A DNA stretch of 64,000 bases, taken from the NCBI RefSeq assembly GCF_900186535.1, contig NZ_FYDE01000004.1:620001-684000 (forward strand). The letters run 5' to 3'. Below the pieces are notes generated by a model that was not told the DNA's origin, did not search any database, and was given only the letters and a program-made list of their open reading frames with translations. Shown one piece after another: positions 1 through 64,000 of this stretch. How positions within the stretch are numbered: position 1 is the stretch's first letter; every line of letters starts with the position of its first letter. A program made the position numbers and the translations under genes. This DNA is from Marasmitruncus massiliensis (GTDB lineage Bacteria; Bacillota; Clostridia; Oscillospirales; Ruminococcaceae).

Positions 1-843
1 GCGGCCGCGGTCAGCTGTGAAAACGGCGCAGTCACCGGCGTTGTATGCGAAGACCGGCAGAAATTTGATGCCGCCGCCGTGGTCATTGCAACCGGCGGCG
101 CCAGCTATCCGCTGACCGGCAGCAACGGGGACGGGTACCGGCTGGCGGCGCAATTGGGCCATTCTGTGATACCCTCGAGGCCGTCGCTGGTTCCTGTGGT
201 GACCGCCGAACCGTGGTGTGCCGAGATGATGGGGCTGTCTTTGAAAAATGTGACGCTCACTTTAAAGAATGCAAACAACAAAGTTGTCTATCAGGAGCTT
301 GGCGAAATGCTGTTTACGCATTTCGGGATATCGGGGCCGCTGGTGCTGTCGGCTTCTTCTTATATGACGGAACCGCCCCAAACCTACCGGATGAGCATCG
401 ATATGAAGCCGGCCCTGGAGCCGGATCAGCTGGATGCCCGTATCCTGCGGGATTTCGAGGAACAGAAAAATAAAGACTTTGCGAACTCGCTGGACGCCCT
501 GCTTCCACGCAAAATGATTCCGGTGGTGGTACGCCTGTCCGGCATTCCGGCGGATACCAAGGTAAATTCGGTTACGCGCGAACAGCGCAGGAAGCTGGTC
601 TCACTGATCAAAGCGCTGCCGCTGACACCGATCCGTTTCCGGCCCATTGAGGAAGCGATTATTACGTCGGGCGGGGTGTCTGTGAAAGAAATTTCGCCAA
701 AGACGATGGAATCAAAGCTGATAAATGGGTTGTTTTTCGCCGGGGAAGTGATTGACGTGGACGCGTTTACCGGCGGATTCAATCTGCAGATTGCGTTTGC
801 AACCGCTTTTCTGGCCGCTCAGAGCCTGTGCCCGGAACAGTAA
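1..843 (+). CDS. BaiN/RdsA-type NAD(P)/FAD-dependent flavoprotein (HI0933 family), 5' end missing
   Basis: The reading frame is already open at base 1, so only the C-terminal 280 residues are visible. The segment ATGGASYPLTGSNGDGY (from about residue 31 of the visible part) is the hallmark of HI0933-like flavoproteins. The C-terminus (GLFFAGEVIDVDAFTGGFNLQ) is the family's FAD-closing motif. Members are two-dinucleotide-binding-domain flavoproteins of mostly unknown substrate; BaiN has been linked to bile-acid reduction, but that role cannot be read from sequence. In Clostridia this gene commonly precedes cmk, as it does here (29-bp gap), so it probably heads or belongs to the cmk-plsC-ispH operon. 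The family is confident; the substrate is unknown. Confidence 0.85.
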   Translation, partial: AAAVSCENGAVTGVVCEDRQKFDAAAVVIATGGASYPLTGSNGDGYRLAAQLGHSVIPSRPSLVPVVTAEPWCAEMMGLSLKNVTLTLKNANNKVVYQELGEMLFTHFGISGPLVLSASSYMTEPPQTYRMSIDMKPALEPDQLDARILRDFEEQKNKDFANSLDALLPRKMIPVVVRLSGIPADTKVNSVTREQRRKLVSLIKALPLTPIRFRPIEEAIITSGGVSVKEISPKTMESKLINGLFFAGEVIDVDAFTGGFNLQIAFATAFLAAQSLCPEQ

Positions 844-872
844 ACCACAATTTTCATTTGGAGGTTATAGCG

Positions 873-1547
873 ATGACGGCAATTGCCATCGACGGACCGG
901 CCGGAGCCGGAAAAAGTACCATTGCACGCGCGGTTGCGCAAAAGCTGGGCTATCTTTATGTGGATACAGGCGCGCTTTACCGGGCAATCGGGCTCGCTGT
1001 TTTTGAGCAGGGCGACGATACCGCCGATCCTGATGTGGTCATTCCCGCGCTGAAGCAGATCAAGGTTGAACTTCGTTTTATTGACGGCGAGCAGCGTGTA
1101 TTTCTAAATGGCCGGGATGTCTCGGCAGATATCCGCCGCAACGAAATTTCCATGGCTGCCAGCAATGTCAGTGCGATTCCCGCTGTCCGGGAATTCCTGT
1201 TTGAGCTTCAGCGCAGTTTTGCGAAAAACAATCATGTCGTCATGGACGGGCGCGACATCGGAACAGTGGTTCTGCCGCATGCGCAGGTAAAAATCTTTCT
1301 GACGGCTTCCGCGGAAGAACGCGCCCGGCGGCGGTTTGAAGAGCTGACGCAGAAAGGGCAGCAGGTGGACTATGATACGCTGCTGGCGGAGGTCAGGCAG
1401 CGGGACTATAACGATTCGCACCGTGCGGTTGCCCCGCTCAAACAGGCGGACGACGCGATACTTGCGGATACGACGGGTAACCGTATGGAGGAATCAATTG
1501 AGCAGATTTTGAAAATCGTTGAGAAGAGGCTGTGCGATGTTATATAA
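873..1547 (+). CDS. cmk: Cytidylate kinase
   Basis: Phosphorylates CMP and dCMP with ATP in pyrimidine nucleotide salvage (cytosol). The protein is 224 residues, normal for the bacterial enzyme. It opens with IAIDGPAGAGKST, the P-loop near residues 4-16, followed by YVDTGALYRAIG, and carries the conserved MDGRDIGTVVLP and the lid-region RRRFEEL. The start is ATG 873 because GGAGG at 860-864 lies 8 nt upstream; an earlier in-frame start at 828 would overlap the previous gene and adds residues unlike the family. The 3' end overlaps plsC by 11 bp, so the two are translationally coupled. Confidence 0.97.
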   Translation: MTAIAIDGPAGAGKSTIARAVAQKLGYLYVDTGALYRAIGLAVFEQGDDTADPDVVIPALKQIKVELRFIDGEQRVFLNGRDVSADIRRNEISMAASNVSAIPAVREFLFELQRSFAKNNHVVMDGRDIGTVVLPHAQVKIFLTASAEERARRRFEELTQKGQQVDYDTLLAEVRQRDYNDSHRAVAPLKQADDAILADTTGNRMEESIEQILKIVEKRLCDVI

Positions 1548-2133
1548 AGCCGGACGGAGCCTTTGCATGATCCTTCTGCGGATTCTGTTTTCCGTCAAGA
1601 TTGAGGGCAAAGAGAACATTCCTGGCACAGGATATATTTTGGTGGCGAACCACCGCACAAACTTTGACCCTCTGTTTGTGGTGACAGGCATCCGTGCGCA
1701 GGTCTGCTTTATGGCAAAAGTGGAGCTTTTCCAGAATCCTTTGCTGGGATGGCTGCTTAAGCACCTGGGCGCGTTTCCGGTGGAGCGCGGAAAAGGCGAT
1801 ACCGGCGCGATTGACTGGGCAGTCGACCTGATCCGCGGCGGAAAGGTGCTGGGCATGTTTCCGGAGGGGACGAGGTCGCTTACCGGAGCTCCGCAGAGGC
1901 CTAAATCTGGTGCGGCGCTGATTGCCATGCAGACAGGGGCGGATCTGCTTCCATGTGCCGTGTGTTACGGCGAGAAGCTGGGCTTTCGCACAAAGGTTAC
2001 CGTGCGTTACGGAAAATTGATTCGCGGCGAAGAATTAAACTTTACGCCGGGCACACAGTCGACCGCTGAAATCAAAGCGGCAAGCCGGCTGATCATGGAT
2101 CGGATCATCGGCCTTCTGGAGGGAAAACAGTGA
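1537..2133 (+). CDS. plsC: 1-acyl-sn-glycerol-3-phosphate acyltransferase
   Basis: Acylates lysophosphatidic acid to phosphatidic acid at the membrane. The 198-residue protein has the catalytic NH-x4-D motif (N38, H39, D44) and the substrate-binding motif FPEGTRS near residues 108-114, both intact. A hydrophobic N-terminal stretch (residues 9-20) probably sits in the membrane surface. ATG 1537 is preferred over an upstream TTG at 1519 because the purine-rich GAGAAGAGG (1521-1529) lies 7 nt before it. The gene overlaps cmk and is overlapped by ispH (GTGA), so it is in the middle of a tightly coupled operon. Confidence 0.93.
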   Translation: MLYKAGRSLCMILLRILFSVKIEGKENIPGTGYILVANHRTNFDPLFVVTGIRAQVCFMAKVELFQNPLLGWLLKHLGAFPVERGKGDTGAIDWAVDLIRGGKVLGMFPEGTRSLTGAPQRPKSGAALIAMQTGADLLPCAVCYGEKLGFRTKVTVRYGKLIRGEELNFTPGTQSTAEIKAASRLIMDRIIGLLEGKQ

Positions 2134-4115
2134 TTACAGTTGCCAAAACAGCCGGGTTCTGTTTCGGCGTGCAGCGCGCGGTGGACAAAGCGCTGGAACA
2201 GGCGCGGCTAGGGGAGCCTACCTGCACGCTGGGGGAACTGATTCATAATACACAGATTGTGGAGCAGCTCTCTCATACCGGCATAGAGCCCATTCAGCAT
2301 CCGAATGAGAGCTGCGGACGCACGGTCATTATCCGCTCCCACGGCGTGGCTTTATTCGTTTATGAGGAATTGAAAGCCTGCGGGTGCAAAGTCATCGACG
2401 CAACCTGCCCGTTTGTGGAAAAAATTCATCGGATTGTGGCGAACGTACCGCCCGAAACACTGCTTCTGATTGCGGGCGATTTGCATCATCCGGAAGTGGA
2501 GGGCATCGCGGGATATTGCCGCGGGCGCTTTTTGACGTTCGGTTCTGTGACCGAGCTGGAGCAACTGCTGAATGAGATTGAAAAATATGGAAATTCAGAG
2601 GTTGTTTTGGTGTCACAAACAACTTTTTCCCAGTCGGAGTGGCAAAAATGTGTAGAAAAACTAAAAAAGGTGTGTACAAAGCTAAAAATATTTGATACAA
2701 TATGTATTGCTACTGAAAAACGTCAGTCCGAAGCAAGAAAACTTGCTGCCGAAAACGACGCGATGATTGTTGTAGGCGGGCGGCACAGCTCCAACACGGC
2801 AAAGCTTGTTCAGATTTGCAGGGCGTATTGTGACACCTTTTTTGTGGAAAATGCAGGGGAATTGCATGAGGTGGATTGGAGCGGTTATAATAAAATTGGT
2901 GTTACAGCTGGTGCGTCAACGCCGGCTTGCATAATTAAGGAGGTACATAAAACAATGAGTGAGATTTTAAAAGATCAGGACGAACTTTCTTTTGAGGAGA
3001 TGCTGAATCAATCCTTCAAAACAATATATAACAAGGAGAAAGTAACCGGTGTCGTCACGGGAATCGCCCCGAACGAAATTTCTGTTGATATTGGAACAAA
3101 ACATGCGGGTTATGTTCCGCTGAACGAACTCACAGATGACCCCAACGCGAAAACAGAAGATCTTGCCAAGATCGGCGATGAGCTGGAGCTGCTGGTTGTC
3201 CGCGTCAACGATGTGGAGGGTACTGTTATGCTCTCCAAGAAGCGCCTTGACCAGATCGCGGGCTTTGAAAAGGTGATGGGCGCCGCCGATACCGAGGAGA
3301 TTCTGGAAGGCGTTGTCGTGGAAGTCATTAAGGGCGGCGTTCTGGCTCTGACCAACGGGGTAAAGGTATTCATCCCCGCTTCCCAGGCTACGATGTCCAG
3401 AAACGACAGCCTTGAGGATCTGCTCAAACAGAAGGTGCAGTTCAAGATTCTGGAAGTCAACCGTCAGCGCAAACGTGCGGTCGGTTCTATTCGTGCCGTC
3501 CTGCGCGAGCAGAAAAAAGAGCTTGAGGATCAGTTCTGGAAAGATGCCGAGGTCGGCAAGAAATATACAGGAACCGTCAAGTCCCTCACAAGCTACGGTG
3601 CATTCGTCAACCTTGGTGGCGTTGACGGTATGGTGCACATTTCCGAGCTGAGCTGGAACAGAATCAAACATCCGTCCGAAGTCGTCAAAGTAGGCGACAC
3701 GGTTGAGGTTTATATTAAAGACATCGATGCTGAAAACAAGAAGATCTCTCTGGGCTACAAGAAAACCGAAGACAATCCGTGGGAAATCATGAAGAATCAG
3801 TATGAAGTCGGTGCAGTCTGCACGGTGAAGATCGTTTCGATGACTCCGTTCGGCGCTTTTGCCCAGATTATTCCAGGTGTTGACGGCCTCATTCATATCA
3901 GTCAGATTGCGAATGAGCGGATTAATAAGCCTTCGGATGTTCTTTCTATTGGTCAGGAAGTTCAGGTCAAGATCACCGAGCTGGACATTGAGAAAAAACG
4001 TGTCAGCCTTTCGATGAGAGCTCTGCTCGAGGAAAAGAAAGAGGAAGCGCCGGTTCAGGAAGAAGAATCTCCTGTGGTTTATGAAGCCGGACCTTCCACA
4101 GAATCCGCTGAATAA
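2130..4115 (+). CDS. ispH-rpsA: 4-hydroxy-3-methylbut-2-enyl diphosphate reductase fused to 30S ribosomal protein S1
   Basis: 661 residues. Residues 1 to about 275 are IspH (LytB), the [4Fe-4S] enzyme making IPP and DMAPP in the last MEP step. Its three cluster cysteines are visible in AGFCFGV, DATCPFV and TICIATEKRQ. From about residue 280 onward four S1 RNA-binding domains follow (for example VTGVVTGIAPNEISVDIG, YTGTVKSLTSYGAFVNLGG and CTVKIVSMTPFGAFAQI). The tail is acidic and low-complexity. This fusion is known from many Clostridia. The GTG start overlaps the plsC stop. An unusual feature is a strong internal Shine-Dalgarno and ATG at the domain junction (see the site at 2936). An efficient terminator follows. 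Confidence 0.96.
   Translation: MITVAKTAGFCFGVQRAVDKALEQARLGEPTCTLGELIHNTQIVEQLSHTGIEPIQHPNESCGRTVIIRSHGVALFVYEELKACGCKVIDATCPFVEKIHRIVANVPPETLLLIAGDLHHPEVEGIAGYCRGRFLTFGSVTELEQLLNEIEKYGNSEVVLVSQTTFSQSEWQKCVEKLKKVCTKLKIFDTICIATEKRQSEARKLAAENDAMIVVGGRHSSNTAKLVQICRAYCDTFFVENAGELHEVDWSGYNKIGVTAGASTPACIIKEVHKTMSEILKDQDELSFEEMLNQSFKTIYNKEKVTGVVTGIAPNEISVDIGTKHAGYVPLNELTDDPNAKTEDLAKIGDELELLVVRVNDVEGTVMLSKKRLDQIAGFEKVMGAADTEEILEGVVVEVIKGGVLALTNGVKVFIPASQATMSRNDSLEDLLKQKVQFKILEVNRQRKRAVGSIRAVLREQKKELEDQFWKDAEVGKKYTGTVKSLTSYGAFVNLGGVDGMVHISELSWNRIKHPSEVVKVGDTVEVYIKDIDAENKKISLGYKKTEDNPWEIMKNQYEVGAVCTVKIVSMTPFGAFAQIIPGVDGLIHISQIANERINKPSDVLSIGQEVQVKITELDIEKKRVSLSMRALLEEKKEEAPVQEEESPVVYEAGPSTESAE
2936..2957 (+). 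promoter_or_regulatory. Internal ribosome-binding site and in-frame ATG at the IspH/S1 junction
   Basis: TAAGGAGG (2936-2943) is followed 11 nt later by ATG 2955, which is in frame with the fusion (residue 276). Translation from here would give a free four-domain S1 protein of 386 residues. The sequence is directly visible; use of the site is inferred. Confidence 0.5.
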
Positions 4116-4128
4116 GAAAAGACCAAGA

Positions 4129-4154
4129 AAGCCACCCTTCCGGGTGGCTTTTTG
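4129..4154 (+). terminator. Rho-independent terminator after ispH-rpsA
   Basis: AAGCCACCC and GGGTGGCTT form a 9-bp perfect stem around a TTCC loop, followed by a T run. It ends the operon that begins upstream of the window. Confidence 0.92.
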
Positions 4155-4192
4155 TTTGCTTTGCAGGGAACGTCGGCCATATGTCAGCCATA

Positions 4193-4221
4193 TTGTGTTA
4201 AGCATAAAAAAGTGATATAAT
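4193..4221 (+). promoter_or_regulatory. Sigma-A-type promoter for the recJ operon
   Basis: TTGTGT (4193-4198), a 17-bp spacer and a perfect TATAAT (4216-4221) stand 36 bp before the recJ start and just after the previous terminator. Confidence 0.75.
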
Positions 4222-4256
4222 GAAGAATCATGTAATAAAACAACGGAGGAATAGGC

Positions 4257-6293
4257 GTGCCGATTAAACGATGGAATAGAAAGCAGCCCGATGAAGCGCT
4301 GGCAGCCCGGCTTGCCGCGGAACAGAACCTTTCACCAATCGTTGCCCGGGTCCTTGTGAGCAGAGGATATGACACGAAGGAACAAATTCAGGCTTTCCTT
4401 TCTCAGGATGACCGGTTTTCCGACCCGATGCGCCTGAAGGATATGGATAAAGCGGTGTCGCGTATTCGGCAGGCGGCCCGCGACGGCGAAAAGGTTGCGG
4501 TTTATGGCGACTATGACTGCGACGGTATTATGTCGACTGTACTGCTCTATAGCTATCTGGAATCCGCCGGTATCAATGTCTGCTATTACATCCCGCAGCG
4601 TGACCGGGAAGGCTATGGGATGAACATGAATGCGCTCAAGCTGATTGCCGATGACGGTGTTTCCCTTGTGATCACAGTGGACAATGGCATTACGGCAATC
4701 GGCGAAGTGGAATATGCTTCTTCTCTCGGATTGGATATTGTCATCACCGATCATCATAAGCCCCGTGAAGTGCTGCCGGATGCGGTTGCGGTGGTGGACC
4801 CGCACAGGCTGGATGACGAAAGCGGCTGCGAGTATCTGGCGGGAGTCGGCGTTGCTTTCAAGCTGGTCTGCGCGTTGGAAAATGATGACGGCGGTCTGAT
4901 GCTGGACCAGTACGGCGACCTTGTGGCAGTCGCCACGGTGGCGGATATTGTACCCCTTGTGGGGGAAAACCGGATGATTGTCAGACGAGGAATCCAAACC
5001 TTGCAAAACACCGATAACGAGGGGCTTGCCGCCCTGCTCAACGTTTGCGGTATGTCGGGCAAGGAGCTTTCCTGTGAAAATATTGCGTACGGAATCGTCC
5101 CAAGAATCAACTCCGCCGGACGGTTTGACTGTGTGGATCACGCAATAGAGCTGTTTGTAGGCGCAGGAGAGGAACTGGAGGAGTTGGCGGACGGGATTAA
5201 TTCTCTGAATGAAAAGCGCCGTCAGGTTGAGGATCAAATTGTGGCGCAGATTATGGCACAGCTGGAAAATGATACTGCGGTTCTGACGCAGCGTGTGATT
5301 GTCATTTCCGGGGAACACTGGCATCATGGCATTGTCGGTATCGTGGCGTCCAGAATGGTGGAGCGGTTTGGGAAGCCCTGTATTGTGCTTTCGACGGAAA
5401 ATGATACGGTACGCGGTTCCGCGCGTAGTGTAGAGGGCTTTTCTATTATTGACGCGATCAACGCATGCTCCGAACATCTCGAGCGGTACGGGGGGCACAA
5501 TCAGGCAGCCGGCCTGACGGTAAAAGCAGGCCATTTGGAGCAATTTACACAGGCAATCAATCGCTGGGCGGCAGAGCATTTTCCCGAAATGCCCCAGCAG
5601 GCGCTTACAATAGACTGCCGGATTTCGCCGCGCTCCTTAAATGTCGAAAGTATACAGCCGCTTTGTGCCTTGGAGCCTTTTGGCGCGGGGAATGAGCTCC
5701 CGGTGTTTTTAGTGGAGAACTGCATTTTGCAGGGGGTTTACCCGATCGGAGACGGAAAGCATGTACGGCTGCGCCTGTGCGGCGAGGATACCGTTTTTTA
5801 CGCGGTTTGCTTTGGCGTTGCGGCGCAGGATTTCCCGTACAGTATCGGCGAAAAGGTTGATCTTGCGGTTACCGTTGATGTCGGGGAATGGAATGGAGAA
5901 CAGAGGCTGTCTGTGAAGGTCAAGGATATTCATCTTTCCAATATTGATTACAATAAGATTCATCACTCCGAACAGATCTACCAGCGGCTGATGCGCCGTG
6001 AGAGAATCGACGCGCCCGACCGGGAGCAGTCGGTTCCGAGCAGGGACGATATTGCCGTTGTGTATCGCTATCTGCGCGCAAAGGGTAACCTGAGCGCGCC
6101 GGATGAGGTGATCTACGCAAAATTGTGCGGCAACATCTCCTGCCTGTGCAAATTAAAGATTGCCATTGATGTGCTGGATGAAATGAAGCTCATTACGCGC
6201 AAACCAAGCGGTTCGGGCAAGTGTGTTTCCGTAGTGGCAAATCCCGCCAAAGTCGATATTGCGAGTTCCAAAATTTTACAGACTCTGAGATAA
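4257..6293 (+). CDS. recJ: Single-stranded-DNA-specific exonuclease RecJ
   Basis: 5'-to-3' exonuclease of recombination and mismatch repair. The 678-residue protein has the DHH-phosphoesterase motifs YGDYDCDG (83-90) and TDHH (D165, H166, H167), the later DHHA1 motif RYGGHNQAAGL, and an OB-like domain beyond about residue 450. About 100 extra C-terminal residues after the OB region resemble a small helical/winged-helix tail; Firmicutes RecJ proteins often carry such extensions. The GTG start at 4257 is supported by CGGAGGA at 4244-4250. First gene of a run recJ-relA-dtd-MBL-hemZ in the same direction. Confidence 0.94.
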   Translation: MPIKRWNRKQPDEALAARLAAEQNLSPIVARVLVSRGYDTKEQIQAFLSQDDRFSDPMRLKDMDKAVSRIRQAARDGEKVAVYGDYDCDGIMSTVLLYSYLESAGINVCYYIPQRDREGYGMNMNALKLIADDGVSLVITVDNGITAIGEVEYASSLGLDIVITDHHKPREVLPDAVAVVDPHRLDDESGCEYLAGVGVAFKLVCALENDDGGLMLDQYGDLVAVATVADIVPLVGENRMIVRRGIQTLQNTDNEGLAALLNVCGMSGKELSCENIAYGIVPRINSAGRFDCVDHAIELFVGAGEELEELADGINSLNEKRRQVEDQIVAQIMAQLENDTAVLTQRVIVISGEHWHHGIVGIVASRMVERFGKPCIVLSTENDTVRGSARSVEGFSIIDAINACSEHLERYGGHNQAAGLTVKAGHLEQFTQAINRWAAEHFPEMPQQALTIDCRISPRSLNVESIQPLCALEPFGAGNELPVFLVENCILQGVYPIGDGKHVRLRLCGEDTVFYAVCFGVAAQDFPYSIGEKVDLAVTVDVGEWNGEQRLSVKVKDIHLSNIDYNKIHHSEQIYQRLMRRERIDAPDREQSVPSRDDIAVVYRYLRAKGNLSAPDEVIYAKLCGNISCLCKLKIAIDVLDEMKLITRKPSGSGKCVSVVANPAKVDIASSKILQTLR

Positions 6294-6363
6294 CAGTTTT
6301 GTTGCGAAGGCGGGCCTGAGGGGGTTGCAGGTCGCGGGCAATCGCTCGTGATGGAGGGGCAAG

Positions 6364-8562
6364 ATGAAATATTACGTAATAGATGAATTGATGGACGCCA
6401 TTGAAAAAAGCGGCAAAATTTATGACCGCGAAAAGATCATGGCGGCCTATGAGCTGGCAAACGCGGCTCACAAGGGGCAGTGCCGCGTTTCCGGCGAACC
6501 ATATATTTCCCATCCGATAGCAGTTTCGATCATTCTGGCGGATTTGGGGATGGACAGCGACTGTATTGTGGCGGCGCTTCTGCATGATGTAGTGGAAGAT
6601 ACCAATACGTCGCTGGAAAGCATTGAAAAGCAGTTTGGTTCCGACGTTTCGCTGTTGGTCAACGGCGTGACAAAGCTTGGAAAAATCAGCTATACCTCCC
6701 GCGAGGAGCAGCAGGCCGAAAACGTGCGCAAGATGCTTCTGGCCATGGCACAGGACGTGCGGGTCATCATCATCAAGCTGGCGGACCGCCTGCACAATAT
6801 GCGCACGATTGAAGTGATGCCGGAGCAGAAACGCCGGGACAAAGCCCTGGAAACCATGGAGGTCTATGCGCCGCTGGCCCACAGGCTTGGTATCCGCGCG
6901 GTTAAAGAGGAACTGGAAGACCTGTCTCTGCGCTATCTGGACCCTGTCGCGTATCATGATATTGAAAAGATGCTGGATCTTAAAAAAGGGGACCGCCTGA
7001 TTTTCCTGGAAAAGATCAAACAAAAAATCCGGGACCGCCTTTCCTCCGAGTACAGTGAAATCTATATCGACGGCCGCGTCAAGAGCATCTATGGGATCTA
7101 CCGCAAGGTTTATATGCAGGCGCGCGCCTTTGAAGAAATTTTTGATATTTACGCTGTGCGGATTATCGTCGATTCCGTGTTTGAATGCTATAATATTCTG
7201 GGCATTATCCACGATATGTTTCGCCCGCTTCCCAACCGCTTCAAGGATTACATTTCCACACCAAAGCCCAATATGTACCAGTCCCTGCATACCACGGTGA
7301 TCGACAAGGAAGCGATTCCGTTTGAAGTGCAGATCCGCACCTGGGATATGCACCATACGGCGGAGTACGGCATCGCGGCCCACTGGAAATACAAAGCGGG
7401 CATTTCCGGCAAGGATAAGCTGGAGGAACGTCTTGCGTGGATTCGCCAGCTGATTGAAAACCAGAAGGAAGCAGACGATGTCGAGGACATTGTGCGCTCG
7501 ATCAAAAGCGACCTGTCTCCCGAGGAAATTTATGTGTTTACGCCGAAAGGGGACGTGATCAGTCTGCCGACGGGCGCAACCATCATTGATTTCGCTTATG
7601 CGATTCATACAGAGGTCGGCAACCGGATGGTCGGCGCAAAAATTGACGGACGCATGGTGGCGCTGGATACCCCTCTGCACACCGGACAGATTGTCGAAGT
7701 GGTGACCACGAACGCCAAAGACCATTCTCCCAGCCGCGACTGGCTGAAGCTTGCGCGTACCACCGAGGCGCGCAATAAAATCCGGAACTGGTATAAGAAA
7801 GAGCGCCGGGAAGAAAATGTTCTGCAGGGCCGTACGGAATTGGAGAAGGAGTTCCGCCGCAACATGATTACGCTGCCTGAGGGAAAGATACAGGAATTTT
7901 TGGCTGGCATTGCCAAACGGCAGCATTTTGACGTGGTTGACGATTTTCTCGCGGCGATCGGCTACGGCGGTGTGTTGTTGTCCAAAATCATGCCCCGCGT
8001 GAAAGACGATTTTATCCGGCAGTACCGCTCCAACCAGCCCTCTGACCCGACCGAGCTGGTTCTGGCGCAGAAAGCGCCTTCACGCCGCAGTAAAGGCGCA
8101 TCCAGCGGCGTGATTGTCGAAGGCCTTGATGAGTGCCTTGTCAAGTTCGCGCGCTGTTGCAACCCCCTTCCGGGGGATGAAATCATCGGATTTGTCACCA
8201 GGGGATTCGGCGTGTCCATCCATAAGAAGGACTGCCAGAACGTCCTGAACTCCATCAACGATCCCAACAATGCCGAACGCTGGGTGCATGCCGAATGGGC
8301 GATGGATTCCGCGAAGAAGGAGCATTTCAAGAGCACTATAGAAATTCTGACGGACGACCGCATCGGCGTACTCGCGGACATTTCCGTTGCGCTTTCCTCC
8401 ATGAGGATTGCCATTACCACCCTGATGGCCAGGGAGGTCAAACAGGGTACGAATATTGTGACGGTCACATTTACCGTCAGCGATATTGACCAGCTGAATT
8501 TTATCATCAATAACCTTTCCAAGATTGCGGGAGTGGAGCGGGTCACTCGTTCTGTTCAGTAA
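6364..8562 (+). CDS. relA: Bifunctional (p)ppGpp synthetase/hydrolase (RelA/SpoT homologue)
   Basis: Makes and degrades the stringent-response alarmone. The 732 residues hold, in order: an HD hydrolase domain with LLHDVVEDT (H74, D75) and KLADRLHNMRT; the synthetase domain with GRVKSIYGIYRK (from G237) and RFKDYISTPKPNMYQSLHTTV; a TGS domain (about 388-450, IYVFTPKGDVISLPTGAT); a zinc-finger/CC region with RCCNPLPGDEI; and a C-terminal ACT domain (about 655-732). Both catalytic halves keep their key residues, so it should be bifunctional. Start ATG 6364 has GGAGGGG upstream. In many Clostridia rel sits next to dtd and a beta-lactamase-fold hydrolase, as here. Confidence 0.96.
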   Translation: MKYYVIDELMDAIEKSGKIYDREKIMAAYELANAAHKGQCRVSGEPYISHPIAVSIILADLGMDSDCIVAALLHDVVEDTNTSLESIEKQFGSDVSLLVNGVTKLGKISYTSREEQQAENVRKMLLAMAQDVRVIIIKLADRLHNMRTIEVMPEQKRRDKALETMEVYAPLAHRLGIRAVKEELEDLSLRYLDPVAYHDIEKMLDLKKGDRLIFLEKIKQKIRDRLSSEYSEIYIDGRVKSIYGIYRKVYMQARAFEEIFDIYAVRIIVDSVFECYNILGIIHDMFRPLPNRFKDYISTPKPNMYQSLHTTVIDKEAIPFEVQIRTWDMHHTAEYGIAAHWKYKAGISGKDKLEERLAWIRQLIENQKEADDVEDIVRSIKSDLSPEEIYVFTPKGDVISLPTGATIIDFAYAIHTEVGNRMVGAKIDGRMVALDTPLHTGQIVEVVTTNAKDHSPSRDWLKLARTTEARNKIRNWYKKERREENVLQGRTELEKEFRRNMITLPEGKIQEFLAGIAKRQHFDVVDDFLAAIGYGGVLLSKIMPRVKDDFIRQYRSNQPSDPTELVLAQKAPSRRSKGASSGVIVEGLDECLVKFARCCNPLPGDEIIGFVTRGFGVSIHKKDCQNVLNSINDPNNAERWVHAEWAMDSAKKEHFKSTIEILTDDRIGVLADISVALSSMRIAITTLMAREVKQGTNIVTVTFTVSDIDQLNFIINNLSKIAGVERVTRSVQ

Positions 8563-8594
8563 AAGGAAGGAATAAGTATACCAGGAGAGGGATT

Positions 8595-9053
8595 ATGAAA
8601 GCTATTTTGCAGCGCGTACGCCGCGCCCGCGTGGAAATCGAAGGGAAGCCTGTCGGGGAAATCGGTCAGGGGCTGATGGTTCTGCTGGGCGTTTTGGAAG
8701 GCGACGGCGTGGAACAGGCTGACTTTCTGGCGGAAAAAGCGGCGAATCTGCGCATCTTTGAAGATGAGAACGGAAAGATGAACCGCTCTCTGCTCGATAT
8801 CGGCGGCGGGATGCTGATTGTATCGAATTTTACCCTCTGCGCCGACGCGCGGCACGGCAGGCGCCCCTCCTTTACGGCTTCCGCGAAACCGGAAACCGCG
8901 AATGCCCTGTACGAGCGGTTCATTGCCGCGGTCAAGGATACCGGCGTCAGCCCGGTGGAGTCGGGCCGCTTCGGGGCGGATATGCAGGTGACCCTCCAGA
9001 ACGACGGCCCGGTAACTATTATACTGGATACGGACGAAATTATGAAACGATAA
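8595..9053 (+). CDS. dtd: D-aminoacyl-tRNA deacylase
   Basis: Proofreading enzyme that removes D-amino acids (and glycine from tRNA-Ala) from charged tRNA. The full 152-residue DTD fold is present, with MKAILQRVRRARV at the start, VSNFTLCADARHGRRPSF (the family's SQFTL motif, here with N for Q) and NDGPVT carrying the Gly-Pro pair that enforces chirality. The RBS AGGAGAGGG precedes ATG 8595. The Q-to-N change in the SQFTL motif is uncommon but conservative. Confidence 0.93.
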   Translation: MKAILQRVRRARVEIEGKPVGEIGQGLMVLLGVLEGDGVEQADFLAEKAANLRIFEDENGKMNRSLLDIGGGMLIVSNFTLCADARHGRRPSFTASAKPETANALYERFIAAVKDTGVSPVESGRFGADMQVTLQNDGPVTIILDTDEIMKR

Positions 9054-9065
9054 GGAGTGGCGGGA

Positions 9066-9710
9066 ATGAAGCTATATGTAAAACCTGTGGGAACGCTTGG
9101 CACCAACTGCTATATTGTTGCCGACGACAGCGGAAAATGCGCGGTCATCGATCCCGGTGCTCAGGCGGAAAAGCTGCTTGATTTTTTGGAAACCCATGGC
9201 TTTACGCCGGAATATATCCTGCTGACCCATGGGCACTATGACCATATCGGCGCGGTGAAGGCCATTGCGGAAAAATACGGCTGCAAGATTGCCATAGGGA
9301 GAAACGACGCCGAACAGCTTACCGACCGCGAGAAAAGCCTTGCCACTTCGCGGGGACTGAGCGAAAAGGACTATCTGATGGCGACTGACCTGCTGTTGGC
9401 GGAAGGGGACCATCTGACGGTCGGAAACCTGGCATTTTCGGTTCTCGATACGCCGGGGCATACCCGCGGCGGAGTGTGCTATCTCTGCGGGGACCTGCTC
9501 TTTTCCGGGGACACCCTGTTCTGCGGGGACGTCGGGCGCTGCGACCTCTACGGCGGCAATTTTATCATGATGCAGGAGTCTCTGAAAAAACTGGCCGCAC
9601 TGAAAGGCGATTTCCGGGTGCTACCCGGACACGGCCCGGAAAGCACCCTGGATCAGGAACGTATGCAGAATCCATACATGAGGGAGCATTCGGATGACGG
9701 TCTTTCTTAG
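9066..9710 (+). CDS. Glyoxalase-II-like metallo-beta-lactamase-fold hydrolase
   Basis: A 214-residue MBL-fold protein with the metal ligands HGHYDH (H55, H57, D59, H60), PGHTRGG, FSGDTLF and LPGHGPEST. The family (YcbL/YqgX type) hydrolyses thioesters such as S-lactoylglutathione or related substrates; the real substrate cannot be read. ATG 9066 is chosen over GTG 9057 because AAGGAG (9052-9057) sits 8 nt upstream of it. It overlaps hemZ by 17 bp and follows dtd by 12 bp, so it is co-transcribed. Confidence 0.9.
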   Translation: MKLYVKPVGTLGTNCYIVADDSGKCAVIDPGAQAEKLLDFLETHGFTPEYILLTHGHYDHIGAVKAIAEKYGCKIAIGRNDAEQLTDREKSLATSRGLSEKDYLMATDLLLAEGDHLTVGNLAFSVLDTPGHTRGGVCYLCGDLLFSGDTLFCGDVGRCDLYGGNFIMMQESLKKLAALKGDFRVLPGHGPESTLDQERMQNPYMREHSDDGLS

Positions 9711-11175
9711 AGGACATCACTTCGGTTATGAGCTGCAGCGCGTGGCGCAGATGTTCTTTTTCGGGGAAAAAGTCGAGATTGCCGACGGGGAGCCGGAGGC
9801 CGGACAGCCGGACGGTTATCTCTTTGCGGAACTGGACGGCGGGGAACTGCGGGTTTCCGGCTGTCCGTGCGGGGACAAGCATTACCGGCTTCTGGATACC
9901 GTGCAGCCGGAGGACAGGCAGAATGATGTTGAACATAAATTCGGCGTCATGATTTACCGGATTTTATCAGATGCCACCGGTATCCGCCCTCCATGGGGGG
10001 TGCTGACCGGAATCCGGCCTGTGAAGCTGTTTGCTTCCCGCATGCGGCGCGGCGAGGATGACGGGGCGCTGCGCGCGCATTTTACCGGCGGCTGCCTGAT
10101 GAGCGAAGAACGGTTTTCCCTGGCCATGCAGACCGCGAAGGCACAAAAGGAGCTTTTATGCCGGTCTACGCCCGACAGCTTCTCACTTTATGTTTCCATT
10201 CCGTTTTGTCCGACACGATGCGCTTACTGCTCCTTTGTCTCCCATTCGGTGGAAAAGGCCGCGAAGCTGTTGCCCGTCTATGTGGACAGGCTGTGTGAGG
10301 AACTTCGTTATACCGCAGAAATTGCTTCTTCACTGGGGCTTTCGCTTCGTACCGTTTATTTCGGGGGCGGAACGCCGACTACACTATTGCCGGAGCAGCT
10401 TTCCCGTATCTGTGAAACAATCTCCGCTTGCTTTGACACCAAAAATGTATGGGAATATACGGTGGAGGCCGGACGGCCGGATACAATTACGCGGAAAAAG
10501 CTCGAAGTAATCCGCGCCGCCGGAGCGGACAGAATCAGCATCAATCCGCAGACGCTGAGCGATTCCGTGTTGGGAGCCATCGGCAGGAAGCATACGACGC
10601 GGCAGACGCTGGAGGCGTTTGCCCTTGCGCGTTCCTGCGGATGCGACAATATCAATATGGATTTGATTGCAGGGCTTCCCACAGATACGCCGGAGGGGTT
10701 CCGGGCGTCTGTGGACGGGATCCTGGCGCTTGCACCGGAAAATATTACGGTGCATACCCTGACTGTCAAACGTTCGGCGGAGATGACCTTCGAACGCGCC
10801 CGCGCGGAACTGGCAATGGTAGGAGACATGGTGGATTATGCGCGGAATGCGGTACAGGCGGCGGGCTACCGCCCCTATTACCTTTACAGGCAGAATGGGT
10901 CGCTGTCCGCATTGGAAAACGTGGGCTATGCAAAGCCGGGGACCGAAGGGTTTTACAATGTCTACATTATGGATGAAACCCATTCGATTTTTGCGGTCGG
11001 CGCCGGCGCTTCCACGAAGCTGTGCCACCCGGTTACAGGCGAAATCAAACGGATCTATAATTATAAATATCCCTATGAATACGTGGACCGTTTTGAAACG
11101 GTAAAAGAACGAAAGCTGGAAATTCCGCGCTTTTATGGGTATGATAAGAAAAAGATTCCGGAAACCTGCTTGTAA
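9694..11175 (+). CDS. hemZ: Coproporphyrinogen dehydrogenase HemZ-like radical SAM protein
   Basis: 493 residues. The radical-SAM cluster motif CPTRCAYC (C172, C176, C179) comes after an N-terminal extension of about 165 residues that is typical of HemZ rather than HemN/HemW. GGGTPT follows near residue 229. HemZ-family proteins are annotated as oxygen-independent coproporphyrinogen III dehydrogenases, but many hosts lack a full haem pathway, so the true role may differ. Its start lies within the upstream hydrolase gene (17-bp overlap). The stop codon overlaps the -35 of the next promoter, marking the end of the recJ-hemZ unit. Confidence 0.88.
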   Translation: MTVFLRGHHFGYELQRVAQMFFFGEKVEIADGEPEAGQPDGYLFAELDGGELRVSGCPCGDKHYRLLDTVQPEDRQNDVEHKFGVMIYRILSDATGIRPPWGVLTGIRPVKLFASRMRRGEDDGALRAHFTGGCLMSEERFSLAMQTAKAQKELLCRSTPDSFSLYVSIPFCPTRCAYCSFVSHSVEKAAKLLPVYVDRLCEELRYTAEIASSLGLSLRTVYFGGGTPTTLLPEQLSRICETISACFDTKNVWEYTVEAGRPDTITRKKLEVIRAAGADRISINPQTLSDSVLGAIGRKHTTRQTLEAFALARSCGCDNINMDLIAGLPTDTPEGFRASVDGILALAPENITVHTLTVKRSAEMTFERARAELAMVGDMVDYARNAVQAAGYRPYYLYRQNGSLSALENVGYAKPGTEGFYNVYIMDETHSIFAVGAGASTKLCHPVTGEIKRIYNYKYPYEYVDRFETVKERKLEIPRFYGYDKKKIPETCL

Positions 11176-11198
11176 ACGGTTTCCATTCAGTGTATAAT
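11170..11198 (+). promoter_or_regulatory. Promoter for the zinc-ribbon gene
   Basis: TTGTAA (11170-11175, containing the hemZ stop codon), a 17-bp spacer and a perfect TATAAT (11193-11198). Confidence 0.65.
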
Positions 11199-11239
11199 TT
11201 ATATGATCATCGAAATTATGACAGGAGGGTCATTTTAAT

Positions 11240-11653
11240 ATGAGTAAACTGGATGAGCTGATTTTAAAGGCAAAGGATTTGGCCGGAGTTGCCGGCAGCA
11301 AGACCCAGGAAGTTGTGGAATTGACCAAGCTTCATCTGCAGGTGACCCAGCTGAAATCTGATATTGACGCGAATTACCAGAAGCTTGGTGAAATTGTTTT
11401 TGAACTGAATAAGGCTGGTACGCAGAATGATGAGCTTATTCATATGTGCGTATCGGAGATCCAGTCTCAGCTCGACGAGCTGGCTGCCCTGAGCCATAAA
11501 ATTGATGAAATGAAAAATGTGGTGAAATGCCCCCAGTGCATGGCGGCAAATCCTGTCGGCGCGCTGTACTGCTCCCGGTGCGGATTTTCGCTCAAATCTC
11601 AGGCGCCTGAACAGCAGGATGAAGATGAAGACACCGAGGACCCGACACTTTGA
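11240..11653 (+). CDS. Coiled-coil zinc-ribbon protein of unknown function
   Basis: 137 residues. Residues 1 to about 95 look helical (heptad-like leucines, for example ELTKLHLQVTQLKSDIDANYQKLGE). A C4 zinc ribbon follows (CPQC and CSRC, about residues 97-117), and then an acidic Asp/Glu-rich tail. No transmembrane segment or enzyme motif is visible. AGGAGGGT precedes ATG 11240. The gene has its own promoter and terminator, so it is monocistronic. Such YtxH-/zinc-ribbon-like proteins are common and uncharacterised in Clostridia; a scaffold or adaptor role is only a guess. Confidence 0.85.
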   Translation: MSKLDELILKAKDLAGVAGSKTQEVVELTKLHLQVTQLKSDIDANYQKLGEIVFELNKAGTQNDELIHMCVSEIQSQLDELAALSHKIDEMKNVVKCPQCMAANPVGALYCSRCGFSLKSQAPEQQDEDEDTEDPTL

Positions 11654-11693
11654 GAGCCTCTTAGCGGTTACAGGCTGATGAAACATTGCAATC

Positions 11694-11722
11694 AGCGGCC
11701 ACCCGAGCGGGTGGTCGCTTTC
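11694..11722 (+). terminator. Terminator after the zinc-ribbon gene
   Basis: An 11-bp stem (AGCGGCCACCC with GGGTGGTCGCT, one G-T pair) around a GAGC loop, then a short T run. Confidence 0.85.
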
Positions 11723-11778
11723 TGTCTGCTAAAAAATGCGCGATGGGCTTCAGACAATGAATGATAAGGATTGGTTAA

Positions 11779-13137
11779 ATGGAAGAAAGAAAAGAAAATA
11801 AGATGGGGACCATGCCGGTAGGAAAGCTGTTGATTTCAATGTCACTGCCGGTCATGATTTCGATGCTTGTGCAGGCGCTGTACAATATTGTGGACAGTAT
11901 TTTTGTCGCACAAGTCAGTGAAAACGCGCTCACCGCTGTTTCGCTGGCATTTCCGGTGCAGAATTTGATCATAGCCGTCGGAGTAGGCACCGGGGTTGGT
12001 ATTAATTCGCTGCTTTCCAGGCGGCTAGGAGAGAGAAACTATGAGGATGCCAACGCTACGGCGGAGAACGGTATCCTGCTTGCGATTATAAACTGGCTGG
12101 TATTCGCGGTGCTCGGCGGGCTGTTTTCCGAACCATTTTTCCGCATGTTTACGCAAAACGCGGAGATCGTTGAAATGGGAACCCAATATCTGCAGATCTG
12201 TACGATTTTTTCGTTTGGCCTGTTTATGCAGCTCACCATAGAACGGATTATGCAGTCGACCGGCGTCACGATTTACAATATGATCACGCAGGGAGTCGGG
12301 GCGATTTTTAATATTATTTTTGACCCGATCCTGATCTTCGGCCTGTTTGGGATGCCCAGAATGGGGGTGGCCGGCGCCGCCCTTGCAACAGTATTGGGGC
12401 AGATTCTGGCGATGGGCCTGGGCATTTTGTTCAACCATTATAAAAATCATGAAGTACGGATCCATTTTAAGGGGTTCCGCCCGAACCCGCGCATCATCAG
12501 GGAGATCTATCAGGTGGGGGTTCCCTCCATTATCATGCAGTCCATCGCTACGATTATGACGGTTGGCATGAATAAAATCCTGCTGATGTTTACGGAAACG
12601 GCGGTTTCTGTTTTCGGTGTCTACTTTAAGCTGCAAAGCTTCATCTTTATGCCGGTCTTCGGCCTGACTAACGGGCTGATCCCGATTGTGGCCTATAATT
12701 TCGGCGCCCGCAAAAAGGCCCGGATCATGCATGCGCTGCGGGACGCGCTGATCTATGCGGTAGCGATTATGTCGCTGGGCGTTCTGATCTTTCAGGTGTT
12801 CCCCGAACAGCTGCTTGCCATGTTCAAGGCTTCGGATGTCATGCTGTCCATCGGCGTTCCGGCACTTCGCATCATCAGCATCAGCTTTTTTGGCGCGGGG
12901 GTCGCAATCGTGCTGTCGTCGGTGTTTCAGGCGGTGGGGAACGGTGTGCTCAGCCTGCTGATGTCGGTTGCGCGTCAATTGGTGGTGATTCTGCCGGCGG
13001 CCTATCTTCTGGCGAAATTTTTCGGCCTCAACGCAGTGTGGTTTTCCTTTGTCTTGGCGGAAATTACTTCGGTCGGAATGGCAATTTTGATGTTCCGAAA
13101 GGTATACCGTAACCGGATTCAGCAGATGCCTGATTGA
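11779..13137 (+). CDS. MATE-family multidrug/sodium antiporter
   Basis: 452 residues with 12 predicted hydrophobic segments and typical MATE features: the opening GKLLISMSLPVMISMLVQALYNIVD-type start, VAQVSENALTAVSLAFP in helix 2 and GVPSIIMQS in the second half. It would export cationic drugs or metabolites using Na+ or H+; the substrate is not predictable. The RBS before ATG 11779 is weak (AAGGATTGG); a second in-frame ATG at 11803 (MGTMPVGK) is possible. The gene stands alone between two terminators and converges on mtnN. Confidence 0.9.
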   Translation: MEERKENKMGTMPVGKLLISMSLPVMISMLVQALYNIVDSIFVAQVSENALTAVSLAFPVQNLIIAVGVGTGVGINSLLSRRLGERNYEDANATAENGILLAIINWLVFAVLGGLFSEPFFRMFTQNAEIVEMGTQYLQICTIFSFGLFMQLTIERIMQSTGVTIYNMITQGVGAIFNIIFDPILIFGLFGMPRMGVAGAALATVLGQILAMGLGILFNHYKNHEVRIHFKGFRPNPRIIREIYQVGVPSIIMQSIATIMTVGMNKILLMFTETAVSVFGVYFKLQSFIFMPVFGLTNGLIPIVAYNFGARKKARIMHALRDALIYAVAIMSLGVLIFQVFPEQLLAMFKASDVMLSIGVPALRIISISFFGAGVAIVLSSVFQAVGNGVLSLLMSVARQLVVILPAAYLLAKFFGLNAVWFSFVLAEITSVGMAILMFRKVYRNRIQQMPD

Positions 13138-13145
13138 CAAAATGG

Positions 13146-13184
13146 AAAGGAGCCGGTTTCCTCTGTTGGGAAACCGGCTCCTTT
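13146..13184. terminator. Bidirectional terminator between MATE gene and mtnN
   Basis: A 16-bp perfect stem (13146-13161 with 13169-13184) around a 7-nt loop lies in the 60-bp gap between two convergent genes. Each arm is flanked by A/T tracts, so it can serve both strands. Confidence 0.88.
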
Positions 13185-13197
13185 GCCGTGTTTTTGC

Positions 13198-13875
13198 TTA
13201 CAGACGCTCAATCAGAGAAAGTGTAATTTTTGCGCAGCGTTCGGCAGCGTGCACCACAAACGTATCAAAATCGGTCGCGCCCTGATCGTCGGCCCCGTCG
13301 GAAATGCATCGGATCACCGCGAAAGGGACCTTGTTCAGATAGCAGACATGCCCAATAGCGGCGCCCTCCATTTCTGTCGTCATTCCCTGTGTGTCCGCGA
13401 TGATCTTTGCCTTCACAGTGGAGTCGGTGACAAACTGGTCGCCGGAAACGACCCTCCCGCGCAGACAGGCAATCCCTTGTTCCGCGCAGACTTTTTCCGC
13501 GAGCGAGGAGATGCGCTCGTCGGCGGGAAAATGGTCTGCGCCCGGGAAATAATCGCCGGAAAGAAATCCGGAATAGAGATCATGATAGGCCACATCGGTG
13601 GCCGCTACGATATCCATAATATGGAGCTTGTCCGAAAGCGCTCCCGAGACTCCGCTGTTGATGATGCAATCAGCGTGGAAATTCGAAATCAGCATCTGCG
13701 CGCACGCGGCGGCGTTTACTTTGCCGATGCCGCATTGGACCGCGACGACCTGCTTTTCCCCGAGGCCGGCGGTATAAAACGTGTAAAGCCCAACCTGCTC
13801 GGGCCTGCCGCCAAGCGCTTCCCGGATGCGCTTCAGTTCGCTTTCCAGCGCGCAGATAATGCCAATGGTTTTCAT
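13198..13875 (-). CDS. mtnN: 5'-methylthioadenosine/S-adenosylhomocysteine nucleosidase
   Basis: Cleaves MTA and SAH (and 5'-deoxyadenosine) to adenine plus the thiosugar, in methionine salvage and the activated methyl cycle. It is 225 residues long, the normal size. It starts MKTIGIICALESEL and carries EMEGAAIGHVCYLNKVPFAVIRCISDGAD, which includes the substrate-binding ME pair and the catalytic Asp region. The start is ATG 13875 with GGGAGGAT upstream; a longer frame to 13890 has no support. It is a single minus-strand gene divergent from the flippase gene. Confidence 0.94.
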   Translation of the reverse strand: MKTIGIICALESELKRIREALGGRPEQVGLYTFYTAGLGEKQVVAVQCGIGKVNAAACAQMLISNFHADCIINSGVSGALSDKLHIMDIVAATDVAYHDLYSGFLSGDYFPGADHFPADERISSLAEKVCAEQGIACLRGRVVSGDQFVTDSTVKAKIIADTQGMTTEMEGAAIGHVCYLNKVPFAVIRCISDGADDQGATDFDTFVVHAAERCAKITLSLIERL

Positions 13876-14002
13876 GATAAATCCTCCCAACTGTTTATGG
13901 AGCTATTTTACATCATGGCGGGCCGCATTTCAACTTTATGCGGGTTATAATTCTTTTTCTGTTTTAATATAGCTGTAATGTTGCAGAAAAGGGGGGATGA
14001 GG

Positions 14003-15745
14003 ATGGGCAGACAGCATAAGCAGGGGTATCTTTATGGTATGATGGTGCTTGCGGCGGGAACCATAGTGGTGAAACTGATCGGTGCGCTGTTTAAAATCCC
14101 GCTTACGAATATTCTCGGCGGGGTGGGCATGAGTTATTTCAATGTTGCCTATGACCTTTACTACCCCCTTTATGCACTGTTTGTATCGGGAGTGCCGGTT
14201 GCGGTATCCAAACTGGTAAGCGAGAGCATGGCCCGCGGGCAGGCGCGCGATGCCAGAAGGCTGCTGCGGATTTCGGCCGTTATTTTTGTTGGGATTGGGC
14301 TTTCGGGTTCTGTTGTCATGGTATTCGGCGCGAAATGGTTTGCGGCGGTTGTCCATAATCCGGACGCGAGGTATGCAGTATGGATGCTGTCACCCGCTCT
14401 GTTCTTCGGCTGTGTCACAGCCGCGTTCCGGGGGTATTTCCAGGGCCTCCAGGACATGAGGCCGACCGCTGTGTCGCAGATTGTGGAGGCGGTCGCAAAG
14501 CTGGTGCTGGGGCTGACACTGGCCTATCTCATCACGCAGGCGGGCCTGCGCCAGTTTGCACGGCAGGGTACGGTGTTTGGAATCCCCTGCCCGGGTGCTG
14601 AGGAAGCAAGGCTGGCGGTCTTGCCGTTCGCCGCCGCCGGAGCAATTCTGGGGGTAACGGCCGGCGCCCTGTGCGGCAGCATCTATCTCTATGGCTACCA
14701 TAAGCTGGGCCGTGGCGGTATCCCGCTGGCACTGTGGAAGAAAGCTCCAAAGGCAGTCCCGGCAAAGGTGCTCGGGCGGCGCCTGATTGCAATTGCCCTG
14801 CCCGTCTGCTGTGCTTCCGTGATCACCAACATGACTTCGTTCATTGATCTGGTCTCCGTCATGAACCGGCTGGTCTCGGCCATTGAAAACAGCCCGGAAA
14901 CGGTGCTGGGGATGTATCGGAATGCGATTCCGTCCGGTGTGGGGCTGGAGCAGCTGGCCTCTTACCTTTACGGGTGCTATTCCGGGCTGGCGGTTCCAAT
15001 CTACAATCTGGTCCCGTCTTTGACGGCTGTGATTGGAGTCAGCCTGCTGCCTGCGGTATCAGCCTCATGGGCGACCCATAGCCAGGCTGCGTTGGAACGC
15101 AATGTCGCCAGCGCTCTGCGGGTGGCTTCCATGATCGCGATGCCTGCGGGCATCGGTATTTCGGCTATGGCGGAGCCGATTATGCGCCTGCTCTATTTTT
15201 CAAAGCCGATGGAAGTGGCGGCAATTGCGCCCGCGCTCCGGCTGATGGGAATCAGCGCGGTATTTGTCGCGTTGACGCTTCCAGTCAACGCAATTTTACA
15301 GGCGGTCGGGCGTGCGGAACTGCCGATGAAGCTTTTGCTTTGGGGTGGGCTGATGAAACTGGCTCTTAACTATTTTATGGTCGCGGTTCCCCAGCTGAAT
15401 ATCCGGGCCGTCCCCGTCGGGACGCTTTTCTGTTACGCGTTTGTGCTTGCGGTCAGTTTATCGGCTTTGATTCATACAACCGGTGTACGCCTTTCCATTT
15501 CCGGAATATTCGGGAAGCCGCTTTTTGCCGCGCTGTGCTGCGGCGTCACGGCGCGGGCTGCTTATTTACTATTGCTGAGTACCTGCCAGGAAGCCGTTTC
15601 CACCCTTTTTGGGGTGGCTGTTGGAGGCTTTTTTTATCTTGTAGTGCTCATTTTTACAAAAACCGTGACAAAAATTGATATTTTGATGCTTCCCAACGCA
15701 GAAAAGTTTATAAATATACTTGAAAAGCACAAACTTTTAGGGTAA
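14003..15745 (+). CDS. SpoVB/YtgP-type polysaccharide flippase (MOP superfamily)
   Basis: 580 residues with about 14 hydrophobic segments. The N-terminus (LAAGTIVVKLIGALFKIPLTNI, then YDLYYPLYALFVSGVPVAVSKLVSE) is characteristic of the SpoVB/YtgP branch, which contains lipid-II or polysaccharide flippases involved in peptidoglycan or spore-cortex synthesis. Whether this copy serves vegetative wall or cortex cannot be decided. ATG 14003 is preferred to ATG 13997 because the G-rich RBS (AAAGGGGGG, 13988-13996) would be too close to the latter. The next promoter overlaps its 3' end. Confidence 0.9.
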   Translation: MGRQHKQGYLYGMMVLAAGTIVVKLIGALFKIPLTNILGGVGMSYFNVAYDLYYPLYALFVSGVPVAVSKLVSESMARGQARDARRLLRISAVIFVGIGLSGSVVMVFGAKWFAAVVHNPDARYAVWMLSPALFFGCVTAAFRGYFQGLQDMRPTAVSQIVEAVAKLVLGLTLAYLITQAGLRQFARQGTVFGIPCPGAEEARLAVLPFAAAGAILGVTAGALCGSIYLYGYHKLGRGGIPLALWKKAPKAVPAKVLGRRLIAIALPVCCASVITNMTSFIDLVSVMNRLVSAIENSPETVLGMYRNAIPSGVGLEQLASYLYGCYSGLAVPIYNLVPSLTAVIGVSLLPAVSASWATHSQAALERNVASALRVASMIAMPAGIGISAMAEPIMRLLYFSKPMEVAAIAPALRLMGISAVFVALTLPVNAILQAVGRAELPMKLLLWGGLMKLALNYFMVAVPQLNIRAVPVGTLFCYAFVLAVSLSALIHTTGVRLSISGIFGKPLFAALCCGVTARAAYLLLLSTCQEAVSTLFGVAVGGFFYLVVLIFTKTVTKIDILMLPNAEKFINILEKHKLLG

Positions 15746-15751
15746 TATAAT
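15720..15751 (+). promoter_or_regulatory. Promoter for mazG-hup
   Basis: TTGAAA (15720-15725), then a 17-bp spacer to TAATAT (15743-15748), overlapping a TATAAT at 15746-15751. It straddles the stop codon of the flippase gene. Confidence 0.65.
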
Positions 15752-15817
15752 AAAAGCCGTCTTACAATAAATTTCCGTTTTTGAGACGGCAAAGAAAAGC
15801 TCATGGAGGCGTTTGAA

Positions 15818-16618
15818 TTGCCAGTGAATTTCCCCCAAAAACAGTCCTACGATATTGGCGATCTGCTTAAGATCATGGAACTGCTGCGGGGAGAAGACGG
15901 CTGCCCATGGGACAGGGAACAGGATCACCACTCGATTCGCAAAAACTTTCTGGAAGAGACGTATGAAGTGATGGAAGCAATCGACAAGGAGGATTCCGAA
16001 CTTTTAAAGGAAGAGCTCGGAGATGTCCTGTTGCAGATCGTTTTTCACTGCCGAATGGAATCGGAATCAGGCCGGTTTGATTTTGGGGATGTGTGCGACG
16101 GAATCTGTAAGAAACTGATTGTACGCCACCCCCATGTTTTTGGCGATGTCACTGTGGAGAATTCCGGGGAAGTGATTGTCAACTGGGATCAGATTAAACG
16201 GCAGACAAAAGGGCAGAATACCACAACGGAAACACTGAAAAGTGTTCCGGCGGTGTTTCCGGCTTTGATGCGCAGCGAAAAGGTCCAGCACCGCGCGGCA
16301 AAGTCCGGGTTTGATTATCCGTCCCTGGAATATGCAATGAGCGACCTCGACAGCGAGATAAACGAGCTGAAAGCAGCAATCGCTGAGAAAAATCAGGCGC
16401 ATGTTGAGGAAGAACTTGGGGATTTGCTTTTTGCGGCTGTAAATGTGTCGCGCTTCACGCAGACAGATGCGGAAAATGCGCTGGCCCGTTCCTGCGAAAA
16501 ATTTATCGCCCGGTTTGAGCAGGTGGAGAATCTGGCAGTTTCTAACGGCGTAGACATGAAGCAGGCTTCCATTGAGGAACTGGACAAGCTTTGGAAGCAG
16601 GCAAAAATGCGGGTATGA
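15818..16618 (+). CDS. mazG: Nucleoside triphosphate pyrophosphohydrolase MazG
   Basis: House-cleaning enzyme that hydrolyses NTPs/dNTPs to NMPs and pyrophosphate. The protein has two MazG domains. The first carries GCPWDREQDHHSIRKNFLEETYEVMEAID and EELGDVLLQIVFH (EExxE and ExxD metal ligands); the second carries EEELGDLLFAAVNVSR. I place the start at TTG 15818 (266 residues), because TGGAGG (15804-15809) lies 8 nt upstream and the resulting N-terminus MPVNFPQKQSYDIGDLL matches relatives. ATG 15803 (271 residues) is the alternative but lacks a good RBS. It is followed by HU, a classic Firmicutes pairing. Confidence 0.92.
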   Translation: MPVNFPQKQSYDIGDLLKIMELLRGEDGCPWDREQDHHSIRKNFLEETYEVMEAIDKEDSELLKEELGDVLLQIVFHCRMESESGRFDFGDVCDGICKKLIVRHPHVFGDVTVENSGEVIVNWDQIKRQTKGQNTTTETLKSVPAVFPALMRSEKVQHRAAKSGFDYPSLEYAMSDLDSEINELKAAIAEKNQAHVEEELGDLLFAAVNVSRFTQTDAENALARSCEKFIARFEQVENLAVSNGVDMKQASIEELDKLWKQAKMRV

Positions 16619-16675
16619 TCACAGGAGAGAGTCCTGATGGCATATTTTTATTAAATAATTACGGAGGTCATTTCA

Positions 16676-16954
16676 ATGACAAAAGCAGAACTTATTGCCG
16701 CGGTGGCAGAAAAATCGGAACTTTCCAAGAAGGACAGCGAGAAGGCGGTTGTTGCAGTAGTTGACGCAATTACAGAAGCTCTGGTTGCCGGCGAAAAAGT
16801 TGCTCTGGTAGGCTTTGGTACTTTCGAGACCAAGACCCGTAATGAAAGACAGGGCATCAACCCGATTACCAAAGAACCGATGACAATTGCGGCGGCGACG
16901 GTTCCTGCGTTTAAAGCTGGAAAAGCTCTGAAAGATGCTGTGGCCGGCAAATAA
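16676..16954 (+). CDS. hup: DNA-binding protein HU
   Basis: Histone-like nucleoid protein, 92 residues. MTKAELIAAVAEKSELSKKDSEKAV, VGFGTFETKTRNERQGINPIT and VPAFKAGKALKDAV cover the whole HU fold, including the DNA-intercalating arm. RBS GGAGGT stands 9 nt before ATG 16676. A strong terminator follows at once. Confidence 0.97.
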   Translation: MTKAELIAAVAEKSELSKKDSEKAVVAVVDAITEALVAGEKVALVGFGTFETKTRNERQGINPITKEPMTIAAATVPAFKAGKALKDAVAGK

Positions 16955-16966
16955 ATTTTAGAAATA

Positions 16967-17002
16967 AAACCCGCCGGATGATTTACAGTCGGCGGGTTTT
17001 TT
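16967..17002 (+). terminator. Terminator after hup
   Basis: AAACCCGCCG pairs with CGGCGGGTTT (10 bp) across a 13-nt loop and is followed by TTTT. Confidence 0.9.
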
Positions 17003-17063
17003 CTATTTGTCTGCTTGTGGGACGCGTGTAACGCGACTTACGGCAATGATGTGGAGGACAATG

Positions 17064-17306
17064 ATGCGACTGGATAAATATCTGAAGACAACCCGGCTGA
17101 TTAAACGCCGGACAGTGGCCAACGAAGCCTGTGACGCAGGACGTATCATCGTGAACGGTAAGCCTGCCAGAGCGTCTTACGACGTGAAAGAAGGGGACAT
17201 TGTGGAAATCTGTCTGGGGCAGAAGCCGCTCAAGGTGAAAGTGGCCAAAGTCAGCGAGTACGCCACGAAGGATACGGCGTCCGAGGGATATGAAGTCATA
17301 GAATAA
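17064..17306 (+). CDS. S4-domain RNA-binding protein, RqcP/YabO-like
   Basis: 80 residues forming a single S4 domain (MRLDKYLKTTRLIKRRTVAN, then GRIIVNGKPA and VKEGDIVEI). The mazG-hup-rqcP order is the conserved Firmicutes arrangement, where RqcP helps the RqcH ribosome-quality-control tailing of stalled nascent chains. ATG 17064 is chosen over ATG 17061 because GTGGAGG (17051-17057) then has a 6-nt spacing. The usual followers yabP-yabQ-divIC are not found after it; instead a long inverted repeat and the sporulation block follow. Confidence 0.88.
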   Translation: MRLDKYLKTTRLIKRRTVANEACDAGRIIVNGKPARASYDVKEGDIVEICLGQKPLKVKVAKVSEYATKDTASEGYEVIE

Positions 17307-17316
17307 AACAGATTAT

Positions 17317-17381
17317 GCCGCTTTAAAGCTATCCGGGCAGGCGCTTCTGCATTGCGTCTGCCCGGATAGCTTTAAAGCGGC
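17317..17381. repeat. Long perfect inverted repeat (24-bp arms)
   Basis: Bases 17317-17340 and 17358-17381 are perfect reverse complements across a 17-nt spacer whose ends can pair for a few more bases. No T run follows on either strand, so it is not a textbook terminator. The remaining gap (17382-17603) shows nothing I can assign. Confidence 0.8.
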
Positions 17382-17603
17382 AGGATGGATTCCGGCAGTA
17401 ATCGGACTGCGCGGGGATATCCGCCTGTTTGGCGGGAAAACAGGACTGAATGAGTGACAGCAGCTAAAATGATAATTGTTGCAATTTCGGCTGTTAGAGC
17501 CTGATAGGTATCGTCTGTATCAATATATGATGCCGAAGTGTCGTTTGTGATGGGCGGACATGGATATATGGAAAAAATACTTTTCATTGAGTGGAAAATG
17601 TTT

Positions 17604-17660
17604 AAGAACGGATAAAAATTGCGCCTGTAAATTTTACAGGCGCAATTTTTATCTGTTCTT
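17604..17660 (-). terminator. Terminator at the 3' end of sigE
   Basis: A long imperfect hairpin centred near 17632: GCGCCTGTAAA pairs with TTTACAGGCGC and is flanked by complementary AAAAATT/AATTTTT tracts. On the minus strand it ends in a T run right after the sigE stop codon. The A/T flanks would also work on the plus strand. Confidence 0.8.
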
Positions 17661-18369
17661 AAATCGTCTTTTCCAGTTCTTTTTTCAGCTTTTTAATAAT
17701 CCGTTTCTCCAGACGCGATATATAAGACTGGGAAATCCCGATAATATCGGCCACTTCTTTTTGCGTTTTTTCTTCCGTTCCCATAAGGCCGAACCTCAGC
17801 TTCATAATCGTCTGTTCCCGTTCCCCCAGACGGTTTACCGCATTGAGCAGCAAATTTTTTTCCGCTTCATCCTCAATCGGACGATTGATGCTGTCGGCTT
17901 CCGTTCCGAGAATATCCGAAAGCAGCAGTTCGTTTCCATCCCAGTCGATGTTCAAGGGCTCGTCAATTGAGATTTCATTTTTATGGTTCTGATTTTTCCG
18001 CAGATGCATCAGAATCTCATTTTCAATACATCTGGACGCATAGGTAGCTAGTTTAATATTTTTCTGCGGACAGAACGTATTGACGGCTTTAATCAACCCA
18101 ATGGTGCCGATCGAAATTAAATCCTCCACGCAGATGCCGGTGGATTCAAATTTTTTGGCAATGTACACCACCAGCCGCAGATTATGTACGGTCAGCGTTT
18201 CTTTGGCGGACTCGTCGTGCGCTTCCAGCCTGAGAAATACAAGCTTTTCTTCTTCTTTGGAAAGCGGAGCGGGCAGGGTTTCAGGCCCGTTTATGTAAAA
18301 AATCCGTCGGAGCCTCAGCCGCAGGAGCAGACTTTCCAGCAGCAGTTTCCATTTTAGAACCCATTGCAT
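17659..18369 (-). CDS. sigE: RNA polymerase sporulation sigma factor SigE (pro-sigma-E)
   Basis: Directs early mother-cell transcription during sporulation. The 236-residue protein has a basic, hydrophobic pro-sequence (residues 1 to about 28) that SpoIIGA removes. Sigma region 2 follows ([48 protein letters not shown]), then region 4 with a helix-turn-helix ([20 protein letters not shown]). The start at 18369 has a GGGAAAGGGT RBS about 7 nt upstream. It lies 80 bp downstream of spoIIGA, so both are one operon, as in all spore-formers with this module. Confidence 0.96.
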
Positions 18370-18449
18370 TACAAACACCCTTTCCCTTTATGTAAAAATG
18401 CCGTTCATTATTGTTCGGACAAATAGCACTGCGCTTTTCAGGCAGGGGT

Positions 18450-19262
18450 TTATCCGCGGTCAACCAGCTGGGGGTTCAGCAGCGCCTGATATTCCCCATG
18501 AATCGGTTCCCTGCTGGCTGCTATGTAAACATCCGAGGTTCTTGTTTGCAGATTCTCCCCGGAAATCGAAACCTCGTCCGGGCGGAAGCCACGCAAAGCG
18601 CCCTGTCCGGTAACGGTAAAGCAGGGGATCACGCGGTAACGGGTTTCCTCCGAAGGGGCGATGCGGCTCGCAAGCTCTTTATCGCAGACAATGACCGGCG
18701 CGCCGGAAAAAGGCTCTTTCAACTGGCAGCCGGTATCGGCCAGCCCCTTCATGGCAAGTGTTTTGCCGTTTACCATGACCGATACGTTATATAACTTTTT
18801 TTCACTTGTGCGGCTGAACAGCAGCCGTTCAAATAAAAGCAGCAGAAAATAGGCGGCCGTTGTTGTGGCAAGCAGCATAAGCATGGAAATGTCGAAATAG
18901 ACAATACCGTTGTAAAACAGGACATTGAGCGGTTTGATCAGGTAGGAAACCGCAAGCAGAATGCCGGCAAACAGGAAACTGACGGAGAGCAGAACAAACA
19001 GAGACTTGGCCAGCCGTTTCCATGACTGGCAGCCGAAAGCCGCAGCGGCCATCGCGCCCGACAAAAAGATTTTATAAAAGAGCTGGAACCACCATCCGAT
19101 GTAGGGCAGAAAAATAATCAGCGAGCCTGCCGCCCCAAGAAGAGCGGAAAGGCAGGCCCGTTTTCGGCTTAAAATAATGCCTAAAATTTTGCCGGAAGCC
19201 AATATGATCAGAAGATTGATGATATAATTCACCACAACCAGAACATCTGCATAAACTGTCAT
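18450..19262 (-). CDS. spoIIGA: Sigma-E processing peptidase SpoIIGA
   Basis: Membrane aspartic protease that cleaves pro-sigma-E after a signal from the forespore. The N-terminal half (about residues 1-150) contains about five hydrophobic helices. The C-terminal half is the protease domain with the single catalytic motif LADTGCQL (D176-T177-G178), since SpoIIGA acts as a dimer. At 270 residues it is slightly shorter than the roughly 300-residue Bacillus protein. Promoter sequences upstream have the unusual spoIIG architecture (see 19304-19338). Confidence 0.94.
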   Translation of the reverse strand: MTVYADVLVVVNYIINLLIILASGKILGIILSRKRACLSALLGAAGSLIIFLPYIGWWFQLFYKIFLSGAMAAAAFGCQSWKRLAKSLFVLLSVSFLFAGILLAVSYLIKPLNVLFYNGIVYFDISMLMLLATTTAAYFLLLLFERLLFSRTSEKKLYNVSVMVNGKTLAMKGLADTGCQLKEPFSGAPVIVCDKELASRIAPSEETRYRVIPCFTVTGQGALRGFRPDEVSISGENLQTRTSDVYIAASREPIHGEYQALLNPQLVDRG

Positions 19263-19303
19263 GTCAAAACACCGCTTTCCAGAAGAGGAAGTCCTCGGTC
19301 TTT

Positions 19304-19338
19304 ATTATAGGAAAGGGACAAGTTTTGTTTGTGTCGAA
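19304..19338 (-). promoter_or_regulatory. spoIIG-type promoter with 22-bp spacer and overlapping 0A box
   Basis: Reading the minus strand: TCGACA (19337-19332, five of six matches to TTGACA), a 22-bp spacer and a perfect TATAAT (19309-19304). The plus strand over the -35 reads TGTCGAA (19332-19338), the exact Spo0A box. In Bacillus subtilis the spoIIG promoter is known for this same 22-bp spacing and for a 0A box overlapping the -35. A weaker box-like TTGCGAA lies at 19360-19366. Confidence 0.75.
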
Positions 19339-19360
19339 AAAGCGTGGCTTAAAAGATTCT

Positions 19361-19391
19361 TGCGAACCTCAAACACACGGCATGCATACTA
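19361..19391 (+). promoter_or_regulatory. Candidate forespore (sigma-F/G) promoter for the Cys-rich gene
   Basis: CATACTA (19385-19391) matches the sigma-G -10 consensus CATnHTA. TGCGAA (19361-19366) is 18 bp upstream and matches the -35 only partly. The site is 72 bp before the Cys-rich gene, and transcription could run on into sigG. Confidence 0.45.
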
Positions 19392-19463
19392 TGAAAAAGA
19401 ACGGCACATGGCGCTGCCGTGTCAGGTATACATTTATTTTTAAGACAAAAGGTGTGATAATTC

Positions 19464-19718
19464 ATGGCTTGCTGTAACAACAGATACTGCAATTACAGAT
19501 GTGCGGTCCCTGGCTGCGGCTCTAAGGAGAATTGCATTAGATGCAAAAACAGCTGGTATCCAATTGTGGACACGGAATCCGTCGAGCGTAGAATGAGGAT
19601 GTGCTGCGATCAGGGTGGCTGCTGCGGAATGTTTCCGGTGGATTGCAGAAATACGTACTGGCCGTCTTTCTCTCACCCCCGTTGGCTCTGCTGCAAAGAT
19701 CTGTATTGCGCGCGTTAA
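19464..19718 (+). CDS. Small cysteine-rich protein of unknown function
   Basis: 84 residues with 15 cysteines (18%), many in CC pairs (for example MACCNNRYCNYRC, MCCDQGGCC and WLCCKDLYC), plus several aromatic and Arg residues. There is no signal peptide or membrane segment. AAAGGTG lies a few bases before ATG 19464. I do not recognise a family. It sits between spoIIGA and sigG behind a forespore-like promoter element, which suggests a role in sporulation, such as a disulfide-cross-linked or metal-binding spore protein; this is inference from context. The frame's unusual composition makes a chance frame unlikely but not impossible. Confidence 0.6.
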   Translation: MACCNNRYCNYRCAVPGCGSKENCIRCKNSWYPIVDTESVERRMRMCCDQGGCCGMFPVDCRNTYWPSFSHPRWLCCKDLYCAR

Positions 19719-19738
19719 AGAACCACGCGTTTGTGAGG

Positions 19739-19774
19739 CACAATAAGCCGGCGGTAAAACGCCGGCTTATTGTG
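19739..19774. terminator. Perfect 15-bp hairpin without T tract, between the Cys-rich gene and sigG
   Basis: CACAATAAGCCGGCG (19739-19753) pairs with 19760-19774 around a GTAAAA loop. No T run follows, so termination may be partial, leaving read-through into sigG. Confidence 0.55.
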
Positions 19775-19836
19775 TGCGCAATGCAAAATCGATGCCGGAT
19801 TCTTTCAATGGGTAATTATTGGAAAGAGCTCGGTTT

Positions 19837-19867
19837 TGCATGTTTGATGATACCCGCGCCCATACTA
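19837..19867 (+). promoter_or_regulatory. Sigma-G-type promoter immediately upstream of sigG
   Basis: TGCATG (19837-19842) contains GCATG, a full match to the sigma-G -35 GYATR. An 18-bp spacer leads to CATACTA (19861-19867), a full match to CATnHTA. The predicted transcript starts about 30 nt before the sigG GTG. Autoregulation by sigma-G is established in Bacillus subtilis. Confidence 0.65.
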
Positions 19868-19903
19868 ATTTCTGAAAAGAAAATAGAAAACGGGGTGCGG
19901 GAC

Positions 19904-20674
19904 GTGTATATCAATAAGGTTGAAATTTGCGGGGTAAATACGTCTAAGCTAAAAGTGCTGAAGGAGAAGGAGAAGATAGAATTACTTCGGCGGATTCGGG
20001 CGGGCGACAATGCCGCCCGAGAGGAAATGATCAACGGAAACCTGCGGCTGGTGCTCTCGGTGGTGCAGAAATTCACAAACCGCGGTGAAAATCTGGACGA
20101 CCTTTTTCAGGTAGGGTGCATCGGGCTGATCAAAGCGATCGACAATTTCGATCCGAACCAGAATGTACGCTTTTCCACCTATGGCGTTCCCATGATTATC
20201 GGTGAAATCCGCCGCCATCTCAGGGATAACAACTCGGTACGTGTCAGCCGTTCCATGAGAGATATGGCTTATAAAGCCATGCAGGCAAAGGAAGCACTTG
20301 TAAACCGCAATGCAAGGGAGCCTACCATCGATGAAATTGCCGAAGAAATGGGTGTTAATAAAGAGAATGTCGTTTTAGCGCTTGAGGCAATTGTGGAGCC
20401 GATGTCGCTTTATGAACCGGTCTATTCGGATGGCGGAGATACCATTTACGTAATGGATCAGGTCGGAGATAAAAACGGCGAAAACGATTGGATGGATGAA
20501 ATCGCAATCCGGGAAGCAATGAAAAATCTGGGGGAACGTGAGAAAAAGATCCTTACTCTGCGTTTTTTTGTTGGTAAAACCCAGATGGAAGTGGCGCAGG
20601 AAATCGGTATTTCGCAGGCGCAGGTGTCCAGATTGGAAAAGGGTGCGCTTGATTGGATCAAAAAACATTTATAA
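19904..20674 (+). CDS. sigG: RNA polymerase sporulation sigma factor SigG
   Basis: Late forespore-specific sigma factor. From GTG 19904 it has 256 residues and begins MYINKVEICGVNTSKLK, the conserved SigG N-terminus (NKVEICGV). Region 2 (NLRLVLSVVQKF, DDLFQVGCIGLIKAIDNFD, FSTYGVPMIIGEIRRHLRD), region 3 and region 4 (EVAQEIGISQAQVSRLEKGAL) are all present. The frame stays open upstream, but those residues are not family-like. Unlike Bacillus, sigG is not downstream of sigE on the same strand but divergent from spoIIGA-sigE. Confidence 0.95.
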   Translation: MYINKVEICGVNTSKLKVLKEKEKIELLRRIRAGDNAAREEMINGNLRLVLSVVQKFTNRGENLDDLFQVGCIGLIKAIDNFDPNQNVRFSTYGVPMIIGEIRRHLRDNNSVRVSRSMRDMAYKAMQAKEALVNRNAREPTIDEIAEEMGVNKENVVLALEAIVEPMSLYEPVYSDGGDTIYVMDQVGDKNGENDWMDEIAIREAMKNLGEREKKILTLRFFVGKTQMEVAQEIGISQAQVSRLEKGALDWIKKHL

Positions 20675-20676
20675 AT

Positions 20677-20720
20677 ACAGCAGCGGCCACCTTTTCGGGC
20701 GGCCGCTGCTGTTGCTATTT
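20677..20720. terminator. Hairpin terminator between convergent sigG and the NSS symporter gene
   Basis: ACAGCAGCGGCC (20677-20688) pairs with GGCCGCTGCTGT (20701-20712). A T-rich stretch follows on the plus strand. Confidence 0.82.
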
Positions 20721-20732
20721 TGTGATTTAGGC

Positions 20733-22130
20733 CTATGCAAATATCGCGGTCAACTGTTCCAAAAGATGAAATTTTTCGTTATAACCTTGCACAAAAATAT
20801 ACAGGACAATGACGGGCAGGATATAAGAGACATAAATACGGGTCCATGCCGGGAACCGGATGCCGTTTCCGGTGTCCGCTTCCTTCAGAAAATTCTTCCA
20901 CCCCCAGCCATAGCGGGAAGTGCAGAATGCCAGATAAACCAGGGAACCCAGCGGCAGCAGGTTGCTGCTTACAATAAAGTCCTCAAGGTCCTGAATATTG
21001 GTGCCGGCGCCCAGCGGCTGAATACTGCTCCAGAGATTGAAACCGAGCACACATGGGATAGATAGAACAATAATAAGAACAGTATTGATCAGAACGGTTT
21101 TCCGGCGGGACCAGCCCCACAGGTCCATCCCGAAAGACACAATGTTTTCAAACACTGCAATGACGGTGGAAAGCGCGGCAAACGTCATAAAGATGAAGAA
21201 AAGAGCCCCGAAAATACGGCCGCCCGTCATAACATTAAAAATGTTGGGAAGCGTAACAAAAACAAGCCCGGGTCCCTGACCGGGGTCCATGCCGAACGCC
21301 GAACAGGCGGGGAAAATAATCAGTCCCGCCATCAGCGCAACACCGGTATCCAGCAGTGTAATGCTGATGGATTCCCCGGTGAGTGAACGTTCCTTGCCGA
21401 TATAACTGCCGAAAATTGCCATCGCGCCGATTCCGAGGCTCAGCGTAAAAAATGCCTGCCCCATTGCGGCAAAGATCACAGTGGAGATTCCCTGCTCCGC
21501 CATTTTGCCAAAGTCGGGCAGCAGATAGAACCGCAGCCCGTCACCGGCCCCCGGCAGGGTCACCGCTCTCAGGACAAGGACAATCATCACCAGGAACAGG
21601 CACCCCATCATTGCTTTTGTGATCCGTTCCACACCGTTTTGAAGGCCGAGCGAGCAGATGCCGAACCCGATCAGCACCACGGCAACCATCCAGAAGGCCA
21701 TAAGCCCCGGCCGGGCAAGCATATTGCCGAATACCGAAGCAACCTCGTCCGGTGTTTTGCCGACAAACTCGCCCGTCGCTGTTTTCAGAAAATAGATGAT
21801 CATCCAGCCGCCGACCGTGGTATAGAACATCATCAGCATGTAGTTGCCGAGCATCGCGCCATAACCGTACAGGTGCCACCGCGTACCCTTTGGCTCCAGC
21901 ACGCGGAAGGAGAGCGCCGCGCTTTTCTGGCTGGCACGTCCCACAGAAAATTCCATGACCATAATCGGAAGCCCCAAAACCAATAGGAAGAATAGATAAA
22001 TCAGCACAAAAGCGGCGCCGCCGTACTGTCCCGTAATATAGGGGAACCTCCACACGTTGCCCAGCCCGATGGCACAGCCCGCCGATATCAGCAGAAAGCC
22101 CAGCCGGGAAGCAAATTTCTCTCGCTGCAA
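20733..22130 (-). CDS. Sodium-dependent transporter of the neurotransmitter:sodium symporter (NSS) family
   Basis: LeuT-like amino-acid/Na+ symporter of 465 residues with about 11-12 hydrophobic helices. The family signature SRLGFLLISAGCAIGLGNVWRFPY is at the N-terminus (helix 1, with the unwound GLGNVWRFP) and GGAAFVLIYL lies in helix 2. I place the start at TTG 22130 (MQREKFASR), which has GTGAGG 8 nt upstream; a GTG at 22139 would lie almost on that RBS. The substrate is unknown, likely an amino acid such as tryptophan or alanine. It interrupts the expected sigG-ymxH neighbourhood on the opposite strand. Confidence 0.92.
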   Translation of the reverse strand: MQREKFASRLGFLLISAGCAIGLGNVWRFPYITGQYGGAAFVLIYLFFLLVLGLPIMVMEFSVGRASQKSAALSFRVLEPKGTRWHLYGYGAMLGNYMLMMFYTTVGGWMIIYFLKTATGEFVGKTPDEVASVFGNMLARPGLMAFWMVAVVLIGFGICSLGLQNGVERITKAMMGCLFLVMIVLVLRAVTLPGAGDGLRFYLLPDFGKMAEQGISTVIFAAMGQAFFTLSLGIGAMAIFGSYIGKERSLTGESISITLLDTGVALMAGLIIFPACSAFGMDPGQGPGLVFVTLPNIFNVMTGGRIFGALFFIFMTFAALSTVIAVFENIVSFGMDLWGWSRRKTVLINTVLIIVLSIPCVLGFNLWSSIQPLGAGTNIQDLEDFIVSSNLLPLGSLVYLAFCTSRYGWGWKNFLKEADTGNGIRFPAWTRIYVSYILPVIVLYIFVQGYNEKFHLLEQLTAIFA

Positions 22131-22276
22131 AATAAACACCTCACATTTGATTTACGTGCGCGTCTGCGCCGCATTACACACCATAAGTTTGCACAACGGG
22201 AACTAAAATATCTTACCTTTCTTTTGCGGGAAAGTCAATCACGGGAGATCATCCGGTCTATTTTGCATTGCCGAGG

Positions 22277-22284
22277 CATACAGT
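22277..22284 (+). promoter_or_regulatory. Candidate sigma-E -10 element upstream of ymxH
   Basis: CATACAGT matches the sigma-E -10 consensus CATACAnT at all fixed positions and lies 42 bp before the gene. The region about 14 bp upstream (TCTATTTT) is only a weak match to the sigma-E -35. Confidence 0.38.
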
Positions 22285-22325
22285 ATAGATACTCGTGAGT
22301 TCTGCGCAATGGAGGAGGGGACGCG

Positions 22326-22625
22326 ATGTACTGCAGGATCAGTGATCTGAGAAGCAAATTTGTCATCAATGTCCGCAACGGTGTGAAGCTGGGCTATGTT
22401 TCTGACGTGGAGCTGGATACCGTAACGGCGACGGCTTCCGCGCTTGTCATCAGAGGAAGGCTGCGCCTGCTTGGTTTGCTGGGGCGGGAAGACGATATTG
22501 TGATCCGGTGGGACGACATCGAAGTCATCGGTGAGGACACCATCCTGGTGAACCATACGCTGCCCGCTCCCGGAGAGAACCGTAAACGCGGGCAGGGATG
22601 GCTTCATATTCTCACAGAAGACTAA
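22326..22625 (+). CDS. YlmC/YmxH-family sporulation protein (PRC-barrel)
   Basis: 99 residues. MYCRISDLRSKFVINVRNG, VSDVELD and GLLGREDDIVIRWDDIEVIGEDTILV are the YlmC/YmxH PRC-barrel fold. Members are conserved near sporulation genes (often right after sigG in Clostridia), but the molecular function is not established. A strong RBS (GGAGGAGGGG) precedes ATG 22326. A sigma-E-like -10 upstream fits mother-cell expression; this is inference. Confidence 0.88.
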   Translation: MYCRISDLRSKFVINVRNGVKLGYVSDVELDTVTATASALVIRGRLRLLGLLGREDDIVIRWDDIEVIGEDTILVNHTLPAPGENRKRGQGWLHILTED

Positions 22626-22649
22626 ATGCGCCGGAATGCAAATTTCCGC

Positions 22650-22678
22650 TTGCATTTTTATCTCTTTTGTGCTATTAT
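22650..22678 (+). promoter_or_regulatory. Promoter for rpsB-tsf
   Basis: TTGCAT (22650-22655), a 17-bp spacer and TATTAT (22673-22678). Confidence 0.7.
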
Positions 22679-22685
22679 TATCCGG

Positions 22686-22804
22686 CTGATGGATTGATTC
22701 AGCAGAACACACACCGTGCGATTGTCTTGTCGGTGTCCCGCGTGGGATGATAAGGCGAGCTTGAAGCAGGGTGGCGGAAAATAACCGAAAGAGAGGAATT
22801 TATC
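22686..22804 (+). promoter_or_regulatory. Long 5' leader of rpsB, possible autoregulatory structure
   Basis: About 120 nt of GC-rich untranslated RNA lie between the predicted start site and ATG 22805, with self-complementary segments such as GTCCCGCGTGGGAT. S2 leaders that bind the protein product are known in bacteria; whether this one matches a known leader class needs a covariance-model search. Confidence 0.35.
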
Positions 22805-23551
22805 ATGGGCGTAGTATCTATGAAACAATTATTGGAGGCCGGCGTTCATTTCGGACATCAGACCAGAAGATGGAACCCGAAAATGGCGCGCTATATCTTT
22901 ACGGAGAGAAACGGCATCTATATCATCGACCTTCAGAAAACCGTAAAGAAACTGGACGAGGCTTATATGTTTGTCCGTGACCTTGCAGCGAACGGCGGCA
23001 ATGTCCTGTTTGTCGGCACCAAGAAGCAGGCGGGCGATTCTGTCCGCGAAGAAGCAACCCGCGCCGGCGCATACTTTGTAAATGCAAGATGGCTCGGCGG
23101 CATGCTGACCAACTTCAAGACCATCCGCCGCAGAATTGAACGGCTTGCACAGCTGCGCAAAATGGAAGAGGACGGCACGTTTGAGCTTCTGCCGAAAAAA
23201 GAGGTCAGCAAGCTGAACCTTGAAATTGAAAAACTCGAAAAATTCCTGGGCGGCATCAAGGACATGAAGAAACTCCCGGCTGCTCTGTTTATCGTTGATC
23301 CGAGAAAAGAAAAGATTGCTGTTGCGGAAGCTCATAAACTGGGCATCCCCATTGTGGCGATTGTTGATACCAACTGCGACCCCGATGAAATCGACTATGT
23401 GATTCCCGGCAACGACGACGCGATCCGTGCCGTCAAGTTGCTGTCTGCGACAATGGCTGACGCGATCATTGAAGGCAGACAGGGGAGCACCGCTGTGGCT
23501 GAAGAAGAAGCCGCCGCGAAAGAAGAGGAAACCGAAGAGGCTGCTCAGTAA
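22805..23551 (+). CDS. rpsB: 30S ribosomal protein S2
   Basis: 248 residues. [27 protein letters not shown] is the universal S2 N-terminus, and [33 protein letters not shown] and [30 protein letters not shown] follow. The acidic Ala/Glu-rich C-tail is normal. ATG 22805 has AGAGAGGAA upstream. It pairs with tsf 36 bp downstream, the universal order. Confidence 0.98.
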
Positions 23552-23587
23552 TCTTACCGGAAGAAAAAACGATACGGAGGAATTAAA

Positions 23588-24508
23588 ATGGCATTTACCG
23601 CGAAGGATGTACAGTCCCTCAGAGAAAAAACCGGAGTCGGCATGATGGAATGCAAAAAGGCGCTTTCCGCATCCGACGGCGATATGGATAAAGCAATTGA
23701 AATCCTCAGAGAGAAAGGCCTCGCCGCCGCTGCCAAGAAATCCGGCAGAATTGCTGCCGAAGGCGTTGTTCTGGCGACTGTGGATGAAGCCACGAAAGTC
23801 GGCGTAGTCATCGAAGTCAACTCCGAGACGGATTTTGTTGCAAAAAATGAAAAATTTATGGAGTTCGTTGAGTCCTGTGCCAGGACTGTCGCGGCCAAGA
23901 AACCCGCCGACGTGGACGCGCTGCTGAAACTGCCTGCGGTCGGCCTGAATATGACCGTCGAAGAAGAACTGCGCGATAAGATCCTGACCATCGGCGAAAA
24001 CATGAAGATTCGCCGCTTCGCGTATGCGGAAGGAACTGTCTGCACCTATGTGCACGGCGGCGGCCGCATCGGCGTCATGGTCAGCTTCGACACCGACCTT
24101 GCCGGCAAGGCCGAGTTCCAGGATTACGCGAAGGATGTCGCGATGCAGATTGCCGCGATCAATCCGCTTTATCTGGATGAAACCGCTGTTCCCGCTGAAG
24201 TGATTGAGAAAGAAAAAGAAATTCTCACTGTTCAGATTGCAAACGATGAAAAGCTCAAGAATAAGCCCGCTCAGATCATTGCAAAAATGGTCGAAGGCAG
24301 AGTCGGCAAGTATTACAAGGAAAACTGCCTTGTTGAGCAGCAGTTCGTAAAGAACGGCGACATCACAGTTGGCCAGTATACTGCCGAAACCGCCAAAAAT
24401 CTCGGCGGTTCCATTAAAATCACCGGGTTTGTCCGCTATGAAAAAGGCGAAGGCCTTGAAAAGAGAGAGGACAACTTTGCTGATGAAGTTGCCGGAATGA
24501 TTAAATAA
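23588..24508 (+). CDS. tsf: Translation elongation factor Ts
   Basis: Nucleotide-exchange factor for EF-Tu. The 306-residue protein has the UBA-like N-terminal domain (VQSLREKTGVGMMECKKALSAS), the TDFVAKNEKF signature near residue 82, and the two core repeats ending with the C-terminal helix. RBS ACGGAGGAA precedes ATG 23588. A strong terminator closes the rpsB-tsf operon. Confidence 0.98.
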   Translation: MAFTAKDVQSLREKTGVGMMECKKALSASDGDMDKAIEILREKGLAAAAKKSGRIAAEGVVLATVDEATKVGVVIEVNSETDFVAKNEKFMEFVESCARTVAAKKPADVDALLKLPAVGLNMTVEEELRDKILTIGENMKIRRFAYAEGTVCTYVHGGGRIGVMVSFDTDLAGKAEFQDYAKDVAMQIAAINPLYLDETAVPAEVIEKEKEILTVQIANDEKLKNKPAQIIAKMVEGRVGKYYKENCLVEQQFVKNGDITVGQYTAETAKNLGGSIKITGFVRYEKGEGLEKREDNFADEVAGMIK

Positions 24509-24521
24509 GCGGTATTTTATG

Positions 24522-24553
24522 AAAGCCCGCCGGGGTTTCCCGGCGGGCTTTTT
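24522..24553 (+). terminator. Terminator after tsf
   Basis: AAAGCCCGCCGGG pairs with CCCGGCGGGCTTT (13 bp, GTTT loop), then TTTTTC. Confidence 0.95.
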
Positions 24554-24577
24554 CTGATGAGAATCTGCCGATTGGTC

Positions 24578-24606
24578 TTTACTTTATTTTCTGGTTATTG
24601 TAAAAT
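24578..24606 (+). promoter_or_regulatory. Candidate promoter for the pyrH-polC gene run
   Basis: TTTACT (24578-24583), a 17-bp spacer and TAAAAT (24601-24606) in an AT-rich segment 60 bp before pyrH. Other overlapping AT-rich hexamers make the exact choice uncertain. Confidence 0.5.
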
Positions 24607-24665
24607 ATATAAGATATAAGCACAAAATGAAAGTAGTCTGATTTTCATATATCTGGAGGTTGAAA

Positions 24666-25379
24666 ATGCCTATTCAATATCGACGCATACTCTTAAAACT
24701 CAGCGGCGAGGCGCTTGCCGGCAGTAAAAAATTTGGAATTGACTACGATGTGGTATCCGCTATCTGCAGAAGTATTCAGAAAAGTGTGGAGATGGGTGCC
24801 CAGATCGGAATTGTTGTCGGTGGCGGGAATTTTTTCCGCGGGCGCAGCAGCGGGCAAATGCAGGACAGAACCCGCGCGGACCACATGGGAATGCTCGCTA
24901 CCGTTATGAACGCGCTGGCGATTGCGGACGGGCTGGAAGCCCTGAATGTGCCGGTGCGCGTGCAGACCGCGATCACGATGCAGCAGATTGCGGAGCCGTA
25001 TATCCGCAACCGGGCAATCCGCCACCTTGAAAAAGGGCGCGTCGTCATTTTCGGCTGCGGGACGGGCAACCCGTTTTTCTCGACCGATACCGCGTCTGCG
25101 CTTCGTGCCGCTGAAATTGAGGCGGATATTATGATGAAGGCCACGATGGTGGACGGCGTTTATGACCGCGACCCGAACCGTTTTGCGGACGCGGTAAAAT
25201 ATGATGAGATTTCCTTCCAGGAGATTCTGGAGAAACAGCTTGGTGTGATGGACAGCACCGCGGCAGCCCTCTGCAAGGAAAACCATATCCCTGTGCTTGT
25301 GTTTAGTCTTTCCGATTCCGACCACATTGTGGAAGCAATCGAAGGCAAAAATATTGGAACAATCGTTAAGGAGGCATAA
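24666..25379 (+). CDS. pyrH: UMP kinase
   Basis: Phosphorylates UMP in pyrimidine synthesis; hexameric amino-acid-kinase fold. The 237-residue protein carries [41 protein letters not shown] and the ATP-site [11 protein letters not shown]-like segment ([14 protein letters not shown]). ATG 24666 is used, just after CTGGAGGT (24653-24660). It is 2 bp from frr, the standard order after tsf. Confidence 0.97.
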
Positions 25380-25381
25380 TC

Positions 25382-25936
25382 ATGAACGAAAAGGTAAAGT
25401 TCTATAACGAAAAGATGGAAAAAACCATCCACGCGCTGGAAAAGGAATATGGCGCAATCCGTGCGGGCAGAGCCAATCCCGCCGTGCTGGACAAAATCAT
25501 GGTTGACTATTATGGAACACCTACCCAGATTCAGTCCATGGCTGCCATTTCTGTTGCGGAGGCAAGAATTCTTGTCATTCAGCCGTGGGACAAATCCACC
25601 TTGAAAGCGATTGAAAAGGCGATTCAGACCTCCGACCTTGGAATTAACCCCGCAAACGACGGAACTGTGCTGCGTATTGTCTTCCCACAGCTGACAGAGG
25701 AACGCAGAAAAGACATCTGTAAACAGGTCCGCAAAGAAGCGGAAGAAGCCAAAGTTGCAATCCGTTCGATCCGCCGTGATGCAAACGAAAAGTTCAAGGC
25801 GATGAAAAAGGCCAGTGAAATCAGTGAAGACGAGCAGAAGGACCTCGAGGATTCTACCCAGAAACTGACGGATAAATTCTGCAAAACGATTGACGACCTT
25901 TCGGCCAAAAAAGAAAAGGAAATCCTTGAGATCTGA
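25382..25936 (+). CDS. frr: Ribosome recycling factor
   Basis: Splits post-termination ribosomes with EF-G. The 184 residues cover the whole L-shaped fold: EKTIHALEKEYGAIRAGRANP, YGTPTQIQSMAAISV and the C-terminal long helices. RBS AAGGAGGCATAATC stands before ATG 25382, within two bases of the pyrH stop. Confidence 0.98.
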   Translation: MNEKVKFYNEKMEKTIHALEKEYGAIRAGRANPAVLDKIMVDYYGTPTQIQSMAAISVAEARILVIQPWDKSTLKAIEKAIQTSDLGINPANDGTVLRIVFPQLTEERRKDICKQVRKEAEEAKVAIRSIRRDANEKFKAMKKASEISEDEQKDLEDSTQKLTDKFCKTIDDLSAKKEKEILEI

Positions 25937-25956
25937 TTCCAGAACGGAGTTGTCAA

Positions 25957-26685
25957 ATGGCACAATCATTGCTTGCGCATGTGCCGGCGGATACGCTGCC
26001 GGCACATATCGGGATTATTATGGACGGCAACGGCAGATGGGCGACCAAGCGGGGATTGCCCCGCAGCGCCGGCCACAAGCAGGGCGCCGATACATTCAGT
26101 AAAATTGCAAGACACTGCAGGGAAATTGGCATCCCGTTTCTGACCGCCTATGCTTTCTCCACGGAAAACTGGCGGCGTCCGGCTGATGAAGTCGGCGAAA
26201 TCATGGGACTGCTGCGCAGGTATCTGAAGGATACGAAGCTGCATCAGGATGAAAATGCGAGAATTTGCTTTTTGGGCGACAGGGAGCCGCTTGCGGACGA
26301 TATCAAAGAGATGATGGAACAGGTTGAGCACGAAAGCGCTCACCGGACAGGCATTACGATCAATCTGGCGCTGAATTACGGAGGGCGGGACGAGATCATT
26401 CATGCGGTTCGCCGCCTTTCCGCCCAATGTGCTTCCGGCGAATTCAAGCCGGAGGACATTGATGAAGACCTGCTGTCAAGGCAGCTTTATACCGCGGGGC
26501 AGCCGGACCCCGATCTGATTATCCGCCCCAGCGGAGAGATGCGCACTTCCAATTTTCTTTTATGGCAGTCCGCCTATTCGGAACTGGTCTTTATGGATGT
26601 GTTATGGCCGGACTTTACGCCGGCACATCTGGATCACGCAATTCTGGAGTATCTGAACCGCACCCGGCGCTTCGGCGGCATTTAA
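25957..26685 (+). CDS. uppS: Undecaprenyl diphosphate synthase
   Basis: Condenses eight IPP units with FPP to give C55-PP, the lipid carrier for the cell wall. The 242-residue protein has HIGIIMDGNGRWATKRGLPRSAGHKQGA (catalytic Asp in IMDGNGRW), TAYAFSTENWRRP and DPDLIIRPSGEMRTSNFLLWQSAYSELVF. It sits 20 bp after frr and upstream of cdsA and dxr, the conserved Firmicutes order. Confidence 0.97.
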   Translation: MAQSLLAHVPADTLPAHIGIIMDGNGRWATKRGLPRSAGHKQGADTFSKIARHCREIGIPFLTAYAFSTENWRRPADEVGEIMGLLRRYLKDTKLHQDENARICFLGDREPLADDIKEMMEQVEHESAHRTGITINLALNYGGRDEIIHAVRRLSAQCASGEFKPEDIDEDLLSRQLYTAGQPDPDLIIRPSGEMRTSNFLLWQSAYSELVFMDVLWPDFTPAHLDHAILEYLNRTRRFGGI

Positions 26686-26739
26686 TGCGGCCGCGTATTT
26701 CCAATGGCGCATCGTGCATGCGGCAGAATGGAGCTTTTT

Positions 26740-27585
26740 ATGAAAACAAGAGTCATCAGTTCGTTAATCGGACTGGTTGTCCTGATTCTGGTATTGCTGA
26801 TGTTCAATACGATCGTGCTGAATATTGCGGTGGCGGTGATTTCTCTGATTGCTGTGTATGAATTACTCTGCGCCACCGGATGCCGTCAGTATCGCGTCCT
26901 TTTTTTCCTGTCTATGACATTTGCCGCTTTGGTTCCATTTTTCCCGGTTCGCTTTGTTGCGCAGAACCTGATGGTGATCTGTTATGTCTATGTATTGGCG
27001 GTTTTCCTGCTCCTTTTAAAGACGCATGAACATCTGCGCGTCGAGCAGGTGGCAATCAGCGTGATGTGCAGCCTGCTGATCCCGTTTTCGCTGACGACAC
27101 TTGTATATCAGCGGGACAGCCATGGTGCAACACTTGGGATTTTTTATGTGCTGATCTCTCTGGGCAGCGCATGGCTTTCTGATACAGGGGCTTATTTCGC
27201 GGGGCGCGCTTTCGGCCGCCGCAAGCTGGCGCCTCAGATCAGCCCTAAGAAAACGGTGGAAGGAGCGATTGGCGGCGCTGTTTTTGCGGCGTTCACCATG
27301 CTGTTCGTCGCGTGGCTGTATGCGTTGATGGTGTCTTATGTAGGATATGAAATGGATGTTTTTTATCTGAGACTTCTTTGCATGATGCCCGCTTTAACGG
27401 CGGTCAGCATTTTGGGAGATTTGTCGGCATCGGTGATTAAACGCCAGTTCGGGGTTAAGGACTATGGGTCTATCATGCCGGGCCACGGCGGCGTCATGGA
27501 TCGTTTTGACAGCGCTTTGACAGTGGCGCCTCTTGTCTATCTGATCAGCCAGTGGATTCCGCTGGCACAGCTTGTGGTAAAGTGA
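26740..27585 (+). CDS. cdsA: Phosphatidate cytidylyltransferase
   Basis: Makes CDP-diacylglycerol from phosphatidic acid and CTP in the membrane. The protein has 281 residues with about 7-8 hydrophobic helices. The C-terminal signature SILGDLSASVIKRQFGVKDYGSIMPGHGGVMDRFDS contains the metal-binding Asp residues. ATG 26740 (MKTRVISS) has GGAG 6 nt upstream; a longer frame to 26704 lacks an RBS and is not family-like. Confidence 0.95.
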   Translation: MKTRVISSLIGLVVLILVLLMFNTIVLNIAVAVISLIAVYELLCATGCRQYRVLFFLSMTFAALVPFFPVRFVAQNLMVICYVYVLAVFLLLLKTHEHLRVEQVAISVMCSLLIPFSLTTLVYQRDSHGATLGIFYVLISLGSAWLSDTGAYFAGRAFGRRKLAPQISPKKTVEGAIGGAVFAAFTMLFVAWLYALMVSYVGYEMDVFYLRLLCMMPALTAVSILGDLSASVIKRQFGVKDYGSIMPGHGGVMDRFDSALTVAPLVYLISQWIPLAQLVVK

Positions 27586-27594
27586 GGTCCCCTA

Positions 27595-28755
27595 TTGAAA
27601 AAAATTGCTTTATTGGGGTCAACCGGTTCCATCGGTACCCAGACATTGTTTTCCTGTAAGAATTTGGGATATCAGGTGAACGTTCTCGCGGCAAACAGGA
27701 ATGTATCACTTTTGGAGCGGCAGGCGAGGGAGTTCACCCCTCGCTATGTTGCAATTATGGATAAAAACGCGTATTCCGATCTGAAAACCCGGCTTGCGGA
27801 TACTTCTGTCCGCCTGCTGGCCGGTGCGGATGGTTTGTGTGAAGCGGCAGCACTTGACGGCAACGAGCTTGTGTGCAACGCCGTAACCGGTATAGCCGGC
27901 CTCCGGCCTACGCTTGCGGCGCTGGAAGCCGGCAAGACCCTGGCCCTTGCCAATAAGGAAACGCTGGTCGCCGGGGGAAAACTCGTTTTGGAGACGGCGG
28001 CAAAAAACGGCGTAAAAATTCTGCCGGTGGACAGCGAGCATAGCGCCATTTTCCAGTGCCTGCAGGGAAACGAACAAAAATCTTTACGCAAGATCATCCT
28101 CACCGCGTCGGGCGGCCCGTTCCGGGGGAAAACTTATGCGGAACTGGAAGGAATGACCCGCATGGACGCGCTGCGCCATCCAAACTGGTCCATGGGCGCA
28201 AAAATCACGGTGGATTCCGCCACGCTTATGAATAAGGGGCTCGAATTTATCGAAGCCATGTGGTTGTTTGATTTGGCTCCGGAGCAGATTGAAGTGGTCG
28301 TGCACCCGCAGAGTGTGCTTCATTCGGCGGTGGAATATGAGGACGGTTCGGTCATCGGGCAGTTGGGCGTACCGGATATGCGGATTCCGATTCAATACGC
28401 GCTGACCTATCCCCATCGCGCGCCGAGCGGTGTGAAGCCGCTTTCCTTAACGGAATGCAGCAGCCTGACCTTTGAAAAGCCGGATATTGATACTTTCGTC
28501 TGCTTAAAATATTGCATTGAGGCGATTCGCAGGGGCGGGCTGTATCCCTGCGCGGTAAACGGTGCCAATGAACAGGCAGTGGCGCTGTTCCTTGAGGGTA
28601 AACTTGGCTTTAACGGCATTGGGCGCTGTGTGAAGCATGTGCTGGACAACCTCAAGTGTGAATCACAGGGTGCCTATACATTGGAGCAGGTGCTGGAAAC
28701 CGACCTTGCCGCGCGGGAGCAGGTGCTGGCATATTGCCGGGGAAATCGAGAATAG
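27595..28755 (+). CDS. dxr: 1-deoxy-D-xylulose-5-phosphate reductoisomerase
   Basis: First committed step of the MEP isoprenoid pathway (DXP to MEP, NADPH, divalent metal). The 386-residue protein opens KKIALLGSTGSIGTQTL (NADPH site). It contains the metal/substrate motifs PVDSEHSAIFQCL and TASGGPFRGK, and later SMGAKITVDSATLMNKGLE. The start is TTG 27595, with GTGAGG 7 nt upstream; no closer ATG exists. Confidence 0.97.
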   Translation: MKKIALLGSTGSIGTQTLFSCKNLGYQVNVLAANRNVSLLERQAREFTPRYVAIMDKNAYSDLKTRLADTSVRLLAGADGLCEAAALDGNELVCNAVTGIAGLRPTLAALEAGKTLALANKETLVAGGKLVLETAAKNGVKILPVDSEHSAIFQCLQGNEQKSLRKIILTASGGPFRGKTYAELEGMTRMDALRHPNWSMGAKITVDSATLMNKGLEFIEAMWLFDLAPEQIEVVVHPQSVLHSAVEYEDGSVIGQLGVPDMRIPIQYALTYPHRAPSGVKPLSLTECSSLTFEKPDIDTFVCLKYCIEAIRRGGLYPCAVNGANEQAVALFLEGKLGFNGIGRCVKHVLDNLKCESQGAYTLEQVLETDLAAREQVLAYCRGNRE

Positions 28756-28809
28756 TATATAGGGGCGGGATGCCCCTATTTCGTTCTGATGGAAAATGAG
28801 AGGTTTCGT

Positions 28810-29835
28810 ATGAATATTGTCTTTCAGGTAATCATAGCGGTTTTGGTGTTCGGGGTTTTGATTTTTGTACATGAGCTCGGGCACTTTACAGTCGGCAAGC
28901 TTTCCGGCATGCGTGTCAACGAATTTGCAATCGGTATGGGCCCCGCGATTTGGCACAGGCAGAAGGGGGAAACCAAATATGCGCTGCGCCTTTTTCCGAT
29001 CGGCGGTTATGTAGCGGTGGAAGGGGAGGACGAAGACAGCTCCGACCCCAGGGCGTTCTGCAATGTCCGCCTTTGGAAACGGATTCTGTTTGTCTGCGCC
29101 GGGGCAATCATGAACCTTTTGCTGGGATTTGTCATTTTGTCGATTCTGGTGGGCCTGCGCACTTCGCTCCCGACCACGATTGTCTCCGATTTCCGGGAGG
29201 GCGCGACGAGCAACGCTTACCTCCAACGCTACGATAAAATCCTCAAAATCAACGGAAACAGCGTTTTTACCGCGAATGACGTTACGTTTTCCATGATCAG
29301 CGATAAGGATGGGATTGTGGATTTTACGGTCCTGCGGGATGGTAAAAAGCTGGAGATTCCGGGCATAGACTTCGGCATGCAGGTAGAGGAGGACGGAACC
29401 CGCCTGATCAATCTGGATTTTTACGTGTTTTCCGCGCAGAAAACTTTTTGGGGCAGTGTGAAGTACACGTTCCTGTGGATGTTCTCCATTGTCCGGCAGG
29501 TTTGGCTTTCGCTGGCGAATTTGCTGACGGGGAATTTCACGATGTCCGAATTGTCGGGTCCCGTGGGGGTTTCCACAGCAATCGGGCAGGCGAGTTCGGC
29601 CGGTATGGGCACGCTTCTGCTGCTCATTGGGTTTATTACGGTCAATATCGGCGTTTTTAACCTGCTGCCGGTTCCGGCTTTGGATGGCGGACGCCTGATT
29701 TTCCTGCTGATTGAACTGATTTTACGCCGCCCGGTCAATCCGAAATACGAGGGCTATGTGCATGCCGCCGGTTTTGTCGCCCTGATGGGGCTGATGCTGG
29801 TGGTTACGTTTAATGATATTGTAAGACTTTTTTAG
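28810..29835 (+). CDS. rseP: Site-2-type membrane metalloprotease RseP/RasP
   Basis: Intramembrane zinc protease that cleaves anti-sigma factors and signal-peptide remnants. The 341-residue protein has HELGH (H21-E22-H25) in the first transmembrane helix, a central PDZ domain (about 110-180, with YLQRYDKILKINGNSV) and the second metal/catalytic motif NLLPVPALDGGR in a C-terminal helix. ATG 28810 has GAGAGG upstream. It lies between dxr and ispG, a typical Firmicutes neighbourhood. Confidence 0.95.
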   Translation: MNIVFQVIIAVLVFGVLIFVHELGHFTVGKLSGMRVNEFAIGMGPAIWHRQKGETKYALRLFPIGGYVAVEGEDEDSSDPRAFCNVRLWKRILFVCAGAIMNLLLGFVILSILVGLRTSLPTTIVSDFREGATSNAYLQRYDKILKINGNSVFTANDVTFSMISDKDGIVDFTVLRDGKKLEIPGIDFGMQVEEDGTRLINLDFYVFSAQKTFWGSVKYTFLWMFSIVRQVWLSLANLLTGNFTMSELSGPVGVSTAIGQASSAGMGTLLLLIGFITVNIGVFNLLPVPALDGGRLIFLLIELILRRPVNPKYEGYVHAAGFVALMGLMLVVTFNDIVRLF

Positions 29836-29855
29836 CGGACAGATAGGATGGTAAC

Positions 29856-30893
29856 ATGTCAAGGACAGTGAAAGTAGGAAACAGAACCATCGGCGGCGGC
29901 GCGCCGGTCACCGTGCAGTCGATGCTGAATATTCCGGCGGAAGATCTGGAAGGGAGCGTCCGGCAGGCAAAGGCGCTGGAAGCGGCGGGCTGTGAAATCA
30001 TCCGCGCGGCGGTGCCTGACCTGAACGCGGTCAGGCTGATTCCCGCGCTCAAGCAGGCGGTAAAGGTTCCGGTGGTGGCGGATATCCATTTTGATTACCG
30101 CATCGCTTTGGAATGCGTGGCGGCAGGGGTGGATAAAATCCGAATCAATCCCGGCAACATCGGGGACGACAGCCGCGTGAAGCAGGTTGCGGACGCGTGC
30201 CGGACAGCGGGCATCCCGATTCGAATCGGCGTCAATTCAGGCTCGGTGGAAAAGCAGCTTCTTGCGAAATACGGCTCCCCGACCCCGCAGGCGCTGGTAG
30301 ACAGCGCGCTCTACCATGTGCGCCTTCTGGAAAAATATGATTTCCGGGACATTGTGATTTCCATGAAATCGTCCAACGTGCCGGATATGATTGCGGCCTA
30401 TCGTCTGGCGGCACAGCAGACCGACTATCCGCTGCACCTCGGCGTGACAGAAGCCGGAACCAGCAGGATGGGCCTCATTAAAAGCGCGGTCGGCATCGGC
30501 TCGCTTTTGTGCGACGGCATCGGGGATACGATTCGTGTTTCGCTGACCGCCGACCCCGTTGAGGAAGTCTATGCCGCGCGGGATATTCTCAAAGCGATCG
30601 GCAGACCGGGGTGCGGCGTGCAGATCATCTCCTGCCCGACCTGCGGGCGCACCAAAATCGATTTGATCCCCCTTGCGGACAAGGTGGAAAAAGCGCTGTC
30701 CGGATGCCGCAAGGACCTCAAGGTAGCGGTGATGGGCTGCATTGTCAACGGGCCGGGAGAAGCCCGCGAGGCCGATATCGGCATTGCCGGCGGAAACGGC
30801 GAAGCGCTGCTGTTTAAAAAGGGCATAGTTGTTGGCAAATACCCCGAGAGCGAAATATTGAAGATTCTTCTTCATGAGATAGAAACTATGTAA
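29856..30893 (+). CDS. ispG: 4-hydroxy-3-methylbut-2-en-1-yl diphosphate synthase (flavodoxin/ferredoxin)
   Basis: [4Fe-4S] enzyme of the MEP pathway converting MEcPP to HMBPP. The protein has 345 residues. It starts with the TIM-barrel segment VGNRTIGGGAPVTVQSMLN; the cluster cysteines are in CPTCGRTKID (C260, C263) and MGCIVNGPGEA (about 295), and the conserved Glu is in the latter. RBS AGGATGG precedes ATG 29856. Its partner IspH is fused to S1 earlier in the window. Confidence 0.97.
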   Translation: MSRTVKVGNRTIGGGAPVTVQSMLNIPAEDLEGSVRQAKALEAAGCEIIRAAVPDLNAVRLIPALKQAVKVPVVADIHFDYRIALECVAAGVDKIRINPGNIGDDSRVKQVADACRTAGIPIRIGVNSGSVEKQLLAKYGSPTPQALVDSALYHVRLLEKYDFRDIVISMKSSNVPDMIAAYRLAAQQTDYPLHLGVTEAGTSRMGLIKSAVGIGSLLCDGIGDTIRVSLTADPVEEVYAARDILKAIGRPGCGVQIISCPTCGRTKIDLIPLADKVEKALSGCRKDLKVAVMGCIVNGPGEAREADIGIAGGNGEALLFKKGIVVGKYPESEILKILLHEIETM

Positions 30894-30928
30894 TCTTTGA
30901 GAAATAGATCTGTTTGGAGTGTTGTACC

Positions 30929-33900
30929 TTGGCATCGTTTATGGAAATTTTTGGCGGATATCTGACAACACCGCCAAACGGGGGGCTCCTGTGCGGAGAA
31001 GTCTGCGGCCTGACCATTTGGCAGGAAAAACGGGAAATGACTGTCCGGCTGAGTCTGGATGAGCTGCAGCCCTATTCGGAGCTGGCGCAGCTCCAGCGCA
31101 GCCTCTGCGCTACCCTGCAGCTACACGAAGTACATATCTGCCCCAGTTATCCGTCAAAGCTGTTTACCTGCGACTATGTTCCCGAAATCATTGCGCGTCT
31201 CGGGAACATGGGTGTGCCGGTCAACGGCTTTTTCAATGGCTGCAAATGCGATTATATCGGCTCGACACTGCGCATTTACCTGACGCATGGCGGGCAGGAA
31301 CTTTTGGAGGGAATCCACTGTGCAAACCGAATTGCGCAGGTTATTGCCGAAGAATTCTCCCTTTCGCTTCAAGTGGAGTTTGACGGCGTGCTGGAGGTTG
31401 CACCGGACAGTGCGTTATATCAGGATGTGGTGGAGAAGGTTCGCCCTGCGCCGATCGCCTATGTGCCGCCCGCGCCGCAGGACAAGCCCGCGGATTCCGT
31501 GGCTGCCGAGCGCCCTGCGCCCGCGAAGCTCAGTTTTGACGCGGAATCTTTGCCGTTTGAGCCGAATTCCATGGTGGCGCTTTACGGAAATCCCCCAAAG
31601 GGAAAACCGCAGGAGATGGCGCAGGTCAATATTGAAAGCGGAGCGGTCACTGTCTGGGGCGACGTGTTTAAAATAGACCGCCGGACAAGCCGTGATGAAA
31701 AAACATTGATTCTTTCCATCTATTTTACCGATTATACCGGTTCTTACTGCGCGAAAGTGATCGGACGCTTTGATAAAAAAATGAAGGACCTTGACGAACT
31801 CAAGGAGGGCAATACCGTAGTTATGCACGGCATGATTGAGTTTGATCGCTTCGATCATGAAAACGTCCTGCGCCCGGACAGTATCGCTGTGGTGAAAAAG
31901 ACAGTGCGGCGGGATTTAAGCGAAGAGAAGCGGGTTGAACTGCATATGCACTCCAATATGTCCGCCATGGACGGCATGACGCCCGCCGCCAAACTGGTAC
32001 AGCGCGCGTATGAATTCGGGCATAAAGCGGTTGCCATCACCGACCATGGCGTGGCGCAGGCCTTCCCGGACTGCATGAATGCGGTTGGAAAAATTCGAAA
32101 GGGCGGCGGCAATATCAAAGTCATCTATGGGGTGGAAGCATACTTTGTAGATGATGTGGTACATGCCGTCAGCGGGACGGCACAGCGGGGATTTGAGGAA
32201 GAAATCATCGTATTCGACATTGAGACGACCGGCTTGTCGGCCGCGACCGAGCGCATTACGGAAATCGGCGCGGTGAAGCTGCGGGGCGGCGAAATCGTCG
32301 ACCGGATGGACACATTTGTCAATCCGGAGCGCGCGATTCCGTATGAGATCACAAAGCTGACTGGAATTACCGATGATGATGTGCGCAGTGCTCCCTCGGA
32401 AAAAGAGGCACTGAACCTGTTTTACGAGTTCTGCGGAGGCGACGACGCGGTGCTTGTCGCGCATAACGCCCCGTTTGATACCAGCTTTATCAGACAGGCG
32501 GCAAAGCGCAGCGGCGTGGGATATCGATTTACTGCCGTTGACACGGTGGTGATGTCCCGCTCTTTGTTTCCGGAACTGAAACGGCATAAGCTCGACCTTG
32601 TTGCAAAGCATCTGGGGCTGGAAGACTTCAACCACCACCGTGCCTGCGACGATGCGGAGATTCTCGCGAAGATCTTTCAGAAGATGATGGGCATTTTGAA
32701 AACGCAGAAAGGCTGTGACTGCATCGAACGAATCAATACTTCGCTTGCCGCAGTTGACGTCAAAAAATCGCCGATCTATCACCAGATTCTGCTGGTGCGC
32801 AACTACGAAGGGCTTCGCAACCTCTACCGGCTGATCTCCCTTTCCCATCTGGATTACTACGCCAAGAAGCCCCGTATCCCGAAAAGCAAACTGATGGAGT
32901 ACAGGGAGGGGCTTCTGGTGGGGAGCGCCTGCGAAGCCGGACAGCTTTACAGGGCAATTACAGAGGGAAAAAGCTGGGGAGACCTCTGCGAACTCGCAAA
33001 ATTCTATGATTATCTGGAAATTCAACCGCTTGGGAACAACGAATTTATGGTGCGCAGCAATCAGGTTCCGAGTGTGGATACGCTGAAAGAATATAACGAA
33101 ACGATTGTGAAACTCGGTGAAAAGCTGCATATTCCGGTTGTCGCAACCTGCGACGTCCATTTTCTGGACGCCGGCGACGCGAAATTCCGCGCGATCCTGA
33201 TGGCGGGCATGGGGTTCTCCGATGCCGACCAGCAGGCTCCGCTGTTTTTGCGCACCACCGATGAAATGCTCAAAGAGTTTGCCTATCTCGGTGCCGAAAA
33301 AGCGCACGAAGTGGTCATTGCCAACACCAATCTGATCGCCGATATGATTGAGGAGATCAAGCCGATTCCGGACGGAACGTTTACGCCGACCATCCCAGGT
33401 TCGGACGAAGATATTCAGCGTATCACCTGGGAAAAAGCAAAATCCATGTACGGTTATGAAGGGCAGGTTCCCGAGCTTGTGGAGAAGCGTCTCAACCGGG
33501 AGCTTGGATCGATTATCAAACATGGTTTCGCGGTTCTGTATATGATCGCGCAGAAGCTGGTGGCCAAGAGCGAGGAGGGGGGCTACCATGTCGGTTCCCG
33601 TGGCTCCGTCGGCTCTTCGTTTGTCGCGACGATGGCGGGCATCTCCGAAGTGAACCCGCTTCCGCCGCACTATTACTGCCCGAACTGCAGGCACAGCGAA
33701 TTTATCACCGACGGGTCGGTGGGTTCCGGTTTTGACCTGCCGGAGAAAGTTTGCCCCAAGTGCGGGACAACCTATAAGCAGGACGGCCACGATATCCCGT
33801 TTGAAACGTTCCTCGGATTCGACGGTGATAAGGCGCCGGATATCGACCTGAACTTTTCCGGCGAGTACCAGTCGCAGATTCACAAATACACCGAAGAGCT

Positions 33901-35266
33901 GTTCGGCTCCACCCACGTATTTAAGGCGGGCACGATTTCTACTGTTGCGGAAAAGACCGCCTATGGCTTTGTCAAAAAATACGCGCAGGAACGCGGGCTG
34001 GTGATGACCCGCGCGGAAGAGGAACGCCTTGCATTGGGCTGTACGGGTGTCAAACGCACGACCGGGCAGCACCCCGGCGGCATGGTTGTCGTGCCCTCCA
34101 ACCATGAGGTTTACGACTTTACGGCGGTGCAGCGCCCGGCGGATGACGCGACATCCGATATTACTACCACCCATTTCGACTTCCACTCCCTGCACGACAC
34201 GATTCTGAAGCTGGATGAGCTTGGCCACGATGTTCCGACCATGTATAAGTATCTTGAAGACATGACAGGCATCAATGTCAATGACGTTCCGATGAACGAC
34301 CGGAAGGTGATGAGCCTTTTTGTGTCCACCGAGGCGCTCGGCGTCACGGAGGAGGAGATTGGCTGCAACACCGGGACGCTGGGCATCCCGGAGTTTGGCA
34401 CCAACTTTGTACGGGGCATGCTGATTGAAGCGCAGCCGAAGAATTTTTCCGACCTGCTCCAGATTTCCGGGCTTTCGCATGGCACGGATGTTTGGCTTGG
34501 CAACGCGCAGGAGCTGATCAAAAACAAGACCTGCACGATTTCCAACGTGATCGGAACGCGTGACAGTATCATGACCTACCTGCTCCACAAAGGTCTGGAA
34601 CCCAAAATGGCGTTTAAAATCATGGAAATTACCCGTAAGGGCAACGCCCCCCGCCTGCTGACCGAGGAGCACATGAATGCGATGCGGGAGCATGGCGTCC
34701 CGCAGTGGTATATCGACAGCTGCCTGAAGATCAAATACATGTTCCCGAAGGCACATGCCGCGGCCTATGATATCGCGTCCATCCGGCTGTGCTGGTTCAA
34801 GGTTTACCACCCGCTGGCGTTTTACGCGGTCATCTTTACCGTCCGCGGGGATGATTTTGACGCTGAGGCGGCAGTCGCGGGTAAGCAGGCCACGCGCAAT
34901 AAGATGCAGAATCTGATTGCCATGGGAAACGAGCGCTCGGCAAAAGACGACGGCGTTCTGACGATGCTCCAGATTATCCATGAGTGTCAGGCGCGTGGCA
35001 TCCAGTTCCTGCCGGTCGACTTATATCAATCCCATTTCAATATTTATCAGGTTGAGGACGGAAAGATCCGTTTGCCCTTTATGGCGTTAAAAGGGGTCGG
35101 GGAAGCGGCGGCAAAGAACCTGTGGGAAGCGGCCCAGAAAGAGGTCTTTATCTCTGCGGATGATATTGTAAATCGCACCGGTGTTTCAAAATCGGTGATT
35201 GAAATGCTGAAAAGCATGGGGGCATTAGGTGACCTGCCTGAAACATCACAGGTTTCTTTTTTCTAA
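30929..35266 (+). CDS. polC: DNA polymerase III alpha subunit, Gram-positive type PolC
   Basis: Replicative polymerase with built-in proofreading. The 1445-residue protein holds, in order: an N-terminal domain and OB fold (about 225-330); the PHP domain starting at [14 protein letters not shown], split by the DEDD exonuclease inserted at FDIETTGL; the zinc-binding CPNC...CPKC segment in the palm region; and the polymerase core with [15 protein letters not shown] and [13 protein letters not shown] (catalytic Asp). TTG 30929 is preferred (GGAG at 30916-30919, 9 nt upstream), since the next ATG at 30941 is too far from an RBS. The gene is full length and ends just before the his promoter. Confidence 0.97.
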
Positions 35267-35293
35267 TTCAACAAAAAATGCAGGGGAAAACGG

Positions 35294-35322
35294 TTGACAG
35301 CATGAATTCAATGTGCTAATAT
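35294..35322 (+). promoter_or_regulatory. Promoter of the histidine operon
   Basis: A perfect TTGACA (35294-35299), a 17-bp spacer and TATAAT-like TAATAT (35317-35322), 41 bp before hisZ. Confidence 0.85.
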
Positions 35323-35334
35323 ATTAGCAAGCTA
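35315..35334. promoter_or_regulatory. Candidate operator overlapping the his promoter
   Basis: GCTAATATATTAGC (35315-35328) is a perfect 14-bp palindrome covering the -10. A third half site follows, making TTAGCAAGCTAA (35323-35334), also a perfect inverted repeat around two bases. Such nested dyads over a -10 are typical of repressor sites. No attenuator or T-box was seen in the short leader. Confidence 0.55.
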
Positions 35335-35362
35335 AAGCAATGCACGACAGCTGGAGGTTTCT

Positions 35363-36556
35363 ATGAAACGCTACAATAAGAGTACTCCCGACGGCACGCG
35401 CGACCTTCTTTTTGAGGAATGCGAGGCGCGGGATGAAGCGGTATTCCGCCTGACGGCGATGTTCCGCTCCCGCGGCTACCGGCAGGTCATGACCCCGGCA
35501 ATCGAATTTTACGATGTGTTCGGGTCATCCGGTACTTATTTCCCGCAGGAAAATATGTATAAACTGACTGATAACCGCGGCCGGCTGATGGTGATGCGGC
35601 CCGACTGCACGATTCCCATCGCAAGACTGGCGGCGACCCGCCTGACAGCCATGCCGATGCCGCTGCGGCTGTATTACAGCCAGAATGTTTACCGAATGGG
35701 ACATGACGAGCGCGGCAAGCGGGATGAAATCTTCCAGACAGGCGTGGAACTGATCGGCAGCAATTCGCTGCGCAGTGATCTGGAAATCGTGGAGCTTGCG
35801 GCTTCCGGGCTTTCGGACCTGAACGGGGAGAGCTTCCGCCTTGAAATTTGCCACATCGGCTACTTTAGGGCGCTGATTGACAGCCTTGATACCGATGACG
35901 CGACAAAAGAGGAAATCCGTCAGAGCGTGGAACAGAAAAATTACGCGGCGCTCAACGACCTGCTCGAGCAGTTTGGCTCCAGCAAAGCGGCGGCGGCGCT
36001 CAAATATCTGCCCAGGCTGTTTGGCGGGGAAGAGGTCTTTGAGAAAGCCTACTCCCTGTTTGATGAAAACGGCGCGAAGGAAAGCCTGGATTACCTGAAA
36101 TCGATCTATGAAGACCTTTGTCAGCTCGAGCTGGAAGACCGTGTGCTCATTGATCTCGGGCTGGTCAATCAGGCGGAATATTACACGGGGATCATCTTCC
36201 GGGGCTATCTGGACGGGATTGGGGAGCCGGTCTTATCCGGCGGGCGCTATGACAACCTGATTCATGATTTCGGCGTCAGCCTTTCCGCCACAGGGTTTGC
36301 GGTAACGGTTGACCTGGTAACCGGGGCTGTCGGGCATCCCGCACAGAAGGTGCCGGATATTCTGGTGTTTGCGGACGAAAACCATCTGCCGCAGGCGATC
36401 AACTATATCAAATCCCTGGCGCAGAATGGTCTGACAGTGGAAAACTGCGTATTGGACGATTTTGAAGCCGCCGCCGACTATGCTCGCCGCCGCGGAATTG
36501 CACAGCTGCATGTCGTGGATGACGAGATTGAACTCATTGATGTGGATACGCTGTAA
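35363..36556 (+). CDS. hisZ: ATP phosphoribosyltransferase regulatory subunit HisZ
   Basis: Histidyl-tRNA-synthetase-like protein without synthetase function. It forms a hetero-octamer with short HisG and is needed for its activity and histidine feedback. The 397-residue protein has the class-II core PDGTRDLLFEECEARDE, RGYRQVMTPAIEFYDVF, RPDCTIPIARLAATRL and SGGRYDNLIHDFG. It is the first gene of the his operon, with CTGGAGG before ATG 35363. A true HisRS is excluded because it lacks an anticodon-binding-domain-like C-terminus and precedes short HisG. Confidence 0.92.
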   Translation: MKRYNKSTPDGTRDLLFEECEARDEAVFRLTAMFRSRGYRQVMTPAIEFYDVFGSSGTYFPQENMYKLTDNRGRLMVMRPDCTIPIARLAATRLTAMPMPLRLYYSQNVYRMGHDERGKRDEIFQTGVELIGSNSLRSDLEIVELAASGLSDLNGESFRLEICHIGYFRALIDSLDTDDATKEEIRQSVEQKNYAALNDLLEQFGSSKAAAALKYLPRLFGGEEVFEKAYSLFDENGAKESLDYLKSIYEDLCQLELEDRVLIDLGLVNQAEYYTGIIFRGYLDGIGEPVLSGGRYDNLIHDFGVSLSATGFAVTVDLVTGAVGHPAQKVPDILVFADENHLPQAINYIKSLAQNGLTVENCVLDDFEAAADYARRRGIAQLHVVDDEIELIDVDTL

Positions 36557-36571
36557 GGGGAGGGCTGTCAG

Positions 36572-37213
36572 ATGAAACCGATTCGGATTGCCCTCACAAA
36601 GGGCAGGCTGGAAGAAAAAAGTATCGAGCTGTTTGAACAGCTGGGCTATGACTGCACAGCGGTGCGGGAAAAGGGCAGAAAACTGATTCTTCCGCTGGCG
36701 AATGCCAATATTGAAATTGTGCTGGCCAAAGCGGCCGATGTTGTCACTTATGTGGAAAACGGCGTATGCGATATCGGAGTCGTGGGCAAAGATACCATCA
36801 TGGAGAAAGGCGGCACCTTTTATGAGGTCGCCGACCTCGGGTTTGGAAAATGCCGGTTTGCGCTGGCTGTTCCAAAGGGCGTTGATTTTTATGAAGGCTA
36901 TCACACCCGCTGCATTGCGTCCAAGTATGTGAATGTGACCCGTACGTTTTTTGAGCGTAAAAACATGGACGTCAACATTGTAAAGATTGAAGGGTCCGTC
37001 GAACTGGCGCCCATTCTCGGCCTTTCCGACGCAATCGTGGACATCGTGGAGACCGGAACGACGTTAAAGGAGAACGGGCTGGTCATCGCGGAATACGTGT
37101 GCGACATCAGCGCGCGGATGATCGTGAATATCGCCAGCCTGAAACTGCGAAAAAATGAGATTGAGCCGTTCATCAACCGGATCGAGCGGTATTTGGAAGG
37201 GGAAGCGGAATGA
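36572..37213 (+). CDS. hisG: ATP phosphoribosyltransferase, short form HisG
   Basis: Catalyses the first step of histidine synthesis. At 213 residues it is the short form without the C-terminal regulatory domain, so it depends on HisZ, encoded 15 bp upstream. RIALTKGRLEEKSIELFE opens the protein and DAIVDIVETGTTLKENGL is the PRPP-binding region. It overlaps hisD by 4 bp (ATGA). Confidence 0.96.
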   Translation: MKPIRIALTKGRLEEKSIELFEQLGYDCTAVREKGRKLILPLANANIEIVLAKAADVVTYVENGVCDIGVVGKDTIMEKGGTFYEVADLGFGKCRFALAVPKGVDFYEGYHTRCIASKYVNVTRTFFERKNMDVNIVKIEGSVELAPILGLSDAIVDIVETGTTLKENGLVIAEYVCDISARMIVNIASLKLRKNEIEPFINRIERYLEGEAE

Positions 37214-38499
37214 TCAATGTTGTCAGGACGGACGGAAACGCGGAAAAGGAACTGCTTTCCACACTCCGAAGCCGCAGTGGCAAAGTGAATGAGGAAGTTA
37301 CAAAGACCGTTTCGGGCATCATCAGCGATGTGCGCGAGCAGGGGGATGCCGCCGTGCGGGCGTATACCAATCGGTTTGACGGGCATTGCCCTGAAGTTTT
37401 TGAGGTGGACAGGGAGCTCATCAACGACGCGCTGACAGAGGCGGACTCCGCGTTTGTCGACGCGCTGCTCAACGCGATGGAGAACATTTCCGTGTTTCAC
37501 CAGAGGCAGAAACAGCAGGGCTTTATTGATGCAAAGCCAAACGGCGTTATTATGGGGCAGCGAATCCGGGGGCTTGACCGGGTGGGGCTTTATGTGCCCG
37601 GCGGCACTGCGGCCTATCCCTCTACCGTGCTGATGAACTGTGTGCCGGCAAAAATTGCGGGTGTGCGCGAATTAATTATGGTGACCCCGCCGCGTAAGGA
37701 CGGCACCGCGAATCCCGACATTTTGGTCGCTGCCGCGGTAGCGGGCGTTGACCGCGTGTTCCTGATGGGAGGCGCACAGGCGGTCGCCGCGCTTGCTTTC
37801 GGAACCGAAACCGTCCCGAAGGTGGATAAAATCGTGGGCCCCGGTAACATTTTTGTGGCGACCGCGAAAAAATTGCTGTACGGCGTTGTCGACATCGACA
37901 TGATTGCGGGGCCGAGCGAAATTCTGATTATTGCCGATGAATCCGCGAACCCCGTTTATCTGGCGGCGGATTTGATGAGCCAGGCGGAGCACGATGTTCT
38001 GGCCTCCTCCATCCTGCTGACGACCAGTGAAACGGTCGCCGATGCGACAGCCGCGGAGCTGGAACGGCAGGTTGCCGCGCTGCCCCGCGCGGAGATTATC
38101 CAAAAAGCGCTCACAGACTACGGGGTGATCATGATCTGCCAAAATCAGCAGGAAATGATTGATCTTGCCAATGAGCTGGCGCCCGAGCATCTTGAGGTGA
38201 TGACCGCCAACCCGTTTGACTATCTGGGAAAACTGGATAATGCGGGCAGTGTTTTCCTCGGTCAATATGCGCCCGAACCGCTGGGGGACTATTATGCCGG
38301 CCCCAACCATGTCCTCCCGACCTCCGGGACTGCCCGCTTTTTCTCTCCTCTGGGCGTGGACAGTTTCATTAAAAAATCCAGCTACATTTATTATACGGAA
38401 GACGCTCTGTGTGAAGCAAAAGACGATATCCTTCTGATTGCCGGAAAGGAACAGCTGACGGCACATGCGAATTCGATTCAGGTGCGGTTTCCTTTGTAA
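37210..38499 (+). CDS. hisD: Histidinol dehydrogenase
   Basis: Zinc enzyme oxidising histidinol to histidine in two NAD+ steps. The 429-residue protein has [48 protein letters not shown] and the metal/catalytic segment [10 protein letters not shown], with ELAPEHLE and [14 protein letters not shown]. Length and motifs are normal. It is translationally coupled to hisG by the ATGA overlap. Confidence 0.97.
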
Positions 38500-38524
38500 A
38501 GTGCTTTGAAAAGGAGTGTTTCCC

Positions 38525-39577
38525 ATGTACCAGCTTCCCCAAAAGCTGCAGGCTCTGGTGCCTTATGAGCCGCTCACAGGCAGTTATCCGGTTCGGGCGG
38601 ATGCAAACGAGAGCTTTTTGGCTCCGCCCACAGGTCTGCGTGTGCAGATTGCCAAGGTCGTCTCCTCCCTTGATTTTAACCGCTATCCGGACCCGAACTG
38701 TACGGAACTCTGCAGGCGGTTCGCCGATTTTTTTGGGCTTGAGGAAAAGCATATCGTCGCCGGAAACGGGTCGGACGAATTAATCGGGCTGATTATTTCA
38801 TCGTTTACCTCCGCCGGGGAATCTATGGCTGTGGTCAGCCCCGACTTTTCCATGTATGCGTTCTATGCGCAGATGAACGGCGTGCGGGTCGAGACTTTTT
38901 CCAAGGAAGATTCCGGACTGGCGCTTGACGCGGATGCGCTGATTGCGTTTGCAAAAGAAAAGCAGGTTTCCCTGCTGATTCTCTCCAACCCCTGCAACCC
39001 TACGTCGCTTGCGGCTTCGCGGGAGGAAATCCTGAACATTGTGGACAGCCTCGACTGCCTCGTGGTGATTGACGAGGCCTATATGGATTTTGCGGAAGGC
39101 TCTATTCTGGATATTGCCGACAGCCGCGACAATCTCATCGTGCTCAAGACCTGTTCCAAGGCCTTTGGCATGGCGGCAATCCGGCTGGGGTTCGCCGTGG
39201 CGAACCAGACCATAATCAATGCAATCCGTGCGGTGAAGTCGCCCTATAACGTCAATTCCATGACGCAGGCGGTCGGCTGCCTTCTGCTGGAACAGAAAGA
39301 CTATCTCCAGGATTGTATTCGGCAGATCAAAGATTCCCGGGACACGCTTTATCAGATGATTTGCGGGCTGAGGCAGGAAAAACAGGAAATTCTGGAGGTC
39401 GCCAATACCCGCGCAAACTTTGTATTCCTCAGGCTGACCGAGCCTGAACAAGTGTTCCGGGCAATGCTCGGCAGAGGAATCGCCGTGCGCTGTTTGGGGC
39501 GTTATCTGCGGATATCCGCCGGCAGCGAAGCGGAAAACAAGGCAATTTTGGCCGTTCTGTGTGATATTTTAAAGTAG
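38525..39577 (+). CDS. hisC: Histidinol-phosphate aminotransferase
   Basis: PLP enzyme transferring an amino group to imidazole acetol phosphate. The 350-residue protein has VAGNGSDELIGLI, SNPCNPTSLAASREEI, VVIDEAYMDFAEGS and the PLP-lysine segment LKTCSKAFGMAAIRLGFAV. The start is ATG 38525, with AAGGAG 8 nt upstream; an in-frame GTG at 38516 lies on the RBS and is rejected. Confidence 0.95.
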   Translation: MYQLPQKLQALVPYEPLTGSYPVRADANESFLAPPTGLRVQIAKVVSSLDFNRYPDPNCTELCRRFADFFGLEEKHIVAGNGSDELIGLIISSFTSAGESMAVVSPDFSMYAFYAQMNGVRVETFSKEDSGLALDADALIAFAKEKQVSLLILSNPCNPTSLAASREEILNIVDSLDCLVVIDEAYMDFAEGSILDIADSRDNLIVLKTCSKAFGMAAIRLGFAVANQTIINAIRAVKSPYNVNSMTQAVGCLLLEQKDYLQDCIRQIKDSRDTLYQMICGLRQEKQEILEVANTRANFVFLRLTEPEQVFRAMLGRGIAVRCLGRYLRISAGSEAENKAILAVLCDILK

Positions 39578-39589
39578 GAGGGAACGAAC

Positions 39590-40168
39590 GTGAGGGAATG
39601 TACCATACGCCGCGCTACAAAGGAAACGGATATCACGCTTTCTGTCAATCTGGATGGAACGGGCTGTTTTTCCGGTTCCTCCGGTATCGGTTTTTTTGAC
39701 CACATGCTGACCGCTTTCGCTGTTCACAGCGGGATCGATCTTACTTTGCAGATGACCGGGGACCTGGAGGTAGACTGCCATCATTCGGTGGAGGATGTGG
39801 GCATTGTGCTGGGACAGGCATTTGCGCAGCTTCTGACAGACAAAAGCGCGATCGCGCGCTACGGCAGCTTTTTCATTCCCATGGACGAATCGCTCGCGTT
39901 CTGTTCTCTTGACATCAGCGGACGCCCGTTCCTTGTGTTCGACTGTGCGTTTACAAATCCGTCCATCGGCAGTTTCGACTGCTGCATGGCCGGGGAGTTT
40001 TTCCGGGCGTTCGCTATGAATGCGGGGATGACCCTGCATATCCGCCTCCTGTACGGTGAAAATGACCACCACAAGGCCGAGGCGGTCTTTAAGGCGGCGG
40101 CACACGCGCTGAAAGCGGCAATCTTGCCGAACACCGGCGGGATTCTTTCTTCCAAGGGGGTGCTGTAA
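39590..40168 (+). CDS. hisB: Imidazoleglycerol-phosphate dehydratase
   Basis: Manganese enzyme of histidine synthesis. The 192-residue protein is monofunctional, with no histidinol-phosphatase domain. Metal-binding signatures FFDHMLTAFAVHSGIDL, DCHHSVEDVGIVLGQA and ENDHHKAEAVFKA are intact. The GTG start at 39590 has TAGGAGGGA upstream. A separate histidinol phosphatase is not in this window. Confidence 0.96.
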   Translation: MRECTIRRATKETDITLSVNLDGTGCFSGSSGIGFFDHMLTAFAVHSGIDLTLQMTGDLEVDCHHSVEDVGIVLGQAFAQLLTDKSAIARYGSFFIPMDESLAFCSLDISGRPFLVFDCAFTNPSIGSFDCCMAGEFFRAFAMNAGMTLHIRLLYGENDHHKAEAVFKAAAHALKAAILPNTGGILSSKGVL

Positions 40169-40171
40169 CGG

Positions 40172-40783
40172 ATGATCGCAATCATCGACTATGGCGCGGG
40201 CAACCTGTTCAGCGTCAGGAATGCCTTGGAGTATCTGAAGATCGAACACACCATTTCTGCCGATCCGGCTGTTCTGGAAGCGGCCGATGAGCTGATTTTG
40301 CCGGGGGTAGGCGCGTTTCCCGATGCGATGAGAATGCTGCGGGAATCCGGTCTGGTGCCCGTTATCCGGGAACAGGCGGCGAAAAAGCCGCTGCTGGGCA
40401 TCTGTCTCGGCATGCAGCTGTTGTTTGAAAAAGGCGTTGAGTTTGAAGAGACGGAAGGTCTCGGGCTGATTGAGGGCAGCGTCCGGCTGATTGACGCGGG
40501 CGGGCTGAAAATTCCGCATATGGGCTGGAATGATCTGACGGTGCTCAACCCCTGTGCGCTGACTGTTGAAACCCAAAACGGGGATTATGTCTATTTCGTT
40601 CATTCCTATCGCGCCGAAACACCCGATGAAACTATTTCCTGCTACACGAACTACCACGAGCGCATCCCCGCACTGGTACACCGCGGGCTTATTTACGGGG
40701 CGCAGTTCCATCCGGAAAAAAGCGGATCGGTGGGTCTGGCGATGCTTCGAAATTTCGCGGGACTGGCAGGTGAACGGAAATGA
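40172..40783 (+). CDS. hisH: Imidazole glycerol phosphate synthase, glutaminase subunit HisH
   Basis: Releases ammonia from glutamine for HisF. The 203-residue class-I amidotransferase has the oxyanion segment LPGVGAFPDAM, the nucleophile motif LLGICLGMQLLFE and the His/Glu pair in GAQFHPEKSG. It overlaps hisA by 4 bp and starts 3 bp after hisB. Confidence 0.97.
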   Translation: MIAIIDYGAGNLFSVRNALEYLKIEHTISADPAVLEAADELILPGVGAFPDAMRMLRESGLVPVIREQAAKKPLLGICLGMQLLFEKGVEFEETEGLGLIEGSVRLIDAGGLKIPHMGWNDLTVLNPCALTVETQNGDYVYFVHSYRAETPDETISCYTNYHERIPALVHRGLIYGAQFHPEKSGSVGLAMLRNFAGLAGERK

Positions 40784-41505
40784 TTGTTTTGCCGGCAATT
40801 GATATACAGGGCGGCAACTGTGTGCGCCTGCTTAAGGGGGATTTCTCCACTGCACATAAGGTCGCGGAGAATCCGGAGGACACGGCTGCGGGCTTTCGCG
40901 CGGCGGGAGCGTCGTGGATTCATATGGTCGATCTCGACGGCGCGAAAAACGGCGGTGTCGTCAACGCGCCGGTATTTTTGAAGATCGCGGCCGCTTCCGG
41001 CCTGAAAGTCGAACTGGGCGGGGGCATCCGCACGATGGAGACGGTCTCTTATTATCTGGAAAACGGCGTTTCCCGCGTGATTCTCGGTTCCGTGGCGGTG
41101 AAAAATCCCGCGCTGGTGCGGGAAGCGGCAGAAAGATATGGGGACCGCATCGCGGTCGGGATTGACGCCAAAAACGGGATGGTCGCGACGGAAGGCTGGC
41201 TGGACACCAGCAGCGTTTCCTATCTGGAGCTTGCGAAGAAAATGGAGCAGGCCGGGGTTAAAACCATCATTTTTACCGATATTTCAAAAGACGGCACGCT
41301 GCAGGGCGTCAATATGGAGCAGCTTGCTTTGATCAATGAAGCGGTCTCCTGCGACATCATCGCCAGCGGCGGCGTGCGCGATCTGCATGACATCGCCGCC
41401 TGCAAGAAGCTGGGGCTCTATGGCGTCATCTGCGGGAAATCCATTTACTGCGGCAGTCTTTCACTGCCGGATGCGATAGAAATGGCGGGTGAACAGACAT
41501 GCTAG
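40780..41505 (+). CDS. hisA: ProFAR isomerase
   Basis: Amadori isomerase, 241-residue TIM barrel. [19 protein letters not shown] contains the catalytic Asp, and the second Asp lies in [27 protein letters not shown] binds phosphate. It overlaps hisH by 4 bp and hisF by 7 bp. Confidence 0.96.
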
Positions 41506-42257
41506 CAAAAAGGATTATTCCCTGCCTGGACGTGCAGAACGGGAAAGTGGTCAAAGGCGTGAACTTTGTCGGTATCCGCGAGGTGGGGGACCCGGTGGAA
41601 TGCGCCGTGGAATACGACCGTCAGGGTGCGGATGAGATCACCTTTTTAGACATCACTGCGACCCATGAGGGGCGCAGCACCATGATCGACGTGGTGCGCA
41701 ATACCGCCCGCAGGGTATTTGTGCCGCTGACTGTGGGGGGCGGCATCCGCACCGTAGACGATTTCCGGGAAATCCTGCGTGCCGGAGCGGATAAAATTTC
41801 TGTAAATTCCGCCGCGGTACGCAATCCCCAGCTGATTCACGACGCCGCGGAACGGTTCGGCAGCCAGTGCGTGGTGGTTGCCATCGACGCGAAGCGCCGC
41901 CCTGACGGCGGCTTTACCGTGGTCGTGAACGGCGGGCGCATTGATATGAAGCTGGACGCAATCGAATGGGCCAAGACCTGCGAACAGCTTGGCGCGGGGG
42001 AAATTCTGCTGACTTCCATGGATACCGACGGCTGCCGGAACGGCTTTGACCTGGAACTGACCAACGCTGTCACAGAGGCGGTCCATATTCCTGTGATTGC
42101 GTCCGGCGGCTGTGGTTCGCTGGAGCACTTTTCCGAAGTCTTTGAAAAGACCGGGGCCGACGCGGCGCTTGCCGCTTCCCTGTTTCATTTCCGGGAACTG
42201 ACGGTGGAACAGGTCAAGGATCACCTGACGTCCCGCCGCATTCCGGTCAGGAGGTAA
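41499..42257 (+). CDS. hisF: Imidazole glycerol phosphate synthase, cyclase subunit HisF
   Basis: 252-residue TIM barrel that uses HisH ammonia to form IGP and [24 protein letters not shown] carries the first catalytic Asp; [33 protein letters not shown] (second Asp) and [12 protein letters not shown] follow. The start lies within the hisA end (7-bp overlap). Confidence 0.97.
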
Positions 42258-42260
42258 GCT

Positions 42261-42593
42261 ATGAAAGATCTGGACCGTTATTTTCAAAAATCCGAACTCA
42301 TTCCCGCGATTGTGCAGGAGGCGGGCAGCGGCGAGGTGCTGATGCTCGCCTATATGAACCGGGAGAGCCTGCAAAAAACCTTCGAAACGGGGTATACTTG
42401 GTTTTACAGCCGTTCCCGTCAGGAGCTTTGGAACAAAGGCGCGACTTCCGGGCACCTGCAAAAGGTGGTGGATTTGCGTGCCGACTGCGATGACGATACG
42501 CTGCTGGTGACTGTGATACAAACCGGAAACGCCTGCCATACGGGTGCGCACAGCTGTTTTTTTAAAGAAATTTGGAGGGATACCGATGAATGA
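42261..42593 (+). CDS. hisI: Phosphoribosyl-AMP cyclohydrolase
   Basis: Zinc enzyme opening the adenine ring of PR-AMP. The 110-residue monofunctional protein has [45 protein letters not shown] and the zinc cysteines in [12 protein letters not shown]. It overlaps hisE by 8 bp; in many bacteria the two are fused, here they are split. Confidence 0.96.
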
Positions 42594-42912
42594 TGTGCTG
42601 AAAGGGCTTTATGAAGTGGTGCTTGAGCGCCGCGACCACCCACAGGAAGGTTCCTACACCTGCTATCTGTTTGAAAAAGGGCTGGATAAAATCCTGAAAA
42701 AATGCGGAGAGGAATGCAGTGAAGTCATTATTGCCGCCAAAAACAGAAAAAATGAGGATACCGCGGAAGAAATCTGTGATCTGCTTTACCACCTGCTGGT
42801 GATGATGGCGCAGCAGGACATCCCGCTGGAACAGATCGAAAGCATTCTCGAAACCCGCAGGCAGAAAATCGGAAATCTGAAAACGTTCCATGAAAGCGAC
42901 CATAATTCCTGA
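42586..42912 (+). CDS. hisE: Phosphoribosyl-ATP pyrophosphohydrolase
   Basis: Second step of histidine synthesis; 108-residue MazG-like all-alpha protein. [21 protein letters not shown] and [11 protein letters not shown] carry the metal-binding Glu residues, followed by [17 protein letters not shown] 42586 is chosen with TGGAGGG at 42573-42579; an upstream frame to 42544 is only overlap. It is the last gene of the his operon. Confidence 0.96.
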
Positions 42913-42935
42913 TGACTGTCCCGGCAGAAGATTCT

Positions 42936-42966
42936 GAGCAATTCTGGAAACAGAATTGCTCTTTTT
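42936..42966 (+). terminator. Terminator of the his operon
   Basis: GAGCAATTCTG pairs with CAGAATTGCTC (11 bp, GAAA loop), then TTTTT. Confidence 0.93.
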
Positions 42967-42984
42967 CGTTATTGTTGCTATAAT
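42956..42984 (+). promoter_or_regulatory. Promoter downstream of hisE, overlapping the terminator
   Basis: TTGCTC (42956-42961), a 17-bp spacer and a perfect TATAAT (42979-42984). The -35 lies in the right arm of the terminator stem. Confidence 0.62.
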
Positions 42985-43035
42985 GAAAACAGCACAAATG
43001 AGGCCGCTTTCGGCTGGGAAGATGTGATACATTCC

Positions 43036-43293
43036 ATGATACAAGTGATCTCCATCAATATGATTTTGGAACTGAATCAGCTGCTTCGCGACAAGGGGCT
43101 GATGTTTCAGGTACATCTGCGGGATGCCTGCGGCAGGCAGTCCATGTGGGCGGAAGCTTTGGACCCCCATGCATTCGAGAATTCGGGACGGCTGTTTTAT
43201 CAGGAATTGGAAGCCTATTTTTCCCGGCACAAAATGGGAATTTCCTATGCGCCGGACAGGATGACATTTTGGATTTTGCCGGAGAAAAAATAG
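43036..43293 (+). CDS. Small conserved protein resembling the RDAC family, unknown function
   Basis: 85 residues, soluble, with a central LRDACGRQSMW segment that I recall as the mark of small uncharacterised RDAC proteins of Clostridia; I am not certain of that family name. No catalytic motif, signal peptide or membrane helix is visible. The start is uncertain: ATG 43036 gives MIQVISINMILEL, while a GTG at 43024 would sit 2 nt from GGGAAG. It has its own promoter and terminator between the his operon and ispD, so it is probably expressed independently. Confidence 0.7.
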   Translation: MIQVISINMILELNQLLRDKGLMFQVHLRDACGRQSMWAEALDPHAFENSGRLFYQELEAYFSRHKMGISYAPDRMTFWILPEKK

Positions 43294-43319
43294 AGCCTGC
43301 AAAAAATGCGCTCTTTTTT
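43292..43319 (+). terminator. Terminator after the RDAC-like gene
   Basis: GAGC...GCTC with an inner GCA...TGC pairing, then six T residues. Confidence 0.75.
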
Positions 43320-43359
43320 CCCGGCGGGGGTGTAGGATAATCAGTAGGGAGGAATCGAT

Positions 43360-44106
43360 ATGGCTGGAAAACGAATGCAGATCAAAAAGCCCTATATAGC
43401 TGCCATTATTGCGGCGGCCGGTTCGGCTGCGCGGATGAACGGGCTGGACAAGCAATTTGAAGAGATTGACGGGGTGCCTGTTCTTGTCCGCTCGATGTTG
43501 GCGCTTTCCGACAGCGATTGGGTTGATGAACTGGTCGTTGTGGTCAGGCAGAGGGATATTCCTGACCTATACGCTTTAATCAGGGCTTATGCAGTCCCGA
43601 AAGTGCGCTCGGTGGTAGTTGGCGGAGAGACCCGGCAGCAGTCGGTCAGGAACGGGGTGGCGGCTGTCAGCGAGGAAACGCAGTATATCGCTGTGCATGA
43701 CGGGGCGCGCCCGTTTGTCACCCAGCAGGTGATTGCGGACACGGTACTGGACGGTGTGCGTTACGCCGCCGCCGCCGCGGCTGTGCCTGTGGTGGACACG
43801 ATCAAACTGGCGGATGCCGACGGCAAAATCATCAGCACGCCGGACAGAAATCGTCTCTTCGCGGTGCAGACGCCGCAGGTATTTGAAATCGGCAGTTACC
43901 GGGAGGCGTCTGAGGAGGCGCAAAAGGTCGGAAAGGACTATACCGATGATTGCCAGATGCTGGAGGCAATCGGCAAGCCTGTGTACCTGTCGCGGGGCGA
44001 CAGCTCAAACCTGAAAATAACAACGCCCGCCGATTTGATTTTTGCGCAGGCAATCGCGATGGAACTGGAGGAACGGAATGGATTTCAGAATCGGGCATGG
44101 CTATGA
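43360..44106 (+). CDS. ispD: 2-C-methyl-D-erythritol 4-phosphate cytidylyltransferase
   Basis: Third MEP-pathway enzyme, using CTP to make CDP-ME. The 248-residue protein carries the CTP-site [15 protein letters not shown] and [12 protein letters not shown]. Note that the usual basic residue of the GxGxRM loop is replaced (GSAARM keeps the Arg). It also has [23 protein letters not shown] and TPQVFEI. RBS GGGAGGAATC precedes ATG 43360. The 3' end overlaps ispF by 29 bp. Confidence 0.95.
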
Positions 44107-44557
44107 TGCGCACCGTCTGACACCGGACAGGGCGCTGATTCTCGGCGGCGTGGAAATTCCCTATGAGCGCGGCCTTCTGGGACATTCGGACGCCGATGTG
44201 CTGACGCATGCCGTGATGGATGCGATCCTCGGGGCGCTGGCCATGGGCGATATCGGGACCCTGTTTCCGGACAGCGACCCTGCCTACAAAGGCATCTGCA
44301 GCATTAAGCTGCTGGCAAAGGTCCGGATGCTTATGGAAGATATGGGATGGGAAATTGGCAATCTGGACGCAACCGTGGTTGCACAGGCGCCCAAATTGAA
44401 GCCATACATTGAACAGATGCGCGGAATTTTGGCGCAGGCCTGCGCATGCAGGCTTGAAGATATCAATATAAAAGCCACAACGGAGGAGCATATGGGCTTC
44501 ACGGGCAGCGGAGAGGGAATCTGCGCCCACGCTGTCTGCCTGCTTTCCCGCCGGTAG
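44078..44557 (+). CDS. ispF: 2-C-methyl-D-erythritol 2,4-cyclodiphosphate synthase
   Basis: 159-residue zinc enzyme forming MEc[13 protein letters not shown] contains the zinc ligands, followed by [28 protein letters not shown] and [18 protein letters not shown] 44078 with CTGGAGGA at 44065-44072; it lies inside the end of ispD, so the two are coupled. IspE, which acts between them, is not in the window. Confidence 0.97.
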
Positions 44558-44591
44558 TTCGTGGCAGATGATTTTCCCCCGGCATAAGATG

Positions 44592-44624
44592 ATACAGCGG
44601 CACTCTGTTGTACCGCTGTATTTT
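44592..44624 (+). terminator. Terminator-like hairpin after ispF
   Basis: ATACAGCGG pairs with CCGCTGTAT across a 12-nt loop and is followed by TTTT. Confidence 0.72.
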
Positions 44625-44647
44625 GTTATGTGAGGGGGACTTTTCCT

Positions 44648-44872
44648 ATGGCGAGCAGCACGGATTACGTTCTGGCGGTACGTTCTTCCACCAGCGCGAT
44701 GAGAGGGCAGCGAATCCTGGAAAGCAAGGGCATTCCTGCCGAGATACAACGCACTTCAGCGCCATCGAGCCAAAAAGGCTGCGGTTATGGAATTAAAATA
44801 GTAGGAGATCTTACCACTGCTGTCAACATTCTAAATTCGGAGGGTGTAGAAGTCGTGGAGATATGGAGGTGA
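44648..44872 (+). CDS. DUF3343 protein, putative selenium/sulfur carrier
   Basis: 74 residues, ferredoxin-like fold expected. The pattern YVLAVRSSTSAMRGQRILESKG, then SSQKGCGYGIKI with a conserved Cys (C45), is that of DUF3343, a family described as a possible Se/S carrier. ATG 44648 has GTGAGGGGGA just upstream. It is 9 bp from a cysteine desulfurase, which fits a role as acceptor of a persulfide or selenide; that is inferred from context, not shown. Confidence 0.8.
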   Translation: MASSTDYVLAVRSSTSAMRGQRILESKGIPAEIQRTSAPSSQKGCGYGIKIVGDLTTAVNILNSEGVEVVEIWR

Positions 44873-44881
44873 CCCCGGCAG

Positions 44882-46048
44882 ATGGTTTATTTTGACAATG
44901 CTGCCACCAGCTTCCCCAAACCGCTGCTGGTAAAAAACGCGGTGGATTCCGCGATCGTGCGCTACGGGGCCAATCCGGGACGCAGCGGACATGACCTTGC
45001 GGCGGAAACAGGAAAAAAGGTATATGATGTACGCGTAAAGGCGGCGGAGTTTTTTGGGGCCCGCAACGAGGAACAGGTTGTTTTTATGCAAAACTGCACG
45101 TATGCGCTGAACACGGTTATCAAAGGGCTTCTGCGCCCGGGGGACCATGTGATTACCTCCGATATGGAGCACAATTCAGTCATGCGGCCGCTTCACACTC
45201 TGGAAGCCAGAGGGATCATCACTTACAGTTGCGCGGTTACTTCTTACGACGACGAGGAGACGGTGGACGCGTTCCGCTGTCTGATACGGGACAATACCCG
45301 CGTTATTATTACAACGCACGCGTCCAACGTGTTCGGCATCAAACTGCCGGTTCAAAAACTTGCCCTGCTTGCCCGTCAGTACGGACTGTATTTTGTGCTT
45401 GACGCGGCCCAGACAGCGGGTACAGAGCCCATTCATGTAACCGATATGGGAATTGATTTCCTGTGTACGGCCGGCCATAAGGGGCTGTATGGCCCGGCCG
45501 GGACCGGCCTTTTGATTACCCCCTATGGGAACTGTCTTTCTCCGCTGGTTGAAGGCGGCACAGGCAGCCTCTCGTTTGATTTGGCCCAGCCGGATTTTCT
45601 GCCCGACCGGCTTGAATCGGGTACGCTCAACACGGTTGGGATCATCGGGCTCGGCGCGGGGCTTGACTTTGTAAATCGGTGCGGCCTGGCAAATATTGCA
45701 CGCTGTGAATGCAAAGTAGCGCGCTGTGTCTATGATAATATCAGCAAGGAAAAAGGAGTCATACTTTATACGCCGCCGCCCGAGTATGGCGTCAACCTTC
45801 CGGTCGTCAGCTTTAACATTGAAGGGCTCACTTCGGAAGAAACAACTGCGCGGCTGAACAAGGCCGGGTTTGCGCTGCGGGGCGGGCTGCATTGCGCGCC
45901 TACCGTGCATAAAAAGTTCGGAACCGACTCGATCGGGACTGCAAGAATCAGCGTTGGAGCATTTAACACAGTTGAACAGGCGTGCGATCTGGCAAATGCG
46001 ATCTGCAAAATCGCACGCTCATCCAGACTGGCTGTAAAAAAAGATTGA
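44882..46048 (+). CDS. Cysteine desulfurase-like class V aminotransferase
   Basis: 388 residues. The PLP lysine is K200 in CTAGHKGLYGPAGTG; VYFDNAATSFPKP opens the protein; DMEHNSVMRP and LDAAQTAGTEPI bind the cofactor; the catalytic Cys is C338 in RGGLHCAPTVHKKFGT. It should mobilise sulfur (or selenium) from cysteine/selenocysteine. It is distinct from the IscS/NifS branch and resembles the Clostridial group encoded next to DUF3343 proteins. GGAGGTGA of the preceding gene's end is its RBS. Confidence 0.9.
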   Translation: MVYFDNAATSFPKPLLVKNAVDSAIVRYGANPGRSGHDLAAETGKKVYDVRVKAAEFFGARNEEQVVFMQNCTYALNTVIKGLLRPGDHVITSDMEHNSVMRPLHTLEARGIITYSCAVTSYDDEETVDAFRCLIRDNTRVIITTHASNVFGIKLPVQKLALLARQYGLYFVLDAAQTAGTEPIHVTDMGIDFLCTAGHKGLYGPAGTGLLITPYGNCLSPLVEGGTGSLSFDLAQPDFLPDRLESGTLNTVGIIGLGAGLDFVNRCGLANIARCECKVARCVYDNISKEKGVILYTPPPEYGVNLPVVSFNIEGLTSEETTARLNKAGFALRGGLHCAPTVHKKFGTDSIGTARISVGAFNTVEQACDLANAICKIARSSRLAVKKD

Positions 46049-46072
46049 TTTCATGCTTGAATGTGATAGAAT
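46045..46072 (+). promoter_or_regulatory. Promoter for cdaA-cdaR
   Basis: TTGATT (46045-46050), a 16-bp spacer and TAGAAT (46067-46072), starting at the end of the desulfurase gene. Confidence 0.6.
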
Positions 46073-46086
46073 AGATAATAGGATTG

Positions 46087-46109
46087 TGCGGCCGGGCTTT
46101 CCGGCCGCA
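46087..46109 (+). other. GC-rich hairpin in the cdaA leader
   Basis: TGCGGCCGG pairs perfectly with CCGGCCGCA around a GCTTT loop, 30 bp before cdaA. No T run follows, so it is more likely an mRNA-stabilising or regulatory stem than a terminator. Confidence 0.5.
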
Positions 46110-46139
46110 GTCTCCTAACGGCGAAGGAGAATTAAGCTT

Positions 46140-47003
46140 ATGTCTGCACTGTGGTATTGGATCGTAAATGCGTTTAACGCATTTTCCTGGCGTGATGCAG
46201 TGGATATTACGGTCATCGCGTACTTAATTTATCAGGCCATCAAGCTTGTGCGTGAAACGCGGGCCGCACAGCTCGTCAAAGGCATCGCAATGCTGCTGGT
46301 GCTTTATGTGATTGCGCGCGCTGCCGAACTGCGCACAATGAAGTTTTTGATGGAAAATTTGATGCAGCTGGGGTTCGTAGCGCTTGTGGTGGTGTTTCAG
46401 CCGGAACTGCGCCGGGCGCTGGAACAGGTTGGGCGTTCCCGGATTGGAAAGCTTCAGGTGTTTTCGTCGTCAATGGGCGAGCAGGACGCGAAAATCGGCT
46501 GGACAAAGTTTATCAATGCGCTGGTGGAAGAAGCGTCCGCCCTGTCCCGCCAGAAAATCGGCGCGCTTATCGTGATTGAGCAGAATACAAAACTCGGGGA
46601 TATCATCAAGACCGGTACAATCATTGATTCTGACCCTTCCGCCGAACTGATTGGCAACATCTTTTTTCCCAATTCTCCTTTGCATGACGGCGCCATGATT
46701 GTTCGAAACGGACGGCTTCATGCGGCTGGCTGCTTTTTGCCACTATCCGACAATTCCGAGATCAGCAGGGAGCTCGGTACCCGCCATCGTGCGGCGCTTG
46801 GCATGAGCGAAATGAGCGACGCTCTTGTCATCGTCGTTTCGGAGGAGACGGGATATATTACTGCCTGCCAGAACGGCAGGCTGGACAGAGGGCTCACACT
46901 GGCAGAACTGCGGGAGCGGCTCAGCAGTGTATTGATCCCTGAAAAGTTTGCATCGGAGCCTTCCGACAAGAAGTTTGACTTCAGGAAGGGGAAAAAGCAA
47001 TGA
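46140..47003 (+). CDS. cdaA: Diadenylate cyclase CdaA
   Basis: Makes c-di-AMP from two ATP; controls potassium and osmotic balance and cell-wall homeostasis. The 287-residue membrane protein has three N-terminal hydrophobic helices (about residues 10-85), a short coiled-coil linker and the DAC domain with the catalytic motifs DGA (D183-A185) and RHR (R215-R217). RBS GAAGGAGA stands before ATG 46140. It overlaps cdaR by 4 bp. Confidence 0.96.
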   Translation: MSALWYWIVNAFNAFSWRDAVDITVIAYLIYQAIKLVRETRAAQLVKGIAMLLVLYVIARAAELRTMKFLMENLMQLGFVALVVVFQPELRRALEQVGRSRIGKLQVFSSSMGEQDAKIGWTKFINALVEEASALSRQKIGALIVIEQNTKLGDIIKTGTIIDSDPSAELIGNIFFPNSPLHDGAMIVRNGRLHAAGCFLPLSDNSEISRELGTRHRAALGMSEMSDALVIVVSEETGYITACQNGRLDRGLTLAELRERLSSVLIPEKFASEPSDKKFDFRKGKKQ

Positions 47004-48274
47004 AATTAAATTACGATAGAATTTTTAGCAATAAAAGTTTATTAAAGTTGATGTCGCTTCTTCTTGCGGTTTTGGCATGGCTGTTGGTTGTAAGGACGAT
47101 CGACTCCATCACCACCAGGACCATCAAAGATGTTACCGTGGATGTCACCGCGCAGTCTTCCAAAATTGACCCGATGAATCTGAGTGTAGTGGAGGAGCAG
47201 GGTCAGGAAATTGCGGTGGATGTCCTGATTGAAGGTGATCAGGGGGTTATCGGCGGTGTTCGGCCTTCGGAACTGAGCGTTGTGGCGGATTTGACCGGCA
47301 TCACGCAGCCCGGCACCTATAACAATGTAAGATTGATCTGTACCGACTTAAACAGCGTCGGCGCTACAAATAAAAGGTTTCAGGTCGCGAAAATTACGCC
47401 TTCCATGATTACTGTAAAAATAGACCGGATGGTAACCAGAAACTTTGCGATTACCACTGATGTGGAAGGGCTTTTGATTCCGGACGATTATGTGGGCTTC
47501 GAGACGGCCACCACGCCGAAAGAAGTGACAATCACAGGCCCGGAGAGCGAAATCAGCAAGATAAACAGCTGCGGGGTCTCTGCAGCCTTTACAGACCCCT
47601 TAACCAAAAATACCACGGTAAAAAGCGATATTGTGCTTTATGACAGTGAAGGAAATGAACTTGAGAAAAATCTCTTTACACTGAGCCCCGAGACCGCAGA
47701 CATTACCGTGCCGGTGCTCAAGCGCAAAAAATTGCCTGTCAAGGTTGATTTTATCAATGTGCCGTCCGGTTTCCCGATTCAGGATCTGGATTATAAGCTG
47801 TCGCAGGGGTATATTAATGTTGCGGGGCCGGAGAGCGGGATTGACGCCTATCAGGATTTGTCAATCGGGCATATCAACCTGAGCGAAATAGGGCTGAACT
47901 ATGTGGAAGTCTTTGATATTTCTCTGCCAAGCGGCTTTAAAAATCTGGACAACGTGGACGGCATCAGCGTGGAAGTGGATACGGCCGGTATGACGGAAGC
48001 AAACTTTGTGGTGAAAAACATCAAAGCGGTGAACGTTCCGGTGAATTATGAAGTTTCAGTTGATACCGTGCAGATCAGCGGTGTCCATATGGTTGGTTTG
48101 GAAGAAGCGATGGAAAACCTGTCAGCCGATGACCTTGTGGCCGAGATAGATATCTCCGAACGGGAAGTTTCGCCCGGCCCGTATAATCTACCGGTTAAAA
48201 TTACCGCACCGGGCAAAGGGCTGGTCTGGGCGGAGGGCGAATATACCGCCGTGGTCACCATCAAAGAAAAATAA
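47000..48274 (+). CDS. cdaR: YbbR-domain regulator of CdaA
   Basis: 424 residues: one N-terminal membrane helix (about 15-32, LLKLMSLLLAVLAWLLVV) and then an extracellular part of four YbbR repeats (for example TITGPESEI and INVAGPESGI segments). It binds CdaA and modulates its activity. It is coupled to cdaA by overlap. The third gene of the usual cdaA-cdaR-glmM operon is absent here; a COG2509 flavoprotein follows instead, an arrangement I recall from other Clostridia. Confidence 0.92.
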   Translation: MKLNYDRIFSNKSLLKLMSLLLAVLAWLLVVRTIDSITTRTIKDVTVDVTAQSSKIDPMNLSVVEEQGQEIAVDVLIEGDQGVIGGVRPSELSVVADLTGITQPGTYNNVRLICTDLNSVGATNKRFQVAKITPSMITVKIDRMVTRNFAITTDVEGLLIPDDYVGFETATTPKEVTITGPESEISKINSCGVSAAFTDPLTKNTTVKSDIVLYDSEGNELEKNLFTLSPETADITVPVLKRKKLPVKVDFINVPSGFPIQDLDYKLSQGYINVAGPESGIDAYQDLSIGHINLSEIGLNYVEVFDISLPSGFKNLDNVDGISVEVDTAGMTEANFVVKNIKAVNVPVNYEVSVDTVQISGVHMVGLEEAMENLSADDLVAEIDISEREVSPGPYNLPVKITAPGKGLVWAEGEYTAVVTIKEK

Positions 48275-48279
48275 CAACA

Positions 48280-48313
48280 GGAGGAGTGCCCGGCACCAGC
48301 CGGACACTCCTCC
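48280..48313. terminator. Hairpin between cdaR and the COG2509 gene
   Basis: GGAGGAGTG pairs with CACTCCTCC (9 bp), with an inner CCGG/CCGG pairing. No T run follows, so it may attenuate rather than terminate. Confidence 0.5.
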
Positions 48314-48333
48314 ATCATGTCAGAGGAAATCAA

Positions 48334-49926
48334 ATGTCAATTCTAATTCATTCGATCAGGACATCTATTCAGGAAGACCGGCAGGAAGCGGTGAGAAAAG
48401 CAATCCGTCTGCTCGGGGTGCCGGGGGACGCAGTCAAGTCCGCACATATTGTAAAAACATCGTTGGACGCCCGGAAACGGACGGACGTGCATTTTGTTCA
48501 TTCGGTCTCCGTTTCGCTCGAAGGCGGGGAGCCGGAGACGGTCAACCGTTTTTCGGGAAACCAGGTCTGTCTTCAGGTGGAGCAGCCGCTTGAAGTTGTT
48601 ACCGGCTCGAAGAGACTCGAACACCGCCCGGTTATCGTGGGATTTGGACCTGCCGGCATGTTTGCGGGGCTTCTACTGGCCCGTCAGGGATACCGCCCGC
48701 TGATTTTGGAGCGCGGAAGTGAAATGGACCGGCGGGTTGCTGACGTGGAGCGGTTTTGGAAAACCGGAACCCTGAATTCTCAGAGTAATGTGCAGTTCGG
48801 CGAGGGCGGGGCCGGAACCTTTTCGGATGGGAAGCTGACGACGCGCATCGGGGATTCCAAATGCGGATGGGTTTTAAAGGAGTTTGCCGGATTTGGAGCG
48901 CCCGGGGAAATTCTGTATAAAGCAAAACCCCATATCGGAACCGACCGTCTTCGTGAGGTTGTAAAAAACATCCGGAAGGAAATTATCGCGCTGGGCGGAG
49001 AAGTCAGGTTTGACACGATGCTGTCCGATCTGGAAATCAAAAACGGAAAGCTGGCAGCGGCTGTGACCCCCTCCGAAACCATCCCTGCCGGCGTGCTGAT
49101 TCTGGCAGCCGGACACAGCGCACGTGACACTTTTGAAATGCTGCTCCGCCGGGGGCTCACCATGGAAGCAAAACCGTTTTCGGTGGGGGTCCGCGTGGAA
49201 CATCTGCAGTCGGATATTGACCGGGGGCTGTATGGGGAGCTTGCCGGACATCCCGCATTGCCGGTGGGAGAATATCAGCTCTCCCATCGCATAGGGGAAC
49301 GGGGCGTCTATACCTTCTGCATGTGCCCGGGAGGCTTCGTCGTGCCGTCTGCGTCGGAGCAGGAGATGGTGGTTACCAACGGCATGAGCTGCTATGCGCG
49401 CGACGGAGTAAATGCCAACGCTGACGTAGCCGTTTCTGTGACGCCTTCGGACTTTGGCAGCTCCCCGCTTGACGGCATGCAGTTTCAGCGCAGGCTGGAG
49501 CGCCTCGCGTGGCAGGCCGGGGGACGGTCCTATCAGGCGCCCGCGCAGGATGTCGGCCACTTTCTGGACGGCAAGCCGGGGCTTACAGTCGGAAAAGTGC
49601 GGCCGACCTATCATCTGGGCGTACAGCCCTGTGATTTTAACGCGCTTCTGCCCGCTTTTGTGGCGGATATGCTAAAAGCGGGGCTTTTGTCCTTTGACAG
49701 GAAGCTGAATGGATACGCGGCCCGGGATACGCTGCTGACCGGCGTGGAAACACGTACGTCCTCGCCTGTGCGCATCCTGCGCGGTGAGAATATGCAGTCT
49801 CCTTCCGTTTCGGGCCTCTATCCCTGTGCGGAGGGCGCCGGATATGCCGGCGGTATCATCAGCGCCGCAGTTGACGGAATTCGCTGCGCACTCGCTGTAA
49901 TGGCTGAATATCACCCGATTGCGTAA
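48334..49926 (+). CDS. COG2509-type NAD(P)/FAD-dependent dehydrogenase, unknown substrate
   Basis: 530 residues. An N-terminal domain of about 95 residues (KAIRLLGVPGDAVKSAHIVKTS-like ferredoxin fold) precedes the FAD-binding VIVGFGPAGMFAG (GxGPAG from G103). GEGGAGTFSDGKLTTR is the signature of this uncharacterised group. The C-terminus GLYPCAEGAGYAGGI is the second FAD contact. ATG 48334 has AGAGGA 6 nt upstream. Position after cdaA-cdaR recurs in Clostridia, but no functional link is established. Confidence 0.87.
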   Translation: MSILIHSIRTSIQEDRQEAVRKAIRLLGVPGDAVKSAHIVKTSLDARKRTDVHFVHSVSVSLEGGEPETVNRFSGNQVCLQVEQPLEVVTGSKRLEHRPVIVGFGPAGMFAGLLLARQGYRPLILERGSEMDRRVADVERFWKTGTLNSQSNVQFGEGGAGTFSDGKLTTRIGDSKCGWVLKEFAGFGAPGEILYKAKPHIGTDRLREVVKNIRKEIIALGGEVRFDTMLSDLEIKNGKLAAAVTPSETIPAGVLILAAGHSARDTFEMLLRRGLTMEAKPFSVGVRVEHLQSDIDRGLYGELAGHPALPVGEYQLSHRIGERGVYTFCMCPGGFVVPSASEQEMVVTNGMSCYARDGVNANADVAVSVTPSDFGSSPLDGMQFQRRLERLAWQAGGRSYQAPAQDVGHFLDGKPGLTVGKVRPTYHLGVQPCDFNALLPAFVADMLKAGLLSFDRKLNGYAARDTLLTGVETRTSSPVRILRGENMQSPSVSGLYPCAEGAGYAGGIISAAVDGIRCALAVMAEYHPIA

Positions 49927-49984
49927 CAAAATGCATAAATTTCGCATAATATGGCAGTAAAATTGAGCCTGGGAGGGGTCTGCC

Positions 49985-50680
49985 ATGAAAATCGGAGTTG
50001 CATTTTCCGGCAGCGGCGCGGGGGCGCCCTGGTCACATATCTTTGCAGAGGAGCTCCGTTCCTGTGCGATCCCAATTGCGATGCTGTCCGCGACCTCATT
50101 GACTGCGGTTCCCGTTTTGCTTTGGTCCAAGGGGTGCTCCGATGAGGAAATACAGCTGTGGATGCAGAACATTTTTCAGGACCCCGCGCTTGGGTGCAGA
50201 CAGTTGGCCAAATCGGAACTGATCAAAAGGCCAGACGGATATTCTGTTGCAATCAGTAGTGTGGATATCCTGAGCGGGGTCTCCGTGTTATATTCGGATG
50301 AATTGCAGGCCGACGCCTGGAATCTGAAGGTTCACCCGCTTGCCGGAAACGAGGAATATGCGCTGATGTCCGCTGTCAGCCCTTTTGGCGGGATGGAGCC
50401 GCCGATTGTAGATAAAATGAAACTGTGTGATTTTTCAATGCGTTACGGATGCCCTTTCTTTCCACTGAAAATGGCGGGAATCGAGCGGATTTTATCCGTA
50501 TCGTTTCCCGGAGGGGATATGCCGGTGCAGGCGGCAGGGGATAATATGACAGCGCTGACAGGGCGCAATGCGGACCTCCACTTTTCGATCAAACCGGATT
50601 CTCCGGAACGTGTGGAAACCTATATCCGCTCGTTTGTACAGAACAATATTGGCGCGATCTATCAGAAACTGCTGTTTTAG
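49985..50680 (+). CDS. Degenerate patatin-like protein, function unknown
   Basis: 231 residues, no signal peptide. The opening GVAFSGSGAGAPW corresponds to the patatin oxyanion Gly-rich loop. AMLSATSLTA (S38) lines up with the nucleophile elbow GxSxG, but both glycines are replaced. SPFGGMEPPIVDKMKLCDFSM (D149) lines up with the catalytic-Asp DGG region, here D-F-S. Serine and aspartate may survive while the motifs around them do not. It could be a divergent hydrolase or a pseudoenzyme. The patatin assignment is my reading of the spacing, not a database result. RBS GGGAGGGG precedes ATG 49985. Confidence 0.55.
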   Translation: MKIGVAFSGSGAGAPWSHIFAEELRSCAIPIAMLSATSLTAVPVLLWSKGCSDEEIQLWMQNIFQDPALGCRQLAKSELIKRPDGYSVAISSVDILSGVSVLYSDELQADAWNLKVHPLAGNEEYALMSAVSPFGGMEPPIVDKMKLCDFSMRYGCPFFPLKMAGIERILSVSFPGGDMPVQAAGDNMTALTGRNADLHFSIKPDSPERVETYIRSFVQNNIGAIYQKLLF

Positions 50681-50739
50681 GCACTTATAAAGGAAATAAA
50701 ACTTGTATTGTATGACGTTAAAAGAAAGAGGATTGCTGG

Positions 50740-51885
50740 ATGAAAAAACTAACGTTAGCCTGTCCGTGCCTTTTTGGGCTGGAAAGCGTGCTCGCATTCG
50801 AAGTTCGCAAGCTCGGGGGAGAAAATGTAACGGTAACCGACGGGCGTGTTACATTTGAGGGAGATCTTTCCATGGTGGCTAAGGCGAATATCTGGCTGCG
50901 CACCGCGGAGCGGGTGGGGATTGTCATTGGGTCTTTTAAGGCGGAAACATTTACGGAGTTGTTTGACCAGACGGCTGAACTGCCATGGGAAGAGTTTATC
51001 GGCATAGAGGATCAGTTCCCGGTGAAAGGCTCTTCCATCAATTCAAAGCTGTTCAGTATGTCCGATTGCCAGCGGATTATCAAACGCGCGATTGTCCGCA
51101 GGTTTGAAAAGGTCTACCATAAGGAGCAGTTTTCAGAAACAGGGGCTTTGTATCAGGTGCAGTATTCCATTCATAAGGATATCGTGACTTTGATGCTCGA
51201 TACAACGGGCGCGGGGCTGCATAAGCGGGGCTACCGTGCAAATTCAAATGAAGCGCCGATTAAAGAGACCATTGCGGCCGGTATTGTCGACTTTGCGCGG
51301 GTACGCGGCGATTCAACCGTATATGACCCGATGTGCGGTTCCGGAACGCTGGTCATTGAGGCCGCGCTGAAGGCGCTGAATATTGCCCCCGGCATCCGGC
51401 GTCGTTTTGCCGCACAGAATTGGGCCTGTTTTCAGAATTACATTTTTAACGATGTCCGCAAAGAAGCAAATGAACAGGTACGGCGTGACGCGCCGTTCAT
51501 GGCTTATGCCGCCGACATTGACCCGCATGCCGTGCAGCTGACAATGGAAAATGCGGCAAAAGCCGGTGTGGCGTCCCGTATCCGCGTGCGCCGGGCGGAT
51601 TTAGCGGATTTCCATATTGAGCCCGAACAAAAAGGGATTGTACTCACCAACCCGCCATACGGGGAGCGTATGCTGGCAGTATCCGAAGCGGAAACGCTCT
51701 ATCGCACGATGGGAGAAGTGTTTGTGCCTGCCGAGCATGCAAGCTATTACATCATCAGCCCGCATGAGGAGTTTGAGGAACTGTTCGGCCGCAAGGCAGA
51801 CCGCCGCCGCAAGCTTTATAATGGGATGATCAAGTGTCAGCTGTTCATGTATTTCAACAAAGATGAACGTTCCTTCAAAAAATAA
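50740..51885 (+). CDS. THUMP-domain class I RNA methyltransferase (RlmL N-terminal-half/YpsC type)
   Basis: 381 residues. An N-terminal ferredoxin-like/THUMP region (about 1-155, ACPCLFGLESVLAFEVRKLG) leads into GLHKRGYRANSNEAPIKETIAAG and the Rossmann methyltransferase core with DPMCGSGTLVIEAAL. The catalytic motif is NPPYGER (N304-Y307), typical of N2-guanosine methylation of 23S rRNA. The core is full length; the exact target base is not readable. RBS AAGAGGATT before ATG 50740. Confidence 0.9.
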   Translation: MKKLTLACPCLFGLESVLAFEVRKLGGENVTVTDGRVTFEGDLSMVAKANIWLRTAERVGIVIGSFKAETFTELFDQTAELPWEEFIGIEDQFPVKGSSINSKLFSMSDCQRIIKRAIVRRFEKVYHKEQFSETGALYQVQYSIHKDIVTLMLDTTGAGLHKRGYRANSNEAPIKETIAAGIVDFARVRGDSTVYDPMCGSGTLVIEAALKALNIAPGIRRRFAAQNWACFQNYIFNDVRKEANEQVRRDAPFMAYAADIDPHAVQLTMENAAKAGVASRIRVRRADLADFHIEPEQKGIVLTNPPYGERMLAVSEAETLYRTMGEVFVPAEHASYYIISPHEEFEELFGRKADRRRKLYNGMIKCQLFMYFNKDERSFKK

Positions 51886-51893
51886 AAAGTGCT

Positions 51894-51935
51894 GACAAAA
51901 CGGGTCGCGGCAGTTTCGTGGTCCGTTTTGTCTTA
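51894..51935 (+). terminator. Terminator-like hairpin after the methyltransferase gene
   Basis: GACAAAACGG pairs with CCGTTTTGTC across a 19-nt loop. The rest of the gap to 52120 is AT-rich and I see no gene in it; a 73-codon open frame there has no RBS or family-like sequence. Confidence 0.6.
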
Positions 51936-52120
51936 TCCGGCTGAAAGTTTTAATACAGGGATATTTGCATGCCCAGAAATGGCAGGAATATTACAAAGGG
52001 ATGGAAGAAGAGGACTCCAATATCTTGAAAATTTATGTTTTGTACAATTTTTTAATCAAATTAAAATGATTATATGTGAATATAGGACTACAATTATTAC
52101 AATTTGGTAACAAAAACCTC

Positions 52121-52149
52121 TTGAAAAAGCAGGGTATCTCCCATATACT
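52121..52149 (+). promoter_or_regulatory. Promoter of the Ser-rich surface-protein gene
   Basis: TTGAAA (52121-52126), a 17-bp spacer and TATACT (52144-52149), followed by a leader of about 60 nt. Confidence 0.75.
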
Positions 52150-52218
52150 TGGCTCATTCCAAGCTGTTCGTGTGACGAAACAGGACGGAAATGATTATTT
52201 TTCAGGAGGATTTAAAAC

Positions 52219-53496
52219 ATGAAAAAAGCGATTGCAATGTTGCTCGCGACCACCACCGCGCTTTCCCTTGGCGTGACTGCTCTGGCTGAAGACGTCTCCT
52301 CTTCCGAAGCTTCCTCTTCTGAGGTCTCTTCTTCCGAAGCGTCTTCCTCTGAGGCTTCCTCTTCTGAAGTTTCCTCTTCCGAGGCATCTTCCTCTGAGGC
52401 TTCCTCTTCCGAGGTTTCTTCTTCTGAAGCATCCTCTTCCGAGGCATCTTCCTCTGAGGCTTCTTCTTCCGAAGCGGAAACCCCTGTGGGTGATCCGACC
52501 GCATTCCAGTTTGACGCTGACGAAGACGGCGCAATCCTGGGTGAAACGATTCTTGAGCCCGGCACAGAGTACAAGTTCCCCGCTTATGTAACCATTGGCG
52601 GCCAGAAGGTTGCGATTACCGACAAGCTGCTGGAGACCTACAAATTCTCTTACACCAGAGTATCTTCCAAGAGTGCCGAGACCTTCAAAATTGACGATTA
52701 CAAAGGCACCTACTACCTGTATGTGGAACCCAAAGACGGCACTCCGATTGAAGAAATTGAGCTCAAGTACAACATCAAGCTCGTGAAGAAGTCCGACAAC
52801 CTGTCCCTCTTCACCCAGCAGGTTAAATTCTCCTACGGCTACACCGAAGCGAACAGCGACTACATCAAGGGGCTGGACAAGGGCGATGAAGTTGAGATCG
52901 ACAACAACAACCCGGTTATCACCGAAGACCAGTTCGAGAAGATCGCAGAGATCAACGATTACAAGAACGTGACCCTTTCCGGCCCGTCCTGGAAGTTCAC
53001 TGTTAACGTCACCGACGAAGAAACCAAAAACATGGTTTCCTCCAACGCGGGCGTCAAAGAGATCATGGCTCAGTTCCCTGACCAGGATTTCAAATTCTAC
53101 AAATTTGCCGGCAAACCCTCCTTCGCGGCAACCGGTACAGTTGCGCTGGATGTGGAAGACATTGTTGACGAGTTCGACAATATGTACACCTACCGCTATG
53201 CGGACGGCAAACTGTACAGACTGAACGCAACCTACAATGAGGATGACGAAACCCTCAACTTCCGCACCAACACGCTGGACACCTTCCTTGTCACCAACAA
53301 GCTGATCAAAGACGGCACTGTCATTGAGAACGCCGATGTCGATGATGATGACACCTCCAGCGATGTGGATGAGACCGATGATGGCAAAGGCAACCCGACC
53401 ACCGGTGCAAGCGACATGATCAACGCCGCTGTTATGGCTGCGATCGCTTCCCTGGCTGCTGCCGGTACCGTTGTCTGCAAAAAACTCTCCAAGTAA
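52219..53496 (+). CDS. Secreted surface protein with Ser/Glu repeats and an NPTTG-type C-terminal anchor
   Basis: 425 residues. A signal peptide (MKKAIAMLLATTTALSLGVTALA) is probably cut after A23. Residues 27-86 are 12 copies of SSSE(A/V). A beta-rich globular part of about 300 residues follows, and then an acidic Asp/Ser linker with NPTTG near the end, a hydrophobic helix (MINAAVMAAIASLAAAGTVV) and KKLSK. This is the layout of a sortase-type or membrane-retained surface protein; NPxTG motifs are frequent in this group of Clostridia, but which sortase would act on it is unknown. RBS AGGAGGATTT. A strong promoter and terminator make it monocistronic and probably abundant. The substrate or partner is unknown. 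Confidence 0.82.
   Translation: MKKAIAMLLATTTALSLGVTALAEDVSSSEASSSEVSSSEASSSEASSSEVSSSEASSSEASSSEVSSSEASSSEASSSEASSSEAETPVGDPTAFQFDADEDGAILGETILEPGTEYKFPAYVTIGGQKVAITDKLLETYKFSYTRVSSKSAETFKIDDYKGTYYLYVEPKDGTPIEEIELKYNIKLVKKSDNLSLFTQQVKFSYGYTEANSDYIKGLDKGDEVEIDNNNPVITEDQFEKIAEINDYKNVTLSGPSWKFTVNVTDEETKNMVSSNAGVKEIMAQFPDQDFKFYKFAGKPSFAATGTVALDVEDIVDEFDNMYTYRYADGKLYRLNATYNEDDETLNFRTNTLDTFLVTNKLIKDGTVIENADVDDDDTSSDVDETDDGKGNPTTGASDMINAAVMAAIASLAAAGTVVCKKLSK
52297..52476 (+). repeat. Tandem 15-bp repeat encoding SSSE(A/V), 12 copies
   Basis: Twelve in-frame units of five codons. The Val variants occur at units 2, 5 and 8, so the array has a higher order of three units (45 bp), a sign of recent duplication by slippage or recombination. 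Confidence 0.9.
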
Positions 53497-53510
53497 GATA
53501 TTTCTTCTTT

Positions 53511-53540
53511 AAAAACGGCCGCCTTCGGGCGGCCGTTTTT
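53511..53540 (+). terminator. Strong terminator after the surface-protein gene
   Basis: A 13-bp stem (53511-53523 with 53528-53540) capped by a stable TTCG tetraloop, ending in five T residues. Confidence 0.95.
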
Positions 53541-53573
53541 GTTGTAAAATTCCCCAAAAGGCTGTCGATCATC

Positions 53574-53603
53574 TTGACAATCCGGTGGGAATCATAGTAA
53601 TCT
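53574..53603 (+). promoter_or_regulatory. Promoter upstream of malQ
   Basis: A perfect TTGACA (53574-53579) is followed at 18 bp by TAATCT (53598-53603); an overlapping TAGTAA at 15 bp is the alternative -10. A small GCCGG/CCGGC hairpin lies in the leader near 53632-53650. Confidence 0.5.
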
Positions 53604-53658
53604 AGTTAGGATTTAAGGCAGAGAGCCTCCCGCCGGATGAACCGGCAGGGCAGTATTC

Positions 53659-55221
53659 ATGGATTCTAATTTTATAGACGCCGTTTTCGGTGTGACAGAA
53701 ACTGAGGCGATGAATCGTTTGAAACTCAATGGACAAAACTATCTGGAGCGCGGCGCGGGCATCCTGCTTCCTGTCACCAGTCTGCCATCCCCATATGGAA
53801 TCGGCAGCTTTGGAAAGGAAGCCTATGCGTTTGTCGATTTCCTTGAAGCGGCGGGACAAACGTATTGGCAGGTGCTGCCGCTCGGCCCGACCAGCTATGG
53901 CGACAGCCCTTATCAGAGCTTTTCCGCATTTTCCGGAAACCCTTATTTGATTGATCTGGATCTGCTGATACAGCAGGGGCTCCTCACCCAAGCGGAAGTG
54001 GATGCCTTTGACTGGGGGGATGATCCCGCGTCGGTGGACTATGCGAAACTATATGAAAACAGGTTCCAAGTGCTGCACTCCGCGTTTTTGCGAAGCCCCT
54101 GCCAGACGGCCCCCGAATTCGCGGTATTTTGTGCGGAAAACCGTTTTTGGCTGGAGGATTACAGCCTTTATATGGCGGTTAAGAATTATTTCGGCGGGAA
54201 AGAATGGCTGGCATGGCCGGAAGATATCAGGCTGCGGACGGAAGAAGCGGTAAAATCTTATTCGGCGCTGCTGAAAGAAGAAATTGCATTCTGGAAGTTT
54301 TGCCAGTATGAATTTTTTCGGCAGTGGTTTTCACTTAAAACCTATGCAAATCAAAAGGGAATCCGTATTGTCGGGGATATTCCGATCTATGTTGCGCTGG
54401 ACAGCGCGGATGTCTGGGTCCATGGCGACCAGTTTCAGCTGGATGAGCGCCGCCGTCCGGTTCGGGTCGCGGGGGTGCCGCCGGATCTGTTTTCCGCTGC
54501 GGGGCAGCTGTGGGGAAATCCGCTTTATGACTGGGATTATATGGAGAAGGACCAGTTCACCTGGTGGAAAAACCGGATGGCGGCTTCCGCAAAGCTCTAT
54601 GACGTGATCCGGATTGATCATTTTATCGGAGTTGTCAACTATTACTCGATTCCGGCAGGGGACGATACGGCCCGGAATGGGGAATGGATGCAGGGGCCGG
54701 GCGAAAAACTGCTGGATGCAATCGAGAATGTGTTGGGAGATGCGAGAGTGATCGCGGAAGACCTCGGCGTGGTTACACCGGCGGTGCGCGGGCTGCAGCA
54801 AAAAAGCGGCTATCCGGGCATGAAGCTGCTGGAGTATGCCTTTGACTCGGATGGAAAAAACGGCAACCTGCCTTGTCATTATGAAAAAAATACGGTGGTT
54901 TACGGCGGAACGCATGATAACGAGACGCTTAAAGGCTTTTTCGAGAGACAAAACCAATCGGTTTTGTGGTTTGCGCACAGCTATCTGAATACCCGCACAA
55001 ACCACGAAATTCCGCAGGCGGTTATTCGCGCGGGCTATGCAAGTTCGGCGGATCTGGCGGTTTTCCAGATGCAGGATTTTCTCGGGCTGGATAACCGGGC
55101 GCGCATGAATACCCCCTCTACCATCGGCGGCAGCAATTGGCGCTGGCGGCTGACAAAGGGCGAACTGACGCCGGAGCTTGCACAATCCATGCGTCTGCTG
55201 GCAGAACTTTACGGCAGATAG
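53659..55221 (+). CDS. malQ: 4-alpha-glucanotransferase (amylomaltase)
   Basis: GH77 enzyme transferring maltosyl units between alpha-1,4-glucans; intracellular glycogen or maltodextrin use. The protein is 520 residues, with GAGILLPVTSLPSPYGIGSFG, QVLPLGPTSYGDSPYQSFSAFSGNPYLI, GDIPIYVALDSADVWVH, RIDHFIGVVNYYSIP (nucleophile region), IAEDLGVVTPAV and GTHDNET intact. The start is doubtful: ATG 53659 has no clear RBS, and ATG 53710 (504 residues, closer to the family N-terminus) has GAGG almost adjacent. It is monocistronic; no other glycogen genes are nearby. Confidence 0.93.
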   Translation: MDSNFIDAVFGVTETEAMNRLKLNGQNYLERGAGILLPVTSLPSPYGIGSFGKEAYAFVDFLEAAGQTYWQVLPLGPTSYGDSPYQSFSAFSGNPYLIDLDLLIQQGLLTQAEVDAFDWGDDPASVDYAKLYENRFQVLHSAFLRSPCQTAPEFAVFCAENRFWLEDYSLYMAVKNYFGGKEWLAWPEDIRLRTEEAVKSYSALLKEEIAFWKFCQYEFFRQWFSLKTYANQKGIRIVGDIPIYVALDSADVWVHGDQFQLDERRRPVRVAGVPPDLFSAAGQLWGNPLYDWDYMEKDQFTWWKNRMAASAKLYDVIRIDHFIGVVNYYSIPAGDDTARNGEWMQGPGEKLLDAIENVLGDARVIAEDLGVVTPAVRGLQQKSGYPGMKLLEYAFDSDGKNGNLPCHYEKNTVVYGGTHDNETLKGFFERQNQSVLWFAHSYLNTRTNHEIPQAVIRAGYASSADLAVFQMQDFLGLDNRARMNTPSTIGGSNWRWRLTKGELTPELAQSMRLLAELYGR

Positions 55222-55256
55222 AACCGGGAGGATACCATGCCGCAATCTGAATGGGA

Positions 55257-55299
55257 GATCACAAAGCGCCGTGTTTTCAAAACACGGCGCTTTGTGATC
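55257..55299. repeat. Near-perfect palindrome with 21-bp arms after malQ
   Basis: Bases 55257-55277 pair perfectly with 55279-55299, with only one base between them (physically a loop of about 9 nt). No T run follows. It may end malQ transcription or protect its 3' end. It lies inside a 40-codon open frame (55237-55359) that has a good RBS. Confidence 0.75.
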
Positions 55300-55311
55300 C
55301 CGGATATATGG

Positions 55312-55341
55312 ATTGCAGATCTGACAATCCGGGTGTACAAT
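55312..55341 (+). promoter_or_regulatory. Candidate promoter for the ACT-MBL gene
   Basis: TTGCAG (55312-55317), an 18-bp spacer and TACAAT (55336-55341), 44 bp before the gene. Confidence 0.5.
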
Positions 55342-55384
55342 ACGGATATAGCAAAATAATCATGAGGGCGGTAGATCACTGATC

Positions 55385-56887
55385 ATGTTTGAGAGAAGCG
55401 GAATGATTCAAAAATCGTTTGTAACCAGTATGCCGGATAAATCCGGTACTTTTCTGCGCGCGTCCAGAATCATCGCAAAACACAGCGGGAACATTGCCAG
55501 GGTCAGCTACAACAAGGCGGTAGACCTTCATATGCTGTTTCTTGACGTGCTGGCTACAAAGGAGAATCTTCAGAAAATAGAAGAGGATCTTTTAAATATT
55601 GGCTATATCAGTAATAAAATTGCGGAGACCAGGATCATTGAGGTATCCGTTAAAATTCCGGATACCCCGGGCGCAATCCTGCCTGTTTTGGAAATTTTAA
55701 ACAGATATGAGATCAATATTTCATATATGAATTCGTTTACGAATGGAAGCGCCTGTCAGGATTTCAAATTCGGTCTGCTGATTGAAAATCCGGGTATTAT
55801 CAAGACCTTGCTGGACAGTATCAGCGAACTCTATTCCGTTGATATTATCGAGTGTGAAAGCTCCGAGGAAAATCTGGATAATACGGTTTTTTATATCCGG
55901 CTCGCCAATGAAATGCAGACGCTGCTTGGAATCAGTACCGAAAAAACCATGCAGTTTATCTCTGAATCAAACCGCATCCTGCAGGTGCTTCAGGCAGAGG
56001 GCGAAAATGCCGGGAAGGTGTTTGACTATATCCGCCGGTTTGCGCATACCGTAAGCTCTTACCGCAAAAGCGCATTTAAAACCACGATCCAGAAATTATG
56101 TCCGAGCGAGCTTGTTACGATCTACAGTATCCAGCCCTATTGCGGAAGCAATACCTATCTGCTGGTGGCGCCGGGCGAACTGCTGATGCTTGATACCGGC
56201 TATACGATTTATACGGATGAGCTGCTGCGGGTCGTCAAAAGTTTGGTGCCGGACTGGGAGGCGCGGACAAAGAAAGTTTACATTACGCATGCGGATGTCG
56301 ATCACTGCGGTCTGCTCTCCCAATTAAAGGATACGAAAATCATTGTAAACCAAAAGAGCGCTGAAAACTTTGAAAGGCAAGCAGCGGGGCTTCCCGACTA
56401 CCGCGAACAGACAGCGCTTCATTTGGGTTACAGCAAAATCAGTCAGATCATCTCCGGCTACCAGGTTCCGGATGAGGCTCAGTTGAAGGTATTGGACAGC
56501 GGTACCCCAAAGGAGCATGACAACCTGCTCCCAATCGGGAAGATGCGTGCGGGAGATTTGGAGTTTGACATTTTGGAGGGAAGCGGGGGGCATCTCTACG
56601 GCGAAATGGTTTATGTGTGCGAACGAGCCGGTATCGTTTTTACCGGGGATATTTTAGTCAATATCAGTGGGTTCTCCAGGGAGAGAGCAGAGTTTAATTC
56701 GCTGGCCCCGTATTTGATGAAAAGTGTGAATGTCAATTCGCAAAAAGCCAAAGAAATGAGAATACAGGTTTTGTCTTTGATTCAAAAAATTATCGAACAG
56801 AATCACAGACCCTGTATGATATGTGGTGGGCATGGGCCGCTGTCTGAACTAATAGATGGAAAAATGGTCAGCATTGATCCCGAGTAA
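55385..56887 (+). CDS. ACT-ACT-metallo-beta-lactamase fusion protein, function unknown
   Basis: 500 residues. Residues about 8-80 and 85-160 read as two ACT domains (SFVTSMPDKSGTFLRASRIIAKHSGNI and VSVKIPDTPGAILPVLEIL), the kind that sense amino acids. After a helical linker, residues about 235-490 form a metallo-beta-lactamase fold with THADVDHCG (H302, D304, D306, H307), SGGHLYGEMVYV, FTGDILV and CGGHGPL, so a binuclear metal site is plausible. ATG 55385 has GAGGG about 15 nt upstream and a weak local RBS, so translation may be modest. A ligand-gated hydrolase is the natural inference; substrate unknown. It is monocistronic. Confidence 0.8.
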   Translation: MFERSGMIQKSFVTSMPDKSGTFLRASRIIAKHSGNIARVSYNKAVDLHMLFLDVLATKENLQKIEEDLLNIGYISNKIAETRIIEVSVKIPDTPGAILPVLEILNRYEINISYMNSFTNGSACQDFKFGLLIENPGIIKTLLDSISELYSVDIIECESSEENLDNTVFYIRLANEMQTLLGISTEKTMQFISESNRILQVLQAEGENAGKVFDYIRRFAHTVSSYRKSAFKTTIQKLCPSELVTIYSIQPYCGSNTYLLVAPGELLMLDTGYTIYTDELLRVVKSLVPDWEARTKKVYITHADVDHCGLLSQLKDTKIIVNQKSAENFERQAAGLPDYREQTALHLGYSKISQIISGYQVPDEAQLKVLDSGTPKEHDNLLPIGKMRAGDLEFDILEGSGGHLYGEMVYVCERAGIVFTGDILVNISGFSRERAEFNSLAPYLMKSVNVNSQKAKEMRIQVLSLIQKIIEQNHRPCMICGGHGPLSELIDGKMVSIDPE

Positions 56888-56890
56888 ATC

Positions 56891-56935
56891 AATAAAGCCT
56901 CCCTTTCCGCTGAGGAAAAGGGAGGCTTTATTTTA
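56891..56935 (+). terminator. Terminator after the ACT-MBL gene
   Basis: A 17-18-bp stem (AATAAAGCCTCCC arm with GGGAGGCTTTATT, one bulged A) around GCTGA, then TTTT. It faces the convergent collagen-like gene and can act on both strands. Confidence 0.9.
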
Positions 56936-56990
56936 ATCCGTGGCAATGCCGGCCATGCGGCCGGACAGTTCATTTTAAATTCAGCAAGAA

Positions 56991-58605
<1,615 letters not shown>

Positions 58606-58610
58606 TAGGT

Positions 58611-58740
58611 CAATGAAAAATAATTTTAAAATAAAAATATTAATAATTAAAATAATTATTATAAAATCCGAATTTGTAATGATAATCCTTATAAGCTGAT
58701 GAAAGACAAAAAAATATCCGCAGATAACTATCTGCGGATA
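58611..58740. other. Extremely AT-rich spacer with a minus-strand terminator
   Basis: Bases 58615-58690 are almost only A and T. At 58715-58740 TATCCGCAGA pairs with TCTGCGGATA around TAACTA; on the minus strand seven T residues follow, a standard terminator. No minus-strand gene ends here, so antisense or a short transcript may be stopped. I see no coding region between 58401 and 58942. Confidence 0.6.
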
Positions 58741-58942
58741 CCTCGTGGGAAGCGAAAAAATTTTTCGTTTCAATGATAGCAAATACAGTGGAAAAAGTCA
58801 ACGGTCTAATCAAAAGTTTTTAAGATATCGGATTATGGAAACTATGTTTCGAGCAGAGTCGGACCACGGGATTTTTAAATCTACATAATATCTACAAATC
58901 GTTTTGATACCATGCAACTAACAAAACAAATTAGGAGTTAAC

Positions 58943-59083
58943 ATGATGAAATTGTGGAATCGCATCAAAAAGTCTTTTCAGAATTATTTAACACGGCTGG
59001 AGAAGGAAAATAAAGAACTATTTGGGAACGAAAGGCCGAATTGCTGCACTTTAAACCGCAGGGAAGAAAACCGCAGAAGATAA
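58943..59083 (+). CDS. 46-residue CC-motif protein, LDCC-like putative metal binder
   Basis: A basic N-terminal helix (MMKLWNRIKKSFQNYLTRLE) is followed by NKELFGNERPNCCTLNRR and a basic tail. I recall small LDCC-motif proteins with the same layout (helix, FG.G/ER, CC, then Asn/Lys/Arg), described as putative metal binders; here the motif reads PNCC. RBS TTAGGAG (58931-58937) is 5 nt before ATG 58943 (or 8 nt before ATG 58946). It is the first gene of the copper module, 58 bp before the HMA-SafE fusion. Role inferred from context only. Confidence 0.65.
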   Translation: MMKLWNRIKKSFQNYLTRLEKENKELFGNERPNCCTLNRREENRRR

Positions 59084-59141
59084 TTGCCTGTGCACGTCTT
59101 ACTGAAATCGTGCACACAAATAGTTGAAAAGAGGATGGTTT

Positions 59142-60983
59142 ATGGAATCTGGCAAAAAAACCTCTATGCTGCGCATCGGCGGCATGACATGTGTAAGCTG
59201 TCAAAACAAAATTGAAAAAAAGCTGAAAAATACGGTTGGCATCGAAAACGCCGAAGTCAGTTATAACGATGGAACGGCAGTCGTTACCTACGATACCGGG
59301 ATTATAACGCTCAAAGATATCGGGGCAATTATCAGCAAGCTCGATTATCAAGTCCTGACTGGAAAGGAACAGCAGGAATCAACGGGCCGAATTGCCGGTA
59401 TTGTCATCATTATTGTCGCCTTGTATGTGATCCTGCAGCAGTTTGGCGTTTTACAGTTGTTCGGCTCTTTTCAGCTGGCCGAAGCCGGCATGGGATATGG
59501 AATGTTATTCATTATCGGACTGGTGACTTCGGTTCATTGCGTGGCCATGTGCGGCGGCATCAATCTCACGCAATGCATCCCGCAGGCTGAAAAAACCGAC
59601 AGTAATGGCCGGTTCGCCTCCCTGCGCCCGAGCCTTCTGTATAATCTTGGCAGAGTGCTCTCCTACACGGCTGTCGGCGGTATCGTCGGCGCACTGGGGT
59701 CGGTCATTTCTTTTTCAGACGGCATGAAGGGCATCGTACAGGTTATCGCGGGTATTTTTATGGTTATTATGGGAGTCAATATGCTTGGCATATTTCCCTG
59801 GCTCAGAAAATTGAATCCGCGTATGCCAAAGTTTATCTCCCGTAAGGTTCAAATTCAAAAAGCGGACAGCAACAGCCCGCTGTATGTAGGGCTGTTAAAC
59901 GGCCTGATGCCGTGCGGCCCTTTGCAAGCCATGCAGATTTATGCGCTTTCTACCGGCAGCCCGTTCGCGGGTGCATTGTCCATGCTGGTCTTCAGCCTTG
60001 GGACCGTGCCATTGATGTTCGCACTTGGGGCGCTTACCTCCGTCTTAAGCAAAAAATTTACCAAAAAGGTCATGACAGTCGGCGCCGTTTTGGTTGTGGT
60101 CCTTGGCGCTTCCATGTTTTCAAACGGCTGGAGCCTGTCCGGGTTTTCGCTTCCTTCTCTGAAAACTTCAAATGCAGCCGCTCCTCAGGGCGGTGAAGTA
60201 CCGGTCAAAGTGGAAGACGGTGTGCAGATCGTAAACAGCACCCTCTCATCCGGCAGGTATCCGGCGATCACAGTACAGGCCGGAACTCCGGTGAAATGGA
60301 TGATCGACGCCCCCCAGGGCAGCATCAACGGATGCAACAACAGGATGCTTATTCAGGAGTACGGGATTGAATATCAGTTCAAAACAGGGGAAAACGTAAT
60401 TGAATTTACACCCGACAAGACGGGGACGTTTCCATACAGCTGCTGGATGGGTATGATACGCAGTTCCATCACCGTAGTGGAGGCGGGGGCGGAAATCGCT
60501 GAATCAAACGGTTCAGATGCGGAAAATCCTGTGCTGTCCCAGGCCGGGCTGAACCCAACACCGGCGGGATATACCATTCCGACAGAGCAGGTTGCCGTTG
60601 CAACGATTGCTGACGGGGTACAGCGGGTTACAATTGACATGACGGACAGCGGGTTCAGCCCCGCGGTTATCGTACTTCAGGCAGGCCTTCAAACCGAATG
60701 GACCATTAATAACACTTCTTCACGTACGGGCGACACATTGCTTTTCCCCATTTATTATGCAAAATTCCCCGCATTGGACGGTGAAAACCAGATCCGTCTG
60801 TATCCCACTGATGATTTCGATTTTTCGACCGGGGACAATTCGTTCTATGGATATGTGAAGGTTGTGGAGGACCTTAATTCCGTAGACCTTGACGCGACTA
60901 AGGATGAAGTGGGCGGTTACGAGACTTTGATTTGGCCGCCGGAGTATTTTGAAACAGGCGGCGGCGCTCCAAGCTGCCATTAA
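59142..60983 (+). CDS. HMA-SafE-cupredoxin fusion membrane protein, putative copper transporter/handler
   Basis: 613 residues. A heavy-metal-associated domain (GGMTCVSC, C17 and C20) comes first, then a hydrophobic helix near 90-105. Next is a six-helix TauE/SafE-like domain with SVHCVAMCGG (C133, C137) near residue 130 and NGLMPCGPLQAMQ later. Two cupredoxin-like domains close the protein (about 360-455 and 490-590). The first has possible ligands C398, C434 and M438 (GCNNRM and YSCWMGM); the second shows no Cys/His/Met ligand set. The C-terminus ends APSCH. ATG 59142 has GAGGA 6 nt upstream. It is in one orientation with a CC-motif gene and a 28-residue peptide, beside CopA, so copper handling is the best inference. 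Confidence 0.82.
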   Translation: MESGKKTSMLRIGGMTCVSCQNKIEKKLKNTVGIENAEVSYNDGTAVVTYDTGIITLKDIGAIISKLDYQVLTGKEQQESTGRIAGIVIIIVALYVILQQFGVLQLFGSFQLAEAGMGYGMLFIIGLVTSVHCVAMCGGINLTQCIPQAEKTDSNGRFASLRPSLLYNLGRVLSYTAVGGIVGALGSVISFSDGMKGIVQVIAGIFMVIMGVNMLGIFPWLRKLNPRMPKFISRKVQIQKADSNSPLYVGLLNGLMPCGPLQAMQIYALSTGSPFAGALSMLVFSLGTVPLMFALGALTSVLSKKFTKKVMTVGAVLVVVLGASMFSNGWSLSGFSLPSLKTSNAAAPQGGEVPVKVEDGVQIVNSTLSSGRYPAITVQAGTPVKWMIDAPQGSINGCNNRMLIQEYGIEYQFKTGENVIEFTPDKTGTFPYSCWMGMIRSSITVVEAGAEIAESNGSDAENPVLSQAGLNPTPAGYTIPTEQVAVATIADGVQRVTIDMTDSGFSPAVIVLQAGLQTEWTINNTSSRTGDTLLFPIYYAKFPALDGENQIRLYPTDDFDFSTGDNSFYGYVKVVEDLNSVDLDATKDEVGGYETLIWPPEYFETGGGAPSCH

Positions 60984-61043
60984 ATAATCAGAGGCAATTT
61001 ATGATTTATTTGGCATGAATGGATGTTGTAGGGAGAAAGTAAT

Positions 61044-61130
61044 ATGGAGTTATTATTAAGCCATTGGCACTGTATACTGCCAATCGCGGGTCTTATAGTA
61101 GGCATGTTTTTTATCAATCGCGGAAAGTAA
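61044..61130 (+). CDS. 28-residue single-span membrane peptide of unknown function
   Basis: The peptide starts MELLLSHWHC and ends INRGK. A hydrophobic core of about 17 residues would span the membrane, with His-Trp-His-Cys just before it. RBS GGGAG (61031-61035) is 8 nt before ATG 61044 and the stop is followed by A/T. It lies 60 bp after the HMA-SafE gene in the same direction. Its His/Cys cluster next to a membrane helix recalls small DUF2933-like peptides near copper genes, but I am not sure of the family. It is very short; the RBS and context are the main support. Confidence 0.5.
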   Translation: MELLLSHWHCILPIAGLIVGMFFINRGK

Positions 61131-61150
61131 AAAAAAAGAGCAATAAAAAA

Positions 61151-61182
61151 CCATGAGTGCTAAGTTTCCTTAGCACTCATGG
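61151..61182 (-). terminator. Terminator overlapping the 3' end of the HxlR gene
   Basis: CCATGAGTGCTAAG pairs with CTTAGCACTCATGG (14 bp, TTTC loop). On the minus strand it is followed by TTTTTT. The stem contains the last codons of the HxlR gene. Confidence 0.88.
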
Positions 61183-61528
61183 TCATGGAACAGGAAATCT
61201 GGCGGCCGGTGTCGTGCATATACTGCGTTCCCCAATCATACATCGCAAACAAAAGAGGCTTGAGGCTTTTCCCGAAATCTGTCAGGGAATACTCCACCTT
61301 GGGAGGCACAACGGGGTAAACCTTGCGTGTCAGTAAATTATCGTTTTCAAGTTCCCGAAGCTGCTGTGTCAGCATTTTCGGCGTGGCCTGCGGTATCATT
61401 TTTTGAAGCTCGCCGTGGCGCATGGTACCGCTGATCAAATGCCAAAGGATCAGGGCTTTATATTTTCCTCCTATCAACCGGAGCGTGGCGTCAACAGGAC
61501 AATTCAGATCGATGCCATGACAGTTCAT
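61160..61528 (-). CDS. HxlR-family winged-helix transcriptional regulator
   Basis: 122 residues. The protein starts [31 protein letters not shown], the HxlR N-terminus with Cys3 and Cys10. The DNA-binding helix-wing segment is [51 protein letters not shown]. HxlR proteins often sense redox or aldehyde stress through the N-terminal Cys. AAGGAGGAAACG precedes ATG 61528. It is divergent from copA with a perfect inverted repeat between them, so it probably controls both. Confidence 0.92.
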
Positions 61529-61548
61529 AACGTTTCCTCCTTACTATC

Positions 61549-61572
61549 ATTTTGTATACTATAATACAAAAT
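61549..61572. promoter_or_regulatory. Inverted repeat between hxlR and copA, probable HxlR operator
   Basis: ATTTTGTAT (61549-61557) and ATACAAAAT (61564-61572) are perfect inverted repeats with a 6-bp centre, 20 bp before the hxlR start. The centre contains TATAAT on the plus strand. HxlR sites are typically AT-rich dyads of this size near the own promoter. Confidence 0.7.
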
Positions 61573-61581
61573 AGTGCGTAC

Positions 61582-61609
61582 TTGTTTTAAATATAATTAC
61601 AGTTATAAT
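61582..61609 (+). promoter_or_regulatory. Promoter for copA
   Basis: TTGTTT (61582-61587), a 16-bp spacer and a perfect TATAAT (61604-61609), just beyond the inverted repeat. Confidence 0.68.
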
Positions 61610-61672
61610 AATATCATGACAACCACAGTGAGTCAAGAGAGCAAAAAATTGAAGGAGTGAGGTGCTTTATAG

Positions 61673-64000
61673 ATGGAAAATCAGGTTTTAAGTATCAGGG
61701 GCATGACCTGTGCAGCTTGTGCCCAGCGCATAGAAAGAACAGTTCGGAAGCTGTCGGGCATCGGCCAGGCGTCTGTAAACCTTGCAAGCGAGAAGCTGTT
61801 TGTGGAATATGATGCGGGCAGCCTTTCGCTGACTGATATCAAACAGGCGGTTACAAAAATCGGCTATGAAGTGGTGGAAAAATCCGAAAATACCCACATT
61901 ACCATTCCGATCGGCGGCATGACCTGCGCGGCCTGCGCGCAGAGGGTCGAGAAGGCAATCCGCAAGCTTGACGGCGTTGCGACTGTTTCGGTAAATTTTG
62001 CGACCGAGAAAGCCACAGTCGAATACCAACCGCAGACGGTGCGGCTTTCCGCTATTAAAGAAGCGATTCAAAAGGCCGGATATCAGGCGTTGGAGGCTTC
62101 CAAATCCGACGCTGCCGACGAGGACCGGGCGCGCAAGGAAAAGGAAATTCGCACGCTGTGGACGAAGTTCATTGTATCAGCCGTGTTTTCACTGCCGCTT
62201 TTATATATCGCCATGGCGCCGATGATTACATTTGTCCGGCTGCCTTTCCCCGAAGGGCTGTCCCCGATGCGGTATCCGCTGATTTACGCGCTGGTTGAGC
62301 TGCTTCTGGTGATCCCGGTGATCGGCGTGGGATACAGGTTCTATGTGGTTGGCTTCAAAGCGCTGCTGCAGCGAAGCCCGAATATGGATTCGCTGATTGC
62401 TGTCGGCACCACGGCGGCCGTCGCATATAGCGTATGGAATGTCTGGAAGATTACAACGGGTGATTTCGGCGCAGCAGAATCTCTTTACTTCGAAACAGCC
62501 GGTGTTATTATTACCCTGATTCTGCTTGGAAAGTCTTTGGAAGCAGTATCCAAAGGCAAAACCAGCGAAGCAATTAAAAAGCTGATGGGGCTTGCGCCTA
62601 AAACAGCAATCATTATCCAGGACGGCATAGAAAAAGAAATTCCGATCGACGAAGTGGAAATCGGCGATGTCATTTTAGTAAAACCCGGCGCGAAAATCCC
62701 GGTGGACGGAACCGTGCTGGAAGGGCACACAGCCATTGACGAATCCATGCTGACCGGCGAGAGTATGCCGGTTGACAAAAAGGCCGGGGACGCGGTATAC
62801 GCTGCTTCTCTGAATACAAACGGTGTCATCCGGTTCCGTGCGGACAAAATCGGCAGCGACACAGCGCTTGCCCAGATCATCAAGCTGGTGGAGGACGCGC
62901 AGGGCTCCAAGGCCCCAATCGCGCAGATGGCGGACATCGTTTCCGGCTACTTTGTACCGATTGTCTGCATCATTGCTGTTCTTGCCGGAGTTGCATGGTA
63001 TTTTGGCACGCGGGATCTGGAATTCGCCTTGACCATCTTTATCTCCGTACTCGTGATCGCCTGCCCCTGTGCGCTTGGCCTGGCCACACCGACCGCTATC
63101 ATGGTCGGAACAGGGAAGGGCGCGGAAAACGGAATCCTGATTAAAGGCGGAGAAGCGTTGGAAACCGCACATAAAATCAACACCATTGTTTTTGATAAAA
63201 CCGGTACCATCACAGAGGGGAAACCGACCGTGACGGATGTGCTGACCGCAGAAGGCGTGAAATCTGATGATCTGCTGCAAATCACCGCTTCGGCGGAAAA
63301 AGGTTCCGAGCATCCTTTGGGTCAGGCGATTGTGCTTGGCGCACAGGAAAAAGGACTTGCATTCCTGTCGGTGGACCATTTTGAGGCAATCACCGGACGC
63401 GGTATCGAAGCGCAGATAAACGGAGCGGCCGTTCTTGCCGGAAACCGCAAGCTGATGGATGAGCGGGGCATTTCCCTCTCAGGGCTGGAACAGGCAAGCG
63501 ACAGCCTGGCCGAAGAGGGCAAAACCCCTATGTATGTGGCGCTGGACGGCAAGCTGGCGGGAATCATCGCGGTTGCCGACGTCGTAAAGAAATCCAGCCG
63601 TGCCGCCATTGAAAGCCTGCATAAAATGGGCGTTCAGGTTGCGATGATCACAGGCGACAACCAAAAGACTGCCGCTGCCATCGCGAGACAGGTTGGAATC
63701 GACAGGGTGCTTGCCGAAGTTTTGCCGCAGGATAAATCCAACGAGGTCAAAAAGCTGCAAAATGAAGGACATAAGGTTGCCATGGTTGGCGACGGTATCA
63801 ACGACGCGCCCGCGCTGGCACAGGCCGACATTGGGATTGCTATCGGCTCCGGTACGGACGTGGCGATGGAATCGGCTGATATCGTGCTGATGCGCAGTGA
63901 TCTGATGGATGTGCCGACCGCCGTGGACCTCAGCAAAAAAACTATCCGCAACATCAAACAGAACCTGTGCTGGGCGTTCGGGTACAATGTGATCGGCATC
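61673..64000 (+). CDS. copA: Copper-translocating P1B-type ATPase CopA, 3' end cut by the window
   Basis: 776 residues visible, open to the last base. Two HMA domains (GMTCAAC with C13/C16 and again C85/C88) are followed by about eight membrane helices. The ion-path motif CPC (C464-P465-C466 in ACPCALGLATP), phosphorylation site DKTGT (D508), SEHPLG and the hinge VGDGINDAP (about 705-713) are all present. The CPC motif and two CxxC domains indicate Cu(I) export. GAGGTG (61659-61664) is the RBS for ATG 61673; no stop occurs before the window end. It is regulated from the operator/promoter region shared with hxlR. Confidence 0.97.
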   Translation, partial: MENQVLSIRGMTCAACAQRIERTVRKLSGIGQASVNLASEKLFVEYDAGSLSLTDIKQAVTKIGYEVVEKSENTHITIPIGGMTCAACAQRVEKAIRKLDGVATVSVNFATEKATVEYQPQTVRLSAIKEAIQKAGYQALEASKSDAADEDRARKEKEIRTLWTKFIVSAVFSLPLLYIAMAPMITFVRLPFPEGLSPMRYPLIYALVELLLVIPVIGVGYRFYVVGFKALLQRSPNMDSLIAVGTTAAVAYSVWNVWKITTGDFGAAESLYFETAGVIITLILLGKSLEAVSKGKTSEAIKKLMGLAPKTAIIIQDGIEKEIPIDEVEIGDVILVKPGAKIPVDGTVLEGHTAIDESMLTGESMPVDKKAGDAVYAASLNTNGVIRFRADKIGSDTALAQIIKLVEDAQGSKAPIAQMADIVSGYFVPIVCIIAVLAGVAWYFGTRDLEFALTIFISVLVIACPCALGLATPTAIMVGTGKGAENGILIKGGEALETAHKINTIVFDKTGTITEGKPTVTDVLTAEGVKSDDLLQITASAEKGSEHPLGQAIVLGAQEKGLAFLSVDHFEAITGRGIEAQINGAAVLAGNRKLMDERGISLSGLEQASDSLAEEGKTPMYVALDGKLAGIIAVADVVKKSSRAAIESLHKMGVQVAMITGDNQKTAAAIARQVGIDRVLAEVLPQDKSNEVKKLQNEGHKVAMVGDGINDAPALAQADIGIAIGSGTDVAMESADIVLMRSDLMDVPTAVDLSKKTIRNIKQNLCWAFGYNVIGI

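Follow-up and report, generated by a model that had tools for sequence, protein, structure and literature searches.

The window, a stretch of 64,000 nucleotides from the Marasmitruncus massiliensis genome (contig NZ_FYDE01000004.1 of assembly GCF_900186535.1, positions 620,001 to 684,000), carries a short gene for a cysteine-rich protein between spoIIGA and sigG. Spore surfaces govern the oxygen survival and the host-to-host passage of anaerobic gut commensals, and the question raised by this locus is what such a protein does and whether it is made in the forespore or in the mother cell.

The cysteine-rich gene and its homologues

The gene (19464..19718, + strand) is an ORF of 84 aa with an ATG start, supported by homologues and by dN/dS. 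The product contains 15 Cys, equal to 17.9% of its residues, and 4 CC pairs were counted, in agreement with the first-pass annotation of this DNA, which had described 84 residues, 15 Cys (about 18%) and several CC pairs. A ribosome-binding site, AAAGGTGTGAT (19447..19457, +), precedes the gene and is kept across the genus in the alignment of upstream regions, while a hairpin with a 16-bp stem and without a long T run (19738..19775, +), probably a terminator, follows it; the 82-nt stretch containing the hairpin folds with -39.4 kcal/mol (z -5.4). This hairpin had been noted at first sight, as had the absence of a signal peptide, and both observations were borne out, the latter by inspection by eye, which disclosed no hydrophobic stretch at the N-terminus. 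The window has 191 ORFs of 60 aa or more that start with ATG; the 84-aa ORF has the top Cys fraction of these, and the runner-up has 9.4%. First-order Markov simulation of the window, repeated 20 times, gave 12.4% as the largest Cys fraction in such ORFs, and none of 3930 simulated ORFs combined at least 17% Cys with a length of at least 80 aa.

The protein had been labelled an orphan, a label that did not survive the search for relatives, as homologues were found in all 10 other genomes of the genus (Anaerotruncus), one in each, and in 30 further named loci. The genus genomes include A. colihominis DSM 17241 and A. massiliensis. When 100 genomes were searched with the whole protein, 19 gave matches, namely the own genome, the 10/10 others of the genus, 6/50 other genomes of the family and 2/39 from other families in the order; G022, one of the six from the family, was removed as spurious (E 6e-4; three internal stops). 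Separately, a pattern-plus-tblastn scan of a species-genome collection confirmed as relatives 40 of the 64 candidate stretches that matched WPxF[AST]HP[RTQ]W. These became the named loci, 10 from genus genomes, a set also recovered by the whole-protein search, and 30 from others; because the loci were chosen by pattern, the invariance of its residues among them is partly the result of selection. The titles of the 30 non-genus loci, mostly Oscillospiraceae-type or unresolved Clostridia, include Oscillospiraceae, Ruminococcaceae, Provencibacterium, Candidatus Merdivicinus and uncultured Clostridia, among others. A profile of the conserved C-terminal module described below matched 5/247 genomes of the order and 2/299 of the phylum. 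Of the latter two, one is the own genome; the second match, which is weak and partial (G339; 19 model positions, E 1.7e-4), was left out, and neither WPxFxHPxW nor HPxWL occurs in any frame of the corresponding locus (L082). The family is universal among the genus genomes examined and patchy outside the genus. The co-occurrence of the family with sporulation was uninformative as evidence, since spoIIGA is present in 234/247 genomes of the order.

For pairs of homologues, dN/dS was 0.02–0.46 in 8/12, the pair at 0.02 having a dS above 3, near saturation; the other four pairs were saturated, and both pairs that include the window protein are among these. The gene is real and under purifying selection. 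A lack of any homologue with a conserved Cys pattern, together with a substitution ratio like that of non-coding DNA, had been named in the first-pass annotation as the outcome that would speak against its reading, and this is not what was found.

Protein anatomy and family searches

Alignments divide the protein into an N-terminal part of variable length that carries the Cys runs (19464..19592, +) and a conserved C-terminal module, residues 44–84 (19593..19715, +). In some members the N-terminal runs extend up to CCCCC and CCCCCC. Across the 40 named loci the length spans 63 to 221 aa and the number of Cys 2 to 50, the start codons of the distant homologues having been picked by hand from ribosome-binding sites. 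Cys content is high (9 to 50) in 39/40; the exception is L055, a distant member with just 2 Cys, so that Cys richness is not universal in the family. The core of the module, C-terminal to the variable part, is RN.FWP.F.HPRWLCC.DLY, and its genus form reads R-x-C-x-D-(Q/E)-x-G-x-x-G-x-x-P-x-x-C-R-N-x-(F/Y)-W-P-x-F-x-H-P-R-W-L-C-C-x-D-L-Y-C-A-R.

The AF2 model of the full-length protein was poor (mean pLDDT 59.3), with residues 1–30 below 50. The 41-residue module alone gave a best model with a mean pLDDT of 85.8, a beta hairpin plus a short helix, the other four models being at 74.7–78.6. Foldseek comparison of the full model with the PDB returned 9 matches, all at E 2.3 or worse, and the module model gave no match at E <= 10. 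The sole match of a PDB sequence search, to the Rubisco small chain at E 0.059, was judged to be due to chance. When the 41 members were scanned against Pfam at E <= 0.1, one matched PCSK9_C2 (0.012), which is unrelated, and no other match was obtained; NCBIfam at E <= 0.1 and PHROGs gave none. In particular, none of the 41 matched the families of CotY/CotZ/ExsY, DUF1540 (CdeA), ENA/DUF3992 or metallothioneins in Pfam and NCBIfam, libraries that we take to contain models for them. The earlier statement that no family could be recognised therefore holds for Pfam, NCBIfam, PHROGs and the PDB. Since there is no model in the three libraries, no relative in the PDB and nothing like it among the literature matches listed, these proteins are, as judged from their sequences, an undescribed family within a known functional kind.

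The anatomy bears on the possibility that the protein is a mother-cell metal binder, metallothionein-like or a zinc protein, which would store or deliver metal and have no structural task. The CCxxxxCC spacing, the conserved His, the many Cys and the predicted compactness of the module would suit such a protein. No metal-binding family was matched by any of the 41 members in Pfam or NCBIfam, however, and a Cys number of 2 to 50 among homologues is more easily reconciled with a low-complexity tail that cross-links than with a single defined metal cluster. We consider this reading unlikely, though a metal site could still lie inside the module itself.

Genomic neighbourhood

Between 17659 and 20674 the order in the window is sigE (-), spoIIGA (-), the Cys gene (+) and sigG (+). 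The divergent neighbour spoIIGA (18450..19262, -) was recognised by PF03419 at E 2.4e-57, with NCBIfam TIGR02854 below its cut-off, sigE (17659..18378, -) by NF006158 and TIGR02835 above cut-off, and sigG (19901..20674, +), which has its own CATACTA at 19861-19867, by NF006071 above cut-off. Thus, both neighbours named in the first-pass annotation were confirmed by profile matches. In other genomes the conserved partner is spoIIGA-sigE, which the Cys gene adjoins in 27/40 named loci, divergently in 26 and codirectionally in one (L023). sigG was found in 10/40 named loci, in all ten beyond sigE and never downstream of the Cys gene; the remaining 30 may not extend as far as sigG. As sigG lies beyond sigE in the relatives, its association with the Cys gene is local, and the block of Cys gene, spoIIGA and sigE in the window looks inverted relative to the other loci. 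The search for homologues and for synteny with sigG that had been proposed thus yielded the former and not the latter.

The divergent region also contains TGTCGAA (19332..19338, +), on the spoIIGA side and in a block conserved in the genus upstream alignment. It resembles the consensus Spo0A box, and the exact 7-mer occurs in 13/26 divergent loci and in 1/13 unlinked loci.

Other neighbours occur in 13/40 loci, for example yicC (L041, L047) and phage terminase genes (L030, L032). In the last two, which come from two Provencibacterium genomes, the large terminase subunit stands beside the Cys homologue (L030 3176-4802; L032 3123-4406).

These terminase genes are what would favour a phage-derived gene captured beside sporulation genes, or a peptide product of the RiPP or bacteriocin kind. 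Against it, none of the 41 members had a PHROG match, tblastn of the window protein found nothing in 50,697 phage records, the conserved region is C-terminal and not a leader, and the promoter, described in the next section, is of a sigma-K type. We give this explanation scarcely any credence.

The promoter

The CATACTA that had been proposed as the -10 element is present at 19385-19391. It is part of a putative sigma-K-type promoter, AC-N17-CATACTATG (19366..19393, +), with the -35 AC at 19366-19367 and the -10 CATACTATG at 19385-19393, a layout conserved in the genus and in distant homologues and equal to that of dpaA. The aligned genus site reads (A/G)C-N17-CATAnnAT(A/G), with AC in 8/11 genes and GC in 3/11; the -10 is CATACAAT in 5/11, CATAGGAT in 3/11 and CATACTAT in 3/11, the window being among the last. 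At the aligned promoter, CATACTA is therefore present in three of the eleven, namely the window, L028 and L029, and the remaining eight have CATACAAT or CATAGGAT.

The 200-bp upstream regions contain the strict form AC-N17-CATAnnAT(A/G) in 9/11 genus genes (the match of L023 is off-site) and in 15/30 distant ones, where 200 dinucleotide shuffles gave means of 0.01 and 0.03, respectively. For a looser form the counts are 11/11 and 22/30 (shuffle means 0.27 and 0.46), so that 8/30 distant loci lack the looser and 15/30 the strict motif. Because the motif came from dpaA and the genus sequences, the distant loci are an independent test, in a set that includes some close pairs. Among 24 distant CATAnnAT(A/G) sites, AC lies exactly 17 bp upstream in 15, and at any other spacing from 8 to 27 in at most 2; ATA is upstream in at most 1/24 at each spacing from 8 to 25. 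ATA was seen at spacing 19 in 5/13 genus sites, a distance that corresponds neither to that of the SASP genes nor to the short one of sigma-E. Over 400 bp of the other strand, 1/26 linked loci have the strict motif and 3/26 the looser one. The own genome contains 46 strict matches vs 44 for the reversed pattern; as there is no genome-wide excess, a single occurrence is not evidence, and just conservation is.

Of the loci unlinked to spoIIGA, 9/13 retain the looser form, and 7/13 the strict one, so the motif is not a by-product of the linkage. This bears on the reading in which the protein is a small regulator of SpoIIGA or of the pro-sigma-E step, held beside its target by divergent linkage. 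The divergent arrangement in 26/40 named loci is what one would expect of it, but the linkage is absent in 13/40, nine of them with the promoter motif, and expression with sigma-K-type timing would follow the action of sigma-E. Low-complexity Cys runs are also unusual in regulators, and the module profile matches 5/247 genomes of the order vs 234/247 for spoIIGA. We hold this to be very improbable.

The strict motif occurs three times in the window (0.5 expected; 1/100 shuffles reached as many), upstream of the Cys gene, of a collagen-like gene and of an ORF at 49985. The collagen-like gene (56991..58400, -; PF01391, E 2e-40) encodes a BclA-type protein of 469 aa that is Cys-rich at its N-terminus, and 65 bp upstream of the gene lies AC-N17-CATAGAATG (58466-58493, -). 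By virtue of this shared motif it is a second candidate spore-surface gene. The third occurrence (49926-49953, +) is 31 bp before the ORF 49985-50680, which has no Pfam match.

Comparison with promoters of known classes

In C. difficile, excerpts of one study give sigma-E and sigma-K a -10 in common and a different -35, ATA for sigma-E vs AC for sigma-K, and assign bclA1-3, dpaA and several cot genes to the regulon of sigma-K (PMC3789822). For B. subtilis, the excerpted paper, with its own element definitions, puts the optimal gap at 12 bp for sigma-E and at 15 bp for sigma-K (PMC517825). The dpaA genes of the genus, identified as TIGR02853 matches that all fall below the curated cut-off, have AC-N17-CATA(GG or AG)AT(A/G) in 11/11. 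In 9/9 SASP genes of the genus, for which control by sigma-G is expected, ATACTA is preceded by ATA at spacing 17; 6/9 read CATACTA. Of the other calibrators, spoIIIAA, for sigma-E, has by eye a CATA- or AATA-like -10 and a different upstream element. spoIVA was unusable for sigma-E, because most of its upstream stretch belongs to the gene before it. yabG, termed part of a sporulation signature in an excerpt of PMC10681294, failed for sigma-K, as PF05582 was unmatched at E <= 1e-10 in 11/11 genus genomes.

These comparisons weigh on the claim that the protein belongs to the forespore. A forespore or spore-core protein under sigma-G would be a Cys-rich metal or redox buffer in the core. It would account for the -10 of the window, L028 and L029, CATACTA as in 6/9 SASP genes (ATACTA in 9/9), and sigG is the gene downstream in the window. 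Yet the sigma-G-type ATA at spacing 17, seen in 9/9 SASP promoters, occurs in 0/11 Cys-gene promoters, and 8/11 of these are without ATACTA; in the relatives sigG is beyond sigE wherever it was found (10/10). A sigma-G promoter was thus rejected by comparison with the SASP genes of the genus, and the layout of the Cys-gene promoter appears to be that of dpaA and not of the forespore sigma-G type. The forespore assignment was not supported, and we regard a core protein as distinctly unlikely.

Last, spoIVA of the own genome, outside the window (G000:C2:445076-451735; L158:1577-8236), is split into two parts, which cover model residues 1–404 and 399–492 and are separated by about 5.2 kb. Between them are genes for a large serine recombinase (Resolvase/Recombinase domains), an IlvD/Edd dehydratase and an SBF-family transporter. 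The gene is broken at about the same place in G007 and G010, with the pieces on different contigs, the first part alone was found in G008, and spoIVA is whole in 7/11 genus genomes. With its metabolic cargo, the insert is reminiscent of the skin-type elements of sigK. Among the literature matches listed, none concerns, by title, such an element in spoIVA; those present concern gerE, yabG, sigK and spsM, among others.

Discussion

The Cys-rich protein probably belongs to the coat or exosporium as a structural component. It would be produced at a late stage in the mother cell through sigma-K-dependent transcription, and would have a module that docks and a Cys-run tail that cross-links through disulfides. 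Conservation, purifying selection, the modular anatomy, the architecture of the promoter and the linkage to spoIIGA-sigE are shown here; the use of sigma-K, the location, the docking and the cross-linking we infer. The gene would be transcribed alone, late and in the mother cell, its promoter inside the divergent spoIIGA intergenic region being used by sigma-K RNA polymerase. The module, consisting of the CCDxxGCC hairpin and RNxFWPxFxHPRWLCCxDLY, would fold and dock the protein into the layer, and the variable N-terminal segment with its CC runs would form disulfide cross-links between adjacent subunits while the shell matures. The product would thus be specific to this lineage and part of an outer layer of the spore, either the coat or the exosporium. 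The collagen-like gene of the window, which carries the same motif, is in keeping with this reading. Points weighed against it are the lack of a genome-wide excess of the strict pattern, the distant loci that lack the motif, the GC in 3/11 genus genes and the ATA at spacing 19 in 5/13 genus sites, the terminase neighbours in L030 and L032, the 2 Cys of L055 and the sub-cut-off scores of the dpaA calibrators; the genus is also anaerobic, which counts against it as to when the disulfides would form. The spore-specific, Cys-cross-linking component foreseen in the first-pass annotation is, in this respect, probably correct, and its placement in the forespore is unsupported.

We put forward with less confidence, and somewhat short of an even chance, that the family is a new spore-surface scaffold of gut Oscillospirales. 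A small new fold, made of the CCDxxGCC hairpin, WPxFxHPxWL and an LY helix, would dock on the spore and carry a freely expanding Cys-run tail; the protein would do in this lineage the job of CdeC, CsxA and ExsY, and descent would account for the position of its gene next to spoIIGA-sigE. Being conserved and unnamed, and having a promoter of the late mother-cell type together with a short motif of diagnostic value, the family offers a testable handle on the spore shell, applicable to a large group of commensals with culturable type strains.

Comparison with known Cys-rich spore proteins

The coat or exosporium reading has precedents: CsxA, ExsY, CotY and CdeC form assemblies that, in the excerpts available, are at least partly disulfide-stabilised, and mutually unrelated Cys-rich proteins build disulfide-stabilised exosporium layers elsewhere (PMC7333573, PMC7677010). 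The described Cys-rich spore proteins among the literature matches listed, seen in excerpt, are from Clostridioides, Clostridium and Bacillus, and none from the order of the window genome is named there. The authors of the CsxA study propose, in the excerpted text, that unrelated Cys-rich proteins tile the spore surfaces of many spore formers (PMC7333573).

ExsY, CotY and CotZ of the Bacillus exosporium and crust are Cys-rich and form disulfide-stabilised arrays, according to excerpts of the same papers (PMC7333573, PMC7677010), which is like the role proposed here, but 0/41 members match such a family in Pfam or NCBIfam. CdeA (DUF1540) is, in excerpt, a small Cys-rich spore protein with conserved Cys, as is proposed here (PMC7677010); nevertheless, 0/41 members have a DUF1540 match in Pfam. 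CsxA, the exosporium lattice protein of C. sporogenes, shares the Cys richness (PMC7333573, excerpt). According to the excerpt, csxA is flanked by zapA and a gene for a U32 peptidase and has collagen-like genes in its vicinity, whereas the Cys gene is divergent from spoIIGA and the collagen-like gene of the window is about 37 kb off. CdeC and CdeM of the C. difficile exosporium are likewise Cys-rich proteins of the spore surface, and both multimerise, CdeC with a redox-dependent self-assembly (PMC7677010, excerpt). In a comparison made via library models, no Pfam or NCBIfam model links these two or CsxA to the 41 members, and what distinguishes the family described here is its short conserved C-terminal module combined with a variable, Cys-run N-terminus.
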